64,000 nt of DNA from Asaia bogorensis. Its GTDB lineage: Bacteria; Pseudomonadota; Alphaproteobacteria; Acetobacterales; Acetobacteraceae. The notes under the pieces were generated by a model. The model ran no database searches and had not been told where the DNA came from. It was given only the letters and a program-made list of their open reading frames with translations. Shown here in pieces: positions 1 through 64,000 of the stretch. The stretch spans positions 62,001-126,000 of the forward strand of contig CAMBRC010000001.1 of NCBI GenBank assembly GCA_945869965.1. Direction: 5' to 3'. The stretch's first letter is position 1. Every line of letters starts with the position of its first letter. The position numbers and the translations under genes were made by a program.

Positions 1-874
1 CCATCAGGGCGGTCCATTCGGCTTCGGGCTTGGTTTTGATGACGGCGGCGAGTTTGGCTCGCAGGCTGGGCCAGGCCTTGGGGTCGCGTTGGTTGTCGAA
101 CTCGGGGTCGTCCAGGACAGCGAGTTTACGCAGCAGGGCGTAGAATTGCGGTTCGATGGCGCCGATGGCGATGAAGCGGCCGTCGGCGCATTCGTAGGTG
201 CCGTAAAAATGGGCGCCGCCGTCGAGCATGTTGGACTCGCGCTGGGGCTTCCAGGCGCCCGAGGCCATCATGCCGTGGAAGGCGGTGGTCAGGCTGGCGA
301 CGCAATCGGACATGGCGGTGTCGACGACTTGGCCGCGGCCGCTGCGGCGGGCTTCGAGGACGGCGGCCAGGACGCCCATGCAAAGATAGAGAGCGCCGCC
401 GCCGAAATCGCCGACCAGGTTGAGCGGGGGCATCGGCTTGTCGGCCGCCCCGATGGCGCCGAGCGCGCCGGCGACGGCGATGTATGTGATGTCGTGGCCG
501 GCGACCTGGGCGAGCGGGCCTTCCTGGCCCCAGCCGGTCATGCGGCCGTAGACCAGTTTCGGGTTGCGGGCGAGGACGGTGTCTGGGCCGAGGCCGAGGC
601 GCTCCATGACGCCTGGGCGGAAGCCTTCGATCAGGACCTCCGCGCGGTCGAGCAGCGTCAGGGCGGACTGGATGTCCTCGGGCTTCTTGAGGTCGAGCTG
701 GACCAGGCGGCGGCCGCGCAGGGTGACATCCGTGGGGCGGTGGGCGGTGCCCGGGCGGTCGATGCGCACGACGTCCGCGCCCATGTCGGCGAGCAGCATG
801 GCGGCGAAGGGGCCGGGGCCGATGCCGGCGAACTCGACAACGCGCAAGCCGGAAAGCGGTCCTGGGGCAGCCAT
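1..874 (-). CDS. Alpha-methylacyl-CoA racemase, CaiB/BaiF family (3' end beyond window)
   Basis: Reading from the ATG at 874 towards the window edge gives 291 codons without a stop. The enzyme would interconvert the 2R and 2S forms of 2-methyl-branched acyl-CoAs in the cytoplasm. The racemase subgroup, rather than a formyl- or carnitine-CoA transferase, is suggested by His127 (in AGHDITY) and Asp156 (in NLVGDFGGG). These line up with the His/Asp catalytic pair known for this racemase family. A good ribosome site (AAGGAGACG) precedes the start. It is divergent from the flavin monooxygenase operon across a 325-base gap. With two acyl-CoA dehydrogenases nearby, it points to breakdown of a methyl-branched acid; that link is inferred. 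Confidence 0.88.
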
Positions 875-935
875 GGGGCGTCTCCTTCTTCGTTGGGGGG
901 GAGGGTAGCGGGGGAAAAAGGGTGAAGGAAGGTGA

Positions 936-1108
936 GTCTTCTTTTTGTGAACAAAAGAAGCAAAAAAACTTTATTCGTTGGCTTGGGGGCCATCTGGTGT
1001 GGTGCGGTTTTTGTGACGACCCCTCGCCCCGGCCCTCTCCCCCAAGGGGAGAGGGGGTATTCTTATGAATGAAGTTTTTTTGCTTCTTTTTGTTCACAAA
1101 AAGAAGAC
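936..1108. repeat. T-rich double-hairpin repeat, copy 1
   Basis: The 325-base gap between the racemase and the monooxygenase holds two inverted half-units. The left half is at 936-980 and the right half at 1066-1108. Each half is a hairpin of the type CTTCTTTTTGT/ACAAAAAGAAG followed by a run like CAAAAAAACTT. A separate hairpin, CCCTCTCCCC/GGGGAGAGGG, lies between them near 1032-1056. The halves face each other, so the whole could stop transcription from both sides. Related copies are at 5525, 13793 and 17812. Confidence 0.8.
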
Positions 1109-1199
1109 CCTTCCTTGCCATCTGGACGAGCCCCCCCGGATTGGCGCACGCTGTTGTCAACAATGGCGCGGGGCGCCACATCCTTGGAGGGAGCGGGCG

Positions 1200-2444
1200 A
1201 TGAAGTTCACGTGGTTCAACCTGATGCCGTGGCCGTATTTGCCGGACGATTTCCGCGAGAATAATCGTTCAGTTTGGGTGGATATCGACCAGGATTTGTT
1301 TGATCCCGAGAAGTGCCATCAGGTCTATAACGACTATCTCGATTTGTTGGAGTATGCGGACCAGCTTGGCTATGACGGGGTTGGGATCAACGAGCATCAC
1401 CAGAATGGGTATGGGTTGATGCCGTCGCCCAATATCATGGCGGCGGCGTTGGCGCGGCGGACGAGTCAGGCGGCGGTGGTGGTGCTGGGCAATTCGATTG
1501 CGCTGTACAATCCGCCGATCCGGGTGGCGGAGGAGTTTGCCATGCTGGACATCATGACTGGCGGGCGGTTTGTGGCGGGGTTCCCGGTGGGGACGTCGAT
1601 GGACACGAATTTCTGCTATGGGACCATTCCGGCGCTGACGCGGGAGAAGTATGCCGAGGCGCATGAGTTGATTATTCGGGCGTGGACGGAGAAGAAGCCG
1701 TTTGCGTTCAACGGGCGGTATACCAAGCTGCGGCATGTGAATATCTGGCCGAATGTTTTGCAGACGCCGCATCCGCCGATTCACATTCCTGGGGGCGGGT
1801 CGCTGGAGACGTATGATTTCTGCATCGACAATACGTATTCGTATTCTTACCTGAGTTTTTCGGGGTATCTGCGGGCCAAGGCGTTGATGGACGGGTATTG
1901 GGCGCGGGTGGCGGAGAGGGGCGCGGACATGTCGCCGTATCGGGCGGGGTTTGCGCAGACGGTGTTTGTGGCGGAGACGGACGAGGAGGCGGAACGGCTG
2001 TATTCGGAGCATGCGTTCTATTTCTACAATCGCTGCCTGCATGTGTATCCGGGGTTTGCCGATGCGCCGGGGTACCGGACGATCAAGACGATCCAGTCGG
2101 GGAACCTGAACCAGTATATGCGGCCGAACTATCCGACCTTGACCTGGAAGGACTTGGTCGATGGCGGGTATATCATCGCAGGCTCGCCGGAGACGGTACG
2201 GCAGCGCTTTGAAGAGCTGATCAAGGGGCTGCATGTGGGAAACATCTTCCTGTTGCTGCATGTGGGGAATATGCCGAAGGATTTGTGCAAGTATTCGACG
2301 AAGCTGTTCGCGGAGAAGGTGATGCCGCATTTGCAGGATATGTGGCCGGAGTTCGATAGCGACGGGCGGTTCTGGTGCAAGCCGTTGGCGCGGCGGGCGA
2401 CGCCGGCGCCGGTCGGGCGGCCCGAGATGGTGCCTGCGAAATGA
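1200..2444 (+). CDS. LLM-class flavin-dependent monooxygenase
   Basis: The 414-residue product belongs to the bacterial luciferase-like family, which uses reduced FMN from a separate reductase to oxygenate or oxidise organic substrates. The family hallmark GINEHHQ is at residues 62-68, followed by the TIM-barrel pattern RVAEEFAMLDIMTGGR (residues 108-123). I chose the ATG at 1200 because TTGGAGGGAG lies just upstream; the frame stays open further back only into the repeat. The stop overlaps the start of the next gene (ATGA), so the monooxygenase and hydrolase are probably translated together. Family members can perform Baeyer-Villiger, desulfonation or hydroxylation chemistry; the substrate here is not readable from sequence. 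Confidence 0.85.
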   Translation: MKFTWFNLMPWPYLPDDFRENNRSVWVDIDQDLFDPEKCHQVYNDYLDLLEYADQLGYDGVGINEHHQNGYGLMPSPNIMAAALARRTSQAAVVVLGNSIALYNPPIRVAEEFAMLDIMTGGRFVAGFPVGTSMDTNFCYGTIPALTREKYAEAHELIIRAWTEKKPFAFNGRYTKLRHVNIWPNVLQTPHPPIHIPGGGSLETYDFCIDNTYSYSYLSFSGYLRAKALMDGYWARVAERGADMSPYRAGFAQTVFVAETDEEAERLYSEHAFYFYNRCLHVYPGFADAPGYRTIKTIQSGNLNQYMRPNYPTLTWKDLVDGGYIIAGSPETVRQRFEELIKGLHVGNIFLLLHVGNMPKDLCKYSTKLFAEKVMPHLQDMWPEFDSDGRFWCKPLARRATPAPVGRPEMVPAK

Positions 2445-3220
2445 TCACCACACGGAAGATCGAGACCCGCGCCGCTGAGATCAATGTCCTGACGGGGGGT
2501 AGCGGGCCGGATTTGCTGTTCCTGCATTCGGCCGGCGGGGTGACGGCGGAGAACCCGTTCCTGTTGGCGTTGGCGAGCAAGTATCGGGTGTTTGCGCCGC
2601 AATTGCCGGGGTTTGGTGATAGCGGCGACAGCGACAATGTGCGCGACATGCTGGATGTGACGCTGCATAGCTTCGACGTTTTGGACGCGTTGGGGCTGGA
2701 TCGTCCGATCGTGGTGGGGCATTCGCTGGGCGGGATGATCGCGGCCGAGATGGCGGCGCTGCGGCCGAAGGAGGTGACGAAGCTGTGCCTCATTGCGGCG
2801 GCGGGGTTGTGGCTGGATGACTATCCCGTGCCGGATATCTTCACGCTGCTGCCGCGCGAGTTCCCGGCGTATATGTTCCATGATGCCGAGGCGGGGGCGA
2901 AGATGATGGCGACCGGGGGGAATATGAATGACCCGGCGTTTTTGATCCCGTTTCTGGTCAACAATTCGCGGCAGCTGGGGATGGCGGGGAAGTTCCTGTT
3001 CCCGATTCCGGAGCGCGGGCTGAAGGAGCGGATCCACCGGATTACGGCGAAGACGGTGCTGGTTTGGGGGGACTCGGATCGGATTTTCCCGGCGCCGTAT
3101 GCGCAGGCGTTCAAGGGGCTGATCAAGGGGGCGGAGCTGGTCAGCGTGCCGGATGCGGGGCACCAGGTGGTGCTGGAGAAAACTGACGCGGTGATGGCTG
3201 CGATTGGGCGGTTGGCGTAG
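2441..3220 (+). CDS. Alpha/beta-fold hydrolase
   Basis: This 259-residue alpha/beta hydrolase has nucleophile Ser95 in GHSLGG. An oxyanion-hole HSAGG is at residues 29-33, a likely acid is in GDSD (Asp211 or Asp213), and His241 is in DAGH. It resembles the MhpC/BphD-like group that hydrolyses C-C bonds, esters or lactones. Its ATG overlaps the monooxygenase stop. One attractive reading is that the monooxygenase makes an ester or lactone which this enzyme opens, but that is inference from context only. Confidence 0.85.
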   Translation: MITTRKIETRAAEINVLTGGSGPDLLFLHSAGGVTAENPFLLALASKYRVFAPQLPGFGDSGDSDNVRDMLDVTLHSFDVLDALGLDRPIVVGHSLGGMIAAEMAALRPKEVTKLCLIAAAGLWLDDYPVPDIFTLLPREFPAYMFHDAEAGAKMMATGGNMNDPAFLIPFLVNNSRQLGMAGKFLFPIPERGLKERIHRITAKTVLVWGDSDRIFPAPYAQAFKGLIKGAELVSVPDAGHQVVLEKTDAVMAAIGRLA

Positions 3221-3305
3221 GGTTTTCGCCGGCGGGGTTGCGGGGGTATGGTCCGGCTGGGTGGGAACGCCCGGCCGGACGCGTTTTTTGGGGTGATGTG
3301 AGGCG

Positions 3306-4355
3306 ATGAGCGAGAGCTTGATTGAGGCCACGGCCGAGCGGTTGTTTGGAGATCATGTTTCGTCGCGGCTGCTGGCGGCGGCGGAGCAGGGGGTGTTTGC
3401 GGCCGAGGCCTGGCGGGCGGTGGAGGAGGCGGGGCTGCCGCGGGCGTTGGTGCCGGAGGAGGCTGGCGGGTTTGGCATGGCGGTGGCCGAGGCGCTGACG
3501 ATTTTGCGGGTGGCGGGGAAGCATGCGTTGCCGTTGCCGCTGGCGGAGACGATGGCGGCGGGGTGGTTGCTGGCGGGGGCGGGGCTGACGATTCCGGATG
3601 GGGTGATGAGTGTGGCGCCGGTCGTGCGCGGCGAGGCTTTGGCGTTGGCGCGGCGTGGCGATGGCTGGCATTTGTCGGGGCGGGCGACGCGGGTGCCGTT
3701 TGGGCGGGATGCTGGGAGCGTGGCGGTGCTGGCGGTGCATCAGGGGGTGCCGATGGTGGCGCTGGTGCCGGCTTCGGGGTTTGCGGTGACGCAGGGGGTG
3801 AATTTGGCGCGCGAGCCGCGGGATACCCTGGTGTTTGATGCCGTGGTGGAGGCGGTGGCGCCGGCGGCTTCGGGGGTGGATGCGGCGGCGCTGCGGGCGC
3901 TGGGGGCGGCGATGCGGAGCTTGCAGATGGCCGGCGCCATGGCGGGGCTGTTGGATATGTCGACGCGGTATGCGTTGGAGCGGACGCAGTTCGGCAAGCC
4001 GATTGGGAAGTTTCAGGCGATCCAGCACAATCTGGCGATCCTGGGCGCGCATCAGGCAGCGGCGGGGGCGGCGGCGTTGGGGGGCGCGGAAGCGGTGGGG
4101 GACGGGTTGCGGGTGTTGCCGATTGCGGTGGCGAAGATTCGGACGGGGGAGGCGGCGGGGTTGTGTGCGGGGTTGGCGCACCAGGTGCATGGGGCGATCG
4201 GGTTTACTTATGAGCATGGGCTGCATTATCTGACCAAGCGGCTGATGTCTTGGCGCAATGAGTTTGGCAATGAGGCCGAGTGGGGCTTGTTGCTGGGACG
4301 GCATCTCGCCGCGGCCGGGGCTGACCGGTTGTGGGCTGAGATCACTTCGGCTTGA
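3306..4355 (+). CDS. Acyl-CoA dehydrogenase (short subunit)
   Basis: The 349-residue protein carries the C-terminal acyl-CoA dehydrogenase signature ALERTQFGKPIGKFQAIQH (about residues 223-241). It would take two hydrogens from an acyl-CoA with FAD and pass electrons to ETF. It is shorter than the usual 380 residues, and its middle beta domain is poorly conserved. It lies 16 bases upstream of a second, full-length acyl-CoA dehydrogenase. Such unequal neighbouring pairs form alpha2beta2 heterotetramers in steroid side-chain degradation, so the two may be one enzyme; this is an inference. Third positions are strongly G-rich, as in its neighbours. Confidence 0.87.
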   Translation: MSESLIEATAERLFGDHVSSRLLAAAEQGVFAAEAWRAVEEAGLPRALVPEEAGGFGMAVAEALTILRVAGKHALPLPLAETMAAGWLLAGAGLTIPDGVMSVAPVVRGEALALARRGDGWHLSGRATRVPFGRDAGSVAVLAVHQGVPMVALVPASGFAVTQGVNLAREPRDTLVFDAVVEAVAPAASGVDAAALRALGAAMRSLQMAGAMAGLLDMSTRYALERTQFGKPIGKFQAIQHNLAILGAHQAAAGAAALGGAEAVGDGLRVLPIAVAKIRTGEAAGLCAGLAHQVHGAIGFTYEHGLHYLTKRLMSWRNEFGNEAEWGLLLGRHLAAAGADRLWAEITSA

Positions 4356-4371
4356 GACGGGGAACGTATTG

Positions 4372-5517
4372 ATGGTTGATCTGCCGTTTGCGCCGCCGCC
4401 GCCCTGTCCCGAGGCGGAGGATTTGCGGCTGGAGGTCAGGGCGTTCCTGAGCGAGGCGCTGGCGGATCGGACGCCGGCGCAGCGGGCCGAGAGCTGGCAG
4501 GGGCATGATCCCGACTTCAGCCGCAAGGTGGGGGCGAAGGGTTGGATCGCGATGACCTGGCCGAAGGAGTATGGCGGGCATGAGCGCAGTGCGCTGGAGC
4601 GGTACGTGGTGCTCGAGGAGATGCTGGCGGCGGGCGCTCCGGTGTCGCATCACTGGATTGCCGATCGGCAGTCCGGGCCGTTGATCCTGCGGGTGGGGAC
4701 GGAGGAGCAGCGGCAGACGGTGTTGCCGAAGATCGCGCGCGGGGAGGCGATGTTCTGTATCGGCATGAGCGAGCCGGATAGCGGGTCCGATCTGTCGGCG
4801 GCGCGGACGCGGGCGGAGCCGGTGCAGGGCGGGTTCGTGGTCAACGGGACCAAGCTGTGGACCTCGGGCGCGCACCAAGCGGACTACATGATCCTGTTCT
4901 GCCGCACCGGCGAGGGGCAGCGGCATGAGGGGACCAGCCAGTTCCTGGTTGATCTGAAGGCGACGCAGGGGATCAGCATCCGGCCGGTGCGGGCGCTGAC
5001 CGGGGAGCACCATTTCAACGAGGTGGTGTTTACCGATGCGTTCCTTCCCGAGGGCGCGTTGCTGGGCAAGCTGGGCGATGGCTGGAACCAGGTGACCAGC
5101 GAGTTGGCTTATGAGCGCAGCGGGCCGGAGCGGTTCTTGTCGTCCTATCCGGTCTTGACCGAGATGTTGCGGGTGATCGGGCCTGAGCCGTCCGAGCGGG
5201 CGGCGATCGCGATCGGGCGGCTGGCGGCGCATATCCATACGCTGCGGCGGATGTCGCGGTCGGTGGCGGGGATGCTGCAGGCCGGGGAGAATCCGGCGTT
5301 GCAGGCGGCTTTGGTCAAGGAGCTGGGCAATTCGCTGGAGCAGGAGATACCTGAGATCGCGCGGCTGCTGGTGGATTGCGAGCCGAGCCTGGAGAGTGAT
5401 GACGCATTTGCCGCCACCCTGTCGTTGATCTCGCTGCATGCGCCGTCGTTCTCGCTGAGGGGCGGGACGCGGGAGATCATGCGCGGGATGATCGCGCGGG
5501 GGCTTGGACTTCGATAG
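4372..5517 (+). CDS. Acyl-CoA dehydrogenase (full-length subunit)
   Basis: This 381-residue acyl-CoA dehydrogenase contains the FAD/substrate motif CIGMSEPDSGSDL (residues 127-139), a middle domain with LWTSGAHQADYMI, and the C-terminal RGGTREIMRGMIARGLGL. ATG 4372 is chosen because it follows the previous stop closely and gives a family-typical N-terminus. The frame is open further upstream only across the end of the previous gene. It probably works with the short dehydrogenase encoded just before it. Substrate chain length is unknown. Confidence 0.9.
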   Translation: MVDLPFAPPPPCPEAEDLRLEVRAFLSEALADRTPAQRAESWQGHDPDFSRKVGAKGWIAMTWPKEYGGHERSALERYVVLEEMLAAGAPVSHHWIADRQSGPLILRVGTEEQRQTVLPKIARGEAMFCIGMSEPDSGSDLSAARTRAEPVQGGFVVNGTKLWTSGAHQADYMILFCRTGEGQRHEGTSQFLVDLKATQGISIRPVRALTGEHHFNEVVFTDAFLPEGALLGKLGDGWNQVTSELAYERSGPERFLSSYPVLTEMLRVIGPEPSERAAIAIGRLAAHIHTLRRMSRSVAGMLQAGENPALQAALVKELGNSLEQEIPEIARLLVDCEPSLESDDAFAATLSLISLHAPSFSLRGGTREIMRGMIARGLGLR

Positions 5518-5524
5518 AAAGCAC

Positions 5525-5616
5525 GTTCTTTTTTGAAAAAAAGAACCAAAAAACTTTTATCCACTTGCTTCATGGATGAAGTTTTTTTGCTTCTTTTTGT
5601 TCACAAAAAAAAGACT
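5525..5616. repeat. T-rich double-hairpin repeat, copy 2
   Basis: The left half is the hairpin GTTCTTTTTTGA/AAAAAAGAAC followed by CAAAAAACTTTTATCCA. The right half, in opposite orientation, is GATGAAGTTTTTTTGC followed by a CTTCTTTTTGTTCAC hairpin. It fills the gap between the acyl-CoA dehydrogenase and the crotonase gene. The two halves use different hairpin sequences, as in copies 3 and 4. Confidence 0.85.
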
Positions 5617-5642
5617 CTTCCTTTTGTTTCTGGAACACGTTC

Positions 5643-6446
5643 ATGACCGACAAGATCCTCTACGAACAAGACGAAAACGGCATCGTGCTGTTGACGCTCA
5701 ACCAGCCCGAGGCGCGCAATCCGCTGACCGATCAGGATTTGATCGACCTGTTCTGCGACATCTGCGAGCGGATGCAGAACGACATGTCGGTGCGGGTGGC
5801 GATTCTGACCGGCGCCGGCAGCGCGTTTTCGTCGGGCGGCAACGTGAAGCGCATGGCCGAGGCGGCCGAGGATCGGCGGACCAATCCGATTGGGACGCGG
5901 GGGTATTACCGGAAAGGGATCCAGCGCATTCCGCTGGCGCTGGAGAAGCTGGATGTGCCGATTATTGCGGCGGTGAACGGGCCGGCGATGGGGGCGGGCT
6001 GCGACCTGACCACGATGTGTGACATCCGCATTGCCGGCGAGAGTGCGCGGTTTGCCGAGAGCTTCGTCAAGCTGGGCCTGGTGGCGGGCGATGGCGGATC
6101 GTGGCTGTTGCCGCGGGCGATCGGGCTTTCGCGCGCCTATGAGATGGCGCTGACCGGCGACACCTATGATGCGCAGCAGGCGCTGGCGATGGGGCTGGTG
6201 TCCCAAGTGGTGCCGGATGGCGAGTTGCTGGATACCGCGCGCAAGCTGGCGAAGCGGATTGCGGCGAACCCGACCCAGTCGGTGCGGATGACCAAGCGGC
6301 TGATCCGCGAGGGGCAGCAGATCCGGCTAGACACGCTGTTGGAGATGGCCGCGGCGTTCCAGGCGCTGGTGCACACCACGGCCGATCATCGCGAGGCTGC
6401 CAACGCATTTGTCGAGAAGCGCAGGCCGACTTTCACCGGTGGATAA
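5643..6446 (+). CDS. Enoyl-CoA hydratase/isomerase (crotonase family)
   Basis: The 267-residue crotonase shows oxyanion-hole segments FSSGGN (residues 63-68) and NGPAMGAGCDL (residues 106-116). The position normally holding the first catalytic Glu is Asp (GAGCD), while the second active-site stretch reads ESFVKLGLVAGDGG. The Asp variant is common in crotonases that do not simply hydrate crotonyl-CoA. Some are isomerases or act on odd substrates. It starts 26 bases after repeat copy 2 and is followed by a dehydrogenase 19 bases downstream, so these two form their own small operon. Confidence 0.87.
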   Translation: MTDKILYEQDENGIVLLTLNQPEARNPLTDQDLIDLFCDICERMQNDMSVRVAILTGAGSAFSSGGNVKRMAEAAEDRRTNPIGTRGYYRKGIQRIPLALEKLDVPIIAAVNGPAMGAGCDLTTMCDIRIAGESARFAESFVKLGLVAGDGGSWLLPRAIGLSRAYEMALTGDTYDAQQALAMGLVSQVVPDGELLDTARKLAKRIAANPTQSVRMTKRLIREGQQIRLDTLLEMAAAFQALVHTTADHREAANAFVEKRRPTFTGG

Positions 6447-6465
6447 GCAAGCGGGGGGCTGAGTC

Positions 6466-7347
6466 ATGGCCGAGACCATCGGCTTCGTCGGGCTGGGCGT
6501 GATGGGCGAACCGATGTGCCGCCGCGTGGCGCAGCACAGCGGGCGGGCGGTCGTCGCCTATGACATGTCGCCGGAGCCGTTGGCCCGGCTGTCGGCGCAT
6601 GGGGTGACGGCGGCCGGGAGTGCGGCGGCGGTGATGCGGGCGGCGGACATCGTCATGCTGGTGCTGCCGGGCGGGCCGCAGCTGGAGGCGGTGTGCCGGG
6701 GCTCGTCCGGGCTGCTGGCGCATGCGCGCGCCGGGCAGGTGGTGGTGGATCACGGGACTTCGCCGGTGGCGCTGACGCGGGCACTGGCCGGGGAGTTTGC
6801 CGCCCTCGGCGTGGCCTACGCCGATGCGCCGATTGCGCGCACGCGGCAGGCGGCCGAGGCCGGCACGCTCAGCATCATGGTCGGCAGCGACGATGCGACG
6901 ATGGCGCGCATCCGGCCGATGCTGGATTGCTGCGCCGACGAGGTGACGCAGTGCGGGCCGGTCGGCAGCGGCCAGGTGGTCAAGCTGATGAACAACATGG
7001 TGCTGTTCCAGACCGTGGCGGCGCTGTGCGAGGCCTTGGCGATCGGCACGGCGGCGGGGGTGGATGGCGCGCTACTGTTCAACACGCTGACCAAGGGCTC
7101 GGCCGATAGTTTCGCGCTGCGCAACCACGGCATGAAGGCGGTGCTGCCGGATGCCTTCCCGGAGCGGGCATTTTCGACCGAGTATGCGCTGAAGGACCTG
7201 TCATACGCGCTGGACCTCGCGGAACAGGCGGGGCTGACGCCGAAGGGGGCGGAGGTGGCGCGGTTTTATCTCAATGCGGCGGCCGAGGCGGGCTGGGGCA
7301 AGCTGTATTGGCCGGTGGTCGCGCGGGTGATCCGGGGCGAAGGGTAG
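6466..7347 (+). CDS. NAD(P)-dependent oxidoreductase, 3-hydroxyisobutyrate dehydrogenase family
   Basis: The 293-residue beta-hydroxyacid dehydrogenase has an N-terminal Rossmann fingerprint (GFVGLGVMG, residues 6-14). Its catalytic Lys lies in the GSGQVVKLMNN segment (about residues 166-176). The usual substrate loop DAPVSGG is replaced by DAPIARTRQA, so the substrate is probably not 3-hydroxyisobutyrate itself. The family oxidises or reduces short 3-hydroxy acids or semialdehydes. It shares an operon with the crotonase before it, and its stop is immediately followed by a long GC-rich inverted repeat. Confidence 0.85.
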   Translation: MAETIGFVGLGVMGEPMCRRVAQHSGRAVVAYDMSPEPLARLSAHGVTAAGSAAAVMRAADIVMLVLPGGPQLEAVCRGSSGLLAHARAGQVVVDHGTSPVALTRALAGEFAALGVAYADAPIARTRQAAEAGTLSIMVGSDDATMARIRPMLDCCADEVTQCGPVGSGQVVKLMNNMVLFQTVAALCEALAIGTAAGVDGALLFNTLTKGSADSFALRNHGMKAVLPDAFPERAFSTEYALKDLSYALDLAEQAGLTPKGAEVARFYLNAAAEAGWGKLYWPVVARVIRGEG

Positions 7348-7519
7348 CCAAGGCAAGCGAGCCTCCGGCGGCAAAGGGCCGGGGGCCCTTTGAACCCATT
7401 CATCTGCCTGCGGCACCAGCCGAGATCACCCGAAGCCGGTCTACCGCTCATCTTATAGAATGGGATCAAAGGGCCCCCGGCCCTTTGCCGCCGGAGGCTT
7501 GCTTGCTCGATTGCCTTGG
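7348..7519. repeat. GC-rich long inverted repeat, copy 1
   Basis: The left arm (7348-7400) contains GCCTCCGGCGGCAAAGGG followed by CCGGGGGCCC. The right arm (about 7459-7519) is its reverse complement with few mismatches. Each arm also contains its own GGGCC-rich palindrome. Roughly 60 bases of unrelated sequence lie between. It separates the dehydrogenase from the importer operon and could form a very stable RNA hairpin or terminator. A second copy is at 34841-34974. Confidence 0.85.
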
Positions 7520-7616
7520 CCCGCTAAAGCTGATTGCACTTTTTGTGACCTTTGCCCTATACGGCGCGTCAGAGGGTCGGCGCATCACCGCGGCCACAGG
7601 GAGCGATGGATTCCGC

Positions 7617-9362
7617 GTGACACCTCCATCTCCGCGCGTGGCGTTCCAGCCGGCGAAGCTTGCGGCCAATGCCTGGTCCGGCGCGCTGCTGCTGATCCTG
7701 ACCTTCCTGGTGTTGTACCCCACGTCCATGTTGCTCGTGGGGGCGCTGACCAATCTTAATCCGGTGGTCGACGGCTATCACCTCGAAGCGATCTCGATTT
7801 CCAGCTTTATCGAGGTGCTGGCCAACGAGAACGTGCATTTCGCGCTGGGCAACACGCTGGTCGCCTGTGCCGGCGGGACGGCGGTGGCGGTGGTGATCGG
7901 GCTGTTTTTCGCCTGGATCGTGGTGCGCACCAACACGCCGTGGAAGGGGCTGATCGCCACGGCCGGGATGCTGCCGCTGTTCGTGCCGCCGCTGGTGGCC
8001 GGCGTCGCCTGGGCGTTGCTGGGCTCGCCGAAGACCGGGCTGATCAACACTTTCCTGGCCAAGTTCGGGCTGGATTGGCGGATCAACCTGTATTCGATGT
8101 CCGGCATCATCTTCGTCTTCGGCATGTACTATGCGCCGTATGTCTACATGTTCACCGCCTCGGCGCTGCGCAACATGGACCCCTCGCTGGAAGAAGCGGC
8201 CGAGATTTCCGGCGCCACGCCGTTTCGCACCATCTTCACCATCACCTTTCCGCTGATCGCGCCGGCGATCGTCTCGGGCATGTTGCTGTCCTTCGTGGTG
8301 ATGCTGGGCATCTATGGCATTCCCGCGGTGCTCGGCGCGCCCGCGAATATCCCGGTGTTGACGACATATATCTTCCAGCTCACCGCCTGGACGCCGCCCG
8401 AGTACAGCAAGGCCGCGGCTGTGGCGCTGATCCTGATGATCGCGACCGCGATCCTGGTGGTGTTGCAGCAGAAGGTGCTGTCGGGGCGCAGCTACATCAC
8501 GGTCGCTGGCAAGGCATTCCGCCCGCGCGCGCTGAACCTGGGGCCGTGGCGCCTCCTGACGCTGGGGCTGGCGATCGTCTATCTGCTGGTCGTGGTGGTG
8601 CTGCCGACGCTGGCGCTGATCGTGGCGGCATTCCGCCGCTTCCTGTTCATCCGCGACATATCGAGCCTGTTCGACGGCAAACAGTATGGGATGCTGCACT
8701 TCCAGCGGCTGTTCGAAAATCCCGCGACCATGACCTCGATCATCAACACGATGAAGGTTGGTGTCGTCACCGCGCTGATCGGCGGCGTGCTGGCCTTTGC
8801 CATCGGCTATACCGTGACGCGCACCAATGCGCCGGCCAAGCGCTGGATCGACATCATCGCGACCATCCCGGTGGCGATCCCCGGGCTGGTGATTGGTGTC
8901 GCCTATCTCTGGGCCTGGATCGGCATTCCATTCGGCTTCTATGGCTCGATCTGGATCCTCGCACTGGCGTTCGTGGCGCGCTTCATGCCGGATACAGTCA
9001 AGGCGCTGTCCAGCTCGCTGATGCAGATCCACCGCGAACTGGAAGAGGCGTCCTGGCTGTGCGGGCGCGGTACTTTGTCCACGATCCGCAGCATCGTGCT
9101 GCCGCTGGCCCGGCCGGGGGTGGTTGCGGCGATGACGCTGTTGTTCATCCTGGCGATCCGCGAGCTGGGCTCGTCGCTGTTCCTGTATTCGAGCAGCACG
9201 GTGGTGATGGCGGTGAAGCTGCTGGATTATTACGAAGGCGGAAATGTCGGCCTGACCGCCGCGTTCAGCCTGGTGCAGATGGTGATCCTTGCCGGGCTGA
9301 TCGGCGTCATCCATTTGCTGTCACGCGGGGCCGCCAGCGGCAGCATTGGCCGCGCGGGCTGA
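7617..9362 (+). CDS. Ferric-type ABC transporter permease, two fused halves
   Basis: The 581-residue inner-membrane permease has about twelve hydrophobic segments in two homologous halves. Each half carries an EAA-type loop that docks the ATPase: EEAAEISGATPFRTIF in the first and EEASWLCGRGTLSTIR in the second. This layout is typical of FbpB/SfuB iron importers and related 2-aminoethylphosphonate systems. The start is taken as GTG 7617; the ATG at 7606 is out of frame and stops after four codons. The frame runs back through the inverted repeat, which is unlikely to be translated. It forms an importer with the next two genes. Confidence 0.85.
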   Translation: MTPPSPRVAFQPAKLAANAWSGALLLILTFLVLYPTSMLLVGALTNLNPVVDGYHLEAISISSFIEVLANENVHFALGNTLVACAGGTAVAVVIGLFFAWIVVRTNTPWKGLIATAGMLPLFVPPLVAGVAWALLGSPKTGLINTFLAKFGLDWRINLYSMSGIIFVFGMYYAPYVYMFTASALRNMDPSLEEAAEISGATPFRTIFTITFPLIAPAIVSGMLLSFVVMLGIYGIPAVLGAPANIPVLTTYIFQLTAWTPPEYSKAAAVALILMIATAILVVLQQKVLSGRSYITVAGKAFRPRALNLGPWRLLTLGLAIVYLLVVVVLPTLALIVAAFRRFLFIRDISSLFDGKQYGMLHFQRLFENPATMTSIINTMKVGVVTALIGGVLAFAIGYTVTRTNAPAKRWIDIIATIPVAIPGLVIGVAYLWAWIGIPFGFYGSIWILALAFVARFMPDTVKALSSSLMQIHRELEEASWLCGRGTLSTIRSIVLPLARPGVVAAMTLLFILAIRELGSSLFLYSSSTVVMAVKLLDYYEGGNVGLTAAFSLVQMVILAGLIGVIHLLSRGAASGSIGRAG

Positions 9363-9393
9363 GCTTTTCACAACAATGCAGGGGAGACGTGCC

Positions 9394-10449
9394 ATGTCGG
9401 AGCTGAAACTCAACCGTCGCGGCTTGATGGGCATGGCCGGGCTTGGCGCCCTGGGGACCATGCTGTCTTATGGCCCGGCGCGCGCCCAGAGGCCGTTCAA
9501 CCCGCCGGCCAGCCTGGTGGAAGCGGCACGCAAGGAAGGCCGCTTCACTTATTACACCGCCGCTTTCGCCGAAGTGGAGCAGGAGACCATCAACCTGTTC
9601 AACAAGCGCTACCCGTTTATCCGGGTGGAGATGGTGCGCGCACCGGGCGGGCAGCTGATCACGCGGGTCAAGACCGAGGCTGCGGCTGGCAAGCTGACCG
9701 CCGACGTGATCGACCATTCCGATCGCGGACTGATGTTGGCGGTCGAGGACCTGTTCGCCGATTACGCGCCGCCGAACGCTGACGACTACCTGCCCGGCGC
9801 GCTGGTGTCCAAGAAGTTGTGGCCGCGCATCACCCCGGGCTGGTGCATCGCCTACAACTCCGAACTGGTGAAGAACCCGCCGAAGACCTGGATGGATCTG
9901 ACCCGCGGCGATCTCTACAAGCCCGGCACCATCGCCCAGGTGATCGCGCCCTCCGGCGGCACCACCTGGACCCGGGTGATGTTCGAGCGCCAGGTGCTGA
10001 GCGAGGATTACTGGGCCCGCCAGGCCGCGACCAAGCCGGCGCTGTATCCCTCCGGCGCGCCGCTGTCGGACGCGATGGTGCGCGGCGAGGTCGAGATCGC
10101 ACCGCTGGTCTACAACGTGATCTACACCAAGCAGCGCGACGGCGCCCCGGTGCAGACCTTCTTTCCGCCCGAAGGTATCCCGATCGTGCCCTATGCCACG
10201 GGGATTCCGAAGACCGCGAAAAGCCCGAATGCAGCGAAACTGTTCCTGGACTGGAGCATGTCCGACGAGGGTCAGATCCACTCGATCAAGGACCACGGCA
10301 ACCTTACCTCGCTGAAGACCCCGCCGTACAATCCGCCGGGCTTCGATCCCAAGGTGGCCAAGCTGTGGGTGCCGAAATTCGAGGAGTTCGAGAGCCTGCG
10401 CACCACCTGGATCCCCGAGTGGAACAAGACCTTCGGCTATCGCCAGTAA
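9394..10449 (+). CDS. ABC transporter substrate-binding protein (family 1, iron-type)
   Basis: The 351-residue periplasmic binding protein starts with a Tat-like signal (NRRGLMGMAG, residues 7-16), with cleavage expected after GPARA near residue 31. The body matches the FbpA/AfuA-like fold (GRFTYYTAAF near residue 49 and GWCIAYN in the middle). The Tyr-Tyr pair that binds ferric iron in classical FbpA is not evident, so the cargo could be another ligand. AGGGGAGACG precedes ATG 9394. It lies between the permease and ATPase genes. Confidence 0.85.
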   Translation: MSELKLNRRGLMGMAGLGALGTMLSYGPARAQRPFNPPASLVEAARKEGRFTYYTAAFAEVEQETINLFNKRYPFIRVEMVRAPGGQLITRVKTEAAAGKLTADVIDHSDRGLMLAVEDLFADYAPPNADDYLPGALVSKKLWPRITPGWCIAYNSELVKNPPKTWMDLTRGDLYKPGTIAQVIAPSGGTTWTRVMFERQVLSEDYWARQAATKPALYPSGAPLSDAMVRGEVEIAPLVYNVIYTKQRDGAPVQTFFPPEGIPIVPYATGIPKTAKSPNAAKLFLDWSMSDEGQIHSIKDHGNLTSLKTPPYNPPGFDPKVAKLWVPKFEEFESLRTTWIPEWNKTFGYRQ

Positions 10450-10472
10450 CTGCTTGACGGGAACAATCGCTG

Positions 10473-11591
10473 ATGTCCGCCGAACTGCGCGTCTCCAACC
10501 TGCGCAAGGTTTTTCCGACTGGCAAGCCGGCGGTCGATGACGTCAGCTTTACCATTGCTGCCGGCGAGATCGTGGTTTTGCTGGGGCCTTCGGGCTGCGG
10601 CAAGACCACGACACTGCGCTGCGTCGCCGGGCTGGAGCACCCGACCGATGGCGAGATCGGGCTGGGCGATGCGATCATCTCGGCGCCGGCGCGCGGCGTG
10701 CTGATGCCGCCGCGGCTGCGCAATATCGGCATGGTGTTCCAGTCCTACGCGGTCTGGCCGCATATGACGGTTCGGCAAAACGTGGCTTATCCGCTGCAGA
10801 ATCGCGGATTGTCGCGCGCGCAGGCGGAAGCGAAGATCGCCGAGGCTTTGGAGCTGGTGGACCTGTCCGGCTATGCCGACCGGCCGGTGACTCAGCTTTC
10901 CGGCGGGCAGATGCAGCGCGTGGCGCTGGCGCGCAGCATGGTCTATGCGCCGCGGCTGCTGCTGCTGGACGAGCCGCTGTCCAACCTGGACGCCCAGTTG
11001 CGGTTGCGGCTGCGTGACGACCTCCGGCGGATCATCAAGACGGCCGGGCTGACCGCGCTGTATGTCACCCATGACCAGACCGAGGCGGTGGTGCTGGGCG
11101 ATCGCATCGGAGTGATGCGCGACGGCAAGCTACTGCAACTCGCCCCGCCTGAGGAAGTCTATAACCGGCCGGCCGACCTGTTCGTGGCCGCCTTCACCGG
11201 GGCCTCGAACTTCATCCCCGGCCGCGCCACCGCGCGCGACGGCGAATTCGGCACGGTCCAGACGGCGGACGGCACCCTGCTGCGCGCCTGGATGCCTGCC
11301 TCCGTCACGCCGGGCACGCCGGTGCGGGTCGCGGTGCGGCCGGAGAATATCCGCTTCACCGAAGCCGCCGGCAACGAAAACCGCGTGGCCGCGCGGGTGA
11401 CGGCGCAGCGCTATTTGGGCATGCAGACCAGCTACGACCTCGCGGTGTTCGGCACCACGATCGAAGGCATCGAGGTCGGCACCGCCGCGCGTTATCCCGT
11501 GGGCGCCGATGTGGCCGTAGCGCTGCCGCCGGAATCGTGCTGGGCCTATGCGGCGACCGAGGACGACGCGCGGGTGATGGCGCCGCATTGA
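10473..11591 (+). CDS. ABC transporter ATP-binding protein, FbpC/PotA type
   Basis: The 372-residue importer ATPase has Walker A GPSGCGKTT (about residues 38-46), Q-loop VFQSYAVWPH, signature LSGGQMQR, Walker B LLLLDEPLSNLD and the switch His in YVTHDQTEA. A C-terminal TOBE-like regulatory region spans about residues 245-365. It completes the three-gene importer beginning at 7617. Gene order is permease, binding protein, ATPase, with gaps of 31 and 23 bases, consistent with one transcript. Confidence 0.92.
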   Translation: MSAELRVSNLRKVFPTGKPAVDDVSFTIAAGEIVVLLGPSGCGKTTTLRCVAGLEHPTDGEIGLGDAIISAPARGVLMPPRLRNIGMVFQSYAVWPHMTVRQNVAYPLQNRGLSRAQAEAKIAEALELVDLSGYADRPVTQLSGGQMQRVALARSMVYAPRLLLLDEPLSNLDAQLRLRLRDDLRRIIKTAGLTALYVTHDQTEAVVLGDRIGVMRDGKLLQLAPPEEVYNRPADLFVAAFTGASNFIPGRATARDGEFGTVQTADGTLLRAWMPASVTPGTPVRVAVRPENIRFTEAAGNENRVAARVTAQRYLGMQTSYDLAVFGTTIEGIEVGTAARYPVGADVAVALPPESCWAYAATEDDARVMAPH

Positions 11592-11670
11592 GCCGTCCGA
11601 GCCTGGACGCCCCCTCGCCCATCCCCTAACCTGCCAGCCAAGATCACGCAGAAACGGCAGGAACCGCCCC

Positions 11671-13788
11671 ATGACCGACTCGCCTCTCGTCCGCCTGGAA
11701 CGCCACGGTGATGTCGGCGTCATCATCGTCAACAATCCCCCGGTTAACGCGCTGAGCCCCGGCGTGCCGGAGGGAATCGTGGCGTGCCTGAACGAGGGTC
11801 TGGCGGACGCCGCGATCAAGGCGATGGTGCTGATCGGCGACGGGCGCAGCTTCATCGCCGGTGCCGATATCCGTAATTTCGGCAAGGGGCGGCCGGTGAT
11901 TCCGCCCGGCAGCCGCAGCCATGACCTGTTGGACCTTTCCACCAAGCCAATCGTCGCCGCCATCCATGGCTATGCGCTGGGTGGCGGGCTCGAGAACGCC
12001 ATGGGCTGCAACTACCGGATTGCCAAGCGCAGCGCCAAGGTCGGCCTGCCGGAAGTGCTGATCGGCATCCTGCCCGGCGGCGGCGGCACCCAACGGCTGC
12101 CGCGGCTGATCGGCCCCAAGGCCGCACTCGACCTCATCGTCTCCGGGCGCCACGTGCCCGCCGCCGAGGCGCTGACGCTGGGCATCATTGACGCCATCGT
12201 CGAGGACGACCAGGACCTCAAGCAGGCCGGCATCGCCCATGCCCGCAAGGTCGCCGACGTGCGCCCGCTGCCGCAGGTCAGCAGCCGGACCGACATGTTG
12301 GAAGCAGCCAAGTCCGACCCCGGAATGTTCGACGCCAAGCGCAAAGAGATCGCGCGGCGCGCCCGCAACCAGAATGCGCCTTATAACTGCATCCTCGCCG
12401 TCGAGGCCTCCACCCAGTTGGCCTTCGCCGAAGGCCTGCAGCGCGAGCGCGAGCTGTTCAACGAGTTGGAGAACACCGAGGAAGCGCGTGCTCTGCGCTA
12501 CGTCTTCTTTGGCGAACGCGAAGCCGGCCGCGTCCCCGGGCTTGATCCGGCGATGAAGGTCCGCGAGATCAACACCGCGGCCGTGATCGGTGCCGGCACC
12601 ATGGGCGGCGGCATCGCCATGTCGTTCGCCGATTTCGGCATCCCGGTGCGCATCCTGGAAGCGACACAGGAGGCGCTGGAACGCGGCATGGGGCGCATCC
12701 GTTCTAACTACGAAACTTCGGTGAAGCGCGGCAGCCTGGCTGCTGACGAGATGGAGCGCCGCTTCGCCCGCATCACCCCGGTGCTGTCGTATGACCAGAT
12801 CGGCGATGCTGACGCTGTGGTCGAAGCGATCTTCGAACAGATGGCGCCGAAGAAAGAGGTCTTCGCCAAGCTCGACGCGGTGATGAAGCCCGGCGCGCTG
12901 CTGCTGTCCAACACCTCGGCGCTGAACATCGACGAAATCGCTTCGGCGACGAAACGGCCCCAGGACGTCGCCGGAGCGCATTTCTTTTCGCCGGCCAACG
13001 TGATGAAACTGCTGGAAGTGGTGAAAGGTGCCGCCACCTCGCCCGACACCATGGCCAGCACCATGGCGATGGGCCGCAAGATCGGCAAGATCAGCGTCGG
13101 TTGCGGCAACTGCGACGGGTTCCTCGCCAACCGTTCACGCGCGCCGTTCAACAGCGAAATGGTCATCATGCTGGAAGAGGGCGCGCTGCCCGAGCAGATC
13201 GACAAGGTGATGGTCGATTTCGGCTACCCCATGGGGCCATTCGCCGTCGGCGATCTTGCCGGTCTCGACATCGGCGCCGAGGGCCGCAAGCGCCGCGCCG
13301 CCGCCGACCCGAACTATCGTAAGCTCCCCATCGCCGACCGCCTGGTGGAACTCGGCCGCTTTGGCCAGAAGACCGGCGCCGGCTGGTACCGCTACGAAAA
13401 GGGCGACCGCACCCCCTACCCCGATCCCGTCGTGGCAGGGATCATCGCCGACATGGGCAAGCAACTCGGCATCGAGCAGCACGCCTTTACCGAGGAGGAA
13501 ATCCTGCGCCGCCTGCTGTTCTCCTCGGTCAACGAAGCCTGCAAAATCCTCGAAGAAGGCGTCGCCTATCGCTCCAGCGACGTCGACATCATGTGGCTGC
13601 ACGGCTTCGGCTTCCCGCGCTACCGCGGCGGGCTGATGTTCTGGGCCGACCAGATCGGACCGCAAGCTGTCTACGACCAGATCAGCATCTGGCACCAGCG
13701 CTACGGCAGCCGCTGGGCGCCGTCGGCCTATCTCCGTCGCCTCGCCGAGAGTGGCACCTCGTTTCGGGATGCCAAGCCAGGGAAGTAA
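11671..13788 (+). CDS. Bifunctional enoyl-CoA hydratase / 3-hydroxyacyl-CoA dehydrogenase
   Basis: The 705-residue fusion enzyme performs the two middle steps of beta-oxidation. The N-terminal crotonase domain has GYALGGGLEN and LPEVLIGILPGGGGTQRLPR, both retaining the catalytic Glu residues. The dehydrogenase half has a Rossmann start AAVIGAGTMGGGIAM (about residue 303), HFFSPANVMKLLEVV with the catalytic His, and C-terminal helical domains containing PMGPFAVGDLAGLDIG. The length matches FadJ/peroxisomal L-PBE-type enzymes. It uses C-ending codons, unlike the G-ending style of the genes before 11 kb. Confidence 0.93.
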   Translation: MTDSPLVRLERHGDVGVIIVNNPPVNALSPGVPEGIVACLNEGLADAAIKAMVLIGDGRSFIAGADIRNFGKGRPVIPPGSRSHDLLDLSTKPIVAAIHGYALGGGLENAMGCNYRIAKRSAKVGLPEVLIGILPGGGGTQRLPRLIGPKAALDLIVSGRHVPAAEALTLGIIDAIVEDDQDLKQAGIAHARKVADVRPLPQVSSRTDMLEAAKSDPGMFDAKRKEIARRARNQNAPYNCILAVEASTQLAFAEGLQRERELFNELENTEEARALRYVFFGEREAGRVPGLDPAMKVREINTAAVIGAGTMGGGIAMSFADFGIPVRILEATQEALERGMGRIRSNYETSVKRGSLAADEMERRFARITPVLSYDQIGDADAVVEAIFEQMAPKKEVFAKLDAVMKPGALLLSNTSALNIDEIASATKRPQDVAGAHFFSPANVMKLLEVVKGAATSPDTMASTMAMGRKIGKISVGCGNCDGFLANRSRAPFNSEMVIMLEEGALPEQIDKVMVDFGYPMGPFAVGDLAGLDIGAEGRKRRAAADPNYRKLPIADRLVELGRFGQKTGAGWYRYEKGDRTPYPDPVVAGIIADMGKQLGIEQHAFTEEEILRRLLFSSVNEACKILEEGVAYRSSDVDIMWLHGFGFPRYRGGLMFWADQIGPQAVYDQISIWHQRYGSRWAPSAYLRRLAESGTSFRDAKPGK

Positions 13789-13792
13789 GCAT

Positions 13793-13912
13793 GTTCTTTT
13801 TTGAAAAAAAGAACCAAAAAACTTTTGTCCATTTGAGCGGGTGCCAGCCGTCAGCGCTTGGCCCAAATGGATAAAGTCTTTTTGCTTCTTTTTCTTCAGA
13901 AAAAGAAGACTC
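13793..13912. repeat. T-rich double-hairpin repeat, copy 3
   Basis: The left half (13793-13842) reads as a GTTCTTTTTTGA hairpin plus CAAAAAACTTTTGTCCATTT. The right half (13860-13912) mirrors it with CAAATGGATAAAGTC and a CTTCTTTTTCTTCAG hairpin. The inner arms TCCATTTG and CAAATGGA pair perfectly around a short GC-rich centre. This is the clearest copy for defining the whole unit. Confidence 0.87.
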
Positions 13913-13940
13913 TTCCCTCCCTCTCCGGGGCATCATCACG

Positions 13941-14624
13941 ATGATCGACAAGACCGTCCGCACCGTCGCCGAAGCCCTTTCCGGCATTCTCGACGGCGCG
14001 GTGGTGCTGATCGGCGGTTTTGCCGGTGCCGGCGAGCCGCGCCATTTGCTCGCCGGGCTGCTGGAACACGGCGCCCGCGATCTCACGATCGTCGGCATTC
14101 ATGCCGGCATGGCTGATGACGGCATCGGCGCCCTGGTTGCCGCCGGCCGGGTGCGAAAGGCCATCGTCTCCTGGGCCCGCGGCTTCGACGGCCCGATCCC
14201 GATCGAGGCCCTGCTGCGCTCCGGCCGCGCCGAGCTCGAACTGGTGCCGCAGGGGACCCTGGCCGAGCGCATCCATGCCGCCGGCTCTGGCGTGCCCGCC
14301 TTTTTCACCGCCACCTCGGTCGGGACCCCACTCGCGCACGGCAAGGAACATCGCGAGATCGACGGCCGGACCTATGTGCTGGAGAAGGCGATCTTTGCAG
14401 ACGTTGCCTTGATCGAAGCCTGGCAGGCCGACCGCTGGGGCAATCTCACCTACCGCCGCGCCGGGCGGAATCTCAATGCGGTGATGGCCCCTGCCGCCAA
14501 GCTGACCATCGCACAAACGCAACATCTGGTCGGACTGGGCGAGATCGACCCGGACCACATCGTGACCCCCAGCATCTATGTCCAGCGCGTGGTGCACATC
14601 CCTTACGGCGACCCGCCGCTCTAG
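13941..14624 (+). CDS. CoA-transferase subunit A (3-oxoacid CoA-transferase type), orphan
   Basis: The 227-residue product resembles the A subunit of 3-oxoadipate/succinyl-CoA:3-oxoacid CoA-transferases. It has the family start KTVRTVAEALSGILDGAVVLIGGF, a central GIHAGMADDGIGALV and the C-terminal ITPSIYVQRVV-like end. It appears full length. These enzymes need a B subunit that supplies the catalytic Glu, normally encoded directly downstream. Here the next gene is on the opposite strand and unrelated. Either the B subunit lies elsewhere or this subunit has another partner. Confidence 0.85.
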   Translation: MIDKTVRTVAEALSGILDGAVVLIGGFAGAGEPRHLLAGLLEHGARDLTIVGIHAGMADDGIGALVAAGRVRKAIVSWARGFDGPIPIEALLRSGRAELELVPQGTLAERIHAAGSGVPAFFTATSVGTPLAHGKEHREIDGRTYVLEKAIFADVALIEAWQADRWGNLTYRRAGRNLNAVMAPAAKLTIAQTQHLVGLGEIDPDHIVTPSIYVQRVVHIPYGDPPL

Positions 14625-14641
14625 CGGGCCGCCGCAGGGTA

Positions 14642-16981
14642 TCAGGGCGTCAAGGTCGTCGTGCTCTCCAGGTCCTTTTCGATCTCCGCCCGGTCGAGAT
14701 GCACCACGTGGTACTCCCCCTTCACGAACGGCTCGAACTGGTCGCGGTAATGCGGGCTGCCCGGCATGCCGGAATTGCCGATATTCTGCACCGCCAGAAA
14801 CTGCCGGGGCTGCGCGAAATCAGCAACGATCCGATACTCCGCCCCCGAACTCGCGGCATGCGGCGGCAGCTCGCCCCCGGTGTTGCGCACCGTATGCGAT
14901 CCGCCATCGATCGCCGCCGGCCCGATATCGAAGTCGCTGGCCAGATCGGCGCTGGTGATCGGATGCTTCCAATACGCCACATGCACGGTACCCCAAGTCC
15001 AACCCTTGGGATCATCGCCAAGCCGCCCGCGCAGCGTCGCCATGCTCTGCTGCGCCGCCCGCACCGCTGCCGCCTTCGTTCCACCCGAAAAATACTCGGC
15101 TTCCGGATGGGCCAGAAGATGCACGCAAAGATTGGTCTGCTGCACCGCCAAATCCAGCAGCCGCGGCGCCACATGCACCGCCAGCGTGCCGCGCTGCCAG
15201 TGGAACATGAACGTCTCGAACACCGTGGCCGCCACACTGGCCGTCGTGTAGAAATAGTCCCACCTCGCCAGCAACCCCGCCACCGCCTCGCCATCCGCAT
15301 CGCCACAGCCCGCCAGCAGCGCGACGATATCCGGCGCCGACCGCTCGGCCCGCACGCTCTTCACATCGTTCTGCAGCGCGATCGTGTGCGCCCGGTCGGC
15401 CTTCGTGTCGGCAAATGCCTGGTCGATGCGAATGCCGCGATGCCCCTGCGAATACGCGCCATAGATCGGATATTTGTAGCCCGGTTCGACAATCCGCTGA
15501 TTGGCACTGGCAACAAATCCGTTCGTCGGGTTGTAGCTGTTCGGCAGCCCATCGAACGGAATATGCCCCAACCAGCGGTCCGCGGGCTCATTGGCATCGC
15601 GCACCCCCGCAGTCGCGCGCCCGCGGATCGGAACCCGCCCCGCCATCTGATACCCGGCATTGCCGCCGACATCGGCATAGACCCAGTTGAACACCGCAAC
15701 CGACCAGTCGCGCAGCGCATCGCGGAACTGCTCCCAGTTCTTCGCCCGCCCGACGTTGATGCTGGCGCGGATGTCGTCCAGGTGCTCCGCCCCCACCCAG
15801 CGCAGCGAGGTCACGGGATCGCCGCCCTCGTTCATCGTCGGGATGATCGCGTTGACCACCGGCCCGCGCGTCGTCGACCGCACCACCAACGCCCGCGTCG
15901 CCTCTCCGCGCACGGGGATCGACACCATCCGCTCATCGAACCGCCGCCACGAATCGCCATCGCGATAGCGCAGGGGATCGGCGGGGTCGACCTCCTCGCG
16001 ATACAGATCGCGCGTCATCGCCATGTTGTTGGTGATCGCGAATGCAACACGCCCGTTGCTGCCCCACCACAGCCCGGGCATCCCAACTGGCCCCGCCCCG
16101 GCGGCATCATCCTCCGGCCCATGCAGTCCATATTCGTACCACGAAGACGGCACCCAGAACGGCTGGTGCGGATCACCCGCCAGCAACGCCTTTCCACCCG
16201 CCGCCCGCGCCCCGCTCACCGCCCAGTTGTTGCTGCCAGTGGCGTCATCCGTCCCCGCCGCCATCGGTGCCGCCACATCCGGCCACCCCGCCGGCGGCAC
16301 CACGAGATGCTCGGACGCTTCCGGCGTCAGGTAGATTTCCCGCCACGCCTCCGGCAAAAGCTTCGCCGCCTCCGCCGCCATGATCCGATCCAGCCGCCCA
16401 TTCAGGCTCCACCAGAACCCGCGCGCAATCGCCACGACATCGCTGACCGTGAACGGCTGCGGCGCATAGCCCAACATCCGGAACTCAACCGGCAAATCCG
16501 CCCCGAACCGCTCGATCGCCCGGTTGATCCCGCGCACGAACGCCGCCGTCTCCGCATACGTCCGCCCATCCATCCGCGCCGGCTCGTCGGCCGCCATCCG
16601 GTCCAGCCCCACCGTCAGATGCGCGGTATCGCTGGCCACGAACCCCGCCCCCAGAATCTCCGCCTGCCGCCCCAGCGCCCGCCGCCGCAGCCGGTCCATC
16701 TGCCACAGCCGGTCCTGCGCCATTGCAAACCCGACACCGAAATAAACATCCTCCGTCGCGCTGCCGAAGATATGCGGAACCCCCGCCCGATCGCGCAGGA
16801 TATCCACGTGGCCGCCAATCCCGGCCTGCAGCCGCTGATCCGAAATCGTCGCATGCCGCCGCAACCAGGCTGCCCGCGCTTGCGCGAACTCCGCCGTCGT
16901 CACCCCCGCCGCCGCGCACACGTCGGCCACCGGCCGCGCGCCCGTCAGCCCCGCCAGAATCGACGCATCATCCAATGCCAT
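14642..16981 (-). CDS. Penicillin acylase family Ntn hydrolase
   Basis: The 779-residue protein belongs to the penicillin G acylase/PvdQ/AHL-acylase group, which cleaves amide bonds after self-cutting into alpha and beta chains. The expected new N-terminal nucleophile is Ser250, in TGSNNWAVSG. Upstream HVDILRDRAGVPHIFG (residues 58-73) is the family's typical alpha-chain start. No clear signal peptide is visible, although most members are periplasmic, so it may stay in the cytoplasm or the start may be misjudged. ATG 16981 sits nine bases after AGGAAGG; ATG 16990 overlaps the previous stop and is the alternative. It follows the SDR gene in one operon. Confidence 0.87.
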   Translation of the reverse strand: MALDDASILAGLTGARPVADVCAAAGVTTAEFAQARAAWLRRHATISDQRLQAGIGGHVDILRDRAGVPHIFGSATEDVYFGVGFAMAQDRLWQMDRLRRRALGRQAEILGAGFVASDTAHLTVGLDRMAADEPARMDGRTYAETAAFVRGINRAIERFGADLPVEFRMLGYAPQPFTVSDVVAIARGFWWSLNGRLDRIMAAEAAKLLPEAWREIYLTPEASEHLVVPPAGWPDVAAPMAAGTDDATGSNNWAVSGARAAGGKALLAGDPHQPFWVPSSWYEYGLHGPEDDAAGAGPVGMPGLWWGSNGRVAFAITNNMAMTRDLYREEVDPADPLRYRDGDSWRRFDERMVSIPVRGEATRALVVRSTTRGPVVNAIIPTMNEGGDPVTSLRWVGAEHLDDIRASINVGRAKNWEQFRDALRDWSVAVFNWVYADVGGNAGYQMAGRVPIRGRATAGVRDANEPADRWLGHIPFDGLPNSYNPTNGFVASANQRIVEPGYKYPIYGAYSQGHRGIRIDQAFADTKADRAHTIALQNDVKSVRAERSAPDIVALLAGCGDADGEAVAGLLARWDYFYTTASVAATVFETFMFHWQRGTLAVHVAPRLLDLAVQQTNLCVHLLAHPEAEYFSGGTKAAAVRAAQQSMATLRGRLGDDPKGWTWGTVHVAYWKHPITSADLASDFDIGPAAIDGGSHTVRNTGGELPPHAASSGAEYRIVADFAQPRQFLAVQNIGNSGMPGSPHYRDQFEPFVKGEYHVVHLDRAEIEKDLESTTTLTP

Positions 16982-16986
16982 CGTCC

Positions 16987-17790
16987 TCATCCTTCCTGCG
17001 ACTCGCGCGACGGCCCAACCAGGGTCGCCCCGCCATCCACCACCAAAACCTGCCCGGTCACAAACCGCGCCTGTGCCGACAACAAAAACCGCACCGCCTG
17101 GCCAATATCCCAGCCCGTGCCTTCAATCCCCAGCACCGACGCCTTCTGCCGCGTCGCCCGCGCCGCATCCGTCATCCCGCGCGCATAAACCATCGGCGTA
17201 TAAACCGGCCCCGGCGCAATACAGTTCACCCGAATCCCATCCGGGCCGTGATCCACCGCCATCGCCTTGCTTAGCCCGATCACCGCCGCCTTGCTCACGG
17301 TGTATGCCGTCAACCCGCGCGGCCGCAGCGCCGAGATCGACGAGATGTTTACGATCGCCCCACCCCCTGCCCGCTTCATCGCCGGCACCGCATGCTTGGA
17401 CACCAGGAACATCGAATCCACGTTCACCCGCATCACGTTCTGCCACTCGGCCTCCGACACCTCCACCACCGAGCCGCGCCCGCCAATGCCAACATTGTTG
17501 TCCAGCACATCAAGACTGCCAAAACTGCGCTCCGCATGCGCCACCATCGCCGCACACGCCGCACTGTCCGTCACATCATACGAAGCCGCCTCCGCCGTCC
17601 CACCCTCGGCCAGGACCATCGCCACCGTGCGTTCCGCCAGTGAAATATCACGATCCACCACCAGCACCCCGGCCCCGGCCCGCGCCAAAAGGATACAAGC
17701 AGCTCTGCCGTTGCCGATCCCCTCGCCGGCCGCGCCGCCGCCGGTTACGATCGCCCCCTTGCCGCGCAAGCCCCAAACGTCGTCTTCCAT
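16987..17790 (-). CDS. SDR family NAD(P)-dependent oxidoreductase
   Basis: The 267-residue short-chain dehydrogenase has the cofactor loop TGGGAAGEGIGNG, a structural NNVG (normally NNAG), the catalytic Ser in NISSIS, the YTVSK (YxxxK) pair and a C-terminal VDGG. ATG 17790 follows GGAGG with seven bases between; a TTG two codons earlier is less likely. It reads into the penicillin-acylase-like gene with at most a few bases of separation. The substrate is unknown. Confidence 0.88.
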   Translation of the reverse strand: MEDDVWGLRGKGAIVTGGGAAGEGIGNGRAACILLARAGAGVLVVDRDISLAERTVAMVLAEGGTAEAASYDVTDSAACAAMVAHAERSFGSLDVLDNNVGIGGRGSVVEVSEAEWQNVMRVNVDSMFLVSKHAVPAMKRAGGGAIVNISSISALRPRGLTAYTVSKAAVIGLSKAMAVDHGPDGIRVNCIAPGPVYTPMVYARGMTDAARATRQKASVLGIEGTGWDIGQAVRFLLSAQARFVTGQVLVVDGGATLVGPSRESQEG

Positions 17791-17811
17791 CGTCAATCCT
17801 CCAAGTAAGAA

Positions 17812-17902
17812 TCTTCTTTTTCTGTAGAAAAAAAAGCAAAAAGACTTTTATTCACTTGCTGAATGGACAAAAGTTTTTTGGTTCTTTTTTTCAAAAAAGA
17901 AC
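17812..17902. repeat. T-rich double-hairpin repeat, copy 4
   Basis: The left half starts with CTTCTTTTTCTGTAGAAAA and a CAAAAAGACTTTTATTCA run. The right half is GGACAAAAGTTTTTTGG followed by the GTTCTTTTTTTCAAAAAA hairpin. This is the mirror arrangement of copy 3: the CTTC hairpin is on the left and the GTTC hairpin on the right. It separates the SDR operon from the lactonase-like gene; both read leftwards. Confidence 0.85.
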
Positions 17903-17909
17903 TGCTCCC

Positions 17910-18764
17910 TTACGGCAACCCCACCCCCGCCACCTCAACCCGTATCGCCTCGATCGCCCCATCCCGCTTATCCGCCATCGCCGGCCCGCTTGCGGTACTG
18001 GTGCATATATACAACGTCCTACGATCCTCCCCGCCCAGCATGCACGCAAACGCATGCCGCCCCGGCTTCATGGGGATCGTCTGCACAATCCCTTTCCCCT
18101 CGATCGCCCTGATCGCCCGATGCCCCCGCGGATCGGCCACCCAAATCCCACCCTCCGCATCCAGGCAGATGCCATCAGGGAAAACGTCATCGAACTGCCA
18201 GAACAACCGCCGGTTCGAAAGCCCGCCATCCGCCCCGATGTCAAAACTCGTCAACCGCTTGCCCACCGTCTCGCCGATGATCAGCCGCTTGCCATCCGGC
18301 GTGATCACCGCCCCGTTCGGAAACATCAGGCCATCCGCCGCCGCATGCACGCTGCCATCAAGGTCAACCCGCACCAAAGTCGCCGGCCGCTCCGCCTCGC
18401 CTTTGTGCCGGTCAAACCCGAAATTCCCGACATACGCGCGCCCCACCGCATCCACCACCATGTCGTTGCACGGCCCGCTCGCCAACCCCGACAAATCCGC
18501 AACCTTCGTCAATTCACCCTTATCCAACCGCATCAGCGAGCGGTCGAGCATCGACACCACCAGCATCGTCCCGTCCGGCCGCCACCCCAAGCCCGACGGC
18601 TGCTGCGGCACATGCGCCATCGTCTCCGCCCAGCCCTCCGGCGTCAGCGCCATCACCCGATGCGTATAGAAATCCGAAAACCATAGCCGCCCCTGGTGCC
18701 ATCGCGGCCCCTCCGGAAAGGTCAACCCGGACAACACCGTTTCCAAACCGCCATGCGTGGCCAT
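17910..18764 (-). CDS. SMP-30/gluconolactonase-like beta-propeller hydrolase
   Basis: The 284-residue protein has the SMP-30/LRE features FPEGPRWHQGRLWFSDF (residues 15-31) with the metal-binding Glu, a central GPCNDMVVD with the Asn/Asp ligands, and later FPNGAVITPDGKRL and FPDGICLDAEGGIWVA. Family members are metal-dependent lactonases or esterases. It sits between the SDR/acylase pair and a divergent crotonase. Together with the Ntn hydrolase it suggests handling of lactones or acyl-lactones, but no specific substrate can be claimed. Confidence 0.87.
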   Translation of the reverse strand: MATHGGLETVLSGLTFPEGPRWHQGRLWFSDFYTHRVMALTPEGWAETMAHVPQQPSGLGWRPDGTMLVVSMLDRSLMRLDKGELTKVADLSGLASGPCNDMVVDAVGRAYVGNFGFDRHKGEAERPATLVRVDLDGSVHAAADGLMFPNGAVITPDGKRLIIGETVGKRLTSFDIGADGGLSNRRLFWQFDDVFPDGICLDAEGGIWVADPRGHRAIRAIEGKGIVQTIPMKPGRHAFACMLGGEDRRTLYICTSTASGPAMADKRDGAIEAIRVEVAGVGLP

Positions 18765-18850
18765 GCGCGTTACTCCCGGGCTAGTTTCTTCCCGGTGAGC
18801 CTAACCACAATCCGCGCCACGACAAGGCGCCCGCACGAGGAAACCACGCC

Positions 18851-19711
18851 ATGGCCGACCAAACCTACGAGACCGTCCTCTACCAAACCCCCGCCCCCGG
18901 CATCGCCCGCATCGTCATGAACCGCCCCGAAGCGCGCAACGCCCAGAACCTCACCATGACCTACGACCTCAACGCCGCCTTCGACCGCGCCGTCGCCGAC
19001 GAAGCCATCAAGGTCATCATCGTCGCAGGTGCGGACCCGCACTTCTCCTCCGGCCACGACCTGCGCCCCGGCGGCCGCAACAAGGCCGGCATCGACTTCC
19101 CCGCCCTGGGCACCTGGGGCGGCTTCGAGGAAGGCGGCGCCCACGGCCGCATGGCCCGCGAACAGGAAATCTACCTCCAGATCACCCGCCGCTGGCGCAA
19201 CCTGGCCAAGCCCACCATCGCCGAAATCCAAGGCCGCTGCATCGCCGGCGGCCTCATGATCGCCTGGGCCTGCGACCTCATCATCGCCAGCGACGACGCC
19301 TCCTTCTGCGACCCCGTCGTCACCATGGGCGTCTGCGGCGTCGAATGGTTCGCCCACCCCTGGGAACTCGGCGCCCGCAAAGCCAAGGAATTCCTCTTCA
19401 CCGCCGACACCTGGTCCTCCCAGGAAGCCCACCGCCTCGGCATGGTCAACCACGTCGTCCCCCGCGCCGACCTCTCCAGCTTCACCCTCGCCCTGGCCGC
19501 GAAAATCGCCACCAAACCCACCTTCGCCCTCAAAACCACCAAGGAAGCCGTCAACCGCGCCACCGACGCCCAGGGCCAACCCGAAGCCATGGAACACGCC
19601 TTCGCCCTGCACCAACTCTGCCACGCCCACAACCAAATGATGTTCGGCATCGCCGTCGACCCGGGCGGGCTGCCAAGCGCGGTGAAGGGCAAGGCGCCGA
19701 CGGGTGGCTGA
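18851..19711 (+). CDS. Crotonase-family protein lacking both catalytic glutamates
   Basis: The 286-residue protein is clearly crotonase-fold: RIVMNRPEARNAQN (residues 20-33), the oxyanion element FSSGHDL, and IQGRCIAGGLMIAWACDLIIAS. The first catalytic Glu is replaced within GGLMIAW and the second region reads DPVVTMGVCGVEW, without the usual Glu. It may therefore catalyse isomerisation, hydrolysis or another crotonase reaction rather than hydration. It is about 25 residues longer than typical hydratases because of an insert near GGRNKAGIDFPALGTWGG. Codons are almost all C-ending. It stands alone, divergent from the lactonase gene. Confidence 0.87.
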   Translation: MADQTYETVLYQTPAPGIARIVMNRPEARNAQNLTMTYDLNAAFDRAVADEAIKVIIVAGADPHFSSGHDLRPGGRNKAGIDFPALGTWGGFEEGGAHGRMAREQEIYLQITRRWRNLAKPTIAEIQGRCIAGGLMIAWACDLIIASDDASFCDPVVTMGVCGVEWFAHPWELGARKAKEFLFTADTWSSQEAHRLGMVNHVVPRADLSSFTLALAAKIATKPTFALKTTKEAVNRATDAQGQPEAMEHAFALHQLCHAHNQMMFGIAVDPGGLPSAVKGKAPTGG

Positions 19712-19723
19712 AGAAAGGCAAGG

Positions 19724-19771
19724 CCAGGGGCGTTGCCCCTGGACCCCACTGGGGCGTCGCCCCAGACCCCA
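19724..19771. repeat. CCAGGGGC-type palindrome pair, copy 1
   Basis: Two adjacent perfect hairpins are present: CCAGGGGCGTTGCCCCTGG (19724-19742) and CTGGGGCGTCGCCCCAG (19749-19765). They lie just after the crotonase stop. The same class of palindromes occurs at 21482, 28661 and, degenerate, 39361. Confidence 0.8.
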
Positions 19772-19917
19772 TCCGCAGCGACAAACCCCCTACCAGCCGT
19801 CATCCCGACCGAAGGGAGGGATCCACGCTTTCCCGCCCCCACAAGCCCGCCCGTGGCGATACTTCCCCGGCAACCGCCCTCCGGTATGATCTCGTCACAC
19901 CACCGGGAGCCGCCACG

Positions 19918-20211
19918 ATGCCCGCCGTCCAGAAACGCACCATCAGCCTAACCGCCGACCAGCCCCGCACCGTCGACCAACGCGACGCCGCCGGTGGCTA
20001 CGCCTCAGCCAGCGAGGTCGTCCGCGCTGGCCTGCGCGCTCTCCAGGAACGCGACGCCGCCATCGAACGCTGGCTGCACATCGATTTAGCCCCTGTCGCC
20101 GGCGCCATGCGCGCCAACCCAAACCGCGCCCTGTCCGCCGACGAGGTCGCCACCGCCCTGGCCGCTCATCATGCCACGCGCCGCCGAAAGCGGAGCCCGC
20201 ATGATGCATAA
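19918..20211 (+). CDS. parD: ParD-family antitoxin (type II toxin-antitoxin)
   Basis: The 97-residue protein begins with KRTISLTADQ and continues with GGYASASEVVRAGLRALQERD (about residues 24-44), the ribbon-helix-helix pattern of ParD antitoxins. The C-terminal part, which normally wraps the toxin, contains ANPNRALSADEVATALAAHH. Such antitoxins bind ParE and repress their own promoter. No intact toxin follows; a broken ParE remnant starts at the end of this gene. The antitoxin itself looks intact. Confidence 0.82.
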   Translation: MPAVQKRTISLTADQPRTVDQRDAAGGYASASEVVRAGLRALQERDAAIERWLHIDLAPVAGAMRANPNRALSADEVATALAAHHATRRRKRSPHDA

Positions 20212-20298
20212 GGTCTCTTCACTCCCGAAGCCGCCCCCGGCCTGTGGCCGTCTACGGCCTCATTGCCAACGCCGCCGCGTCCGCTCCCTCACCAACTT
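20201..20298 (+). pseudogene. Decayed ParE toxin remnant
   Basis: A putative start ATGATGCATAAGGTC overlaps the antitoxin stop, as in intact parDE operons, giving MMHKV. A shift of frame then gives FTPEAAPGLWP, and a second shift gives VYGLIANAAASAP. Joined, these match the N-terminus of ParE/RelE-type toxins, where a beta strand ending FTPEA leads into a helix with a VYxxIA pattern. Similarity ends near 20298, right where the abortive-infection gene's stop begins. The toxin is therefore frameshifted twice and truncated. Identification rests on pattern matching by eye. Confidence 0.6.
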
Positions 20299-20301
20299 TG
20301 T

Positions 20302-21338
20302 TTAGAGGCGGCGGATGAGGTTTTTGATCCAAGACATACAATATTCAATTGCCCATTCGGTCTGATGGCGAGCTAGGTTTGGCATCTGACCGCTGCCTGG
20401 ACCATGCCCAAATGGATTACGGATATGCGTAAAAAATTCCTTCAAAATTACGCCTTCCCAGTTTGTTATAAATTGATTAGCATTCGCCGCTAGATTATCA
20501 ATGTAATTGTGAGCACCTTTTTCTTTTCCGCTTGTCCATCCCTTACGTTCTGAGATGATTTTGATTGTACTTTCAAGGGCACGAGCGGCAAAAAAGGCTG
20601 GGGCTCGGCCATCTGAGTCGCGAAGGTCGAGCGCTTCCTTCATGTCCATATCAACATTCTCCCATGGAGGCGAAGCCACCAGGGCCCAAAAAGGTGATTC
20701 GATCTTTCTCTGAACAAGGTCGTCGGTTAATAGCTGGATGTACCCATTGTGGTAGTTGAGTGGGTAGCCCGCTTGCCGCAATCGTCCATTCAACTCTTCA
20801 ACGGCTGCCTGAAACTCGGTAATTAGCTTTGCCCGATGCTTAACAAAAATTTCCTTCGAATTTCCTTGTGACTGAATCGTCGGCCGAGAGGAACCGACGA
20901 TGACTGGGAATACTGGAATCGGCTGCGCGTTGATAGCTGCAATCTCGTTCTCGCGCTCTCGGAACCCCAATTCGATGAGGCTGAGACGTTCTTTGATGTG
21001 CACGTCTGGCACTCCGCTGACAGGTAGAGTCAGCCAATTCTCGCAGACATTCACCACGTGTGTCTGCTAGTTTGCAAGCTAGTATTGCCATTAAAAGTAG
21101 ACTGATAGGAGAACCATTGAGCCGACAGCTCCCGAACTCCCAATTCACGGGAAAGTAAGCCGTGAAGTCGGGTCCAATACGCAACCGCACGCTTATCCTC
21201 TGCTCCACCTATATAATAGGGATAAATATCCTCCGAAAGAATGCGAAATGTTTGTATTAGGACCCGACTATCTCGCGGTTCGAAATTGTTACGAATTTCG
21301 ATGCCTTCATAGCGCCGCGCGAATATATCTACGAGCAT
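20302..21338 (-). pseudogene. AbiJ-NTD4 / HEPN abortive-infection protein, split by one frameshift
   Basis: The N-terminal piece starts at ATG 21338 (MLVDIFARRYEG) and stops at 21051. The rest continues in another frame from about 21057 (VNVCENWL) to 20302. Joined, about 345 residues match the AbiJ-NTD4 family: FRILSEDIYPYYIGG, LHGLLSRELGVRELS and HIKERLSLIELGFRERE in the N-terminal half. The C-terminal half has YPLNYHNGYIQL, AARALESTIKIISERKGWT, GAHNYIDNLA and HIRNPFGHGPG. RNPFGH fits the R-x4-H ribonuclease motif of HEPN domains. AbiJ-type proteins are phage-defence effectors. GC content is visibly lower than in all surrounding genes, suggesting horizontal arrival. A sequencing error at 21053 would restore an intact gene. 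Confidence 0.8.
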
Positions 21339-21481
21339 TCCAAATTAGACCAGAACCGGAAAGTGATCGCAAGCGGAGAGCGCTTTACCGATGAACGCCA
21401 CATTCCGAGCCCTGCGTTACCTGTTGAGCCCTCCGCATCTGGCCCAGCCGTCGAATCCGACTATTCTTCAAGAACAAAGGT

Positions 21482-21522
21482 CCAGGGGCTTGGCCCCTGG
21501 CGGGTCCAGGGCAGAGCCCTGG
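21482..21522. repeat. CCAGGGGC-type palindrome pair, copy 2
   Basis: Hairpins CCAGGGGCTTGGCCCCTGG (21482-21500) and CCAGGGCAGAGCCCTGG (21506-21522) lie between the start of the abortive-infection gene and the 3' end of the dioxygenase gene. The rest of the 193-base gap shows nothing recognisable apart from a TAATTT that could be a -10 element for the defence gene. Confidence 0.8.
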
Positions 21523-21531
21523 CCTTCCTCC

Positions 21532-22536
21532 CTACCCCAACCGCTCCAACAACCCCATCGCCCGCGCCCGCTTCCCCGCATCCGGATCATTCTGCGTGAT
21601 CCGCAGCAACACATGCCGCGCCGCCGCATCCCCGGCCTCCGCCAGCGCAAACGCCACCTCGTCCCGCTGGTTGAAGTATTTCATGTCGTACTCCACATGC
21701 CGCGTCCCAGGCCGCCGCCAGTAATACTGCAACCGGTCCGACGACCACTCCGCATAAATCTCCTCCCAGCTCAGCGCCGTCACAAACGGCTTGCAGCTCG
21801 CCGGCGTGATCGGATCGGACGCGCGCTGAAACCGGAAATCCGCTGACAGCCGCAGCCGATTGGTCAAATTCGGCGACCCCCGATGCACCGTCAGGCTATG
21901 GAAAACCACCACATCCCCGGCCGCGAAATCCCCGCCGCGCCACGCCCCCTCCAGCGGATCAGCCACCTCCAGCGCCGTGGCCGCATGCTGCGAAATCTTG
22001 AACTCCCGCACCCCAGCGAGATGCGACCCCTCCGCCACCTGCAGCGCCCCCAACGCGGCCGGACAATCCCCCAGCGGCGTCCACAGCGTAAACACCTCGG
22101 TCGTCCCCTGGACATAGGGATAATCCTGGTGCGGCGCCGTGGTCAGCGCATCGCTTTCGGGAAAGAAGATGCGCGGGATCAACCGCGGCCGCGGCAGCAC
22201 CGCCTCGCCCAGCACCCGCTCGAACAAATCGATGACCGCCGGATGGTGCTGCAACTCATGCAGCGCCTGCAGCCGGTAGATCTCGCCCAGCGTCGCCAGA
22301 TACCCCGGCTCGGGATCGGTGCAGGACGCCGAAACATCCGCCACCGCCTCCCCCACCGGATGCGCCGCATCCAGCCACCCGGCCCGCGCCGCAATCCCCA
22401 GCGCCTGCCCCGCCAGCCCCATCACCACATCGCGCGGAATCAGGCCGCGAATGAACAGATACCCGTCCCGCGCCAGCAGCACCCGCAGCACGGCGGTGTC
22501 AGCCAGCACGGTGGTTGAATCGCGAAAACGCTCCAT
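21532..22536 (-). CDS. Phytanoyl-CoA dioxygenase (PhyH) family protein
   Basis: The 334-residue Fe(II)/2-oxoglutarate dioxygenase has the metal triad in HQDYPYVQG (His and Asp) and the distal His in VFHSLTVHRGSPN. The 2-oxoglutarate-binding Arg is in NRLRLSADFR. The family hydroxylates varied small molecules; phytanoyl-CoA is only the namesake substrate. ATG 22536 follows GCAGGAGC with suitable spacing, better than the ATG 18 bases upstream. It is a single gene between two AT-richer stretches. Confidence 0.87.
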   Translation of the reverse strand: MERFRDSTTVLADTAVLRVLLARDGYLFIRGLIPRDVVMGLAGQALGIAARAGWLDAAHPVGEAVADVSASCTDPEPGYLATLGEIYRLQALHELQHHPAVIDLFERVLGEAVLPRPRLIPRIFFPESDALTTAPHQDYPYVQGTTEVFTLWTPLGDCPAALGALQVAEGSHLAGVREFKISQHAATALEVADPLEGAWRGGDFAAGDVVVFHSLTVHRGSPNLTNRLRLSADFRFQRASDPITPASCKPFVTALSWEEIYAEWSSDRLQYYWRRPGTRHVEYDMKYFNQRDEVAFALAEAGDAAARHVLLRITQNDPDAGKRARAMGLLERLG

Positions 22537-22673
22537 CGCACGCTCCTGCCGCATCCGGTCAAAATGCTAGATCGGGACCGCACCGGATGGCAAGACGGCG
22601 CGCACGGCAGCCATGCAAATTTGCCGGGTAAAGGATTTTGCACCGTCTGAGTTAGTTACGTATAATAATTTTT

Positions 22674-23240
22674 ATGGAACCCATGCACACCCCCCTCCTG
22701 GCCCCGGCGGCCCCCAGCATCGCTGCTGGGATACGTACGCCCGCCGCCGCGCGCGCCCTGTTGGCGGTCCTGCTCGCCCCGCTCTTCGCCCTCATGGACC
22801 AGGCTGTCGCCCGCATATTCGTCCGCCTCGAAGATCTCCTGGCCCAGTTCCAGGCCGGCACCCTGCCCGTCCCCGCCGCGCAATCGCCCGCCCGCGACAC
22901 AAGCCCGCACAGCGCCCGCATTGCGCCGGAAGCCGCCCCCACCCCGTCCTGGCTCGCCGATCTCATCACCCTGGCCGCGCGCGACACCGCGCCCACCCGG
23001 CGGCACCGAGCGCCCCAGCCACTTCGCCCGCAACCGGCCAAAGCCCCTCAACCGCCCACCATCGGGGCCCCCGCATGGCGGGCCGCGACCGGCGCTTCGC
23101 GCACGGCCCGCATCGCCGATCCATCCCATAGCGCCACACAACCGCACGGCATCCGCGCCCGCGACAGCCCCGCCGTCAAAACTGGTGCTCGCGAAGCGAG
23201 GAGTGGCGCGGCTATATTATTACGATATCAAAACAAATAG
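22674..23240 (+). CDS. Hypothetical Pro/Ala-rich protein
   Basis: This 188-residue product is not recognised. The N-terminal third can form a hydrophobic or amphipathic helix (ALLAVLLAPLFALMDQAVARIF, residues 27-48, interrupted here only by ordinary polar residues). The rest is rich in Pro, Ala and Arg and probably disordered. The start region is AT-rich (GTATAATAAT just upstream resembles a -10 box) and there is no clear ribosome site. ATG 22683 is an alternative start. The reverse strand is also open, so it could be a chance frame; the AT-rich flanks on both sides favour a real gene modestly. Confidence 0.45.
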   Translation: MEPMHTPLLAPAAPSIAAGIRTPAAARALLAVLLAPLFALMDQAVARIFVRLEDLLAQFQAGTLPVPAAQSPARDTSPHSARIAPEAAPTPSWLADLITLAARDTAPTRRHRAPQPLRPQPAKAPQPPTIGAPAWRAATGASRTARIADPSHSATQPHGIRARDSPAVKTGAREARSGAAILLRYQNK

Positions 23241-23244
23241 CCAC

Positions 23245-24408
23245 TCACCCCCACTTCCCGTCCAGCACCCGCTTGCCAATCGTCATCCGATGCACCTCGG
23301 ACGGCCCCTCATAGATCCGCATCGTCCGAACCTTCGATGCCATCAGCTGCAACGGCAGTTCCTTGGTCATCCCCATCGCCCCATGCGCCTGCATCGCGTG
23401 GTCGATGATCTCGCTCGCCATCTCGGTGGCATAGACCTTGATCATCGACGCCTCGGTGCGAACATTCTGCCCGGCATCGTATTTCGCCGCCGCATCCATC
23501 ACCATCAGCCGGCAGGCATGGATCTTCGTCGCGGCATCGGACACCCACCACTGGATCGCCTGCCGCTCCGAAAGCTTCGCCCCGAACGTCGTCCGGTTGC
23601 GCGCATGCTCGCACAGCATCGCCAACGCCCGCACTGACATGCCGATGCACCAGGCCCCCATCTGCAACCGCCGCACGATCAGCCGAAGCTGCATCGGCGC
23701 GAACCCCTTCCCTGGCGCGCCCAGCACCTGGCTCGCTGGCACCCGGCAATCCTCGAACACCAGCTCATACGTCCGCTGCCCGCCGATCATCTGGATTTCG
23801 CGCTCGATGATGAAGCCTTTGGCCCCCTTCTCCACAATGAACGCCGTCACCCCGTCCTGCCGCTTGCCGTCCCCGGTCCGCGCCATGACGATGATGAAAT
23901 CGGCATAGGGCACCCGGCTGACCCAGATCTTGCGCCCGTTGATGACCCAGTCATCACCGTCCTGCACCGCCCGCGTGATCATTCCCGCGGGATCGCCACC
24001 GGCCCCAGGCTCGGAAATCGCAATCGCCGACTTCGCCGTCCCCGCCGCGTACGGCTCCATATACTTCTTGCGCTGCTCGGGGCTCGCCACCGCCAGCAGC
24101 ATGTGCAGGTTGGGACTATCCGGCGGAAAGGTGAACGGAAAGGCACACCGCCCCAGCTCCTCGTTCATCCCCATCAGCGCCACCGCCGGCAGATTGGCCC
24201 CGCCAATCTCCTCCGGCACATCCAGCGCCCACAGCCCCAACTCCTTGCAGCGGGCCAGCAGCTTCTCTTCTTCCGCGTCCGACAGCCCCGCCTTGCCCCC
24301 CGCCGCCTCGCGCGCCAACACCGCGCGTTCCAGCGGGATCAACTCCTGGTCGACGAATTTCGCCACCAGGTCTTTCAGCATGCGGTGCTCTTCAGACAAC
24401 TCGGACAT
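23245..24408 (-). CDS. Acyl-CoA dehydrogenase
   Basis: The 387-residue acyl-CoA dehydrogenase contains AIAISEPGAGGDPAGM (FAD/substrate contact), WVINGRKIWVSRVPYADF, the helix signature RNRTTFGAKLSERQAIQWWVSDAA and the C-terminal RIYEGPSEVHRMTIGKRVL. It resembles the ACAD10/11-like or short-branched group, but chain specificity is not readable. Start 24408 is supported by AGGAGGAACC upstream. It is the first of three closely spaced leftward genes in transcript direction relative to its own end, with a serine hydrolase 51 bases before its start. Confidence 0.92.
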   Translation of the reverse strand: MSELSEEHRMLKDLVAKFVDQELIPLERAVLAREAAGGKAGLSDAEEEKLLARCKELGLWALDVPEEIGGANLPAVALMGMNEELGRCAFPFTFPPDSPNLHMLLAVASPEQRKKYMEPYAAGTAKSAIAISEPGAGGDPAGMITRAVQDGDDWVINGRKIWVSRVPYADFIIVMARTGDGKRQDGVTAFIVEKGAKGFIIEREIQMIGGQRTYELVFEDCRVPASQVLGAPGKGFAPMQLRLIVRRLQMGAWCIGMSVRALAMLCEHARNRTTFGAKLSERQAIQWWVSDAATKIHACRLMVMDAAAKYDAGQNVRTEASMIKVYATEMASEIIDHAMQAHGAMGMTKELPLQLMASKVRTMRIYEGPSEVHRMTIGKRVLDGKWG

Positions 24409-24459
24409 CGGACGGTTCCTCCTGTCGCCATTCTCGCCGTCCCGGCTCAACCCGGCAAG

Positions 24460-25581
24460 TCAGTCGATGATGGAGGAATGCACCAAATTGCTGACCACCT
24501 CGGTCCGCGTGTCATGCCAGTCCTCGGGATGCCGCCCATTGGTCAGATACGCCATCGACACCCCGCTATCCGGATCACCCCAGCAGAACGACGACCCCGC
24601 CCCGCCATGGCCAAACGTCCGAGGATGCCCGATCGACCCGGTCCCCCGCGCCGACTCCGAAAAGCTGCGCACATACGGCCCCAGCCCGCGATGCATCGGC
24701 CGCCCGGACTGCAGGTCAAGCCGCTCGCCGGTGAAATCCCGTGTCACGTACTGGATCGTCCGCGGCGACAACAGCCGAACCCCGCCCAGCCGCCCGCCCT
24801 GCACCAGCATCTGGTAGAACGCCGCCATCGCCCGTGCTGTCGCATAGCCACCACCACCGGGAATGCCCGCCGCCCGATGCGCATCGGTACTTTCCGGCAT
24901 TCGCGCCCGCATCCCGCCCGCACCGTCCGGCTCGTGCATCTCAACCGCCCGGCCATGCTCGTCGCCGACCAGCCCGATCTTCAACTCGTCCGACAACCCC
25001 AATGGCGCGATGATCCGGCTGCGGATGAAGGCGCGGAAATCCTCCCCGGTGATCGCCTCGATCATCGCCGCCATCACCCAATGGGCGGAGCTGCCATGGT
25101 ACTGAAGCCGCGACCCCGCCGCCCATTCCGGCTGGATGTCACAGACTACTTGCCGCAACACGGCATGATCGGCCCAGGCCTCCGGCGGGATCACCGCCGA
25201 GGGAAACCCGCCTTGGTGAGTCAGCGCCTGGAAGATGGTGATCTCGCCTTTTCGATGCTTCTCGAAGCCCGGCAGATGATCCGCGATCCGGTCATGAAAC
25301 CGCAGCTTGCCCTGTTCCATCAGATGCCAGATCGCCGAGGCCGTCGGCACCTTGGTGTTGGAGTACAACAGGAACAACGAGCGATCGGTGGCTGGCACCC
25401 CGATCCGGGCCTCCCCGAACGACCGAAACAGGGCCAGCCGCCCGCGCCGGGCGACGGCGAATTGCGCGCCGGGATAGTGACCGGCCTTCACCTGTTCAGC
25501 GATGTAGCTGGATGCCCGCTCCAAAGCGGCGGGGTCGAGCCCGAGCGAGGACGGATCGGCGTCTTGAAGCGGAAAACCCAT
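24460..25581 (-). CDS. Class C beta-lactamase-like serine hydrolase
   Basis: The 373-residue protein of the beta-lactamase/EstB/D-aminopeptidase group has the SxxK motif SNTK (Ser74, Lys77). The second motif is YHGSS (Tyr161, in place of YxN) and the third is FGHGGAGS (HxG type). There is no signal peptide, which argues for a cytoplasmic esterase or amidase rather than antibiotic resistance. It lies ten bases downstream of the amidase gene in the same orientation. Confidence 0.85.
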   Translation of the reverse strand: MGFPLQDADPSSLGLDPAALERASSYIAEQVKAGHYPGAQFAVARRGRLALFRSFGEARIGVPATDRSLFLLYSNTKVPTASAIWHLMEQGKLRFHDRIADHLPGFEKHRKGEITIFQALTHQGGFPSAVIPPEAWADHAVLRQVVCDIQPEWAAGSRLQYHGSSAHWVMAAMIEAITGEDFRAFIRSRIIAPLGLSDELKIGLVGDEHGRAVEMHEPDGAGGMRARMPESTDAHRAAGIPGGGGYATARAMAAFYQMLVQGGRLGGVRLLSPRTIQYVTRDFTGERLDLQSGRPMHRGLGPYVRSFSESARGTGSIGHPRTFGHGGAGSSFCWGDPDSGVSMAYLTNGRHPEDWHDTRTEVVSNLVHSSIID

Positions 25582-25590
25582 CTTCGTATC

Positions 25591-26991
25591 CTATCCCTTG
25601 AACGGATCGACCGGCGTGACGATACCCTCGGCCGCCTCGATCACCTCGCCGGCCGCGAGACACAAATCCTCGCGAAACCGCGGCGCCATGATCTGCACCC
25701 CCGGCCGCAGCCTGCCGTGCCGCCCGACCGGCACCGCCAGCGACGGCAGGCCGAGCACCGGGGCGATCAGGCTGACGCGGATTTGATCCAGAACCTGGCG
25801 CTGGCCCTCCAACGTGGTGTCCAGGTCATGCACCGGCGCCAGGCTGCCCATGGTCGGCAGGACGACCAGCGGACGGGTCTGCATGAATTCGAGCCAACGC
25901 CAGATATACAGGTCACGATTGGCAATCGCCCGCAGGAACGCTTCCATCCCCGTCGGCGGCACCAGCTGGTTCCACAACTCCATCGAGGCGATGGCCTTCT
26001 CGTCGCCCAATTCGCGCATCCGCGGCAACAGCGCGGGAAACAGCTCGTTGGCGCCGATGTCGTGCCAGCATTCAATGATGTCGTTGAGGTCGGGTGGCGA
26101 CACCTCCTCGACGTCATAGCCCGCCGCGGCGAGATGCTTGCCCGCCGTACGAACCGCCTCGGCTTGCGCCGGATGCAGTGTGCCGCCGGGGTTTTCGACC
26201 ACCAGGGCGACGCGCTTCGGAACCGGCGCCCCGTGCAGCGGCGTATCGACCCAGCGGGTGTCGCGCGGATCGCCCTTGGCCATCGCCGCCAGGGCGAGCC
26301 GGCAATCGCGCACGCTGCGGGTATGCGGGCCCTGGACCGACATCATCTGGGCGGCGAAGGGCCGTGCCACCTGCTGGCTCGGGTTGAACGCCGGCACCCG
26401 GCCAAGGCTGGGGCGCAGCGCGATGACGCCGTTGTACAAGGCAGGGATGCGGACCGACCCGGCGATGTCGTTGCCATGCGCAATCGCACCGATCCCGGTG
26501 GCCACCGACGCGCCGGCCCCGCCCGAGGACCCGCCGGCCGAGACCGTTGGGTCCAGCGGATTGAGCGTGCGGCCATGCAGCGCGTTATCGGAGAACGCCC
26601 GCATCGAGAACGCTGGCAGGTTGGTGCGGCCGATGAGGATGCCGCCGGCGGCGCGCATGTTGGCCACCACCGGGGCGTCTTCGCGGGCAACCGCGTCCTT
26701 GAAGGCGACGATGCCGTTGGTGGTGGCATAGCCCACCTGGTCGACATTGACCTTCACCGTCATCGGCACGCCATGCAGCGGCGGCAGTTCGTGGCCGCGC
26801 GCCTGCTTGATGTCGGCGGCATCGGCGGCGGCCAGGGCTTCCCCGGCCATCTGCTGGATGACGGCGTTGAGGTACGGGTTCACTTCGTCGAGCCGCGCCA
26901 GGCTGGACTGCACGGCCTCGCGGGCCGAGGCCCGGCCGGTGCGGATCAGCCTGGCCTGGTCGGTGGCATCCAGACGCCAGAGTTCGGTCAT
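25591..26991 (-). CDS. Amidase signature family enzyme
   Basis: The 466-residue amidase has the Ser-cisSer-Lys machinery: Lys80 in PMTVKVN, Ser155/156 in SAGGSSGGAG and the nucleophile Ser179 in NDIAGSVRIPA. The usual GSDxGGS stretch is altered to GNDIAGS but keeps the nucleophile. It hydrolyses some carboxamide. It begins four bases after the binding-protein gene upstream, so peptide- or amide-type uptake and cleavage are probably coupled. Confidence 0.9.
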   Translation of the reverse strand: MTELWRLDATDQARLIRTGRASAREAVQSSLARLDEVNPYLNAVIQQMAGEALAAADAADIKQARGHELPPLHGVPMTVKVNVDQVGYATTNGIVAFKDAVAREDAPVVANMRAAGGILIGRTNLPAFSMRAFSDNALHGRTLNPLDPTVSAGGSSGGAGASVATGIGAIAHGNDIAGSVRIPALYNGVIALRPSLGRVPAFNPSQQVARPFAAQMMSVQGPHTRSVRDCRLALAAMAKGDPRDTRWVDTPLHGAPVPKRVALVVENPGGTLHPAQAEAVRTAGKHLAAAGYDVEEVSPPDLNDIIECWHDIGANELFPALLPRMRELGDEKAIASMELWNQLVPPTGMEAFLRAIANRDLYIWRWLEFMQTRPLVVLPTMGSLAPVHDLDTTLEGQRQVLDQIRVSLIAPVLGLPSLAVPVGRHGRLRPGVQIMAPRFREDLCLAAGEVIEAAEGIVTPVDPFKG

Positions 26992-26994
26992 CGC

Positions 26995-28578
26995 TCAGCC
27001 CTTCTTGACGTTCCAGAACAACGCATAGCCGTCGAGCACGCCGGTGATATTCTTGCGATAGGCCATCGGCGCGAAGAACTGGCCGAATGGCATGTAGGGC
27101 ACGTCCTCGAACGCCTGTTGCTGGATCTCGCGCGCCAGCCGCTTCTGGTCGGCCGCGGTCGGGGCGGCGAGCCATTGGTCGCGCAGCGCCTCGATCTGTG
27201 GGCTGTCGGGCCAGCCGGTGCGGCCGCGCTTGCCGACGGCGCGCAGCGAGGAGTTCACCGCGGGGTCGAGCTGGTCGACGCCCGACCAGTAGCTGTGGAA
27301 GACGCTCCAGCCGCCCTGGTCCGGCGCGTCCTGTTTGCTCAGGCGCTGCACCAGCGAGCCCCAGTCCATGTAGAGCGGATCCACGTTGAAGCCGGCGCGG
27401 GTCAGCATGTCCGCGCCGACCTCGCCGGCGAATTTCAACGAGGGCACGTCGCTGGCGATCAGTACGGCGACCTTCTCGCCCTTGTAGCCGGCCGCGGCGA
27501 TTTCGCGCTTGGTGCGGGCGTAGTCGCGCGGCGAATTCAACCGCTCCATGCCGGCATCGCTGGCCCACGGGCCGGTCGGTGCGAAGAAGCCGATGCCGGC
27601 GTTCCACATCGATTTGTCGGTGCCGGCCACCGCCGTCATGTAATCTTCCTGGCTGAGCGACCACCAGACGGCACGGCGGATCGCCGGGTTGTTGAACGGC
27701 GGCGCCAGGTGGTTGAAGCGCAGAAAGCCGAGATAGCCGCTCTTGTCGTGGCTCTGCACGGTGATGTTGCCGGTGCGGCGCAGCAGCGCCAGCAGGTCGG
27801 TGGACGGCGCCTCCCACCAATCGACCTCGCCGGCCTGCAGGGCGGCCCCGGCGGTGGCGGAGTCCGGGATGACGTGCCACTCGACGCGATCGAGATGAAC
27901 GATCTTCGGGCCGGCGATGAAGCTCGGCGTGCCGCTGGAAACGGGCACATAGTCGGGGTTGCGGGCGAAGACGGTGCGCGAGCCGACCACGCGCTCGCTG
28001 GCGACGAAGCGGAACGGCCCGCTGCCCATCACCTCGGTGATCGGCTTGCCGCGATCGCCGGCGGCCAGGCGCTCCGGCATGATGGCGCAGACCATCGAGC
28101 CCGGCTTGCCGAGGGCGGCGGCGAGCAGCGGGAAGGGCTGTTTGAGGCGGACCTTGATCCGCTTGTCGTCAACTGCGGAAACCTCGTCGGTGCGGTCGGC
28201 GACGGTTTGGCCCATGTTGTCGCGCTGGCCCCAGCGGGTGATGCTGGCCGCCGCATCGCGGGCCAGGACCGGGGTGCCGTCGTGGAACTTCAGCCCGTCG
28301 CGCAGGGTGATGACCCAGGTCTTGCCGTCATCCTCGATCACATGGCCGGCGGCCATTTGCGGCGAGACGTTGAAGCTGGCGTCGGTGCCATAGAGCGTGT
28401 CGTAGGCCATCATGGCGAAGTTGCGGGTGATGTAGGTGGCGCTCCAGGACGGGTCGACCACCGTGAGGTCGGCGTGCGGGATGAATTTCAGCACCCGGCT
28501 GCCTTGGGCGGCAGCGATGCGGGGCGCCGCCAGTGCTGCGGCGGTGCCGGCAAGAAAGCGGCGGCGGGTCGTCGGCAT
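26995..28578 (-). CDS. Peptide-type ABC transporter substrate-binding protein (SBP family 5)
   Basis: The 527-residue periplasmic binding protein of the DppA/OppA family starts with a Tat-type leader (TTRRRFLAGTAAALAAPRIA, residues 3-22). It continues with the family pattern DPSWSATYITRNFAMMAYDTLYGTD and GKTWVITLRDGLKFHDGTPV. CAGGAGGTCC precedes ATG 28578. No permease or ATPase gene lies nearby, so it must use components encoded elsewhere. It heads the unit binding protein - amidase - serine hydrolase - acyl-CoA dehydrogenase. Confidence 0.9.
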   Translation of the reverse strand: MPTTRRRFLAGTAAALAAPRIAAAQGSRVLKFIPHADLTVVDPSWSATYITRNFAMMAYDTLYGTDASFNVSPQMAAGHVIEDDGKTWVITLRDGLKFHDGTPVLARDAAASITRWGQRDNMGQTVADRTDEVSAVDDKRIKVRLKQPFPLLAAALGKPGSMVCAIMPERLAAGDRGKPITEVMGSGPFRFVASERVVGSRTVFARNPDYVPVSSGTPSFIAGPKIVHLDRVEWHVIPDSATAGAALQAGEVDWWEAPSTDLLALLRRTGNITVQSHDKSGYLGFLRFNHLAPPFNNPAIRRAVWWSLSQEDYMTAVAGTDKSMWNAGIGFFAPTGPWASDAGMERLNSPRDYARTKREIAAAGYKGEKVAVLIASDVPSLKFAGEVGADMLTRAGFNVDPLYMDWGSLVQRLSKQDAPDQGGWSVFHSYWSGVDQLDPAVNSSLRAVGKRGRTGWPDSPQIEALRDQWLAAPTAADQKRLAREIQQQAFEDVPYMPFGQFFAPMAYRKNITGVLDGYALFWNVKKG

Positions 28579-28660
28579 CGGGACCTCCTGAACACGGTAT
28601 GGCGAGACTAGAGCGATGGCGCGGCCAGACCAACCATCAAGGTGAAAGATCAAGATAAGG

Positions 28661-28756
28661 CTGGGCTCTGCCCAGACCCGCCAGGGGCCAAGCCCCTGGA
28701 CCTTAAAACATGAGGGTCTGGGGGCTCGGCCCCCAGCGGGTCTGGGCAGAGCCCAG
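28661..28756. repeat. CCAGGGGC-type palindromes nested in a 96-base inverted repeat, copy 3
   Basis: Four small hairpins occur in order: CTGGGCTCTGCCCAG, CCAGGGGCCAAGCCCCTGG, CTGGGGGCTCGGCCCCCAG and CTGGGCAGAGCCCAG. The outer arms of about 30 bases are also reverse complements of each other, so the whole element can fold as one large hairpin. It separates the binding-protein gene from the M81 gene; both read leftwards. Confidence 0.85.
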
Positions 28757-28767
28757 CCGTAAGCTTG

Positions 28768-30282
28768 TCACGGATCGAGCGGCCAGATCGGTCGACGGAG
28801 GTTGCGAAACGGCAGGCGGCTGTAATCGTAGGTGGTCAGGCCGCCGGCGTCGCAGGAGACGACCTGGGCCGCCACCGGCTCGAAGGCGGCGCGGAAGCCG
28901 TGCATGCATTTGAGCGCGACCACGGATCTGCTTGCGGGATCGATACCGAAGATCTTGAACTGCTGCTGGTCGAGGATGTTCTTGTTCTCGGTCGAGACGA
29001 TGATGTCGATGGCGCCGATCCGCAGCAGGGCGCTGGCGCCGAAGCTGCCGATGGTGCCGGGCGCGTAGGGGCCGTCATGGACATAGGCGCCGTCGGACAG
29101 GCCGACGACCTCTGCTTCGGCGTTGATCGGCGCATCGGAAAACATCGGGTCGATCCAGCCGCCGAGTTGGACCGCGATGCGGGCACCCAGGCCGGCGGCG
29201 ATGGCCTGGGCGGCGGTGGTGGGGTCCCAGATCGCGCCGAACGCGGCATCGGGCAGATTGGCGGCGATCATGGCGCGCAGCAGGACCGTGGCATCGCCAT
29301 AGGCACCGCCGCCGGGGGCGTCGGTGTAGTCGGCGACGATGACCGGGGCGCCCGGCCGGCCCTGATGCATGGCGGCGATGGCTTGCTCGACGGTGGCCAG
29401 GCGCACGGTTTCCTCGGCGCGGCGGCGGAAGCCCTCGGCCATCATTGTGTCGGCGATGGCTTGCAGGCGGGCGGGGGCGGCATCGCCGGAGACCGTGACG
29501 CTGGGACCGGCCTGGGGCACGTCGGCGTGGCTGAAGCCGCCGTTGAGGCTGACCGACCAGATGCCGGGTTCCTCGCGTTCCAGGCGGCGGGCCTCGGTCA
29601 GGGCATCGATCATCGGGCCGTGGCCGGTATGGGTGCGGCCGCGGTCGAATGCGACCAAAGTGGCTGCGCGGGCGACGACGGTACGCGGGCGGGCGGCTGT
29701 GGTCATGGCGCGGTGGAGGAGTTCGGCGGCGATGATGGCGGTGGGGACGTGGTCGGTGTGCGGGTTGGTGCGGTAGGAGACGATAATGTCGGCCGCGCGG
29801 GCGGTGCGGTCGCTGACATTGGCGTGCAGGTCGAAGGTCACGGCGATCGGGATGTCCGGGCCGACGAGGTCGCGGACCATGGCCAGGATGGTGCCGTCGG
29901 CGTCGTCGTCGCCTTCGGCGGCCATGGCCCCGTGCAGGGCGAGCAGGACGCCGTCGAGCGGCAGGGCGGCGCGGATTCCGTCGGCGAGGACAGTGAGGAA
30001 GTCGACCATCGCTTCGGCCGAAACCCGTCCGCCGGAGGTGGCCGAGGCGGAAATCGGCGTGCTGGTCCACCAGCCCAGGCGCTCGGCGACGGCGAGGAAG
30101 CCGGCCATTTCCAGGCCAGTGCCGCGGAAGGCCGGCGGGATGGCGTCGCCGCGGTGGTAGCCCTGGCGGCGGAACAGCGCAAGCGTGGTCGGGAAGCGGT
30201 TGAAGGTGTGCGATTCGTGCTTGATCGCGGCGAGCAGGACGCGGCGGGTCGGGGAGCCGTATGGCAAGCATTCCTCCATCAT
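28768..30282 (-). CDS. M81 family (MlrC-like) metallopeptidase
   Basis: The 504-residue protein matches the MlrC/M81 family, named for the last enzyme of microcystin breakdown. It shows KHESHTFNRFPT (residues 21-32) near the N-terminus, GVLLALHGAM, VTFDLHANVS with metal ligands, and the C-terminal VSTENKNILDQQQFKIFGIDP. Most members act on unknown small amide or peptide substrates. ATG 30282 is the first start, but a GGAGG lies inside the frame just before TTG 30267, which may be the true start five codons later. Context with an amidase and a peptide-binding protein suits amide catabolism. Confidence 0.85.
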   Translation of the reverse strand: MMEECLPYGSPTRRVLLAAIKHESHTFNRFPTTLALFRRQGYHRGDAIPPAFRGTGLEMAGFLAVAERLGWWTSTPISASATSGGRVSAEAMVDFLTVLADGIRAALPLDGVLLALHGAMAAEGDDDADGTILAMVRDLVGPDIPIAVTFDLHANVSDRTARAADIIVSYRTNPHTDHVPTAIIAAELLHRAMTTAARPRTVVARAATLVAFDRGRTHTGHGPMIDALTEARRLEREEPGIWSVSLNGGFSHADVPQAGPSVTVSGDAAPARLQAIADTMMAEGFRRRAEETVRLATVEQAIAAMHQGRPGAPVIVADYTDAPGGGAYGDATVLLRAMIAANLPDAAFGAIWDPTTAAQAIAAGLGARIAVQLGGWIDPMFSDAPINAEAEVVGLSDGAYVHDGPYAPGTIGSFGASALLRIGAIDIIVSTENKNILDQQQFKIFGIDPASRSVVALKCMHGFRAAFEPVAAQVVSCDAGGLTTYDYSRLPFRNLRRPIWPLDP

Positions 30283-30397
30283 GTGGCAGCTATGGCAGCC
30301 TCCGTCCCGCCCGATGCCTGGTCAACCCGGGCGATGGCAAAACGGCGCCGGATGTGCTGTCTAGCGGCGCGCGTGCCGGACATATGGAGTGAAAGCA

Positions 30398-31711
30398 TTG
30401 AAGATCGCGATGATCGGCGGGGGCTATGTTGGCCTGGTTTCGGGCGCCTGCTTTGCCGCGTTTGGCACCGAGGTTGCCGTCGTCGAAGCCGATCCGCTGC
30501 GGTTGCAGGCGCTGCGCGAGGGGCGCATTCCGATTTATGAGCCCGGGCTGACCGAGTTGGTGGCCGAGGGCGTGGCCAAGGGGCATCTGTCGTTTGGCGA
30601 CGATCTCAAGAGCGCTGTGCGCGGGGCGGACGCGGTGTTCATCGCCGTTGGCACGCCGACGCGGCGCGGCGACGGGCATGCCGACCTGACCTATGTCTAT
30701 GCCGCCGCCGAGCAGGTGGCGCGGGCGTTGGATTCCTATGCCGTGGTGGTGACGAAGTCGACGGTGCCGGTGGGGACCGGGCGGCGAATTGCGGCGATCA
30801 TCAAGGACGTGGCCCCAGGGTTGGAGGTCGATGTCGCATCGAATCCGGAATTCCTGCGCGAGGGTAGCGCCATCCCCGATTTCATGGACCCCGACCGGGT
30901 GGTGGTCGGCTGCGGCCCGGAGCGGGCGCGCGAGGTCTTGGGGCGGCTGTATGCGCCGCTGATCACCCGGCCGGGGCAGATGATCTATACCGGGGTCGAG
31001 ACCGCCGAGCTGATCAAGTATGCCGCCAATTCGTTCCTGGCGATGAAGGTGACGTTCATCAATGAGATGGCGGATTTGTGCGAGAAGCTGGGGGCCAATG
31101 TGAAGGAGGTCTCGCACGCGATCGGGTTGGATGCGCGCATCGGGTCGCGCTTCCTGCAGCCGGGGCCAGGGTTTGGCGGGAGTTGTTTTCCCAAGGACAC
31201 GCTGGCGCTGGTGCGGATCGCGCAGGAGGCCGGCGCACCGTCGCGGTTGATCGAGGCGGTGGTGGCGGTGAACGATGCGCGCAAGGCGGGGATGTCCGCG
31301 CGGGTGATCGGCGCCTGTGGCGGGTCTGTACGCGGCAAGGTGATCGCGGTGCTGGGGCTGACGTTCAAGCCGGATACCGATGACATGCGCGATTCGCCTT
31401 CGGTGCCGATCGTGGCGCGGCTGGTGGAGGATGGGGCGCTTGTGCGCGTCTATGATCCGCAGGGGATGGAGCCGGCGCGGCCGATGTTGCCGGCGGGGGT
31501 TGTCTATTGCGGCTCGGCGGAGGAGGCGCTGGATGGCGCGGATGCGCTGGTGCTGGTGACCGAGTGGGAGGCGTTCCGCGCGCTGACGCCGGCGGTGATC
31601 CGGGCGCGGATGGCGGGAGATGTGGTGATCGATCTGCGCAATGTCTTCGACCCCCCCGCGATGGTGGCCGCGGGGCTGGATTATCACGGGATCGGCACGA
31701 CGCAACGCTGA
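30398..31711 (+). CDS. ugd: UDP-glucose 6-dehydrogenase
   Basis: The 437-residue enzyme oxidises UDP-glucose to UDP-glucuronate with two NAD+, supplying surface polysaccharide synthesis. It shows an N-terminal MKIAMIGGGYVGLVSG, the KSTVPVGTG strand and the catalytic Cys in FGGSCFPKD. The conserved LTFKPDTDDMRDSPS is in the C-terminal NAD domain. I prefer TTG 30398 because GGAG sits seven to eight bases upstream and the resulting MKIAMIG start is family-typical; GTG 30389 is the alternative. A GDP-mannose dehydrogenase is less likely given the overall pattern. Confidence 0.88.
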   Translation: MKIAMIGGGYVGLVSGACFAAFGTEVAVVEADPLRLQALREGRIPIYEPGLTELVAEGVAKGHLSFGDDLKSAVRGADAVFIAVGTPTRRGDGHADLTYVYAAAEQVARALDSYAVVVTKSTVPVGTGRRIAAIIKDVAPGLEVDVASNPEFLREGSAIPDFMDPDRVVVGCGPERAREVLGRLYAPLITRPGQMIYTGVETAELIKYAANSFLAMKVTFINEMADLCEKLGANVKEVSHAIGLDARIGSRFLQPGPGFGGSCFPKDTLALVRIAQEAGAPSRLIEAVVAVNDARKAGMSARVIGACGGSVRGKVIAVLGLTFKPDTDDMRDSPSVPIVARLVEDGALVRVYDPQGMEPARPMLPAGVVYCGSAEEALDGADALVLVTEWEAFRALTPAVIRARMAGDVVIDLRNVFDPPAMVAAGLDYHGIGTTQR

Positions 31712-31760
31712 GCGGCGCTTGTGGTGAAAGCTTGCGGTGGGCGATGGTTTGGAATACAAA

Positions 31761-31775
31761 TGCGACTTACTCGCA
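31761..31775 (+). promoter_or_regulatory. Fur-like operator palindrome
   Basis: The palindrome TGCGACTTACTCGCA is a perfect 5+5 inverted repeat with a five-base spacer. It is flanked by AAA on the left and ATTGCAT on the right, which extends similarity to GC-adapted Fur boxes. It ends 24 bases before the ATG of a ferric-type binding protein, a good position for repression. Assignment to Fur is inferred from the motif and the gene controlled. Confidence 0.5.
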
Positions 31776-31799
31776 ATTGCATCAGGCACCGGATCCGAC

Positions 31800-32828
31800 A
31801 TGACCCTGCTCCGCCGCTCCTTGATCGCCTGCGCCGCCTTTGCGGCGGTGCCGCTATCCGCCGCGCGCGCGGCCGAGGAGGTCAACCTCTACACCACGCG
31901 CGAGGCCGGGCTGATGCAGCCGCTGTTGGCCAGTTTCACCGCCAAGACCGGGATCAAGGTGAACACGGTGTTCATGAGCGCCGGGCTGGCCGAGCGGGTG
32001 GCCGCCGAGGGGGCGCGCTCGCCGGCGGATGTGCTGATGACGGTGGATGTCGGCGGGCTGGTCGACCTGGACCGCAAGGGGCTGACGCAGCGCCTGGTTT
32101 CGGCGGCGGTCGATGCGGCGGTGCCGGCCGGGTTGCGCGATCCCGAGGGCAACTGGGTGCCGTTGTCGCTGCGCGCGCGGGTGATCCTGGTTTCCAAGGA
32201 GCGGGTCGGTGATACCAGCCTGACCTATGAGCAGCTTGCCGAGCCGCGCTTCAAGGGCCGCGTCTGCCTGCGCAGCGGCAACCATCCGTACAATACCGCG
32301 CTGTTCAGCGCGATGCTGGCCAAGCATGGGGCGGCACGGACCGAGGCCTATTTGACGGCACTGAAGCTGAATTTGGCGCGCAAGCCGGCTGGTGGCGATC
32401 GTGAGGTGGCGCGCGATATCATGGCGGGGATCTGCGATGTCGGGCTGTCGAACAGCTACTATGTCGGGCTGATGCTGTCCGGCGCCGGGGGGGCGGAGCA
32501 GAAGCGCTGGGGCGAGGCGGTGCGGGTGATCCTGCCGAGTTTCAGCGACGGGGTTGGCACGCATGTTAACGTCTCCGGCGCGGCACTGGCGCGTCATGCG
32601 CCGCATGCGGCCAATGGCGCGAAGCTGATCGAATTCCTGCTTTCGCCCGAGGCGCAGAAGGTCTATGCCGAAGCCAACTTCGAATTCCCGCTGTTGCCGA
32701 ACGTTCCGCTGCATCCCGCCATCGCCCATCTCGGCGCGTTGCGCGTCGACAATGTCCGGTTTTCGGATGTCGCCGCGGGCCGGGCGGCGGCGAGCATGAT
32801 GGTCGACAGGGTGGGCTTCGACCAGTAG
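31800..32828 (+). CDS. Ferric iron ABC transporter substrate-binding protein
   Basis: The 342-residue periplasmic protein starts with a Sec-type leader (LLRRSLIACAAFAAVPLSAA, residues 3-22, cut near ARA). It continues VNLYTTREAGLMQPLLASF, typical of FbpA/FutA. NSYY in the middle (GLSNSYYVGLML) supplies the Tyr-Tyr pair that binds Fe(III) in FbpA. The C-terminal LSPEAQKVYAEANFEFPLLP is also characteristic. A Fur-like palindrome precedes it, and the permease gene follows after 20 bases. Confidence 0.9.
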   Translation: MTLLRRSLIACAAFAAVPLSAARAAEEVNLYTTREAGLMQPLLASFTAKTGIKVNTVFMSAGLAERVAAEGARSPADVLMTVDVGGLVDLDRKGLTQRLVSAAVDAAVPAGLRDPEGNWVPLSLRARVILVSKERVGDTSLTYEQLAEPRFKGRVCLRSGNHPYNTALFSAMLAKHGAARTEAYLTALKLNLARKPAGGDREVARDIMAGICDVGLSNSYYVGLMLSGAGGAEQKRWGEAVRVILPSFSDGVGTHVNVSGAALARHAPHAANGAKLIEFLLSPEAQKVYAEANFEFPLLPNVPLHPAIAHLGALRVDNVRFSDVAAGRAAASMMVDRVGFDQ

Positions 32829-32848
32829 GCGACACCTCGCGGACACTG

Positions 32849-34507
32849 ATGGAGCATCACGCCAAGCATCGCGGCCTGTTCGCCGCCGCCGCCGTGCCGG
32901 CCTTGCTGGTGCTGGCGCCGGTGTTGGGGCTGGTGGTATTGGCGCTGCGCGGCGACGGCGCGCTTTGGCCGCATATTGCCGCCTATGTGTTGCCGGATGC
33001 GTTGCGGCAGACCGCGATGCTGTTGGCCGGTACCGCCGTGGTGGCGGCGATCGCCGGGGTTGGAACCGCCTGGCTGGTGACCGGGTTCAGCTTTCCCGGG
33101 CGGGGGTGGCTGGAATGGGCGTTGCTGCTGCCGCTGGCGGTGCCGACCTATATCGTCGCCTACTCCTATATGGACGTGCTGCACCCGATCGGGCCGGTGC
33201 AGACGGCGTTGCGGGCCATTGCAGGGATCGCCGAGGTCCGCGGGCTGGTGCTGCCGGATATCCGCTCGATGGGGGGAACGATCCTGGTGATGGGGTTCGC
33301 GCTGTATCCCTATGTCTATTTGAGCACCCGGGCGGCGCTGTTGATGCAATCGGCGGAGGCAATCGAGGCGGCGCGCGGCCTGGGGGCGTCCGGCAGCGTG
33401 CTGCTGCGCCGGGTGACCTTGCCGATCGCGGCGCCGGCGATCGGGGTTGGGCTGGGGCTGGTGATGATGGAGGTGCTGGCTGATATCGGGGCCAGCGAGT
33501 TTCTCGGCGTGCGCACGCTGACGGTGGCGGTCTATGTCACCTGGACCACGCGCGGGTGGGTCGAAGGGGCGGCGCAGATTGCGCTGGCGATGCTGGCGTT
33601 GACGTTCGCGTTGCTGGCGTTTGAGCGGATGCAGTCGCGGCGGCGGGACAAGAGCGGCGGCGGCGGGGAGCGGATGCCGCTGCGGGTTGCGCTGTCGGGC
33701 GGTATGGCGGGCTTGGCGGCGCTGGGGTGCGCGGTACCGCTGCTGCTCGGGTTTGTGGTGCCGATCACCCATCTGGCGGTGAATGCGGCGATCCGGGTGG
33801 CGGAGTTCGGGCTGCCGCGGCAGTTGGCGGGCTGGATCTGGAACAGCACCCTGTTCGCGGCATTGGCCACCATTGTCACCGTGGCGGCGGGTTTCCTGAT
33901 CGCGTTCTGCCATCGCCATCTCGGCGGGAAGGCGACGCTGGTGCTGATGCGGGTGTCGGCGCTGGGCTATGCGCTGCCTGGGACGGTGCTGGCGGTGGGG
34001 TTGCTGGGGCCGATGGCGTGGTTCGACGATGCGGTTGCGGCAGTCGCGGGCGTCGTGCTGCCGTCGCTGTCGGGGTCGGCGGCAGCGCTGGTGCTGGCCT
34101 ATGCGGTGCGGTTCCTGGCGATTCCGGTGAACACGCTGGAATCGGCCTATGGGCGCATTCCGGCCACGATCGACGATGCCGCGCGCGGGCTGGGGGCGGG
34201 AGACCGGGCGCTGGCGCTGCGGGTGCATCTGCCGCTGTTGACCCCGGCGGCGGCGGCGGCGGCGCTGTTGGTGCTGATTGAGTGCATGAAGGAGTTGCCG
34301 GCCACGTTGCTGTTGCGGCCGTTGAATGTGGAGACGCTGGCGACCTCGATCTATGCCGAGGCGTCGCGGGGCACGTATGAGGACGGCGCGGTGGCGGCGC
34401 TGGCGATCGTCCTGGTGGGGCTGGTGCCGGTCATCGTGCTGGTGCGCAGCGGCCAGGCGCGGGCGCGGCGCCGGGCCGGCGCCAGCCCGGTGCTGGCGCC
34501 AGGCTGA
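32849..34507 (+). CDS. Ferric iron ABC transporter permease
   Basis: The 552-residue FbpB-like inner-membrane protein has about twelve membrane segments. Two EAA loops are visible: EAARGLGASGSVLLRRVTLP in the first half and DDAARGLGAGDRALALRVHLP in the second. It forms an importer with the upstream ferric-binding protein. No ATPase gene follows; the next gene is on the other strand. The system must borrow an ATPase, perhaps the one at 10473. Confidence 0.9.
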   Translation: MEHHAKHRGLFAAAAVPALLVLAPVLGLVVLALRGDGALWPHIAAYVLPDALRQTAMLLAGTAVVAAIAGVGTAWLVTGFSFPGRGWLEWALLLPLAVPTYIVAYSYMDVLHPIGPVQTALRAIAGIAEVRGLVLPDIRSMGGTILVMGFALYPYVYLSTRAALLMQSAEAIEAARGLGASGSVLLRRVTLPIAAPAIGVGLGLVMMEVLADIGASEFLGVRTLTVAVYVTWTTRGWVEGAAQIALAMLALTFALLAFERMQSRRRDKSGGGGERMPLRVALSGGMAGLAALGCAVPLLLGFVVPITHLAVNAAIRVAEFGLPRQLAGWIWNSTLFAALATIVTVAAGFLIAFCHRHLGGKATLVLMRVSALGYALPGTVLAVGLLGPMAWFDDAVAAVAGVVLPSLSGSAAALVLAYAVRFLAIPVNTLESAYGRIPATIDDAARGLGAGDRALALRVHLPLLTPAAAAAALLVLIECMKELPATLLLRPLNVETLATSIYAEASRGTYEDGAVAALAIVLVGLVPVIVLVRSGQARARRRAGASPVLAPG

Positions 34508-34510
34508 ACG

Positions 34511-34801
34511 CTACATGCCGAGCGCGCGGCGGTAGACGTCGAGCAGGGTCTCCTGTTCCTCGATCTCGGCCGGCTCCTGTTTGCGCAGGCGGATCAGCTG
34601 GCGGATCACCTTGACGTCGAAGCCGGCGGATTTCGCCTCGGCGAAGATGTCCTTGATGTCGCTGGACAGGGCCTTGCGCTCTTCCTCCAGGCGCTCGATG
34701 CGCTCGATCAGGCTGCGCAGGCGCTCGGCGGAGATGTTGCCGTACTGGGCGGCGTCCTCGCCTTCGCCCTCGGTCTTGGTCGCGAATGCTGGTTTGGCCA
34801 T
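34511..34801 (-). CDS. gapR: GapR family nucleoid protein (DUF2312)
   Basis: This 96-residue protein contains AERLRSLIERIERLEEERKAL and DIKDIFAEAKSAGFDVKVIRQLIRLRKQ, the DUF2312 signature. In Caulobacter GapR forms clamps on overtwisted AT-rich DNA ahead of replication and transcription and helps topoisomerases. The length and C-terminal LLDVYRRALGM fit full-length GapR. Its 3' end is four bases from the permease stop (convergent). Confidence 0.93.
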   Translation of the reverse strand: MAKPAFATKTEGEGEDAAQYGNISAERLRSLIERIERLEEERKALSSDIKDIFAEAKSAGFDVKVIRQLIRLRKQEPAEIEEQETLLDVYRRALGM

Positions 34802-34840
34802 GTGGGAACTCCGTCAGGTCGTGGGGCGCGAGAGCAGGTA

Positions 34841-34974
34841 GCAAGCAAGCCTCCGGCGGCAAAGGGCCGGGGGCCCTTTGATCCCCTTTAATTGGCTCGC
34901 TGGTGGGGCGGAGTACGGATGCCAAGTCATGGGGTCAAGGGGCCGCCGGCCCCTTGCCGCCAGAGGCTTGCTTA
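34841..34974. repeat. GC-rich long inverted repeat, copy 2
   Basis: The left arm (34841-34888) carries GCCTCCGGCGGCAAAGGG and CCGGGGGCCC, as in copy 1 at 7348. The right arm (34931-34974) is the reverse complement with several changes (GGGGCCGCCGGCCCC). About 40 unrelated bases lie between. The end of the right arm supplies the stop codon of the DUF1244 gene. Confidence 0.85.
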
Positions 34975-35283
34975 GTGGCCAGGATTGGACTTGGCGAATT
35001 GTGCTGCCTGTTCCGGGCTGGCTGGGGTCTGGTTCTGGGCCTGCCAGTCCTTGTAGGGCATGCCATAGACGATTTCCCGCGCGTCGGGGTCGGCGATGGT
35101 GATGCCTTGTTCGGCCGCGGCTTCACGGTACCAGCGGCTGAGGCAATTGCGGCAGAAGCCGGCGAGATTCATCATGTCGATGTTCTGAACGTCGCGACGC
35201 TCGCGCAGGTGTGCCACCAGGCGGCGGAAGGCGGCGGCTTCCAGTTCGAGGCGGGTCTGGGCGTCGGTGTCGGGGGTTGGCAT
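34972..35283 (-). CDS. DUF1244 domain-containing protein
   Basis: This 103-residue alphaproteobacterial small protein has RRLVAHLRERRDVQNIDMMNLAGFCRNCL with CRNC as possible metal ligands, then REIVYGMPYKDWQ. A strong ribosome site (AAGGAGGACC) fixes the start at 35283. The function of DUF1244 is not established. The gene is divergent from the glycerate kinase gene, and its stop lies inside a repeat arm. Confidence 0.92.
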   Translation of the reverse strand: MPTPDTDAQTRLELEAAAFRRLVAHLRERRDVQNIDMMNLAGFCRNCLSRWYREAAAEQGITIADPDAREIVYGMPYKDWQAQNQTPASPEQAAQFAKSNPGH

Positions 35284-35372
35284 GGTTGGTCCTCCTTGTC
35301 CCCATGCAACATGGCGCTTGTGGGCCGGCTTCGCCATACTGATGTCGCGCACAGGGGAGGCGAAGGACGGGC

Positions 35373-36650
35373 ATGACTGCGTGGACCGACACGATGGCGC
35401 GCGAGGCGTTGGGCAAGGTCTTTCGTGCGGCGATCGATGCCGCTGATCCGCGGGTGATGCTGGCCGATTTCCTGCCGGAGAAGCCGCGCGGCCGTTGCGT
35501 GGTGGTGGGGGCGGGGAAGTCGGCGGCGGTGATGGCCGCCGCACTGGAGGCGGCATGGCCGGAGGTGGCGCTGTCGGGTGTGGTGGTGACGCGGTACGGG
35601 CATGCGGTGCCGACGCGGGCGATCGAGGTGATCGAGGCGAGCCATCCGGTACCGGATGCCAATAGCGAGGCGGGCGCGCGCCGGGTCCTGGCGGCAGTGC
35701 AGGGGTTGGGGCCAGACGATCTGGTGATTGCGCTGATGTCGGGCGGCGGATCGGCGCTGATGGCGTTGCCGGCGGCGGGGCTGACGCTGGCGGACAAGCA
35801 GGCGGTCAACCGGGCATTGCTGGCCAGCGGCGCGACCATTTCGCAGATGAATGCGGTGCGCAAGCATCTGTCGGCGATCAAGGGCGGGCGGTTGGCGGCG
35901 GCGGCGGCGCCGGCGCGGCTGGTGACGCTGGCGATTTCCGATGTGCCGGGCGACGATCCCGCGGTGATCGCCTCGGGGCCGACTGTGCCGGATCCGACGA
36001 CATTCGCTGATGCGCGGGCGCTTGTTGCCCGGTTTGGGGTGGAGCTGGCGCCGCATGTGACCGCGCGGCTGGCGCAGGCGGCCGACGAGACGCCGAAGGA
36101 GGGCAGCCTGCCGCATGCCAGTTTCCGGATGATCGCGGCACCGTCGGCGTCGCTGCTGGCGGCGGCGCGGGCGGCGGAGGGGCTGGGGATCACGCCGTTG
36201 ATCCTGGGCGATGCGATCGAAGGCGAGAGCCGCGAGGTCGGCACAGTGATGGCGGGGATTGCGCGCTCGGTGCGGTTGCATGGACTGCCGCTGCGGGCAC
36301 CGGCGCTGTTGCTGTCGGGCGGGGAGACCACGGTCACCATTGGCGGCGGGCGGGCGGGGCGGGGCGGACGCAACACCGAGTTCTTGTTGGGGCTGGCGCT
36401 GGCTTTGGCGGGTACGGCCGGGATTTGGGCGGTTGCGGGCGATACCGATGGGATCGACGGCACCGAGGATGCGGCGGGCGGGTTCGTTGCGCCGGATACG
36501 CTGGCGCGGGCGCGGGCGGCGGGGCTGGATCCGTATGCGGTGCTGGCCGGGCATGACAGCTATGGCCTGTTCGATGCAATCGGCGACCTGATCCGGACTG
36601 GACCGACATTGACCAACGTCAACGATCTGCGCGGCGTGCTGATCGCCTAG
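35373..36650 (+). CDS. ttuD: Glycerate 2-kinase / hydroxypyruvate reductase-type (MOFRL family)
   Basis: The 425-residue MOFRL-family protein has VVVGAGKSAAVMAAALE near residue 42, the central ALMSGGGSALMALPAAGL, SQMNAVRKHLSAIKGGRLA and the MOFRL domain [22 protein letters not shown]. Members phosphorylate glycerate to 2-phosphoglycerate; some were named hydroxypyruvate reductase TtuD. The pyruvate kinase gene follows after 22 bases. That pairing matches the tartrate/glycerate utilisation order known from Agrobacterium and gives a short path glycerate - 2PG - (enolase) - PEP - pyruvate. Confidence 0.92.
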   Translation: MTAWTDTMAREALGKVFRAAIDAADPRVMLADFLPEKPRGRCVVVGAGKSAAVMAAALEAAWPEVALSGVVVTRYGHAVPTRAIEVIEASHPVPDANSEAGARRVLAAVQGLGPDDLVIALMSGGGSALMALPAAGLTLADKQAVNRALLASGATISQMNAVRKHLSAIKGGRLAAAAAPARLVTLAISDVPGDDPAVIASGPTVPDPTTFADARALVARFGVELAPHVTARLAQAADETPKEGSLPHASFRMIAAPSASLLAAARAAEGLGITPLILGDAIEGESREVGTVMAGIARSVRLHGLPLRAPALLLSGGETTVTIGGGRAGRGGRNTEFLLGLALALAGTAGIWAVAGDTDGIDGTEDAAGGFVAPDTLARARAAGLDPYAVLAGHDSYGLFDAIGDLIRTGPTLTNVNDLRGVLIA

Positions 36651-36672
36651 ACCGGACATAAAGGATAGCCAT

Positions 36673-38106
36673 ATGTCGATACGGACCAAGATCCGCCGCC
36701 GGCGTCGCACCAAGATCATCGCGACGCTGGGGCCGGCCAGTTCCTCGCCGGAGGTGCTGGCCAGGCTGTTCCAGGCGGGGGCGGATGTGTTCCGGCTGAA
36801 TTTCAGCCATGGCACGCATGACGACCATGCGGCGCGGATTGCGATGATCCGCGACATGGAGACGCGGTTCGACCGGCCGATCGGGATCCTGGCGGATGTG
36901 CAGGGGCCGAAGCTGCGGGTCGGGCAGTTCGGCGGCGGGCGGGTGCAGTTGCAGACCGGGCAGGCGTTTCGGCTCGACCTTAATCCGACGCCGGGGGATG
37001 TGCGGCGGGTGCAGTTGCCGCATCCGGAGATCATGGCGGCGGCCAGCATCGGCACCACGCTGTTGCTGGACGATGGTAAGCTGCGGCTGCGGGTGACGCG
37101 CGCCCGGGCGGATCACCTGGAAACCGAGGTGACCGTCGGCGGGCCGCTGTCCGACCGCAAGGGCGTCAACGTGCCGGACATTGTGCTGCCCATCCCAGCG
37201 CTGACCGACAAGGACCGGTTGGACCTGGCTTTCGCGCTGGAGCATGGCGTCGATTATATCGGGCTGTCGTTCGTGCAGCGGCCGGAGGATGTGGCGGAGG
37301 CGCGCGATATCGCGGCCGGCCGGGCGTGGATCATGACCAAGGTGGAGAAGCCGCAGGCGCTGGACAACCTCGAGGAGATCACCCGGTTGTCGGATGCGGT
37401 CATGGTGGCGCGTGGCGACCTGGGGGTGGAGTTGCCGCCCGAGGAGGTTCCGCTGGCGCAGAAGCGGATCGTTCGCACGGCCCGGCAGATGGGGCGGCCG
37501 GTGGTGGTGGCCACGCAGATGCTGGAGAGCATGATCACGGCGCCGGCACCGACGCGGGCAGAGGCTTCAGATGTGGCGACGGCGGTGTTCGACGGGGCGG
37601 ACGCGGTGATGCTGTCGGCGGAGACGGCGGCGGGGCAGTATCCGTTCGAGGCGGTGAACATCATGGATCGCATCATCGCGCGGGTGGAGGAGGATTCCGG
37701 CTGGCGGGCGATGATCGAGGCGTCGCGACCGGCGCCGGAACATTCGGCGGCGGACGCGATCTGTGCCGCGGCGCGCCAGGTCGCCCATACGATCGATGCC
37801 GCGGTGATCTGCGCCTTTACCGCCAGCGGCAGCACGGCGTTGCGCGCGGCGCGGGAGCGACCGGAGGCGCCGATCCTGGGGCTGACGACGGCATTGAGCA
37901 CGGCCCGGCGGTTGGCGCTGGTTTGGGGGGTGCATGCGGTGCTCGCGCCCGAAGTGCATTCGATGACCGAGACGGTGGCGAAGGCGACGCGCACCGCGGC
38001 GCAGGAAGGGTTTGCCGCGGCCGGCAATCCGATCATCGTCATTGCCGGCGTGCCGTTCGGGCAGCCTGGTGCGACGAATGCGTTGCGGGTGGCTTACGTC
38101 CGGTAA
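36673..38106 (+). CDS. pyk: Pyruvate kinase
   Basis: The 477-residue pyruvate kinase has the start KIIATLGPASSSPEVLARLFQAGADVFRLNFSHGTH. The active-site stretch IMTKVEKPQALDNLEEI carries the catalytic Lys, and DAVMVARGDLGVELPPEEVPLAQKRI follows. The MLSAETAAGQYPFEAV segment and a C-terminal regulatory-type domain are also present. It makes ATP and pyruvate from PEP. It is the second gene of the ttuD-pyk pair, so this copy may be dedicated to glycerate or tartrate use. Confidence 0.95.
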   Translation: MSIRTKIRRRRRTKIIATLGPASSSPEVLARLFQAGADVFRLNFSHGTHDDHAARIAMIRDMETRFDRPIGILADVQGPKLRVGQFGGGRVQLQTGQAFRLDLNPTPGDVRRVQLPHPEIMAAASIGTTLLLDDGKLRLRVTRARADHLETEVTVGGPLSDRKGVNVPDIVLPIPALTDKDRLDLAFALEHGVDYIGLSFVQRPEDVAEARDIAAGRAWIMTKVEKPQALDNLEEITRLSDAVMVARGDLGVELPPEEVPLAQKRIVRTARQMGRPVVVATQMLESMITAPAPTRAEASDVATAVFDGADAVMLSAETAAGQYPFEAVNIMDRIIARVEEDSGWRAMIEASRPAPEHSAADAICAAARQVAHTIDAAVICAFTASGSTALRAARERPEAPILGLTTALSTARRLALVWGVHAVLAPEVHSMTETVAKATRTAAQEGFAAAGNPIIVIAGVPFGQPGATNALRVAYVR

Positions 38107-38375
38107 GGCGACGTATCGCCGATCAGGAAATATGGCGCCGATCTGCTGGGCGGTGCTCCTTGCGTCAGGGCGCCGGCTTTGCGGGAGGCGTTTTCCTGCG
38201 GGTGGATTGTGGCCGGGAGGGTGCGGCCGGGCAAATCGTAAAAATAGCGTATAGATGATATTTTACTCAGCAATCTAAAATTTAGCACGTTTAAGCGCTT
38301 GAATACGCGAATTTAGGGTTGTAAAAATCTTCTTATGATTGTAACTGTGGATCATACACGCGTATGGAGATGCAA
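38107..38375 (+). promoter_or_regulatory. AT-rich upstream region of ctrA
   Basis: The last ~150 bases before ctrA are the most AT-rich intergenic stretch of the window. They include an AAGCGCTT palindrome (38293-38300) and one TTAA half-site followed seven bases later by AATA, a poor match to the CtrA box TTAA-N7-TTAA. No GANTC methylation site was seen, unlike the Caulobacter ctrA P1 promoter. A promoter is very likely here, but its elements cannot be pinned down. Confidence 0.45.
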
Positions 38376-39143
38376 GTGCGCATTCTTTTGGTAGAAGATG
38401 ATCTGATCGTCGCACGTGCGGTGACCATGATGCTGAAATCGATCAACGCCGTGGTTGACCAAACGGATACCGGCGAGGAAGCGATCGAGCTTGCCCGCCA
38501 CTATGACTATGACATCGTCGTTCTCGACCTGATGTTGCCTGACATGGAGGGTTACGAAGTCGTTCGACGCCTTCGTGCGGCGCGGGTTGAGGTTCCGGTG
38601 TTGATCCTGTCCGGGCTGTCGCGTCCGCAGGCAAAGGTAAAGGGTCTCAGCCTGGGTGCTGACGATTTCATCACCAAGCCGTTCGACAAGGCGGAATTGC
38701 TCGCGCGGATCCAGGCGATTGTCCGGCGCAGCAAAGGCTTCAGCCACCCTTCGATCGGCGTTGGGGCCATCAAGTTGTTGCTCGACAGCCGTGAGGTGAC
38801 GATCGGCGACCACGAGGTTCACCTGACCGGCAAGGAATATTCGATCCTTGAATTGTTGATGCTGCGCAAGGGCATCGTGCTCACCAAGGAAATGTTCCTC
38901 AACCACCTCTATGGCGGCATGGACGAGCCGGAAGCCAAGATCATCGACGTTTTCATCTGCAAACTGCGCAAGAAACTCGCAAGCTTCGGCGCCGGCGATC
39001 TCATTGTGACGGTTTGGGGGCGCGGCTATATGATGCGCGACCCGGCGCAAAAGAACGTTGGTGATCCTGCGGTCGCCGGCGCTTCGGTCGGTGATGCGCT
39101 GTCCGGGCATCTGGACGACGAACGGATGGTGGCGCGGGTCTAA
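38376..39143 (+). CDS. ctrA: Cell-cycle response regulator CtrA
   Basis: This 255-residue OmpR-type regulator has a receiver domain with acidic pocket EDD (residues 7-9) and phospho-acceptor Asp51 in VVLDLMLPD. The DNA-binding domain [34 protein letters not shown] and [14 protein letters not shown] is nearly identical to Caulobacter CtrA. GTG 38376 is chosen: GGAG lies six bases upstream, and it gives MRILLVEDD and places the phospho-Asp at position 51, as in Caulobacter. The C-terminus ends VARV, not the Ala-Ala end used for ClpXP recognition there. CtrA controls motility, division and phage-like genes in this class. Confidence 0.93.
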
Positions 39144-39215
39144 GGCGCGCGCCTGGCGCCGGGGCGTAGGACCCCGTCCTGGGCAAGAGTTCACAGCGTC
39201 CTAGCGCTGAATGTG

Positions 39216-39276
39216 ATGCCAATCGCTTCCAGGATCTATCGATACGCCATCGGTAGATCCTGGAAGCGATTGGCAT
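39216..39276. repeat. 61-base near-perfect hairpin downstream of ctrA
   Basis: The left arm 39216-39243 and right arm 39249-39276 pair over 28 positions with a single T-G pair, around a five-base loop ACGCC. The stem contains ATGCCAATCGCTTCC and its exact complement. There is no T-run after it, so it is not a classical terminator. It is by far the longest perfect stem in the window and unlike the other repeat families. Confidence 0.9.
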
Positions 39277-39360
39277 GAAGCCTATGGAATTCCGGCATTT
39301 TGCCACGAAGGCTGCCCAAAGCGGCTGAAAGCGGCCGCATCTCGCTGACCAAAAATGACC

Positions 39361-39432
39361 AGGTCCAGGGGTTTGGCACGTCGCGCGAAGGCGCGATTCG
39401 AACCAGGCAGGTACAGGGCAGCGCCCTGCCCT
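39361..39432. repeat. Degenerate CCAGGGGC-type repeat, copy 4
   Basis: AGGTCCAGGGGTTTGGCACG resembles the start of the other copies but has lost its symmetry. GCGCGAAGGCGCG and CAGGGCAGCGCCCTG (39414-39428) still form hairpins. The remainder of the 350-base gap between ctrA and the acyl-CoA synthetase holds only the 61-base hairpin at 39216-39276. Confidence 0.65.
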
Positions 39433-39493
39433 CCCTCTTCCTGAATCGTTGACCCTGCGCTCTTGTAAAGGTCATCGAAACCGGGAGATTGCC

Positions 39494-41020
39494 TTGCAAG
39501 ATGAATTCGCGCCCGCCGAGCGGACCCTGCCGAAGATGCTGCAACGGCAGGCGGCGAAGTATGGCACCAGGCCGTTGTTTCGCATCGGCGATACGACGTG
39601 GTCGTATGCCGATATGCCTGTGCTTGCCGCCGCCGCGGCCGGGCGGCTGCGCGATGCCGGGTTGAAGCCGGGCGACCGGCTGGCCGTCATGTGCCCGAAC
39701 CGGGCAGAGTTCCTGGAACTGTACCTGGGCTGTGCGTGGTCCGGCGTGATCATGGTGCCGATCAACACCGCCTCGCGCGGGCCGCAATTGCAGCATGTGC
39801 TGGCGAATTCCGGGGCGCGCATCCTGGCGCTCGAGGCCGAGCTACTGCATGTGCTGGATCGCATCGACCGGTCGGCGCTTGCGCTGGAGACGGTTTGGGC
39901 GGTCGAGGAATTGCCGCCACGGGGTGCGGGCATGCCGCCGCACCCGTCGCGTCCCGGCGATACCGTGGCGATCCTGTACACGTCGGGGACCACCGGGCCG
40001 TCGAAGGGTGTGTGCTGTCCGCACGCGCAGATGTACTGGTGGGGGGTCATCGCCGGACGATTGCTTGAGCTGAGCGCCGATGACGTGCTGTGTACCACCC
40101 TGCCGATGTTCCACACCAATGCGCTGAACACGTTTCACCAGGCGTTGCTGCATGGGGCCGCGATGGTGCTGGAGCCGCGGTTTTCTGCGTCCGGCTTCTG
40201 GCCGGCGATGATCGCGGCTGGCGCCACGGTGACCTATGTGCTCGGGGCGATGGTACCAATCCTGATGGCACAGCCGCCAAGCGAAGCGGAGCGTGGCCAT
40301 CGGCTGCGGGTGTCGCTGGCGCCGGGGGTGCCCGGGCACCTGCAGGCGCCGTTCATTGCGCGCACCGGGTTGCGGATGATCGATGGCTACGGTTCCACCG
40401 AGACTAACTTCACGCTGGGCACGACCGTCGATCACCAGCGGCCGGGATTGATGGGGCCGGTGGTCGACGGGTTCGAAGCCCACGTGGTGGACGAGGACGA
40501 CAACCCGGTGGCCGATGGCGCGCCGGGCGAATTGGTGCTGCGCGCGCACGAGCCATTTGCATTCGCGACGGGCTATTGGGGGATGCCGGAGAAGACGGTC
40601 GAGGCATGGCAGAATCTACGCTTTCATACAGGCGACCGGGTGGTGCGCGAGGCCGACGGCTGGTACCGCTTCATGGATCGGATGAAGGATGCGGTGCGCC
40701 GGCGCGGCGAGAATATCTCCGCGTTTGAGGTCGAACAGGTGCTGCTGACCCATCCCGAGATTGCCGGCGCCGCGGTGTTTCCGGTGCGCTCCGAACTGGC
40801 CGAGGACGAGGTGATGGCCGCCATCATCCGCACGCCCGGCAGCATGCTGGGGCCGGCGGCGATTTGCGAATTCTGCGCGCCGCTGCTGGCAAAGTTCGCC
40901 ATTCCGCGGTTCATCGATTTCGTCGACGCACTGCCGTTGACCGAGAATGGCAAGGTTCGAAAATTCATGCTGATCGAGCGCGGCGTGACGGCCGGCACCT
41001 GGGACCGGGCGGCGGGCTGA
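39494..41020 (+). CDS. AMP-forming acyl-CoA synthetase
   Basis: The 508-residue adenylate-forming enzyme has the P-loop-like YTSGTTGPSKGV (about residue 173), IDGYGSTETNF, the TGDRVVREADGWYRFMDRMKDAVRRRGENIS hinge region and the catalytic Lys in LTENGKVRKF. It activates a carboxylic acid to its CoA ester. It resembles the crotonobetaine/carnitine-CoA ligase (CaiC-like) group. TTG 39494 is chosen because GGGAG lies seven bases upstream and the product then starts MQDEFAPAERTLP. It is followed by an aldolase-fold gene and a C45 gene in the same direction. Confidence 0.88.
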   Translation: MQDEFAPAERTLPKMLQRQAAKYGTRPLFRIGDTTWSYADMPVLAAAAAGRLRDAGLKPGDRLAVMCPNRAEFLELYLGCAWSGVIMVPINTASRGPQLQHVLANSGARILALEAELLHVLDRIDRSALALETVWAVEELPPRGAGMPPHPSRPGDTVAILYTSGTTGPSKGVCCPHAQMYWWGVIAGRLLELSADDVLCTTLPMFHTNALNTFHQALLHGAAMVLEPRFSASGFWPAMIAAGATVTYVLGAMVPILMAQPPSEAERGHRLRVSLAPGVPGHLQAPFIARTGLRMIDGYGSTETNFTLGTTVDHQRPGLMGPVVDGFEAHVVDEDDNPVADGAPGELVLRAHEPFAFATGYWGMPEKTVEAWQNLRFHTGDRVVREADGWYRFMDRMKDAVRRRGENISAFEVEQVLLTHPEIAGAAVFPVRSELAEDEVMAAIIRTPGSMLGPAAICEFCAPLLAKFAIPRFIDFVDALPLTENGKVRKFMLIERGVTAGTWDRAAG

Positions 41021-41087
41021 CGCGCCGGGGATACCCACCCGCGAGGGTTTGGCCTAGGGTTTCCTGCAGATCTTGGCGGAGGGGACC

Positions 41088-41834
41088 ATGGGCAAGCCGG
41101 CGGAGATGAGCGATTTGGAATGGGGGATGCGCTGCGACCTCGCGGCGACGTTCCGGCTTTCGGTGCGGTTCGGCTTCAACGAGGGCTTGGGCAATCATTT
41201 CAGCCTGATGATGCCGGACAGCGAGGACCGCTTCCTGGTCAACGGACGCGGGCTGTTGTTCCAGGAGATCACCGCGAGCAACCTGTTGGTGGTCGACTTC
41301 AAGGGCCACGTGATTTCTGGTGGGCGTGAGGTGCGGTCGGTGACCTATCACATCCATGCGCCGGTCCACGCGGCCAACCCGGCGGCGAAATGCGCCATTC
41401 ACCTGCATCCACCCAATCTGACCGCGCTATCGATGATCGAGGGTGGGCGGATGGGCATGGCGCATCACAACAACCTGTTGGTGAATCACCGGGTTGCCTA
41501 TGACGACGCGGCAACCGGGCCGGCGTCAAACCTGGAGGAAGGCTATCGCCTCGCCCGCGCGATCGGCGATGCGACCACGCTGGTGATGGCCAATCACGGG
41601 GTGATGACTGTGGGCCCGACGGTGCATGACGCTTTCCATGAACTCTGTACGGTGGAGAAGACGGTCGGCTACCAGCTGAACGCAGCCGCGAGCGGGCTGC
41701 CGTTGCGGCGCCAGCCCGATCATTTGCGCTGGACCCATCACACGGGCGCCTGGAGCGATGTGCATGATGGTCGGCAGTTCCTAGATGCCTGGCGGCGGAT
41801 CCTGGATCGCGAGGAGCCGGACTATGCGAGCTGA
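41088..41834 (+). CDS. Class II aldolase/adducin family protein
   Basis: The 248-residue protein has the metal-binding pattern of class II aldolases: GNHFSLMM near residue 34, CAIHLHPPNLTAL (first His pair) and MANHGVMTVGPTVHDAFHEL (third His). Members act on sugar phosphates or other hydroxy-carbonyl compounds, but many alphaproteobacterial ones are uncharacterised. GGCGGAGGGG precedes ATG 41088. It is co-directional with the acyl-CoA synthetase and the C45 gene, 26 bases before the latter. Confidence 0.85.
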   Translation: MGKPAEMSDLEWGMRCDLAATFRLSVRFGFNEGLGNHFSLMMPDSEDRFLVNGRGLLFQEITASNLLVVDFKGHVISGGREVRSVTYHIHAPVHAANPAAKCAIHLHPPNLTALSMIEGGRMGMAHHNNLLVNHRVAYDDAATGPASNLEEGYRLARAIGDATTLVMANHGVMTVGPTVHDAFHELCTVEKTVGYQLNAAASGLPLRRQPDHLRWTHHTGAWSDVHDGRQFLDAWRRILDREEPDYAS

Positions 41835-41860
41835 CGCGACGATACCCGGAGGAACCAGGC

Positions 41861-43012
41861 ATGGTTGAGCCCTGTCCGCTGATCGACCTGTCCGGCGCCC
41901 CGCATGAGCGCGGCGTGCAGCACGGCCGTGCCGCCGCGGATCGCATTCGCAAGGGGGTGGCGCACTACACCGCGCAGATCGCGCGCTGCGGATTGGGCGA
42001 GCGCGATATCGTCGGGCTGGTGCGCGACTACCTGCCAATCATCGAGGCCTTCGATCCCCTTTACATCGAGGAGATGCAAGGGATCGCGCGGGGTGCCGAA
42101 GTGCCGTTCGAGCACATCGCCCTGCTCAATGCGCGTACCGAGATCCTGAAGCTGGCCGAGCGGCCCGACCTGCGCGCGCGGCTGGCCGAGAACGCGCCGG
42201 ATGGCTGCACTGGCGTGGTGGTGATGCCGGATGCGACCGCGGAGAAGCGGGTGATCCATGCCCAGAACTGGGACTGGAAGGCGGAATGCGCCGAGACCGC
42301 GGTGGTGCTGCGCATTCGCCGCGAGGATGGGCCGGATATCCTGACCTTCACCGAGGCGGGCGGACTGGCGCGGTCCGGGCTGAATGCGGCGGGGATCGGG
42401 CTGACCGCGAACTACCTGCAATCCGACCGGGACTATCGTCAGGTGGGGGTGCCGCTGGCGCTCATCCGGCGTAAGGTGCTGGAGCAGGAGGCGCCGGCCT
42501 TGGCGATGCGGGCAGTCTATGTCACGCAGAAATCGGCGGCGAACAACATGATGGTCAGCGCGTCGAGCCCTTCGGGCCAGGCCGTGGCGATCGACTTCGA
42601 GTGCGCGCCCGACGAGACGTTCCAGGTGCATCCCGAGCGCGGCCTGCTTGTTCACGCCAATCACTTTGTGAGCCCGGTGGCGCTGGTCAAGCTGCGCGAC
42701 ACCGGGGTGGCGAGCACGCCGTGTTCGCTCTATCGCGACTTGCGCGTGCGCGACCTGTTGCTGCCGCATGTCGGGCAGGTGACGACGGAGCATGTGAAGG
42801 CGGCGCTGTTTGACGATTTCGGTGCGCCGTTCTCGGTGTGCCGCCCGCCGCGGCTGAACGGTGCCGACAACCTTTCGGCCAGCGTGGCAATGATCGTCAT
42901 GGAACCGGGCCGGGGCATCATGGATGTGGCGATGCTGCCCGCGCTCAACCGGCGGTTCAGCCGGTTCAGCCTGGGTAGCGATGCGCCCGCCCAGCAATTG
43001 GCGGCGGAATAG
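41861..43012 (+). CDS. C45 family peptidase / acyl-CoA:6-APA acyltransferase-like Ntn protein
   Basis: The 383-residue protein resembles the C45 family, in which a precursor cuts itself before a Cys that becomes the nucleophile. Here Cys116 in DGCTGVVV fits, followed by AQNWDW (residues 133-138) and a later NHF (AnHFvsP) segment. Fungal relatives exchange penicillin side chains; bacterial roles are mostly unknown amide or acyl transfers. A good ribosome site (CGGAGGAACC) fixes ATG 41861. A terminator follows the stop. Confidence 0.87.
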   Translation: MVEPCPLIDLSGAPHERGVQHGRAAADRIRKGVAHYTAQIARCGLGERDIVGLVRDYLPIIEAFDPLYIEEMQGIARGAEVPFEHIALLNARTEILKLAERPDLRARLAENAPDGCTGVVVMPDATAEKRVIHAQNWDWKAECAETAVVLRIRREDGPDILTFTEAGGLARSGLNAAGIGLTANYLQSDRDYRQVGVPLALIRRKVLEQEAPALAMRAVYVTQKSAANNMMVSASSPSGQAVAIDFECAPDETFQVHPERGLLVHANHFVSPVALVKLRDTGVASTPCSLYRDLRVRDLLLPHVGQVTTEHVKAALFDDFGAPFSVCRPPRLNGADNLSASVAMIVMEPGRGIMDVAMLPALNRRFSRFSLGSDAPAQQLAAE

Positions 43013-43026
43013 CCGAGGCAAACAGC

Positions 43027-43059
43027 GGCCCCGGAGTCACCCCCGGGGCCTGCTTTTTT
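43027..43059 (+). terminator. Rho-independent terminator
   Basis: The hairpin GGCCCCGG/CCGGGGCC, with a loop around AGTCACCC, is followed by TGCTTTTTT. It lies 14 bases after the C45 stop and before the convergent degP end. It is the clearest classical terminator in the window. Confidence 0.9.
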
Positions 43060-43073
43060 GTCTGCCAAGCCAA

Positions 43074-44657
43074 TCAGCCTGGCGCGCGGTCACCTGGCGC
43101 CAGCGATAGCGGCACCCATTGCAGGCCCTCGCCGGTCTGCACCAGCATCAGCACGGAGCGGCGGTTGGCCTTGCGGACCTTCTCGACACGGTCCTGGACA
43201 TCAGCCGGGGTGATGACTTCCTCTTGCTGCACCTCGATGATCACGTCACCGGGCTTCAGGCCCTTGTCGGCGGCCGGGGTGCCCTGAAGCACGCCGGTGA
43301 TCAGGACGCCCTTCTGATCGGCACCGAGCTGGAAGCGCTCGCGCGTCTCCGGTGTGATCGGTGCGAGGCGCAATCCGAGTCCGGCCAGTTCCATCGGCTG
43401 GGTCGGCGCGGGCTTGTCCGCCGGCGCCGCTGCAACGCGCTGGTCGTCGGGGAGTTCGCCCACCTTGGCCTGGAGCGTCACTTCCTTGCCGTCGCGCCAG
43501 ACCACCACCGGCACCAGCTTGCCGATCTCGGTGTCGGCGACGATGCGCGGCAGGCTGCGCATGTCGCGCACGTCCTGGCCGTTGAACTTGGTGATGATAT
43601 CACCGTTGCGGATTTTCGCGGATTCCGCCGGGCCGCCGTCGGTGACACCAGCGATCATCGCACCGCTGGGTTCCTTCAGGCCGACGCTCTCGGCGATATC
43701 CGGGGTTACCTGCTGGATGCGCACGCCGAGCCAGCCGCGGCGGGCGCGGCCGAAATCGCGCAGCTGGGCGACCACGTTCTTGGCCAGGTTGGCGGGGATC
43801 GAGAAGCCGACGCCGACCGAGCCGCCAGTCGGCGAATAGATCGCGGTGTTGATGCCCACCACCTCGCCGGCCATGTTGAACAGCGGTCCGCCCGAGTTGC
43901 CCTTGTTGATCGCGGCATCGGTCTGGATGAAGTTGTCGTACGGCCCCTGCTGGATATCGCGCCCGCGCGCCGAGACGATGCCGGCGGTCACGGTGCCGCC
44001 GAGCCCGAAGGGATTGCCGATGGCGAGCACCCAGTCGCCGACCCGCGCGACATCGGAATCACCAAACGGTACCGCAGGCAACGGCTTTTCGCTCACCACC
44101 TTGAGGATCGCGATGTCGGTCCGCTCGTCCTTGCCGACCAGGGTCGCCTTGAGCGTGGAGCCGTCGTGCAGGGTGATGGTGATCTCGTCGGCGCCATCGA
44201 TCACATGGTTGTTGGTGACGACGACGCCGGAGGGGTCGATGATGAAGCCGGACCCCAGGCTTTGCGACCGGCGGGTTGGCGCGTTGCGCTCGCCGCGCGG
44301 TGCCGGGTTGGCGCCGGGCGGGCTGCCTGGCGGACGGTTGCGCTCCATGAAGTCGCGGAAGAACCGCTCGAAGGGAGAGCTGGGCGGAAACTGCGGCATC
44401 TCCGGGCTGCCGCGATCGCCACGGGCGGCGACGGTCTGGCTGGTGGAGATGTTGACCACCGCAGGCAGCAGTTTCGCGGCCAGATCGGCGAAGCTTTCTG
44501 GCGCCGAACGGGCCTGAGCGATAGCGGGGAACACCGGCAGGACCGGCACGGCGAAGGTCAGTGCCAGCGCGGCAATCCCGGCCCGCACCAATGTGCCGCC
44601 ACAACGCGGACGGGCGGCGGGGAAAACGTCTGCTGGCTGCATGAACGGAAACCCCAT
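43074..44657 (-). CDS. degP: DegP/HtrA-family periplasmic serine protease
   Basis: The 527-residue protease-chaperone has an N-terminal hydrophobic signal ending near AIAQA. The trypsin-like triad is His in VVTNNHVI, Asp in DERTDIAILK and Ser in GNSGGPLF. Two PDZ domains follow (GVTDGGPAESAKIRNGDIIT and GTPAADKGLKPGDVI). It degrades misfolded envelope proteins. Start 44657 is the best of several; 44642 is also possible. It lies downstream of hflK-hflC in the same direction, a common arrangement in this class. Confidence 0.93.
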   Translation of the reverse strand: MGFPFMQPADVFPAARPRCGGTLVRAGIAALALTFAVPVLPVFPAIAQARSAPESFADLAAKLLPAVVNISTSQTVAARGDRGSPEMPQFPPSSPFERFFRDFMERNRPPGSPPGANPAPRGERNAPTRRSQSLGSGFIIDPSGVVVTNNHVIDGADEITITLHDGSTLKATLVGKDERTDIAILKVVSEKPLPAVPFGDSDVARVGDWVLAIGNPFGLGGTVTAGIVSARGRDIQQGPYDNFIQTDAAINKGNSGGPLFNMAGEVVGINTAIYSPTGGSVGVGFSIPANLAKNVVAQLRDFGRARRGWLGVRIQQVTPDIAESVGLKEPSGAMIAGVTDGGPAESAKIRNGDIITKFNGQDVRDMRSLPRIVADTEIGKLVPVVVWRDGKEVTLQAKVGELPDDQRVAAAPADKPAPTQPMELAGLGLRLAPITPETRERFQLGADQKGVLITGVLQGTPAADKGLKPGDVIIEVQQEEVITPADVQDRVEKVRKANRRSVLMLVQTGEGLQWVPLSLAPGDRAPG

Positions 44658-44739
44658 GAGTGACCGCACCAATGTGGGCGGCGGCCCGCGGTGCCGCAAG
44701 TCGTCCGCCCGGGAGGTGGCGAAGCCTTCATCCGAATGT

Positions 44740-44784
44740 CAGGCGATCGAGAACCGGGGACGGAGCCCGATCCTCGATCGCCTG
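44740..44784. other. Inverted repeat between hflC and degP
   Basis: CAGGCGATCGAG (44740-44751) and CTCGATCGCCTG (44773-44784) are exact reverse complements of 12 bases with a 21-base loop. The location downstream of hflC and upstream of degP suggests an attenuating or RNA-processing hairpin, or an operator for degP. There is no T-run on the minus strand. Confidence 0.7.
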
Positions 44785-44792
44785 AGTCGGCA

Positions 44793-45695
44793 TCAGCGGC
44801 TCGCGGGCGCGGCGGCGCCAGTCCCCGTAGGCGTTGGCGGATCACGCAGCAGTTTGAGGAAGCCCTCTCCGGAGGTCATCACCAGCCTAGAACCGCCGCT
44901 GGCAAAGGATTCGCGATAAGCCTGAAGGGTCCGCCACACCTGGAAGAAATGTGGATCGCGGTTGAAGGCCTCGGCATAGATGGCAATCGCCTGGCCTTCG
45001 CCCTCGCCGCGCACCTTGTCCGCGGTGCCGCGCGCCGTGGCCAGCACCACGGTGCGTTCGCGGTCGGCTTCGGCGCGGATGCGTGCCGCGGCCTCAGCCC
45101 CTTCGGCGCGTGCCTGGGCGGCAACGCGCTGACGTTCGGACTGCATGCGTTGCAGAATCGCCTGGGTATTGCCCGGCGGCAAATCGGCACGGCGGATGCG
45201 TACATCGTCGACCGCGACGCCGAAATTGCCCATTTCGACGTTCACCTGGTCGCGGATGCGCTGCATGATACGGCCACGATCCGACGACAACACGTTCAGC
45301 AGCTGCTCATTGCCCAGCACGCGGCGCAGCGCCGAGGAGACCACCGAGTTGAGGCGCACGCGGATGCCGCTCTCGGTCGGCCCAACCGCCTGGAAATAAC
45401 GCAACGGGTCGGTGATACGGTAGCGCGTGAAGCTGTCCACGATCACGCGGCGCTGGTCGCCAAGAATCACCTCCTCGGAGGGGTGATCATAGTCAAGCAA
45501 CCGGCGATCAAAGCTTATCACCGTTTGGATAAGCGGCACTTTCACGTGCAGCCCCGGCTCGTTGATCACGCGCACAGGACTGCCGAACTGGGTGATCAGC
45601 ACCTGTTCGGTCTGCTCGACGACAAACAGCGAGGAGGCGGCGATGAGGCCGGCCACCACGACGGCGGCCAAGCCGGCAGTCGCCAGGCGGTTCAT
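44793..45695 (-). CDS. hflC: HflC, modulator of FtsH protease
   Basis: The 300-residue SPFH-domain membrane protein has one N-terminal transmembrane helix (TAGLAAVVVAGLIAASSLFV, residues 6-25). The SPFH core has EQVLITQFGSPVRVI and a coiled coil, and ends in the family feature FFQVWRTLQAYRESF. With HflK it forms a large ring that restrains FtsH. Its ATG overlaps the hflK stop (ATGA), indicating coupled translation. Confidence 0.95.
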   Translation of the reverse strand: MNRLATAGLAAVVVAGLIAASSLFVVEQTEQVLITQFGSPVRVINEPGLHVKVPLIQTVISFDRRLLDYDHPSEEVILGDQRRVIVDSFTRYRITDPLRYFQAVGPTESGIRVRLNSVVSSALRRVLGNEQLLNVLSSDRGRIMQRIRDQVNVEMGNFGVAVDDVRIRRADLPPGNTQAILQRMQSERQRVAAQARAEGAEAAARIRAEADRERTVVLATARGTADKVRGEGEGQAIAIYAEAFNRDPHFFQVWRTLQAYRESFASGGSRLVMTSGEGFLKLLRDPPTPTGTGAAAPASR

Positions 45696-46981
45696 CGTGT
45701 TGCACCCCGCGCCGGGGAGGCAGGTGCCGGCGTCGTGCCCGGCGTGCGTCCAACATCGCCCAGCGGCAGGAACGGCACCACACCCTGCAGCCGGTCATCC
45801 ACGATGATCGACGGCGTGGTGCTCAGGATGGTTTGCATGGTTTCCAAATATAGGCGCTGCATGGTCACGTCCTTTGCCGCCTCATAAGCACGCAAAACCG
45901 ACAGGAAGCGTTGGGCCTGGCCGGTCGACTCGGTGACCGAGACCTGTCGCGCGCCCTCGGCTTCGGCCACCAGCCTGGCGGCATCGCCACGTGCGCGTGG
46001 CACGATGTCGTTCTGGTAAGCGTCGGCCTCGTTGCGCGCCCGGTCAGCATCAGTGCTGGCGCGCTGCACATCGCGGAAACTCTCGATCACCGCTTCCGGC
46101 GGATCGACCTTCTGCAACTGCACCTGGGTGATGTCGACGCCGGCCTTGTAGTTGTCCAGGATCGCTTGCACGCCCGCCCGCACATCGGTTTCAATGCGCG
46201 CGCGCGCATCGGTTAGCGCCGGCTGGATCGGCGTGCTGCCGATCACCTCGCGCATCACGCTTTCGGCTGCGGCCTTGATCGTGATCTCCGGCGAACGGTT
46301 GTTGAACAGGAAATCGCCGGCATTGCGGATGCGCCAGAACACCGCGAAATTGATATCAATGATGTTCTCGTCGCCGGTCAGCATCAGGCTCTCCTCCGGC
46401 AGGTCGCGCAGCCCGCCAGCACTCGAGCGCAACGAGCGGATGTCGGTCGGCCGGGCCTCGCCGCCGGGCGAGGTGAAGCCCACCTCCACGCGGTTGATGC
46501 GCGTGACCGCCGGGCGCAACACGCGCTCCACCGGCCATGGCACATGATAGTTCAGGCCCGGCAACGCGCTGCGGTTGACCGCGCCGAAGCGCAACACCAC
46601 ACCCTGTTCGTCGGGCTGTACCCGGTAGAAGCCGCTTCCCAGCCAGACGATCCCGGCCAGCGCCGCCGCAATGGCCAATCCCCGGCCACCACCAAGCAGC
46701 GACGGCATGCGCGTACCGCCGCCACCGCCCGGCATCGCGCCGCGGAACATCGATTGGACCTTGGCGATCAACTCGTCGAGGTCGGGCGGCTGGCCGCCAC
46801 CCCCACCACCAGACGGTCCGCGTTGACCGCCGCCGCCCCAGGGGCCCTGCGGGCCTTGCGGACCATTGTCACGCGGGCCGCCACCCGGTGGTGTGCCCCA
46901 GGGGCCGCCGCCGCCGCCGCTCCCCGAGTGGACGACCGAAAAGTCGCCCGCATCGATGCGGCCGTTCGAAGTGGAAGTCAT
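45692..46981 (-). CDS. hflK: HflK, modulator of FtsH protease
   Basis: The 429-residue partner of HflC has a Gly/Pro-rich cytoplasmic N-terminus (residues 18-65), a transmembrane helix near residue 105 (LAIAAALAGIVWLGSGFY) and an SPFH domain with EQGVVLRFGAV and INFAVFWRI. A coiled coil ends ARRLYLETMQTIL-like in QRLYLETMQTIL. The family-typical Gly-rich start supports ATG 46981. It is divergent from the Mrp-type gene, leaving about 130 bases for promoters. Confidence 0.95.
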   Translation of the reverse strand: MTSTSNGRIDAGDFSVVHSGSGGGGGPWGTPPGGGPRDNGPQGPQGPWGGGGQRGPSGGGGGGQPPDLDELIAKVQSMFRGAMPGGGGGTRMPSLLGGGRGLAIAAALAGIVWLGSGFYRVQPDEQGVVLRFGAVNRSALPGLNYHVPWPVERVLRPAVTRINRVEVGFTSPGGEARPTDIRSLRSSAGGLRDLPEESLMLTGDENIIDINFAVFWRIRNAGDFLFNNRSPEITIKAAAESVMREVIGSTPIQPALTDARARIETDVRAGVQAILDNYKAGVDITQVQLQKVDPPEAVIESFRDVQRASTDADRARNEADAYQNDIVPRARGDAARLVAEAEGARQVSVTESTGQAQRFLSVLRAYEAAKDVTMQRLYLETMQTILSTTPSIIVDDRLQGVVPFLPLGDVGRTPGTTPAPASPARGATR

Positions 46982-47113
46982 GGGCGTGCAGGGCTCCTGA
47001 AATCGCGTTTCCGCGGATGTGCGGGTGGGGCCATTGGCACGCGGGGTTGAACCCGCCATATCCCTGGCATGACACGCCTGCATATTGACTGGGTACGAAG
47101 GGTTTTCAAGCGC

Positions 47114-48250
47114 ATGATCGAACCAACGCCCGCATCGTTGCGCGAGGCACTCCGCAGCGTGACCGATCCGGCCAGCGGCAAGGACATTGTCGCGGCCGGT
47201 CTGGTCGATGGAATCGAGGTAAAGCCGGGCCCGCACGGCGTGTTGGTGCAGGTCAGCCTGTTGACTGACCGCGCGCAGGCCCAGGCCATGGAACCGGTCC
47301 GCCAGCAGGTGGAAAAGCTGCTTGGAGGGCAGCGTGGGGTGCAGAACGCCGCCGCGGTGCTGACGGCGCACAAGATGGCGGCGCACAAGGTGGCGCCGCC
47401 GGCGGCACCGGCGGCAGGGGGCCATGACCGGGCGGCGGCCGAGAAACTCGTGCTGTTGCCGCAGGTGCGCCACATTGTCGCGGTGGCCTCTGGCAAGGGA
47501 GGCGTCGGGAAGTCGACGGTGGCAGTCAATCTCGCCGTCGCACTGGCCCGCCAGGGGCTGAAGGTCGGCCTACTGGATGCCGACATCTATGGCCCGAGCC
47601 TGCCGCGCATGCTCGGCCTGGCACGCAAGCCCGAAGTGCGCGGAGACCGGATGATCCCGCTCGACGCCTGGGGGCTGAAGGCAATGTCGATCGGCTTCCT
47701 GGTTGATGAGGCCACCGCCATGGTTTGGCGCGGACCGATGGTGATGGGCGCGCTGGAACAGATGATGGGGCAGGTCGAGTGGGGGGCCTTGGATATCATG
47801 ATCGTCGACATGCCGCCCGGCACCGGCGACGCCCAGCTGACAATGGCCCAGCGGGTGACCATGACCGGCGCGGTCATCGTCTCCACGCCGCAGGACATCG
47901 CCCTGCTTGACGCCCGGCGCGGCGTGAAGATGTTCCAGCAGACCCGGGTGCCAGTGCTCGGGCTGGTTGAAAACATGAGCTTTTTTTGCTGTCCGAATTG
48001 CGGACATCGCACCGAGATTTTCGGCCATGGCGGTGCGCGGGCCGAGGCGTCGAAGCTGGGCGCCGAATTCCTGGGGGAAATTCCCTTGTTGCTCGACATC
48101 CGCACCGCCGCCGATGCCGGCACGCCGATCGTGGCCAGCGCGCCCGATAGCGAGGGTGCGCGCGCCTATACGCTGCTCGCTGCCCGGGTTTGGGACAAGG
48201 TGCAGGGGGATGGGGCCAAGGCGGCAGGGCCGCGCATCGTCATCTCCTGA
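47114..48250 (+). CDS. apbC: Mrp/NBP35/ApbC family Fe-S cluster carrier ATPase
   Basis: The 378-residue protein has an N-terminal MIP18-like domain (LREALRSVTDPASGKDIVAAGLV) and a ParA-type ATPase with the deviant Walker A ASGKGGVGKST. The segment IVDMPPGTGDAQLT follows, and CPNCGH supplies the two Cys ligands for a bridging Fe-S cluster. It loads clusters onto apo-proteins such as those encoded nearby by fumA and queG. Start 47114 gives the family-typical N-terminus; ATG 47069 would add 15 unusual residues. Confidence 0.93.
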   Translation: MIEPTPASLREALRSVTDPASGKDIVAAGLVDGIEVKPGPHGVLVQVSLLTDRAQAQAMEPVRQQVEKLLGGQRGVQNAAAVLTAHKMAAHKVAPPAAPAAGGHDRAAAEKLVLLPQVRHIVAVASGKGGVGKSTVAVNLAVALARQGLKVGLLDADIYGPSLPRMLGLARKPEVRGDRMIPLDAWGLKAMSIGFLVDEATAMVWRGPMVMGALEQMMGQVEWGALDIMIVDMPPGTGDAQLTMAQRVTMTGAVIVSTPQDIALLDARRGVKMFQQTRVPVLGLVENMSFFCCPNCGHRTEIFGHGGARAEASKLGAEFLGEIPLLLDIRTAADAGTPIVASAPDSEGARAYTLLAARVWDKVQGDGAKAAGPRIVIS

Positions 48251-49124
48251 GTTCTGCGTCCGTCTCGACGCCCATCGGCATGCTGCCCTGGGTGCCGCGG
48301 CGGGTGCAGCACAAGCCGGCGGCGACATTGGCACGGGCCAGCGCCTCCGGCAGCGCCATGCCTCGGTCAAGGGCCGCCGCCAGCACGCCGGTGAAGCAAT
48401 CCCCTGCCCCGGTGGTATCCACCGCCGCGACCGGATGCGCCGGCAGACGAACGGTCCCGGCGGCGGTCGCCGCTTCCAGTCCCTGCTCGCCCAGCGTGAC
48501 CACCACATCCACAGCCAGCCGCCCACGCAGCGCCTCGGCCGATGGGCCGCAACTTAGAAGCCCGGCCAGAAACCCCGCCTCGCCTTCGTTGACCACCAGA
48601 AGGTCCAGCGACCGCAGCGCAGCCTCGTCCAGCGCCGCCGCCGGGGCCAGGTTCAGCACGACCCGGCAGCCAGCCGCCCGCGCCCGGCGGATCAGCGCCT
48701 CGGTCTCGGTGCGCGGCACCTCCATCTGCAACAACACCGTCGTCGCCGGGCCCAGCAGGGCGTCCTCGACCTGGGTCTGCCGGGCCGCGAGGTTGGCGCC
48801 GCTGGCAACTGCGATCAGATTGCGACCTTCGGCATCGACGCAGATCGCCGCACAGCCGGTGGCCGCCGCCGCCGTCGCCACCCGGCTGGTGTCCATCGCG
48901 GTCGCGCGCATCAGGCGTAACGCATCCTGTGCCAACGCATCGGCGCCCACGGCGCCGGCGAAGATCACCCGTCCCCCATCGCGCGCCGCTGCCACGGCCT
49001 GGTTGGCACCCTTGCCGCCGGGCTCGATGGTCATGGTGGGGCCCAAAACTGTCTCGCCGGGCACCGGCAGATGCGGCAGCGGGAAGATCAGGTCGAGGTT
49101 GATCGAACCGAAGCAGACAATCAT
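48240..49124 (-). CDS. rbsK: Ribokinase-like PfkB-family sugar kinase
   Basis: The 294-residue PfkB-family kinase has [21 protein letters not shown], the substrate signature [13 protein letters not shown] (residues 37-49) and the C-terminal [15 protein letters not shown] with the catalytic Asp. Ribose is the usual substrate of this subgroup, but no ribose uptake genes are adjacent. Its ATG overlaps the thyX stop (ATGA). The 3' ends of this gene and apbC overlap by 11 bases. Confidence 0.87.
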
Positions 49125-50059
49125 GCTTCGCGACCCAGCGCCGCCATCATCTCCCCCCACTCACGCTTGCTCAGCCCACTGCCCTTCTGTTCCACCGCCT
49201 CGCCCGCCAGCATCTGCTTCACCACAGCCAACATGCCGGCCGAGAGAGTCACCGCGCCCAGTCGGTAGTCGACGAAGGCCGCATGGGTCAGCGGCACCCA
49301 CGCCTTCACCATCTCCAGCATCGCCTCGGCATAGGCGCGGATTTCGTACTGGGCATGCGAATCGGCGCGCAATGACAGGAAGTGCAGCAGGTTGAGCAGG
49401 TCGGTCTTCCAGTACCACTGCGTGTAGGTGTTCAGCGTCAGGTTCATCCGCGCCAGCTCGCGCGCCAGCCCGCGGCGGTCAGGATCGACCGGTGTGCCGT
49501 CTATGCCTTCGTTCAGCATGCTGGCGTAGTGGTCGTAGGTGCGCATGGCATCGCCGCGCAGCAGGTCGAGCACCGAGGCCGCCTCGGCCCCCTCCAGGAT
49601 CTCGCCCCGGCCTTGCCGGTTGCTGGACGACTGGGCGGCGAGATGTTCCGGCGCCGGCAGGTAGAACTCCCGGTCCAGGATCGAGTAGCGCGCCGAGTAC
49701 TCGTTCACATTGGCAGTGCGGTGGCGGATCCACTGACGCGCGATGAAGATCGGCAGCTTCACGTGGAACTTGATTTCGCACATCTCGAACGGCGTGGAGT
49801 GCCGATGGCGCATAAGGTAGCGGATCAGCCCGGCATCCTCGCTGACCCGCCTGGTGCCACGGCCATAGGAGACGCGCGCGGCCTGTACCACCGCGGAGTC
49901 GTCGCCCATGTAGTCGATGACGCGCACAAAACCGTGGTCCAGCACCGGCACGGCGGTGAACAGCATGTCTTCCAGCGCCGGCACGGTGGCGCGTCGCGTC
50001 TCCATGCGCTGTGCCCGCTGGGCCTCGATTTCGGCTAATTGATCGCTCGTGAGTGACAT
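49121..50059 (-). CDS. thyX: Flavin-dependent thymidylate synthase
   Basis: The 312-residue ThyX methylates dUMP using FAD, NADPH and methylene-tetrahydrofolate. The diagnostic RHR-x7-S motif is [11 protein letters not shown], followed by ARYS. Upstream, [15 protein letters not shown] is the conserved FAD-binding part. It is about 50 residues longer than minimal ThyX at the N-terminus, as in other alphaproteobacteria. It is divergent from ssrA and coupled to the downstream kinase gene. Confidence 0.96.
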
Positions 50060-50127
50060 GAGGGTCGAGTCCCTTTCATCCGCAGCCCGGACACCCTATA
50101 TTCCGGCTGCCGGCTTGCCGGCTATGG

Positions 50128-50413
50128 TGATAAACGGTGATTGGAATAAGCGTTGTGGACCCGGGGGCAGTGCCCGGCGCCTCCACCAGTCTCGCAGCCG
50201 CGGGAATATGGGGGCGAAACAGGCTCGACACGCGTGGTAAAGACTCATCTTTTGCTCGGCATGGTTCCGCCGTTATCGGGCCGTATCACAAGTGCCAATG
50301 ACAATCATCAGGCGCTCGCTGTCGCTGCATAAGCGATAAGCGCGGTTCGGGGGGCACCGGGCAACAGAAGCCCCCCACTTCCGGCGCGGCGACCCGCGCA
50401 CCATCGGGCGCCT
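50128..50413 (+). ncRNA. ssrA: Circularly permuted two-piece tmRNA (alpha type)
   Basis: The acceptor piece comes first: CCCGG-stemmed T-arm with loop GGCAGTG, then CGCCTCC and an encoded CCA at 50186-50188. About 20 bases later the coding piece begins with GGGGGCG (50210-50216), which pairs with CGCCTCC, followed by the conserved CTCGACACGCGTGGTAAAG. The tag frame at 50294-50332 reads ANDNHQALAVAA then TAA, matching alphaproteobacterial tags that end in AVAA or ALAA. A GGGGGGC/GCCCCCC hairpin (about 50349-50376) lies in the 3' part. tmRNA with SmpB frees stalled ribosomes. Outer ends are approximate. Confidence 0.9.
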
Positions 50414-50460
50414 TCGCACGATGTACTTGCGCGGCCAACAGCACGTCGCCACGCTGCGGC

Positions 50461-50997
50461 ATGTCCAGCTATTGCGCCTTTGCCATCGGCAATCCCATCC
50501 ATGGCCCGTACCACGACACCGAGCACGGCTTCCCCGCGCGCGACGAGGCGGTGCTGTTCGAGCGCCTGTGCATGGAGATCATGCAGGCCGGCCTGTCATG
50601 GGAGATCGTGCTGAAGCGCCGCGCCACCATGCGCGCGGCCTTTGCCCAATTCGAGGTCGACCGCGTCGCCGCCTTTGATGACTCCGACCAGGCACGGCTG
50701 CTCGCCGACCCCGGCATCATTCGCAACCGGCTGAAAGTCCAGGCGATCATCACCAATGCCCGCGTGGTCCAGGGGCTGCGCGGCAGCCATGGCGGCTTTG
50801 CCGATTGGCTGGATGCCCACCACCCTCGCGACAAGCCCGCCTGGGTGCGCCTGTTCCGTCAAACCTTCCGCTTCACAGGCGGCGAAATTGTCGGCGAATT
50901 CCTGATGAGCCTGGGCTGGCTTGCCGGCGCACACGCTGCGGATTGCCCCATCGGCCACCGTATTGTGACCTTAAACCCGCCCTGGCAACACGGCTGA
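50461..50997 (+). CDS. tag: DNA-3-methyladenine glycosylase I
   Basis: The 178-residue TAG-family repair enzyme removes 3-methyladenine from DNA. It shows the conserved PYHDTEHGFPARDEAVLFERLCMEIMQAGLSWEIVLKRR, the DPGIIRNRLKVQAIITNA stretch with the helix contacts, and the C-terminal zinc-site residues in HAADCPIGH. The N-terminus (SSYCAFA) retains the Cys ligand but differs from the usual RCxW start. It lies directly after ssrA. Confidence 0.9.
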   Translation: MSSYCAFAIGNPIHGPYHDTEHGFPARDEAVLFERLCMEIMQAGLSWEIVLKRRATMRAAFAQFEVDRVAAFDDSDQARLLADPGIIRNRLKVQAIITNARVVQGLRGSHGGFADWLDAHHPRDKPAWVRLFRQTFRFTGGEIVGEFLMSLGWLAGAHAADCPIGHRIVTLNPPWQHG

Positions 50998-51092
50998 AGC
51001 AGCCCAACATCGATCGCGGCCTTTCCCGCGCGGCCCCCAGGCGCTATGGGACAACACCGCCGAAGAAGGCGGGCGGTACCGCGAGGCGAGCG

Positions 51093-51632
51093 ATGGAAGA
51101 CGATCCCGACAACACCGGCCCGAGCGCGCCGGAAAGCCTGATGCCCTACGACACCTGGACCGAGCAGGCGATGCGCCGTGTTGCGGTCCAGGCGATCAAG
51201 CACGTGGCGCAGAATGGCTTGCCCGGCGAGCACCATTTTTACCTGACTTTCCGCACTGATGATCCCGGCACGGTGATCCCGCCCCGCCTGCGCGCCCAGT
51301 ATCCGCAGGAGATGACCATCGTGCTCCAGCACCAGTTCTGGGACCTGTCGGTCGAGGAGGGTGATGGCTCGCCCGGCGCCGGGCATGTCAGCATCGGCCT
51401 GTCGTTCGGTGGCGTGCCGAGCATGCTGGTCATCCCGATCGCCGCGATCACCGCCTTCGCCGATCCGCATGTCCGCTTCGGCGTGCGCTTCAGCTACACC
51501 CCGCCGCCCGAGCCGCCGGCGGCCGTGGTGCAGGAAGCCGAAGCTCCCGACGATGCGCCGATCGCCACCGCGGCACCGCAGGTCGTAAGCCTCGATGCCT
51601 TCCGCCGCCGCACGCCGCCGCGCGAAACCTGA
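51093..51632 (+). CDS. sspB: ClpXP adaptor SspB (alpha type)
   Basis: The 179-residue protein matches alphaproteobacterial SspB. The peptide-binding domain has LPGEHHFYLTFRTDDPGTVIPPRL, PQEMTIVLQHQFWDLSV and SIGLSFGGVPSMLVIPIAAITAFADP. A flexible linker and a C-terminal ClpX-docking tail (VVSLDAFRRR) follow. SspB delivers ssrA-tagged proteins to ClpXP. The tmRNA gene is only about 0.7 kb upstream. ATG 51093 is preceded by a weak GAGGCGAGCG. Confidence 0.9.
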   Translation: MEDDPDNTGPSAPESLMPYDTWTEQAMRRVAVQAIKHVAQNGLPGEHHFYLTFRTDDPGTVIPPRLRAQYPQEMTIVLQHQFWDLSVEEGDGSPGAGHVSIGLSFGGVPSMLVIPIAAITAFADPHVRFGVRFSYTPPPEPPAAVVQEAEAPDDAPIATAAPQVVSLDAFRRRTPPRET

Positions 51633-51653
51633 TCCAGCCGACCAGGAGCCCCG

Positions 51654-53315
51654 ATGAACGCCCCCCTGATCAAAGCATTGCCCCCACGGCCGTCGAACTT
51701 TCTCTACAGCCCGATGTTCCCACTGGGTCCGGACCCCACGCACTGGCGCAAGCTGGATATCGCGGGGGTCACCACCAGCACCTGCGACGGTCAGACCGTC
51801 CTACGGATCAAGCCGGAAGCGCTGTCCGACCTCGCCTTCCAGGCTTTCCGCGATGTCTCGCACCTGTTGCGCCCGGGCCATCTGGCCAGCCTGCGCGCCA
51901 TCCTCGACGACCCCGAGGCCTCGGGCAACGACCGTTTTGTGGCACTCGACCTGCTGAAGAACAGCAACATCTCGGCCGGCGGCGTGCTGCCGATGTGCCA
52001 GGACACCGGCACCGCCATCGTCTTCGGCAAGAAGGGCCAGCGCGTCTGGATCGAGGGCGACGAGGAGGAGGCGCTCTCCTGGGGCGTCCACCGTACATAC
52101 ACCGAGACCAACTTGCGCTATTCCCAGATGGCGCCGCTGGACATGTACACCGAGGTCAACACCGGCAACAATCTGCCGGTGCAGTTCGACATCATGGCTG
52201 CCCCCGGCGAGCACCACGCCGACGAGTTCCATCTGATGTTCGTCGCCAAGGGCGGCGGCAGCGCCAACAAGTCGTTCCTGTTCCAGGAAACCCGCGCGAT
52301 CCTCACCCCGGAGAAGATCGTCAAGTTCCTTGAGACCAAGATGAAGACCTTGGGCACCTCGGCCTGCCCGCCATATCACCTGGCCATTGTCATCGGAGGC
52401 ACCTCGGCCGAGTCCACGCTCAAGACCGTCAAGCTGGCATCCACCAAATGGCTCGACCAGTTGCCGACCCAGGGCAGCAAGGCCGGGCACGCCTTCCGCG
52501 ACCTGGAGATGGAACAGAAGGTGCTGGAGATCAGCCGCAACATCGGCATCGGCGCCCAGTTCGGCGGCAAGTATTTCTGCCATGACGTCCGCGTTATCCG
52601 CCTGCCGCGCCACGGCGCCAGCCTGCCGGTCGGCATCGGCGTCTCTTGCTCCGCCGACCGTCAAATCAAGGCCAAGATCACCCCGGAGGGCGTGTTCCTC
52701 GAAGCATTGGAGACCGACCCGGGCAAGTACCTGCCGGAAACCACGGACGACATCCTCGGCGGGGAGATGGTGCCGATCGACCTGAACCGCCCGATGAGCG
52801 AGATCCGCGCTGAGTTGTCCAGATACCCGGTCAAGACGCGCCTGGCGCTGACCGGCACCATGGTGGTCGCGCGCGACATCGCCCATGCCAAGCTGCAGGA
52901 ACGGCTGGATGCCGGCGGCGGCCTGCCGGACTACTTCAAGAACCATCCGGTCTATTACGCCGGCCCCGCCAAGACGCCCGAGGGGCTGGCCACCGGCAGC
53001 TTCGGCCCCACGACGGCCGGGCGCATGGACAGCTATGTCGACGCTTTCCAGGCCGCCGGAGGCAGTTTTGTCATGCTCGCCAAGGGCAATCGCAGCCGCG
53101 CAGTGCGCGAGGCCTGTCGCAAGTTCGGCGGTTTCTACCTCGGCAGCGTCGGCGGTCCGGCCGCGCGCCTGGCCCAGGATTGCATCCGCAAAGTCGAGGT
53201 TCTGGAGTATCCCGAACTCGGCATGGAAGCGGTATGGCGGATCGAGGTGGAAGATTTCCCCGCGTTCATTGTGATAGATGACAAGGGCAACGACTTCTAC
53301 GAAGGCACTGAATGA
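51654..53315 (+). CDS. fumA: Class I fumarate hydratase (4Fe-4S)
   Basis: The 553-residue iron-sulfur fumarase interconverts fumarate and malate in the TCA cycle. Cluster cysteines are in [11 protein letters not shown], in the conserved region around [18 protein letters not shown], and in the [12 protein letters not shown] region. The C-terminal beta domain contains [21 protein letters not shown]. The start follows AGGAGCCCC. The last codons (GNDFYEGTE) are repeated downstream at 53371-53401. Confidence 0.95.
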
Positions 53316-53370
53316 TGGGCGTCGCGTGGCGTTCCCCTTGTTTCCTTGCGTTCGCGCCGCTCGGCGGCGA

Positions 53371-53401
53371 CGGCAACGACTTCTACGAGGGCACGGAATA
53401 G
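53371..53401 (+). repeat. Duplicated 3' end of fumA
   Basis: GGCAACGACTTCTACGAG and the following codons encode GNDFYEGTE and a stop, exactly the C-terminus of FumA 86 bases upstream. The two copies differ only at silent positions (GAA/GAG, ACT/ACG) and in the stop (TGA/TAG). A 29-codon frame from the ATG at 53312 reads through to this second tail. Its stop is directly followed by the ATG of the next gene. Confidence 0.85.
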
Positions 53402-53800
53402 ATGCGCTTCACCGTCGACCGCCTCGACCATATGGTTCTGTGCTGCCGCGATATGGACGTCACCGCCTCCTGGTACCAGCGCGTGCTCGGCATGGAGCGC
53501 GAGGAGTTCGGTCCGCGCAACCGCACGGCGCTGCGCTTCGGCGGGCAGAAGATCAACCTCGACCCGGTGACGCAGGAAGCACGGCCGAACACCGCCGCTA
53601 TCCCGGTGCCAGGCGCGCAAAACCTGTGCTTCATCACCGCCATCCGCCCTGGCGATGTGGTCGAGCACCTGAACACCTGTGGTGTTGCCATCGTCGAAGG
53701 CCCGGCTGCCAAGGTCGGCGCGCTCGGCCCGATCACCTCGGTCTATTGCCGCGATCCCGACGGCAACCTGATCGAAATCGCGACCTATTTGCGGGACTGA
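53402..53800 (+). CDS. VOC family (glyoxalase/bleomycin-resistance fold) protein
   Basis: The 132-residue single-domain VOC protein has LDHMVLCCRDMDVTASWYQRVLGM (first metal His and helix) and the C-terminal VYCRDPDGNLIEIATY with the metal Glu. The family includes glyoxalases, dioxygenases and binding proteins; the substrate is not readable. It begins immediately after the duplicated fumA tail and is followed four bases later by the queuosine-precursor transporter gene. Confidence 0.85.
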   Translation: MRFTVDRLDHMVLCCRDMDVTASWYQRVLGMEREEFGPRNRTALRFGGQKINLDPVTQEARPNTAAIPVPGAQNLCFITAIRPGDVVEHLNTCGVAIVEGPAAKVGALGPITSVYCRDPDGNLIEIATYLRD

Positions 53801-53804
53801 GACG

Positions 53805-54347
53805 ATGCCGCCGGTTCCCGCGCTCGGCGCTGTCGCCTTCGGCCTGTTCCTGGCCTGCATTCCGCTGGCCAACTGGATGATCGGCCATGTCGGCACGGTG
53901 TGCGTGCCGAACGGACCCTGTCTGATTCCGGTAGCGCCCGGCGTGATGGCACCGTCCGGCGTGCTGATGATCGGCGCGGCGCTGGTGTTGCGCGACATCG
54001 TGCAACGCTTGTTGGGGCCGGTCTGGGCACTGGTGGCCATTGCTGCCGGCGTTGCCTTGTCGCTTTTGTTGGCGCCCCCCGCGCTGGTGCTGGCCTCCGG
54101 CGCCGCCTTTTTGCTGAGCGAATTGGTGGATTTCGCGGTCTACACCCCGTTGCAGCGCCGCCGCCTGCTGCTGGCGGTGATCGCATCTTCGGCGGTTGGC
54201 CTTGCGGTCGATTCTCTGGTCTTCCTCACGCTGGCCTTCGGCAGCCTCGACTATCTCGGCGGCCAGGTGCTGGGCAAGGCCTGGGCGCTGCTGCTCGCTT
54301 TCCCGCTGGTCCGGCTGGTGCGGCGGGTGACGCCAGTCGCTACCTGA
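53805..54347 (+). CDS. VUT family queuosine-precursor transporter
   Basis: The 180-residue membrane protein has about five to six hydrophobic segments and the family pattern GVLMIGAALVLRDIVQRLLG, then SELVDFAVYTPL and AVGLAVDSLVFLTLAFG. This resembles the YhhQ/COG1738 proteins that import preQ0 or preQ1. Its stop overlaps the queA start (TGATG). Being in one operon with queA, tgt, queF and queG strongly supports a queuosine role. Confidence 0.88.
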   Translation: MPPVPALGAVAFGLFLACIPLANWMIGHVGTVCVPNGPCLIPVAPGVMAPSGVLMIGAALVLRDIVQRLLGPVWALVAIAAGVALSLLLAPPALVLASGAAFLLSELVDFAVYTPLQRRRLLLAVIASSAVGLAVDSLVFLTLAFGSLDYLGGQVLGKAWALLLAFPLVRLVRRVTPVAT

Positions 54348-55384
54348 TGCGGACGGCCGATTTCGACTTCGACCTGCCACCGGACCGCATCGCCCAGCAC
54401 CCGGTCAGCCCGCGCGACGCGGCCCGGCTGCTGCACGTCGCGAGCGATGGCTGGCACGACCGCACCATCCGTGACCTGCCGGACCTGCTGCGCGCCGGCG
54501 ACATGCTGGTGGCCAATGACACGCGGGTGATCCCTGCCCAACTCACCGCGCGCCGCGGCGATGCCCGCATCGGCATCACGCTAGACCGGCCCGACGCCGC
54601 CGGCGACTGGCACGCACTGGCCCGCAACGCGCGGCGCCTGCGGGTTGGCGACGTACTGCAATTCGACGGCGATGCAGCACTCAGCGCCATCGTCATGCGC
54701 GGCAATGACGACGGCGCCGTGCTGCTCCGCTTCAACCTCGCCGGCGAAGCCTTTGGCGCGGCACTCCAGGTTGCCGGCGCGCTGGCGCTGCCGCCGTATA
54801 TCGCCCGCCCGCACGGTATCACCACGCAGGATCAAGCGGACTACCAGACCGTCTTTGCCGCCCATCCCGGCGCAGTGGCGGCACCCACCGCCGGGCTCCA
54901 TTTCACCCCGACCCTGCTGGAACGCCTGGGCGCGCAAGGCGTCACCTGCAGCATGGTCACGCTGCATGTCGGCGCCGGCACCTTCCTGCCGATGCGCACC
55001 GAGATCGTCGCCGAGCACCGGATGCACGCCGAACGCGGCAGCATCAGCACGACCACGGCCAGCGCGATCAATGCCGCCCGCGCCGCTGGCGGGCGCATCC
55101 TGGCGATCGGCACCACCACGCTGCGCCTGCTGGAATCAGCGGCACTGCCGGACGGCACCATCGCGCCATTCGATGGCGAGACCGCGATCTTCATCACCCC
55201 GGGCACCCAAGTGCGCAGCGCCGACCTGCTGCTGACCAATTTCCACCTGCCGCGCTCTACCCTGTTCATGCTGGTCTGCGCTTTCGCCGGTTCCGCGCGC
55301 ATGAAATCCGCCTATGCCCACGCCATCGACTCGAGCTACCGCTTCTTCTCGTATGGCGACGCAACCCTGTTGGAACGGGCATGA
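54347..55384 (+). CDS. queA: S-adenosylmethionine:tRNA ribosyltransferase-isomerase
   Basis: The 345-residue QueA adds the epoxycyclopentane unit from SAM to preQ1 in tRNA. Conserved stretches include [24 protein letters not shown] (residues 5-28), [25 protein letters not shown] and the C-terminal [22 protein letters not shown]. It overlaps the transporter before it and tgt after it by one and four bases, so translation is coupled. Confidence 0.95.
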
Positions 55385-56502
55385 CCAGCACTTGGATCGC
55401 CGAGGCCACCGACGGACGCGCCCGCGCTGGGACGCTGCACACCGCGCATGGCGAAGTGGCAACGCCAGTGTTCATGCCGGTCGGCACCGCCGGCACGGTG
55501 AAGGCGATGACGGCCGATGCCGTACGCAGCACCGGCGCGCGGATTGTCCTGGGCAACACGTATCACCTGATGCTGCGGCCGGGCGCCGAGCGCGTGGCCG
55601 CCATGGGCGGGCTGCACCGGATGATGGACTGGCCCGGCCCGATCCTGACCGATTCCGGCGGCTTCCAGGTCATGTCGTTGGCGAAGTTACGAAAACTCGA
55701 CGCCGATGGCGTCACCTTCCAGTCCCACCTCGACGGCAGCCGCCACCGCCTGACGCCGGAGCGCTCCATCGAGATCCAGCACCAGCTGGACGCCACAATC
55801 TCGATGGTGCTCGACGAATGCACCCCCTTCCCCGCCACCGAGGACCAGGCGCGCGACTCGATGGAGCTGTCGCTGCGCTGGGCCGCTCGATCGCGCGATG
55901 CCTTCGTGCAACGCGAGGGCTATGGCCTCTTCGGCATCGTCCAGGGCAGCACCTACCCGGACCTGCGCCGCCGCAGCGCCGACGCGCTGGTCCAGCTTGG
56001 CTTCCCCGGCTACGCCGTCGGCGGCCTGGCCGTCGGCGAGGGCCAGGAAATGATGTTCTCCGTTCTCGACAGCACCGTGCCGCATCTGCCGCCGGACCGG
56101 CCGCGCTACCTGATGGGCGTCGGCACGCCGGACGACCTGCTCGGCGCGGTGGCGCGCGGCATCGACATGTTCGACTGCGTCATGCCCACCCGCGCCGGGC
56201 GCACCGCGCGCGCTTATACCTCGCGCGGGGTGATGAACCTGCGCAACGCCCGTTTCTCGACTGATGATCGCCCGCTCGACCCCGGCTGCCCCTGCCCCGG
56301 TTGTGCGCGCCACAGCCGCGCCTATCTGCATCATCTGTTCCGCTGCGAGGAGATGCTCGGGCCGATGCTGCTGACCTGGCACAACCTGACCTACTATCAG
56401 CGCCTGATGCAGGGCATGCGCACCGCCATCCTCGACCGAAGCTTCGACACGTTTGCCGCCGAAGCGCGCGCAGGCTGGGCGGCCGGGGACGAATCGTCAT
56501 GA
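55381..56502 (+). CDS. tgt: tRNA-guanine transglycosylase
   Basis: The 373-residue enzyme exchanges guanine 34 for preQ1 in tRNAs with GUN anticodons. It shows the substrate pocket [12 protein letters not shown], the catalytic Asp in FDCVMPTR, the GGLAVGEG loop and the zinc site CPCPGC with a later His (HHLF). Start and stop overlap neighbours by ATGA. Confidence 0.96.
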
Positions 56503-56951
56503 CCCATGGACTGACCCAACTCGGCCAGCTGACCACCCTGCCCGCCTCGCCCGAGGCCGCGGTGCTGGAACGCGTGCCCAATCCTGCACCAGGCACGCAG
56601 TACCTGATCCGCTTCGCCTGTCCGGAATTCACCTCCCTCTGCCCACTCACCGGCCAGCCGGATTTCGCCCATATCGTCATCGACTACGTGCCCGGCGACT
56701 GGATCGTCGAGAGCAAGTCGCTGAAGCTGTTCATGGGCAGCTTCCGCAACCATGGCGCCTTCCACGAAGCCTGCACGATGATGATCGCCCGGCGCCTGGT
56801 CGACCTGTTGACCCCCGCCTGGCTGCGCATCGGCGCCTATTGGTATCCGCGCGGCGGCATCCCGATCGACGTGTTCTGGCAGACCGGCGCCGCACCCGAC
56901 GGCGTATGGGTGCCCGACCAGGGTGTGGCGCCCTATCGCGGGCGGGGATAG
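56499..56951 (+). CDS. queF: NADPH-dependent preQ0 reductase
   Basis: The 150-residue single-domain QueF reduces the nitrile of preQ0 to the amine preQ1. The active-site Cys is in [14 protein letters not shown] with the conserved Asp, and the QueF motif [20 protein letters not shown] is present. The size is that of the YkvM-type homomeric enzyme rather than the two-domain E. coli form. It overlaps tgt by four bases. Confidence 0.95.
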
Positions 56952-57986
56952 GTGGCGGGCGGGCAGGCCGAGGCGATCCGCGCCAAGGCGCACAGCCTGG
57001 GGTTCGACGCCGTCGGCTTTGCCCGCGCCGAGCTTGGTCCCGAGGCGCGGCTGCGATTGCGCGATTTCCTGGCCGCCGGGCACCACGGCACGATGGGCTG
57101 GCTCGCCGAGCGGATCGAGCAGCGCAGCCAACCCCAAGCACTGTGGCCGGAAGCACGCAGCGTGATCTGCCTCGGCGTGACCTACGCGCCGGACGAAGAT
57201 CCGTTGGGCAATCTCGACCACGGCGACATCGGCAACATCTCGGTCTACGCCCGCAACCGCGACTACCACGACGTAGTGAAGGGCATGCTCAAGCATCTGG
57301 CGCAGTTCATCGCCACGCGCGGCGGCGCCGGCGTAAAGGTGTTCGTCGACACCGCGCCGGTCATGGAAAAACCGCTGGCCGCCCGCGCCGGGCTGGGGTG
57401 GCAGGGCAAGCACACCAACCTCGTCTCCCGCACCCATGGCTCCTGGCTGTTCCTCGGCGAGGTCTACACCACCCTCGACCTGCCGCCCGACGCACCGAGC
57501 CCCGACCATTGCGGCACCTGTCGCCAATGCCTGGCGGCCTGCCCGACCGATGCCTTTCCCGCGCCCTACCGGCTGGATGCCACGCGCTGCATTTCCTACC
57601 TGACCATCGAGCACCAGGGGCCGATCCCCGAAGCGTTGCGGCCAGCCATCGGCAACCGGATCTACGGCTGCGACGACTGCCTCGCCGCCTGTCCGTGGAA
57701 CCGCTTCGCCACCGCCTCGCACCACCTGAAGTTGACCGCGCGCGACGATCTGCGAGCGCCGCGGCTACAGGAGTTGGCCCAACTCGACGACGCGGCCTTC
57801 AGAAAACACTTCGCCGGCTCGCCGATCAAGCGGATCGGCCGCAACCGCTTCGTCCGCAACGTGGCCATCGCCATCGGCAACAGTGCCCAACCCGACCTCC
57901 TGCCCGTCGCGGAGGCGTTGCGCAGCGATGCCGACCCCGTCGTCGCAGAAGCCGCGTCCTGGGCCGTGGCGCGGCTGGCGCCATGA
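56952..57986 (+). CDS. queG: Epoxyqueuosine reductase
   Basis: The 344-residue cobalamin and two-[4Fe-4S] enzyme makes queuosine from epoxyqueuosine, the last step of the pathway. Cluster motifs are CGTCRQCLAACP and CDDCLAACPW. The N-terminal part with VKVFVDTAPVMEKPLAARAGLGWQGKH binds the substrate and cobalamin, and C-terminal HEAT-like helices follow. It starts with GTG directly after the queF stop. Confidence 0.95.
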   Translation: MAGGQAEAIRAKAHSLGFDAVGFARAELGPEARLRLRDFLAAGHHGTMGWLAERIEQRSQPQALWPEARSVICLGVTYAPDEDPLGNLDHGDIGNISVYARNRDYHDVVKGMLKHLAQFIATRGGAGVKVFVDTAPVMEKPLAARAGLGWQGKHTNLVSRTHGSWLFLGEVYTTLDLPPDAPSPDHCGTCRQCLAACPTDAFPAPYRLDATRCISYLTIEHQGPIPEALRPAIGNRIYGCDDCLAACPWNRFATASHHLKLTARDDLRAPRLQELAQLDDAAFRKHFAGSPIKRIGRNRFVRNVAIAIGNSAQPDLLPVAEALRSDADPVVAEAASWAVARLAP

Positions 57987-58192
57987 GCTGGCTGGTCAAA
58001 CGCAGTTTCACCCTGGCCGGGCATCGCACCAGCATCGCCCTGGAACCGGCGTTTTGGGAGGCTTTGGAAGCCATCGCCGCCGCCCAGGCACGCAGCCTGG
58101 TGAGCCTGATCAGTGAGATCGATTCCGACCGCTCCGCCGACCGCCCGCTGGCATCAATGTTGCGAGTCCACGCTTTGCGCGGTGAGCGTTAA
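57983..58192 (+). CDS. Small ribbon-helix-helix domain protein
   Basis: The 69-residue protein (KRSFTLAGHRTSIALEPAFWEALEAIA, then RSLVSLISEID) matches the ribbon-helix-helix family common in alphaproteobacteria. Such proteins usually bind DNA, but no target is known. It overlaps the queG stop by four bases, so it is the last gene of the queuosine operon. Confidence 0.85.
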   Translation: MSWLVKRSFTLAGHRTSIALEPAFWEALEAIAAAQARSLVSLISEIDSDRSADRPLASMLRVHALRGER

Positions 58193-58278
58193 CGCTCAGG
58201 CAATTTTCGCAGCGTTTTATCGGTCGTGCGGACGGGAATGGCCCGCCGCAATATCGGAAAACTCCGAAAGAAAACGCC

Positions 58279-58485
58279 ATGCCCCCGCCCCCGACACCCA
58301 GCCGCCGCCGTGCCCCGCCGAAGCAGACCCGCGCAACCGCCGCCGTACCCGCCAGCCCATTGCTGCTGTGCGACCACCTGATCGCCCTGGCACAGGAAGC
58401 CGACCGCACGGGCTATCCGACCACCGCCGCCCACCTGATTGCCCTGGTGGACGGCATGTTCGACGAACCCAGGCTGCATCGCTAA
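58279..58485 (+). CDS. Small hypothetical protein
   Basis: The 68-residue product has a Pro/Arg-rich N-terminus and a more conserved-looking C-terminal half (LLLCDHLIALAQEADRTGYPTTAAHLIALVDGMFDE) that could form two helices. It is not recognised. The helical half and the position after the queuosine operon support it being real, but a chance frame cannot be excluded. Confidence 0.5.
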   Translation: MPPPPTPSRRRAPPKQTRATAAVPASPLLLCDHLIALAQEADRTGYPTTAAHLIALVDGMFDEPRLHR

Positions 58486-58498
58486 AGCGGCTGGGACG

Positions 58499-58840
58499 TC
58501 AGCCGCCCTCGTAGACCGCGAAAAACTTGCGCACCGGCTTCACCGTCTCCCACACGCCCTTGAACCCCTTGGGGATCACGAACGTGTCGCCGGCGACATA
58601 GGTTTCCGTATGGCCGCTCTCGTCGGTCAGCCGGACCTCGCCCTCCAGCAGGGTGCAAAGCTCGTCCTTGGTATAGGCGATGTCGGACCGCGCCGGCTGC
58701 GCCGACCAGAACCCGGTGCGGAACGCCCCATTCGGGCTGGCATACCAGGTGCGGCTGGTCATCCGCTTGCCCTCGTCCGGCTGGGCGGCCTTGTCGAAGC
58801 GCACGCTGCGCACGGCGGTGGTGACGGCGTCGTTGGGCAT
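58499..58840 (-). CDS. Cupin domain-containing protein
   Basis: The 113-residue single cupin is similar to the DUF861 (ureidoglycine aminohydrolase-like) group: YTKDELCTLLEGEVRLTDESG and VAGDTFVIPKGFKGVWET. The classical His ligands are largely absent. Start 58840 follows GGAGG by five bases. It is read in the same direction as, and 69 bases after, the lactoylglutathione lyase gene. Confidence 0.85.
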   Translation of the reverse strand: MPNDAVTTAVRSVRFDKAAQPDEGKRMTSRTWYASPNGAFRTGFWSAQPARSDIAYTKDELCTLLEGEVRLTDESGHTETYVAGDTFVIPKGFKGVWETVKPVRKFFAVYEGG

Positions 58841-58909
58841 GGCGTCCTCCATTGGGGATTCAAAGGCCAGGATGACGCAGGATCGAGCCCGCGTCATCCG
58901 CGATGCGAC

Positions 58910-59305
58910 TCAGGCGCGCTGGATCAGCTCGATCTTGTAGCCATCGGGGTCCTCGACAAAGGCGATCACGGTGGTACCGAACTTCACCGGGCCGGGCTCG
59001 CGGGTGATCTTGGCGCCGCTCGCACGCAGCCGCTCACAGGCGGCATAGACGTCCGGCATGCCGATGGCCAGGTGACCGAAGCCGCTGCCGAGGTCGTACT
59101 TGTCCACCCCGTAGTTGTAGGTCAGCTCCAGCTCGGTCTGGTCCGGCCGATCGGCATAGCCAAGGAAGGCCAGCGTATACTTGCCGTCCGGCACGTCGCG
59201 CCGGCGCAGCTCCACCATCCCGAACATGGTGCAGTAGAACGCAACGCTGCGATCGAGGTCGCCAACGCGCAGCATGGTATGCAGGTAGCGGAAATTCTCG
59301 GCCAT
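58910..59305 (-). CDS. gloA: Lactoylglutathione lyase (glyoxalase I)
   Basis: The 131-residue enzyme converts the methylglyoxal-glutathione adduct to lactoylglutathione. The motifs are LHTMLRVGDLDRSVAFYCTMFGM, LELTYNYGVDKYDLGSGFGHLAI and the C-terminal VEDPDGYKIELIQ, giving the His/Glu/His/Glu nickel or zinc ligands. GGAGACTG precedes ATG 59305. It lies two bases after the lpxI stop. Confidence 0.93.
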   Translation of the reverse strand: MAENFRYLHTMLRVGDLDRSVAFYCTMFGMVELRRRDVPDGKYTLAFLGYADRPDQTELELTYNYGVDKYDLGSGFGHLAIGMPDVYAACERLRASGAKITREPGPVKFGTTVIAFVEDPDGYKIELIQRA

Positions 59306-59307
59306 CG

Positions 59308-60171
59308 TCAGTCTCCGGTTTGGATGGGATGATCGGGGTCGAAACCCAGCAGGAACAGGCCGGCCGCATCGGCCAGGGCGATCGCCTCCGCGCGCTCGGC
59401 CAGCAGCGTGCCGCCGGCCTCGAAGGCGACACCGCGCAGCCCGGCGGCAGCGGCGTTGCGGATGGTCAGCGCCCCGATGGTCGGCAGGTCCGCCCGGCGC
59501 TCCTGGCCCGGCTTGACCAACTTGACCAGCACCCCACCCAGCCCCTCGCGACGCAACGGGCCGCAGCGGGCAAGCATCGCATCGGTGCCCTCGATCGCCT
59601 CGACGGCCAGGACGAGGCCTTGTTGCACCACGCAACCCTGGCCGACATCAACCTCGCCAAGCCGCCGAGCCACCGCGACGGCGCGGGCAATATCGGCCAT
59701 CGCCTGGGCATCCGGCCCAGTGCGCGTCAGCAGGCCGCGAGGACCAAGCGCCTCCTGCAGCACCTCGTGCGCGCCGAGCACGTTGAAGCCAAGCTCACCC
59801 AGGACCTTGATGACGGCGCGCAGCAACCCGTCATCGCCGGCGAAGGCGGCACGGCCGATCCGAGCCAGCAGCTTCGCACCTTCGGCATCCGGCCGCAGAT
59901 CGAAAAACCCGGGGCGCCGTACCGTACCGACCAGCACGAGGTCGCGCACCTGGTGTGCCCGCAACAGTTCCACGATGCGGCCGGCGGCGCCGATGCGCGC
60001 GACGCCATGGGGATAGGGCGCCAACAGTGCGGGCTGGGCAAAGCCCTCCAACCCCAACAGGAAAACCTCGCGTCCCGCCGCTTGCGCCGCGGCGGCCACC
60101 CGCAACGGCATCATGCCGCCGCCGGCAATGATGCCGAGGGTGCCGCGCGCCTCGGAAGTCCCGCTGTCCAT
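59308..60171 (-). CDS. lpxI: UDP-2,3-diacylglucosamine pyrophosphatase LpxI
   Basis: The 287-residue LpxI-family protein (DUF1009) is the alphaproteobacterial replacement for LpxH in lipid A synthesis. It shows the N-terminal LGIIAGGGMMPLRVAAAA, ALGPRGLLTR, the catalytic region with GCVVQQGLVLAVEAIEGTDAML and the terminal LPTIGALTIRNAAAAGLRGVAFEAG. It normally sits near lpxA/lpxB; those genes are not here. It forms an operon with gloA. Confidence 0.93.
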   Translation of the reverse strand: MDSGTSEARGTLGIIAGGGMMPLRVAAAAQAAGREVFLLGLEGFAQPALLAPYPHGVARIGAAGRIVELLRAHQVRDLVLVGTVRRPGFFDLRPDAEGAKLLARIGRAAFAGDDGLLRAVIKVLGELGFNVLGAHEVLQEALGPRGLLTRTGPDAQAMADIARAVAVARRLGEVDVGQGCVVQQGLVLAVEAIEGTDAMLARCGPLRREGLGGVLVKLVKPGQERRADLPTIGALTIRNAAAAGLRGVAFEAGGTLLAERAEAIALADAAGLFLLGFDPDHPIQTGD

Positions 60172-60311
60172 GCGGCAATACCTGCCGCAACGCCGGATTT
60201 TACGCCAGCCCCCGAATGCCAGACTGTGAATGCCAGCCCTTGACGGACCCCGGTTGACGCGACGCGGGGCAGTTGCCACGGTCGCATCCACCCAGCAGAA
60301 TATCGGATCCC

Positions 60312-61355
60312 ATGGCCTCCGCACCGCAAGCATCCTTCGCCGGCAAGGTTGGCAGCCTTCTGCCGGGCATTCTGCTGTGTGTTGCGGTCACCGCGGCCGC
60401 GGGTGGATTGGCCTGGCTTGAGGCGCGGCTAATGGGACGCGCCTGGGTTGAGGCGCTGGTGATCGCCATTCTGCTTGGCACTTTGATCCGCAGCCTGTGG
60501 ACGCCCCCGGCGTTCCTGCAGACCGGCATCGCCTATGCCGGCAAGCAGATGCTGGAATTCGCCGTCGTCCTGCTGGGGGCGTCGGTCAGCGCTCTGACCA
60601 TTGTCGCCGCCGGTCCCGTGCTGATGCTCAGCGTCATCCTGGTCGTGATCGGCGCGTTGACCGCCAGCTTCCTGATCGGCCGCGCCTTGGGCCTGCCGGC
60701 GAAGATGGCGACGCTGATCGCCAGCGGCAATGCAATCTGCGGAAATTCCGCCATCGCCGCCGTCGCCCCGGTGATCGGCGCCACCAAGGAAGATGTGGCC
60801 GCCTCGATCGCCTTCACCGCGGTGCTGGGTGTGATCACCGTCCTGCTCCTGCCGTTCGTCGGCGACCTGCTGCACATGACCATGTCACAGTACGGCACGC
60901 TGGCGGGCATGACGGTCTATGCCGTGCCGCAGGTCCTGGCCGCCACGGTCCCGGTCGGCCAGGAAGCGGTCGAGATGGGCACGCTCGTGAAACTGATACG
61001 GGTTCTGATGCTCGGCCCGGTCTGCGTCGCCCTGTCGATCATTGTCCATCGTGCGGGGCAAAAGGCCGGCGGCACGGCAAAGCTCGGCTTCAGCAAAATG
61101 GTCCCGTGGTTCATCATCGGCTTCCTGATCATGCTGGTCGTGCGTTCGCTGGGCCTGATCCCCGATATGCTGCTGGACCCGGTCAAACTGATGGCGGGCC
61201 TGTTGACCACCATTGCCATGGCCGCACTTGGCCTGGGTGTCGACGTGCGGGTGGTCGCACGTGCGGGCGGACGGGTAACTGCGGCGGTGACCTGCTCGCT
61301 GCTGATGCTGGCGGTGATCAGCGTGACTCTGATCCGCATCCTGGGGGTGGCATAA
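60312..61355 (+). CDS. YeiH-type (UPF0324) putative sulfate exporter family membrane protein
   Basis: The 347-residue protein has nine to ten hydrophobic segments and the UPF0324 features GKQMLEFAVVLLGASVS, ASGNAICGNSAIAAVAPVIGA (residues 137-157) and MTVYAVPQVLAA. The family is loosely linked to sulfonate or sulfate export, with limited experimental support. It is divergent from lpxI across 140 bases. Confidence 0.88.
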   Translation: MASAPQASFAGKVGSLLPGILLCVAVTAAAGGLAWLEARLMGRAWVEALVIAILLGTLIRSLWTPPAFLQTGIAYAGKQMLEFAVVLLGASVSALTIVAAGPVLMLSVILVVIGALTASFLIGRALGLPAKMATLIASGNAICGNSAIAAVAPVIGATKEDVAASIAFTAVLGVITVLLLPFVGDLLHMTMSQYGTLAGMTVYAVPQVLAATVPVGQEAVEMGTLVKLIRVLMLGPVCVALSIIVHRAGQKAGGTAKLGFSKMVPWFIIGFLIMLVVRSLGLIPDMLLDPVKLMAGLLTTIAMAALGLGVDVRVVARAGGRVTAAVTCSLLMLAVISVTLIRILGVA

Positions 61356-61431
61356 CGCCGCCGTTTCGCTCAACCGCCTGGGCTGTGCTGATGTGCAGCG
61401 GCACCGATCTTGGATTGTAAGGACCCCCCGA

Positions 61432-62571
61432 ATGGACCTCTCGTTTGACCCCAACACCCTGCCGTTCGACACCGACGCCATGCTGGCCGGATTGCGCCCG
61501 TGGATCGAGTGCGAAAGCCCGACTTTCGACGCCGCCGCCGTGGAGCGGATGCTCGACCTCGCAGCGCGCGATCTGGTCGTCGCTGGCGCGCGCATTGAGC
61601 GGATAGCCGGGCGAATGGGTTTTGGTGGTTGCCTGCGCGCCACCTTCCCGCACACGAGCACCGAACCCGGCATCCTGGTGATGGGTCACATGGACACTGT
61701 GCATCCCGTCGGCACATTGGCAAAACTGCCGTTCCGCCGCGACGGCGAGAAATGCTACGGCCCGGCGATCCAGGACATGAAGGGCGGCAACTACCTGTCC
61801 CTGGAAGCCATCCGCCAGCTCGCCCGGGCCGGGATCAAGACCAAGCTGCCGGTGACCGTCCTGTTCACCCCGGACGAGGAAGTCGGCAGCCCGAGCACCC
61901 GCGACGTGATCGAGGCCGAGGCGGCGCGACACAAATACGTCCTGGTGCCGGAGCCCGGCCGCCCCGATGGCGGCGTGGTGACCGGCCGCTACGCGATTGC
62001 CCGCTTCAACCTGGAATCCACCGGCCGGCCGAGCCATGCCGGATCACGCCCGGGCGAAGGACGCAGCGCGATCCGCGAGATGGCGCGCCAGTTGATCGCC
62101 ATCGAGGACATGACGACCGCCGACTGCACCTTCAGCGTCGGCGTGATCAACGGCGGCACCTGGGTCAACTGCGTGACCACCACCTGCACCGGCGAGGCGC
62201 TGTCGATGGCCAAGAAACAGGAGGACCTCGACGCCGGCGTGGCCGCGATGCTGGCGCTGCGGGCCAGCAGCAACGACGTGCAGTTCCAAGTGACCCGCGG
62301 CGTCACCCGCCCGGTGTGGGAACCCGACGCCAAGGGCATCGCGCTCTACGACCATGCGCGCCGTATCGCCAACCAGCTCGGCTTCGATATCGCGCACCAG
62401 AGCAGTGGCGGCGGCTCGGACGGCAACTTCACCGGTGCCATGGGCATCCCGACGCTCGACGGCCTCGGCGTCCAAGGCGCCGGCGCCCACACGCTGGAGG
62501 AGCATATCGAAGTGGCGAGCCTGCCCCGGCGCGGCAAGCTGATGGCTGGCCTGCTGGCCAGCCTGGAATAA
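61432..62571 (+). CDS. M20 family metallopeptidase (glutamate carboxypeptidase-like)
   Basis: The 379-residue peptidase has metal ligands in MGHMDTVHPVG, AIQDMKGGNYLSLEA and the catalytic Glu pair in TPDEEVGSPSTR. The dimerisation domain starts near STGRPSHAGSRPGEGRSAI, and the final ligand His is near AHTLEEHIEV. It resembles CPG2/ArgE-type enzymes that remove C-terminal Glu or acyl groups. No signal peptide is seen. It is downstream of the YeiH gene and could share its transcript. Confidence 0.9.
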   Translation: MDLSFDPNTLPFDTDAMLAGLRPWIECESPTFDAAAVERMLDLAARDLVVAGARIERIAGRMGFGGCLRATFPHTSTEPGILVMGHMDTVHPVGTLAKLPFRRDGEKCYGPAIQDMKGGNYLSLEAIRQLARAGIKTKLPVTVLFTPDEEVGSPSTRDVIEAEAARHKYVLVPEPGRPDGGVVTGRYAIARFNLESTGRPSHAGSRPGEGRSAIREMARQLIAIEDMTTADCTFSVGVINGGTWVNCVTTTCTGEALSMAKKQEDLDAGVAAMLALRASSNDVQFQVTRGVTRPVWEPDAKGIALYDHARRIANQLGFDIAHQSSGGGSDGNFTGAMGIPTLDGLGVQGAGAHTLEEHIEVASLPRRGKLMAGLLASLE

Positions 62572-62654
62572 GCGTCCGATCAGGCGTCCGGGCCGAAACA
62601 ATGCCTTTATCAATTGCACGCTATTGAGATACGCAACCGTCGGCGCGTCGTGAT

Positions 62655-62728
62655 TGTGACCCACCTTGGTCACAGTGTAGCCATGAGGCGTGGATAGTTT
62701 GCGACGGTGCGGGCAATGCGATTGCCCG
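62655..62728. other. Two small hairpins in the 270-base gap after the M20 gene
   Basis: TGTGACC/GGTCACA (62655-62674) and CGGGCAA/TTGCCCG (62710-62728) each form a seven-base stem. Neither has a T-run. The remaining gap up to the membrane glycosyltransferase start at 62842 shows nothing recognisable. Confidence 0.55.
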
Positions 62729-62841
62729 GAATGGCCATCTTGGCACGGGCCACGCGTTGTCGTAGCAGTTGGTATGCAGTCATTGCACAGGAAGGACGTG
62801 CCGGTGCGCATTGATCGCCCACCCGGGTCGGGATTGGCAGA

Positions 62842-64000
62842 ATGACGACGCTGGCAACCCCGCTCGAAGGGCGTGGCACCGATGCGCGCCGCGGGTGGCG
62901 CATCGATGCGGTGGCACTCGCCATTCTCGGCGTCGTCACTCTGTTCATCCTGACAACCGTCATCCGCTCCCCGCTGAAGGACGACGTGGCCTGGCTGCTG
63001 TGGGTCGCCAAGAAGTGGCTCGCCGGGCGTGAACTCTATGTCGACCTCGTCGAGGTCAATCCGCCGCTGGTGATCTGGCTGTATGCCATTCCTGCGGCCA
63101 TCGCGAGCTGGCTCCATCTGGCGCCGAAGCTGGCCTCGACCATGTTCTTCGCCGCGATCCTGCTGGGATCGGCCTGGTGGACGGCCACCCTTCTGCAAGG
63201 CCGAGCACCGCTGCTGGAACGGCGCGTGCCGGTGTTCAGCGCCATCGGCACGCTGCTGCTGGTGCTGCCCGGCGTCGAGTTCGGCCAGCGCGAACATCTC
63301 CTGGCCGCCGTCGTCCTGCCCTACATCGCGCTATTCGTCCGCGCGCTTGAAGGCGAGCGCGAGCCGTTGACCCAGGCCACGATCGCCGGCGCCATCGCCG
63401 CCCTCGGTTGCGCGATGAAGCCGAGCTACGCACTGGCGCTGGTGCTGGTCGAACTGATGGGCGTGGTGCGCGGCCATCGCAAGTTTCGCCTGGCACCGCT
63501 GGCCTTCGTGGCAACGACCGGCCTTTACGGCATCGCCGTGCTAGTGTTCGAGCCGGATTTCCTGACCAAGGCCGTGCCGCTGGCATTGGCGCTATACGGT
63601 GGCACCGACACCTCGGTCTGGCGCATCCTCATGGAGAGCAGGAACCTGCTGTTCGAGCAGGCCGTGGCGCTGATGCTGTGCTGGTACAGCCAGGAGACCC
63701 TCGGCCGGCATTCACCCTTCCTGCGGCACCTGTACCTCGCACTCGTCGCCTTTGCCGTGGCCTGCACCGTGTTGTTCGTGATGCAGGGCAAGGATTGGTT
63801 CTATCATCGCCTGCCAGCAACAACGGCCACCATGCTGGCGCTGCTGCTGTGGCTGTCGGTCGTCGTGAGCGCGCAAGCGGGACGGCTGAGCATCCATGTG
63901 CCGGCATTGCCCTGGCGACGCCTCGCAGCACCGATGACCCTGACGGTTGCTGCGCTGATCCTGTTCGGCGTCGCCAATGTCCAACGCATCCGGCCTTGGG
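62842..64000 (+). CDS. GT-C-type membrane glycosyltransferase (3' end beyond window)
   Basis: Reading from ATG 62842 gives 386 open codons to the window end. The product is a polytopic membrane protein with about nine hydrophobic segments. The first periplasmic loop holds KDDVAWLLWVAKKW and LVEVNPPLVIWLY, the pattern of GT39/ArnT-like transferases where an acidic pair and NPPL bind the lipid-linked sugar. Substrate and exact family cannot be set without the C-terminus. It may serve cell-envelope glycosylation. Confidence 0.75.
   Translation, partial: MTTLATPLEGRGTDARRGWRIDAVALAILGVVTLFILTTVIRSPLKDDVAWLLWVAKKWLAGRELYVDLVEVNPPLVIWLYAIPAAIASWLHLAPKLASTMFFAAILLGSAWWTATLLQGRAPLLERRVPVFSAIGTLLLVLPGVEFGQREHLLAAVVLPYIALFVRALEGEREPLTQATIAGAIAALGCAMKPSYALALVLVELMGVVRGHRKFRLAPLAFVATTGLYGIAVLVFEPDFLTKAVPLALALYGGTDTSVWRILMESRNLLFEQAVALMLCWYSQETLGRHSPFLRHLYLALVAFAVACTVLFVMQGKDWFYHRLPATTATMLALLLWLSVVVSAQAGRLSIHVPALPWRRLAAPMTLTVAALILFGVANVQRIRPW

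Follow-up and report, generated by a model that had tools for sequence, protein, structure and literature searches.

Immediately downstream of ctrA in Asaia bogorensis, two 28-nt stretches face each other as near-perfect reverse complements. Is this hairpin a functional RNA, a protein-binding site, a mobile element or an artefact, or is it the product of a single mutation? We considered these possibilities for the window (the whole 64,000-nt stretch of DNA that was analysed) and in comparison with related genomes, plasmids, phages and viral contigs.

Geometry and surroundings of the hairpin

The two arms are 96% complementary and enclose a 5-nt loop, ACGCC (Table 1). Their sole non-Watson-Crick pair, T39239·G39253, separates four inner pairs (CGAT at 39240-39243 with ATCG at 39249-39252) from 23 perfect outer pairs, and beyond the arm ends complementarity ceases save for one isolated extra pair. 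A sequence-only reading of this DNA had described 28-base arms with one T-G pair and a five-base loop, which the coordinates and pairing bear out. As RNA, the hairpin has a minimum free energy of -53.1 kcal/mol, compared with -19.6 +/- 3.0 for shuffled versions (z = -11.1; none of 200 shuffles equalled it). Its stem score (length minus twice the number of mismatches, with at most one mismatch and a loop of at most 20 nt) is 26, against a best score of 17 in 40 first-order Markov windows of 64 kb. A 28-bp stem is thus far beyond chance. The G+C content is 51% in the hairpin and 66% in the window.

Table 1. Coordinates in the window of the hairpin, its parts and its neighbors
Feature	Coordinates	Strand	Remarks
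Hairpin left arm	39216-39243	.	Inverted repeat; outer 39216-39238 pairs perfectly with 39254-39276
Hairpin right arm	39249-39276	.	Outermost 6-8 nt possibly common to congener G318
Inner 4-bp stem and 5-nt loop, CGAT-ACGCC-ATCG	39240-39252	.	From sequence; putative seed
ctrA, response regulator CtrA, upstream neighbor	38364-39143	+	Pfam Response_reg and Trans_reg_C; NCBIfam NF045991, 362.9 bits (cut-off 350)
Intergenic DNA, hairpin to next gene	39277-39493	+	Common to congener G318 in part; carries dispersed repeat
Acyl-CoA ligase, downstream neighbor	39494-41020	+	NCBIfam NF004808, 794 bits (cut-off 722); start codon picked by eye

The hairpin starts 72 nt past the ctrA stop codon and is co-directional with ctrA and the acyl-CoA ligase gene that comes next. 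A pyruvate kinase gene precedes ctrA, and a class II aldolase-type gene follows the ligase gene. The three closest named relatives of this CtrA (72-76% identity, in a search that near records may lie outside) come from an Acetobacteraceae MAG and two Falsiroseomonas, which we take to be members of the Acetobacteraceae, so that the organism itself probably belongs there. Between the hairpin and the ligase gene, at about 39361-39442, lies a dispersed repeat with many partial copies across the genus (about 75-94% identity). Elsewhere, the window carries a tmRNA gene at 50096-50423 (ARAGORN, marked with an asterisk; tag ANDNHQALAVAA) and large G+C-rich palindromic repeats at 7353-7506, 28656-28761 and 34843-34973.

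The stem is not followed by a T-run, as the sequence-only reading had also noted, and a search of 38900-39700 for terminator-like sites came up empty; an intrinsic terminator was rejected on this ground. A known structured RNA family was likewise rejected, because no Rfam covariance model matched 38100-39700 at E <= 1. A single promoter-like site was found in 38900-39700, a 9/12 match within ctrA.

The interval past ctrA in other genomes

Our genus set comprised nine genomes. At E <= 1e-60, ctrA was found in the hairpin's own genome and in five of the eight others, and in none of G244, G274 and G318. The congener ctrA genes are 78-81% identical to the window at the nucleotide level over the aligned part. 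The sequence-only reading had proposed comparing close relatives for presence or absence of the hairpin, and the answer was absence: none of the five congeners with a readable 3' flank has a hairpin of at least 16 bp with at most one mismatch after ctrA (the readable DNA past ctrA is 453-454 nt in G033 and G212). In a genus-wide DNA search, moreover, the alignment of these five congeners to the window ends inside ctrA, except for the dispersed repeat. The same reading had held that so long a stem is rarely kept by chance. Its first half stands, since fold energy and stem score both exceed chance; that the stem has been "kept" is not supported, as it was not found after ctrA in any of the five readable congeners, with no match beside the hairpin save the dispersed repeat.

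What follows ctrA differs among these congeners. G171 carries an IS4/5-type transposase gene approximately 340 nt beyond the stop codon, and G297 has an integrase-core match that falls under the curated cut-off. In G119, an aldolase-type gene lies approximately 560 nt beyond ctrA, and the ligase gene is absent between them. These insertions and gene orders indicate that the interval past ctrA is fluid. When the 72-nt spacer that separates the hairpin from ctrA was compared with the G119 intergenic DNA, a single marginal alignment emerged, on the reverse strand, equalled by 1 of 100 shuffles and arising in one of eight comparisons; we dismissed it as G+C-rich noise.

Only G318 shares with the hairpin's own genome the ligase gene (two of nine genus genomes at E <= 1e-150; 92% protein identity) and the intergenic DNA ahead of it. 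Here G318 is 76% identical to the window over 82 aligned sites at 39277-39360 and 81% identical over 59 at 39438-39497. The homology runs up to the hairpin's right edge and may continue 6-8 nt inside it (ATTGGCAT in the window, ATTAGCAG in G318). Six of the outer 8 nt of the right arm match, although two of these nucleotides also belong to the shared terminus of a multicopy element, leaving 4/6 otherwise. G318 has five occurrences of this element, which share one end but differ in their flanks, and on G318:C518, before the ligase gene, the element takes over 6-8 nt inside the right arm. Because it covers the spot, G318 does not reveal how many arms, one or two, were present in the ancestor. 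The other readable congeners have no alignable DNA there, and an ancestral sequence with one arm only was not found in the genus set.

G318 does, however, give a measure of age. Over the two segments aligned beside the hairpin, 31 of 141 sites differ. At that rate, approximately six changes would be expected in the hairpin's own lineage since the split from G318 at 46 unconstrained arm sites, and the probability of none is about 0.0025. Thus, either the stem arose after the G318 split, or selection or repeated template correction has kept it perfect.

The flanks also bear on whether the hairpin is an assembly or amplification chimera. The assembly is a draft in 209 contigs. The contig that carries the locus is nevertheless 137,636 bases long, with its nearer end 36 kb away, and the flanks do not run on as reverse complements of each other. 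To the left is ctrA; to the right is DNA homologous to that of G318, in its natural order with its gene; and G119 has the same aldolase-type gene close to its ctrA. With genuine host DNA on both sides and complementarity that ends at the arms save for the isolated pair, we regard an artefact as highly improbable.

We then compared the 300 nt after the ctrA stop codon with 104 loci from other genomes (80 named and 24 unnamed; 102 with the full 300 nt). The best stem score among them was 17, in Ruegeria and Thalassospira, so that the 28-bp stem is exceptional for its place. Nine of the 104 loci have a stem scoring at least 13, most with A/T-rich ends that resemble ordinary terminators by eye; none of the five congeners does. 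A stem after ctrA is not rare as such, but one of such length was not seen in the 104 loci. Across the 428,831 bases around the 80 named loci, a single stem reached 18 bp with no more than one mismatch, the 19-bp stem of Ruegeria (L111). Long stems resembling each other lie between ctrA and the next gene at L111:3286-3339 and at the same place in a second Ruegeria locus (L090). By eye they seem to include the ATG of the next gene, and the L111 stem is unrelated in sequence to the hairpin in the window.

These comparisons weigh on the proposal that the hairpin is a functional RNA in the ctrA 3' untranslated region (UTR), which as an RNase III cleavage site, a 3'-end shield replacing a terminator or a small RNA source would set the level of ctrA mRNA. 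Several features would suit such a role: the very stable fold, the position and direction relative to both genes, the arms that are still near-perfect, and the lack of a T-run terminator where nine other loci carry a scoring stem. If transcribed, a stem as long as this could also physically be cut by RNase III. Yet a comparable stem conserved after the ctrA orthologues of the genus, as expected of an RNase III-processed 3' UTR, was found in 0 of the 5 readable congeners, one of which (G171) has its transposase gene approximately 340 nt past the stop codon. The Rfam result and the location of the sole promoter-like site within ctrA are also unfavorable. Our literature search on ctrA with RNase III and the untranslated region returned no title on that topic. 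We consider a functional RNA unlikely. The absence from five readable congeners makes an old role at the 3' end of ctrA mRNA unlikely in particular; a role there is possible but unsupported.

Copies of the hairpin and other hairpins of the genome

The sequence-only reading had proposed searching the genome for further copies and had listed a miniature element among its candidates. The search returned one full copy, with all remaining matches of 14-22 nt. When the 21-nt arm core was searched with at most three mismatches, it recovered both arms and one 18/21 match that looks coding. Outside this genome, matches were found in 4 of 397 family genomes at E <= 0.01 (the hairpin's own genome and three partial matches of 22-25 nt) and in 2 of 385 class genomes at E <= 0.001 (its own and one partial match without a hairpin). 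Both sets are samples from larger groups, and neither contained a convincing copy outside the hairpin's own genome. No copy was found among plasmids, where the single 28-nt match falls outside the hairpin, and the phage and viral-contig searches gave no hairpin match.

Note that the other matches are short and at chance level, and several (L010, L012 and L264) appear by eye to fall within reading frames that contain consecutive Ile-Leu-Glu-Ala codons. The best outsider, G535, matches in 33 of 39 aligned columns with gaps counted (E = 8e-4 per genome, approximately 0.3 expected over 385). It sits within a reading frame that is presumably RsmB-like, and no hairpin of at least 11 bp was found around it. 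The hairpin is therefore single-copy and lineage-restricted in the family and class sampled, as expected of a template-switch duplication.

The place is insertion-prone, given the transposase gene of G171, the sub-threshold integrase-core match of G297 and the five-place element of G318 at the homologous spot, and would thus suit a miniature mobile element or the remnant of an insertion sequence whose terminal inverted repeats adjoin. However, the genome, family, class, plasmid, phage and viral searches yielded no convincing copy, the 18/21 coding-looking match being the nearest in the genome, and by eye there is no target-site duplication at the arm ends (TGTG before, GAAG after). These results argue against the miniature element of the sequence-only reading, and we judge a mobile origin improbable. 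The single full site is also unfavorable to a protein-binding palindrome or cruciform acting at the DNA level. A long symmetrical site could bind a dimer or be extruded, but regulator sites are usually shorter, imperfect and repeated, and such a role would seem very unlikely.

How unusual is the hairpin within its own genome? We scanned 2,055,636 of its 4,735,198 bases (43%) for stems that reach 18 bp with no more than two mismatches and enclose a loop of at most 20 nt; the scans detect ungapped stems only, and their speed filter may miss some. Of the 34 hairpins that passed, 28 recur elsewhere in the sample (BLAST E <= 1e-4). The ctrA-adjacent hairpin has the longest stem of the remaining six. 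The other five lie at 44739-44785 of the window and at L146:515-570, L152:7499-7573, L272:4972-5015 and L283:15900-15943. The L272 hairpin has T-rich ends and is terminator-like by eye, and the L152 hairpin, judging by its flanks, is a variant of the composite repeat described below with almost wholly different arms. Of the single-copy hairpins in the 2.06 Mb sampled, the nearest counterpart is L146:515-570 (G000:C11:515-570), with a 23-bp stem that includes 20 consecutive perfect pairs, a 10-nt loop and no T-run. Its ancestry is unreadable because two congeners share sequence only from 81 nt rightward.

The genome also harbors a composite intergenic repeat in which two outer palindromes surround a central stem of approximately 27-39 bp, of the GCGCCTTCGGC...GCCGAAGGCGC type. 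Its central arms vary between copies yet remain matched. Copies in this genome include L175:9140-9330, L139:150-340, L157:4264-4449, L171:9113-9306 and L179:7533-7720, and congener G119 has one at L191:3003-3191. One query gave at least 50 matches in the hairpin's own genome at E <= 1e-12, self and reverse-strand matches included, with 40 of 286 candidates scored. At least 10 copies lie close to a contig end.

Given so many composite repeats with long co-varying central stems, the hairpin could be a diverged central stem of this kind whose arms changed together. Its fit to 18 central stems, taken from 30 loci among the 50 matches listed, was nevertheless equalled by 75.5% of 200 shuffles, and by eye it lacks the two flanking palindromes. 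We rejected membership in the composite repeat, a reading that we hold to be exceedingly improbable. The sequence-only reading had seen no likeness to other repeats, and the genome search, the central-stem comparison and the hairpin scan found none.

Fold-back template switching and known systems

With moderate confidence, we favor the reading that the hairpin is a recent inverted duplication, made in a single event by a fold-back template switch in fast-changing intergenic DNA, with no selected function shown. A stalled nascent strand would fold back on the 4-bp seed, CGAT/ATCG around the 5-nt loop, extend by approximately 23 nt using itself as template, and return to the normal template, so that one arm would have been written as the reverse complement of the other, next to it. 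Such a process has precedents: according to the accessible text of PMC7202029, fold-back template switching makes inverted repeats more perfect in Escherichia coli, with the nascent strand as template at imperfect palindromes, and one-event creation of long perfect RNA stems has been proposed from reconstructed histories in the accessible text of PMC8794818.

The arms are perfect outside a short seed, with 23 outer pairs and the mismatch at the 4-bp inner stem, which fits a template switch and is not unique to it. The mismatch position alone weighs little, since 5 of the 28 positions (about 18%) would fit. The 6-8 nt of similarity to G318 hint, very weakly, that the right arm may be the older one; if so, a C·A mismatch would follow the seed instead of a G·T wobble, or the change came later. 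Also against a template switch, selection for the stem would likewise keep the arms perfect, and some alphaproteobacterial ctrA genes have a shorter, often terminator-like stem near the same place. The single copy, the near-perfect arms, the mismatch beside a minimal seed, the absence from the readable congeners and the genuine flanks are observed; the template-switch step, the recency and the absence of a selected function we infer. The hairpin itself is a real, non-chance, single-copy and probably young inverted duplication with no evidence of function.

It is also conceivable, as a long shot, that one species has only now acquired, by a template switch, a new 28-bp stem in the ctrA 3' UTR in place of an ordinary terminator, and that processing or shielding would now alter the stability of ctrA mRNA. 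If true, a bacterial regulatory RNA element would here be seen at its very origin, on the master cell-cycle regulator ctrA. If only the template switch is true, the locus would provide a clean bacterial case of a long perfect stem from one event, beside a cell-cycle regulator gene. Taken alone, the hairpin is one neutral-looking mutation. More generally, an isolated hairpin may be conspicuous and yet have no function when it sits in intergenic DNA that is prone to insertions.

The hairpin resembles several known systems in part. Like an intrinsic terminator, it is a stem-loop shortly past a stop codon, a position at which terminator-like stems occur after some other ctrA genes; unlike a terminator, it lacks a T-run, and its stem exceeds any in the 104 ctrA loci. 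Repetitive extragenic palindromes and miniature inverted-repeat elements are likewise intergenic palindromes able to form stems, but they are multi-copy whereas the hairpin is single-copy. RNA stems made by template switching, such as those of new microRNA loci, also offer a long perfect stem from one event; for these, phylogenetic analysis backs an origin as reverse-complement repeats (accessible text of PMC8794818), whereas for the hairpin this origin is a proposal. In the quasipalindrome template-switch mutations of E. coli, studied with lacZ reporters and at the thyA hotspot, the cases described in the accessible text of PMC7202029 correct an existing imperfect repeat, whereas here a 4-bp seed would have been lengthened by approximately 23 bp. 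The likeness lies in the process itself, in which a self-copied nascent strand perfects an inverted repeat, as it may have done beside ctrA.
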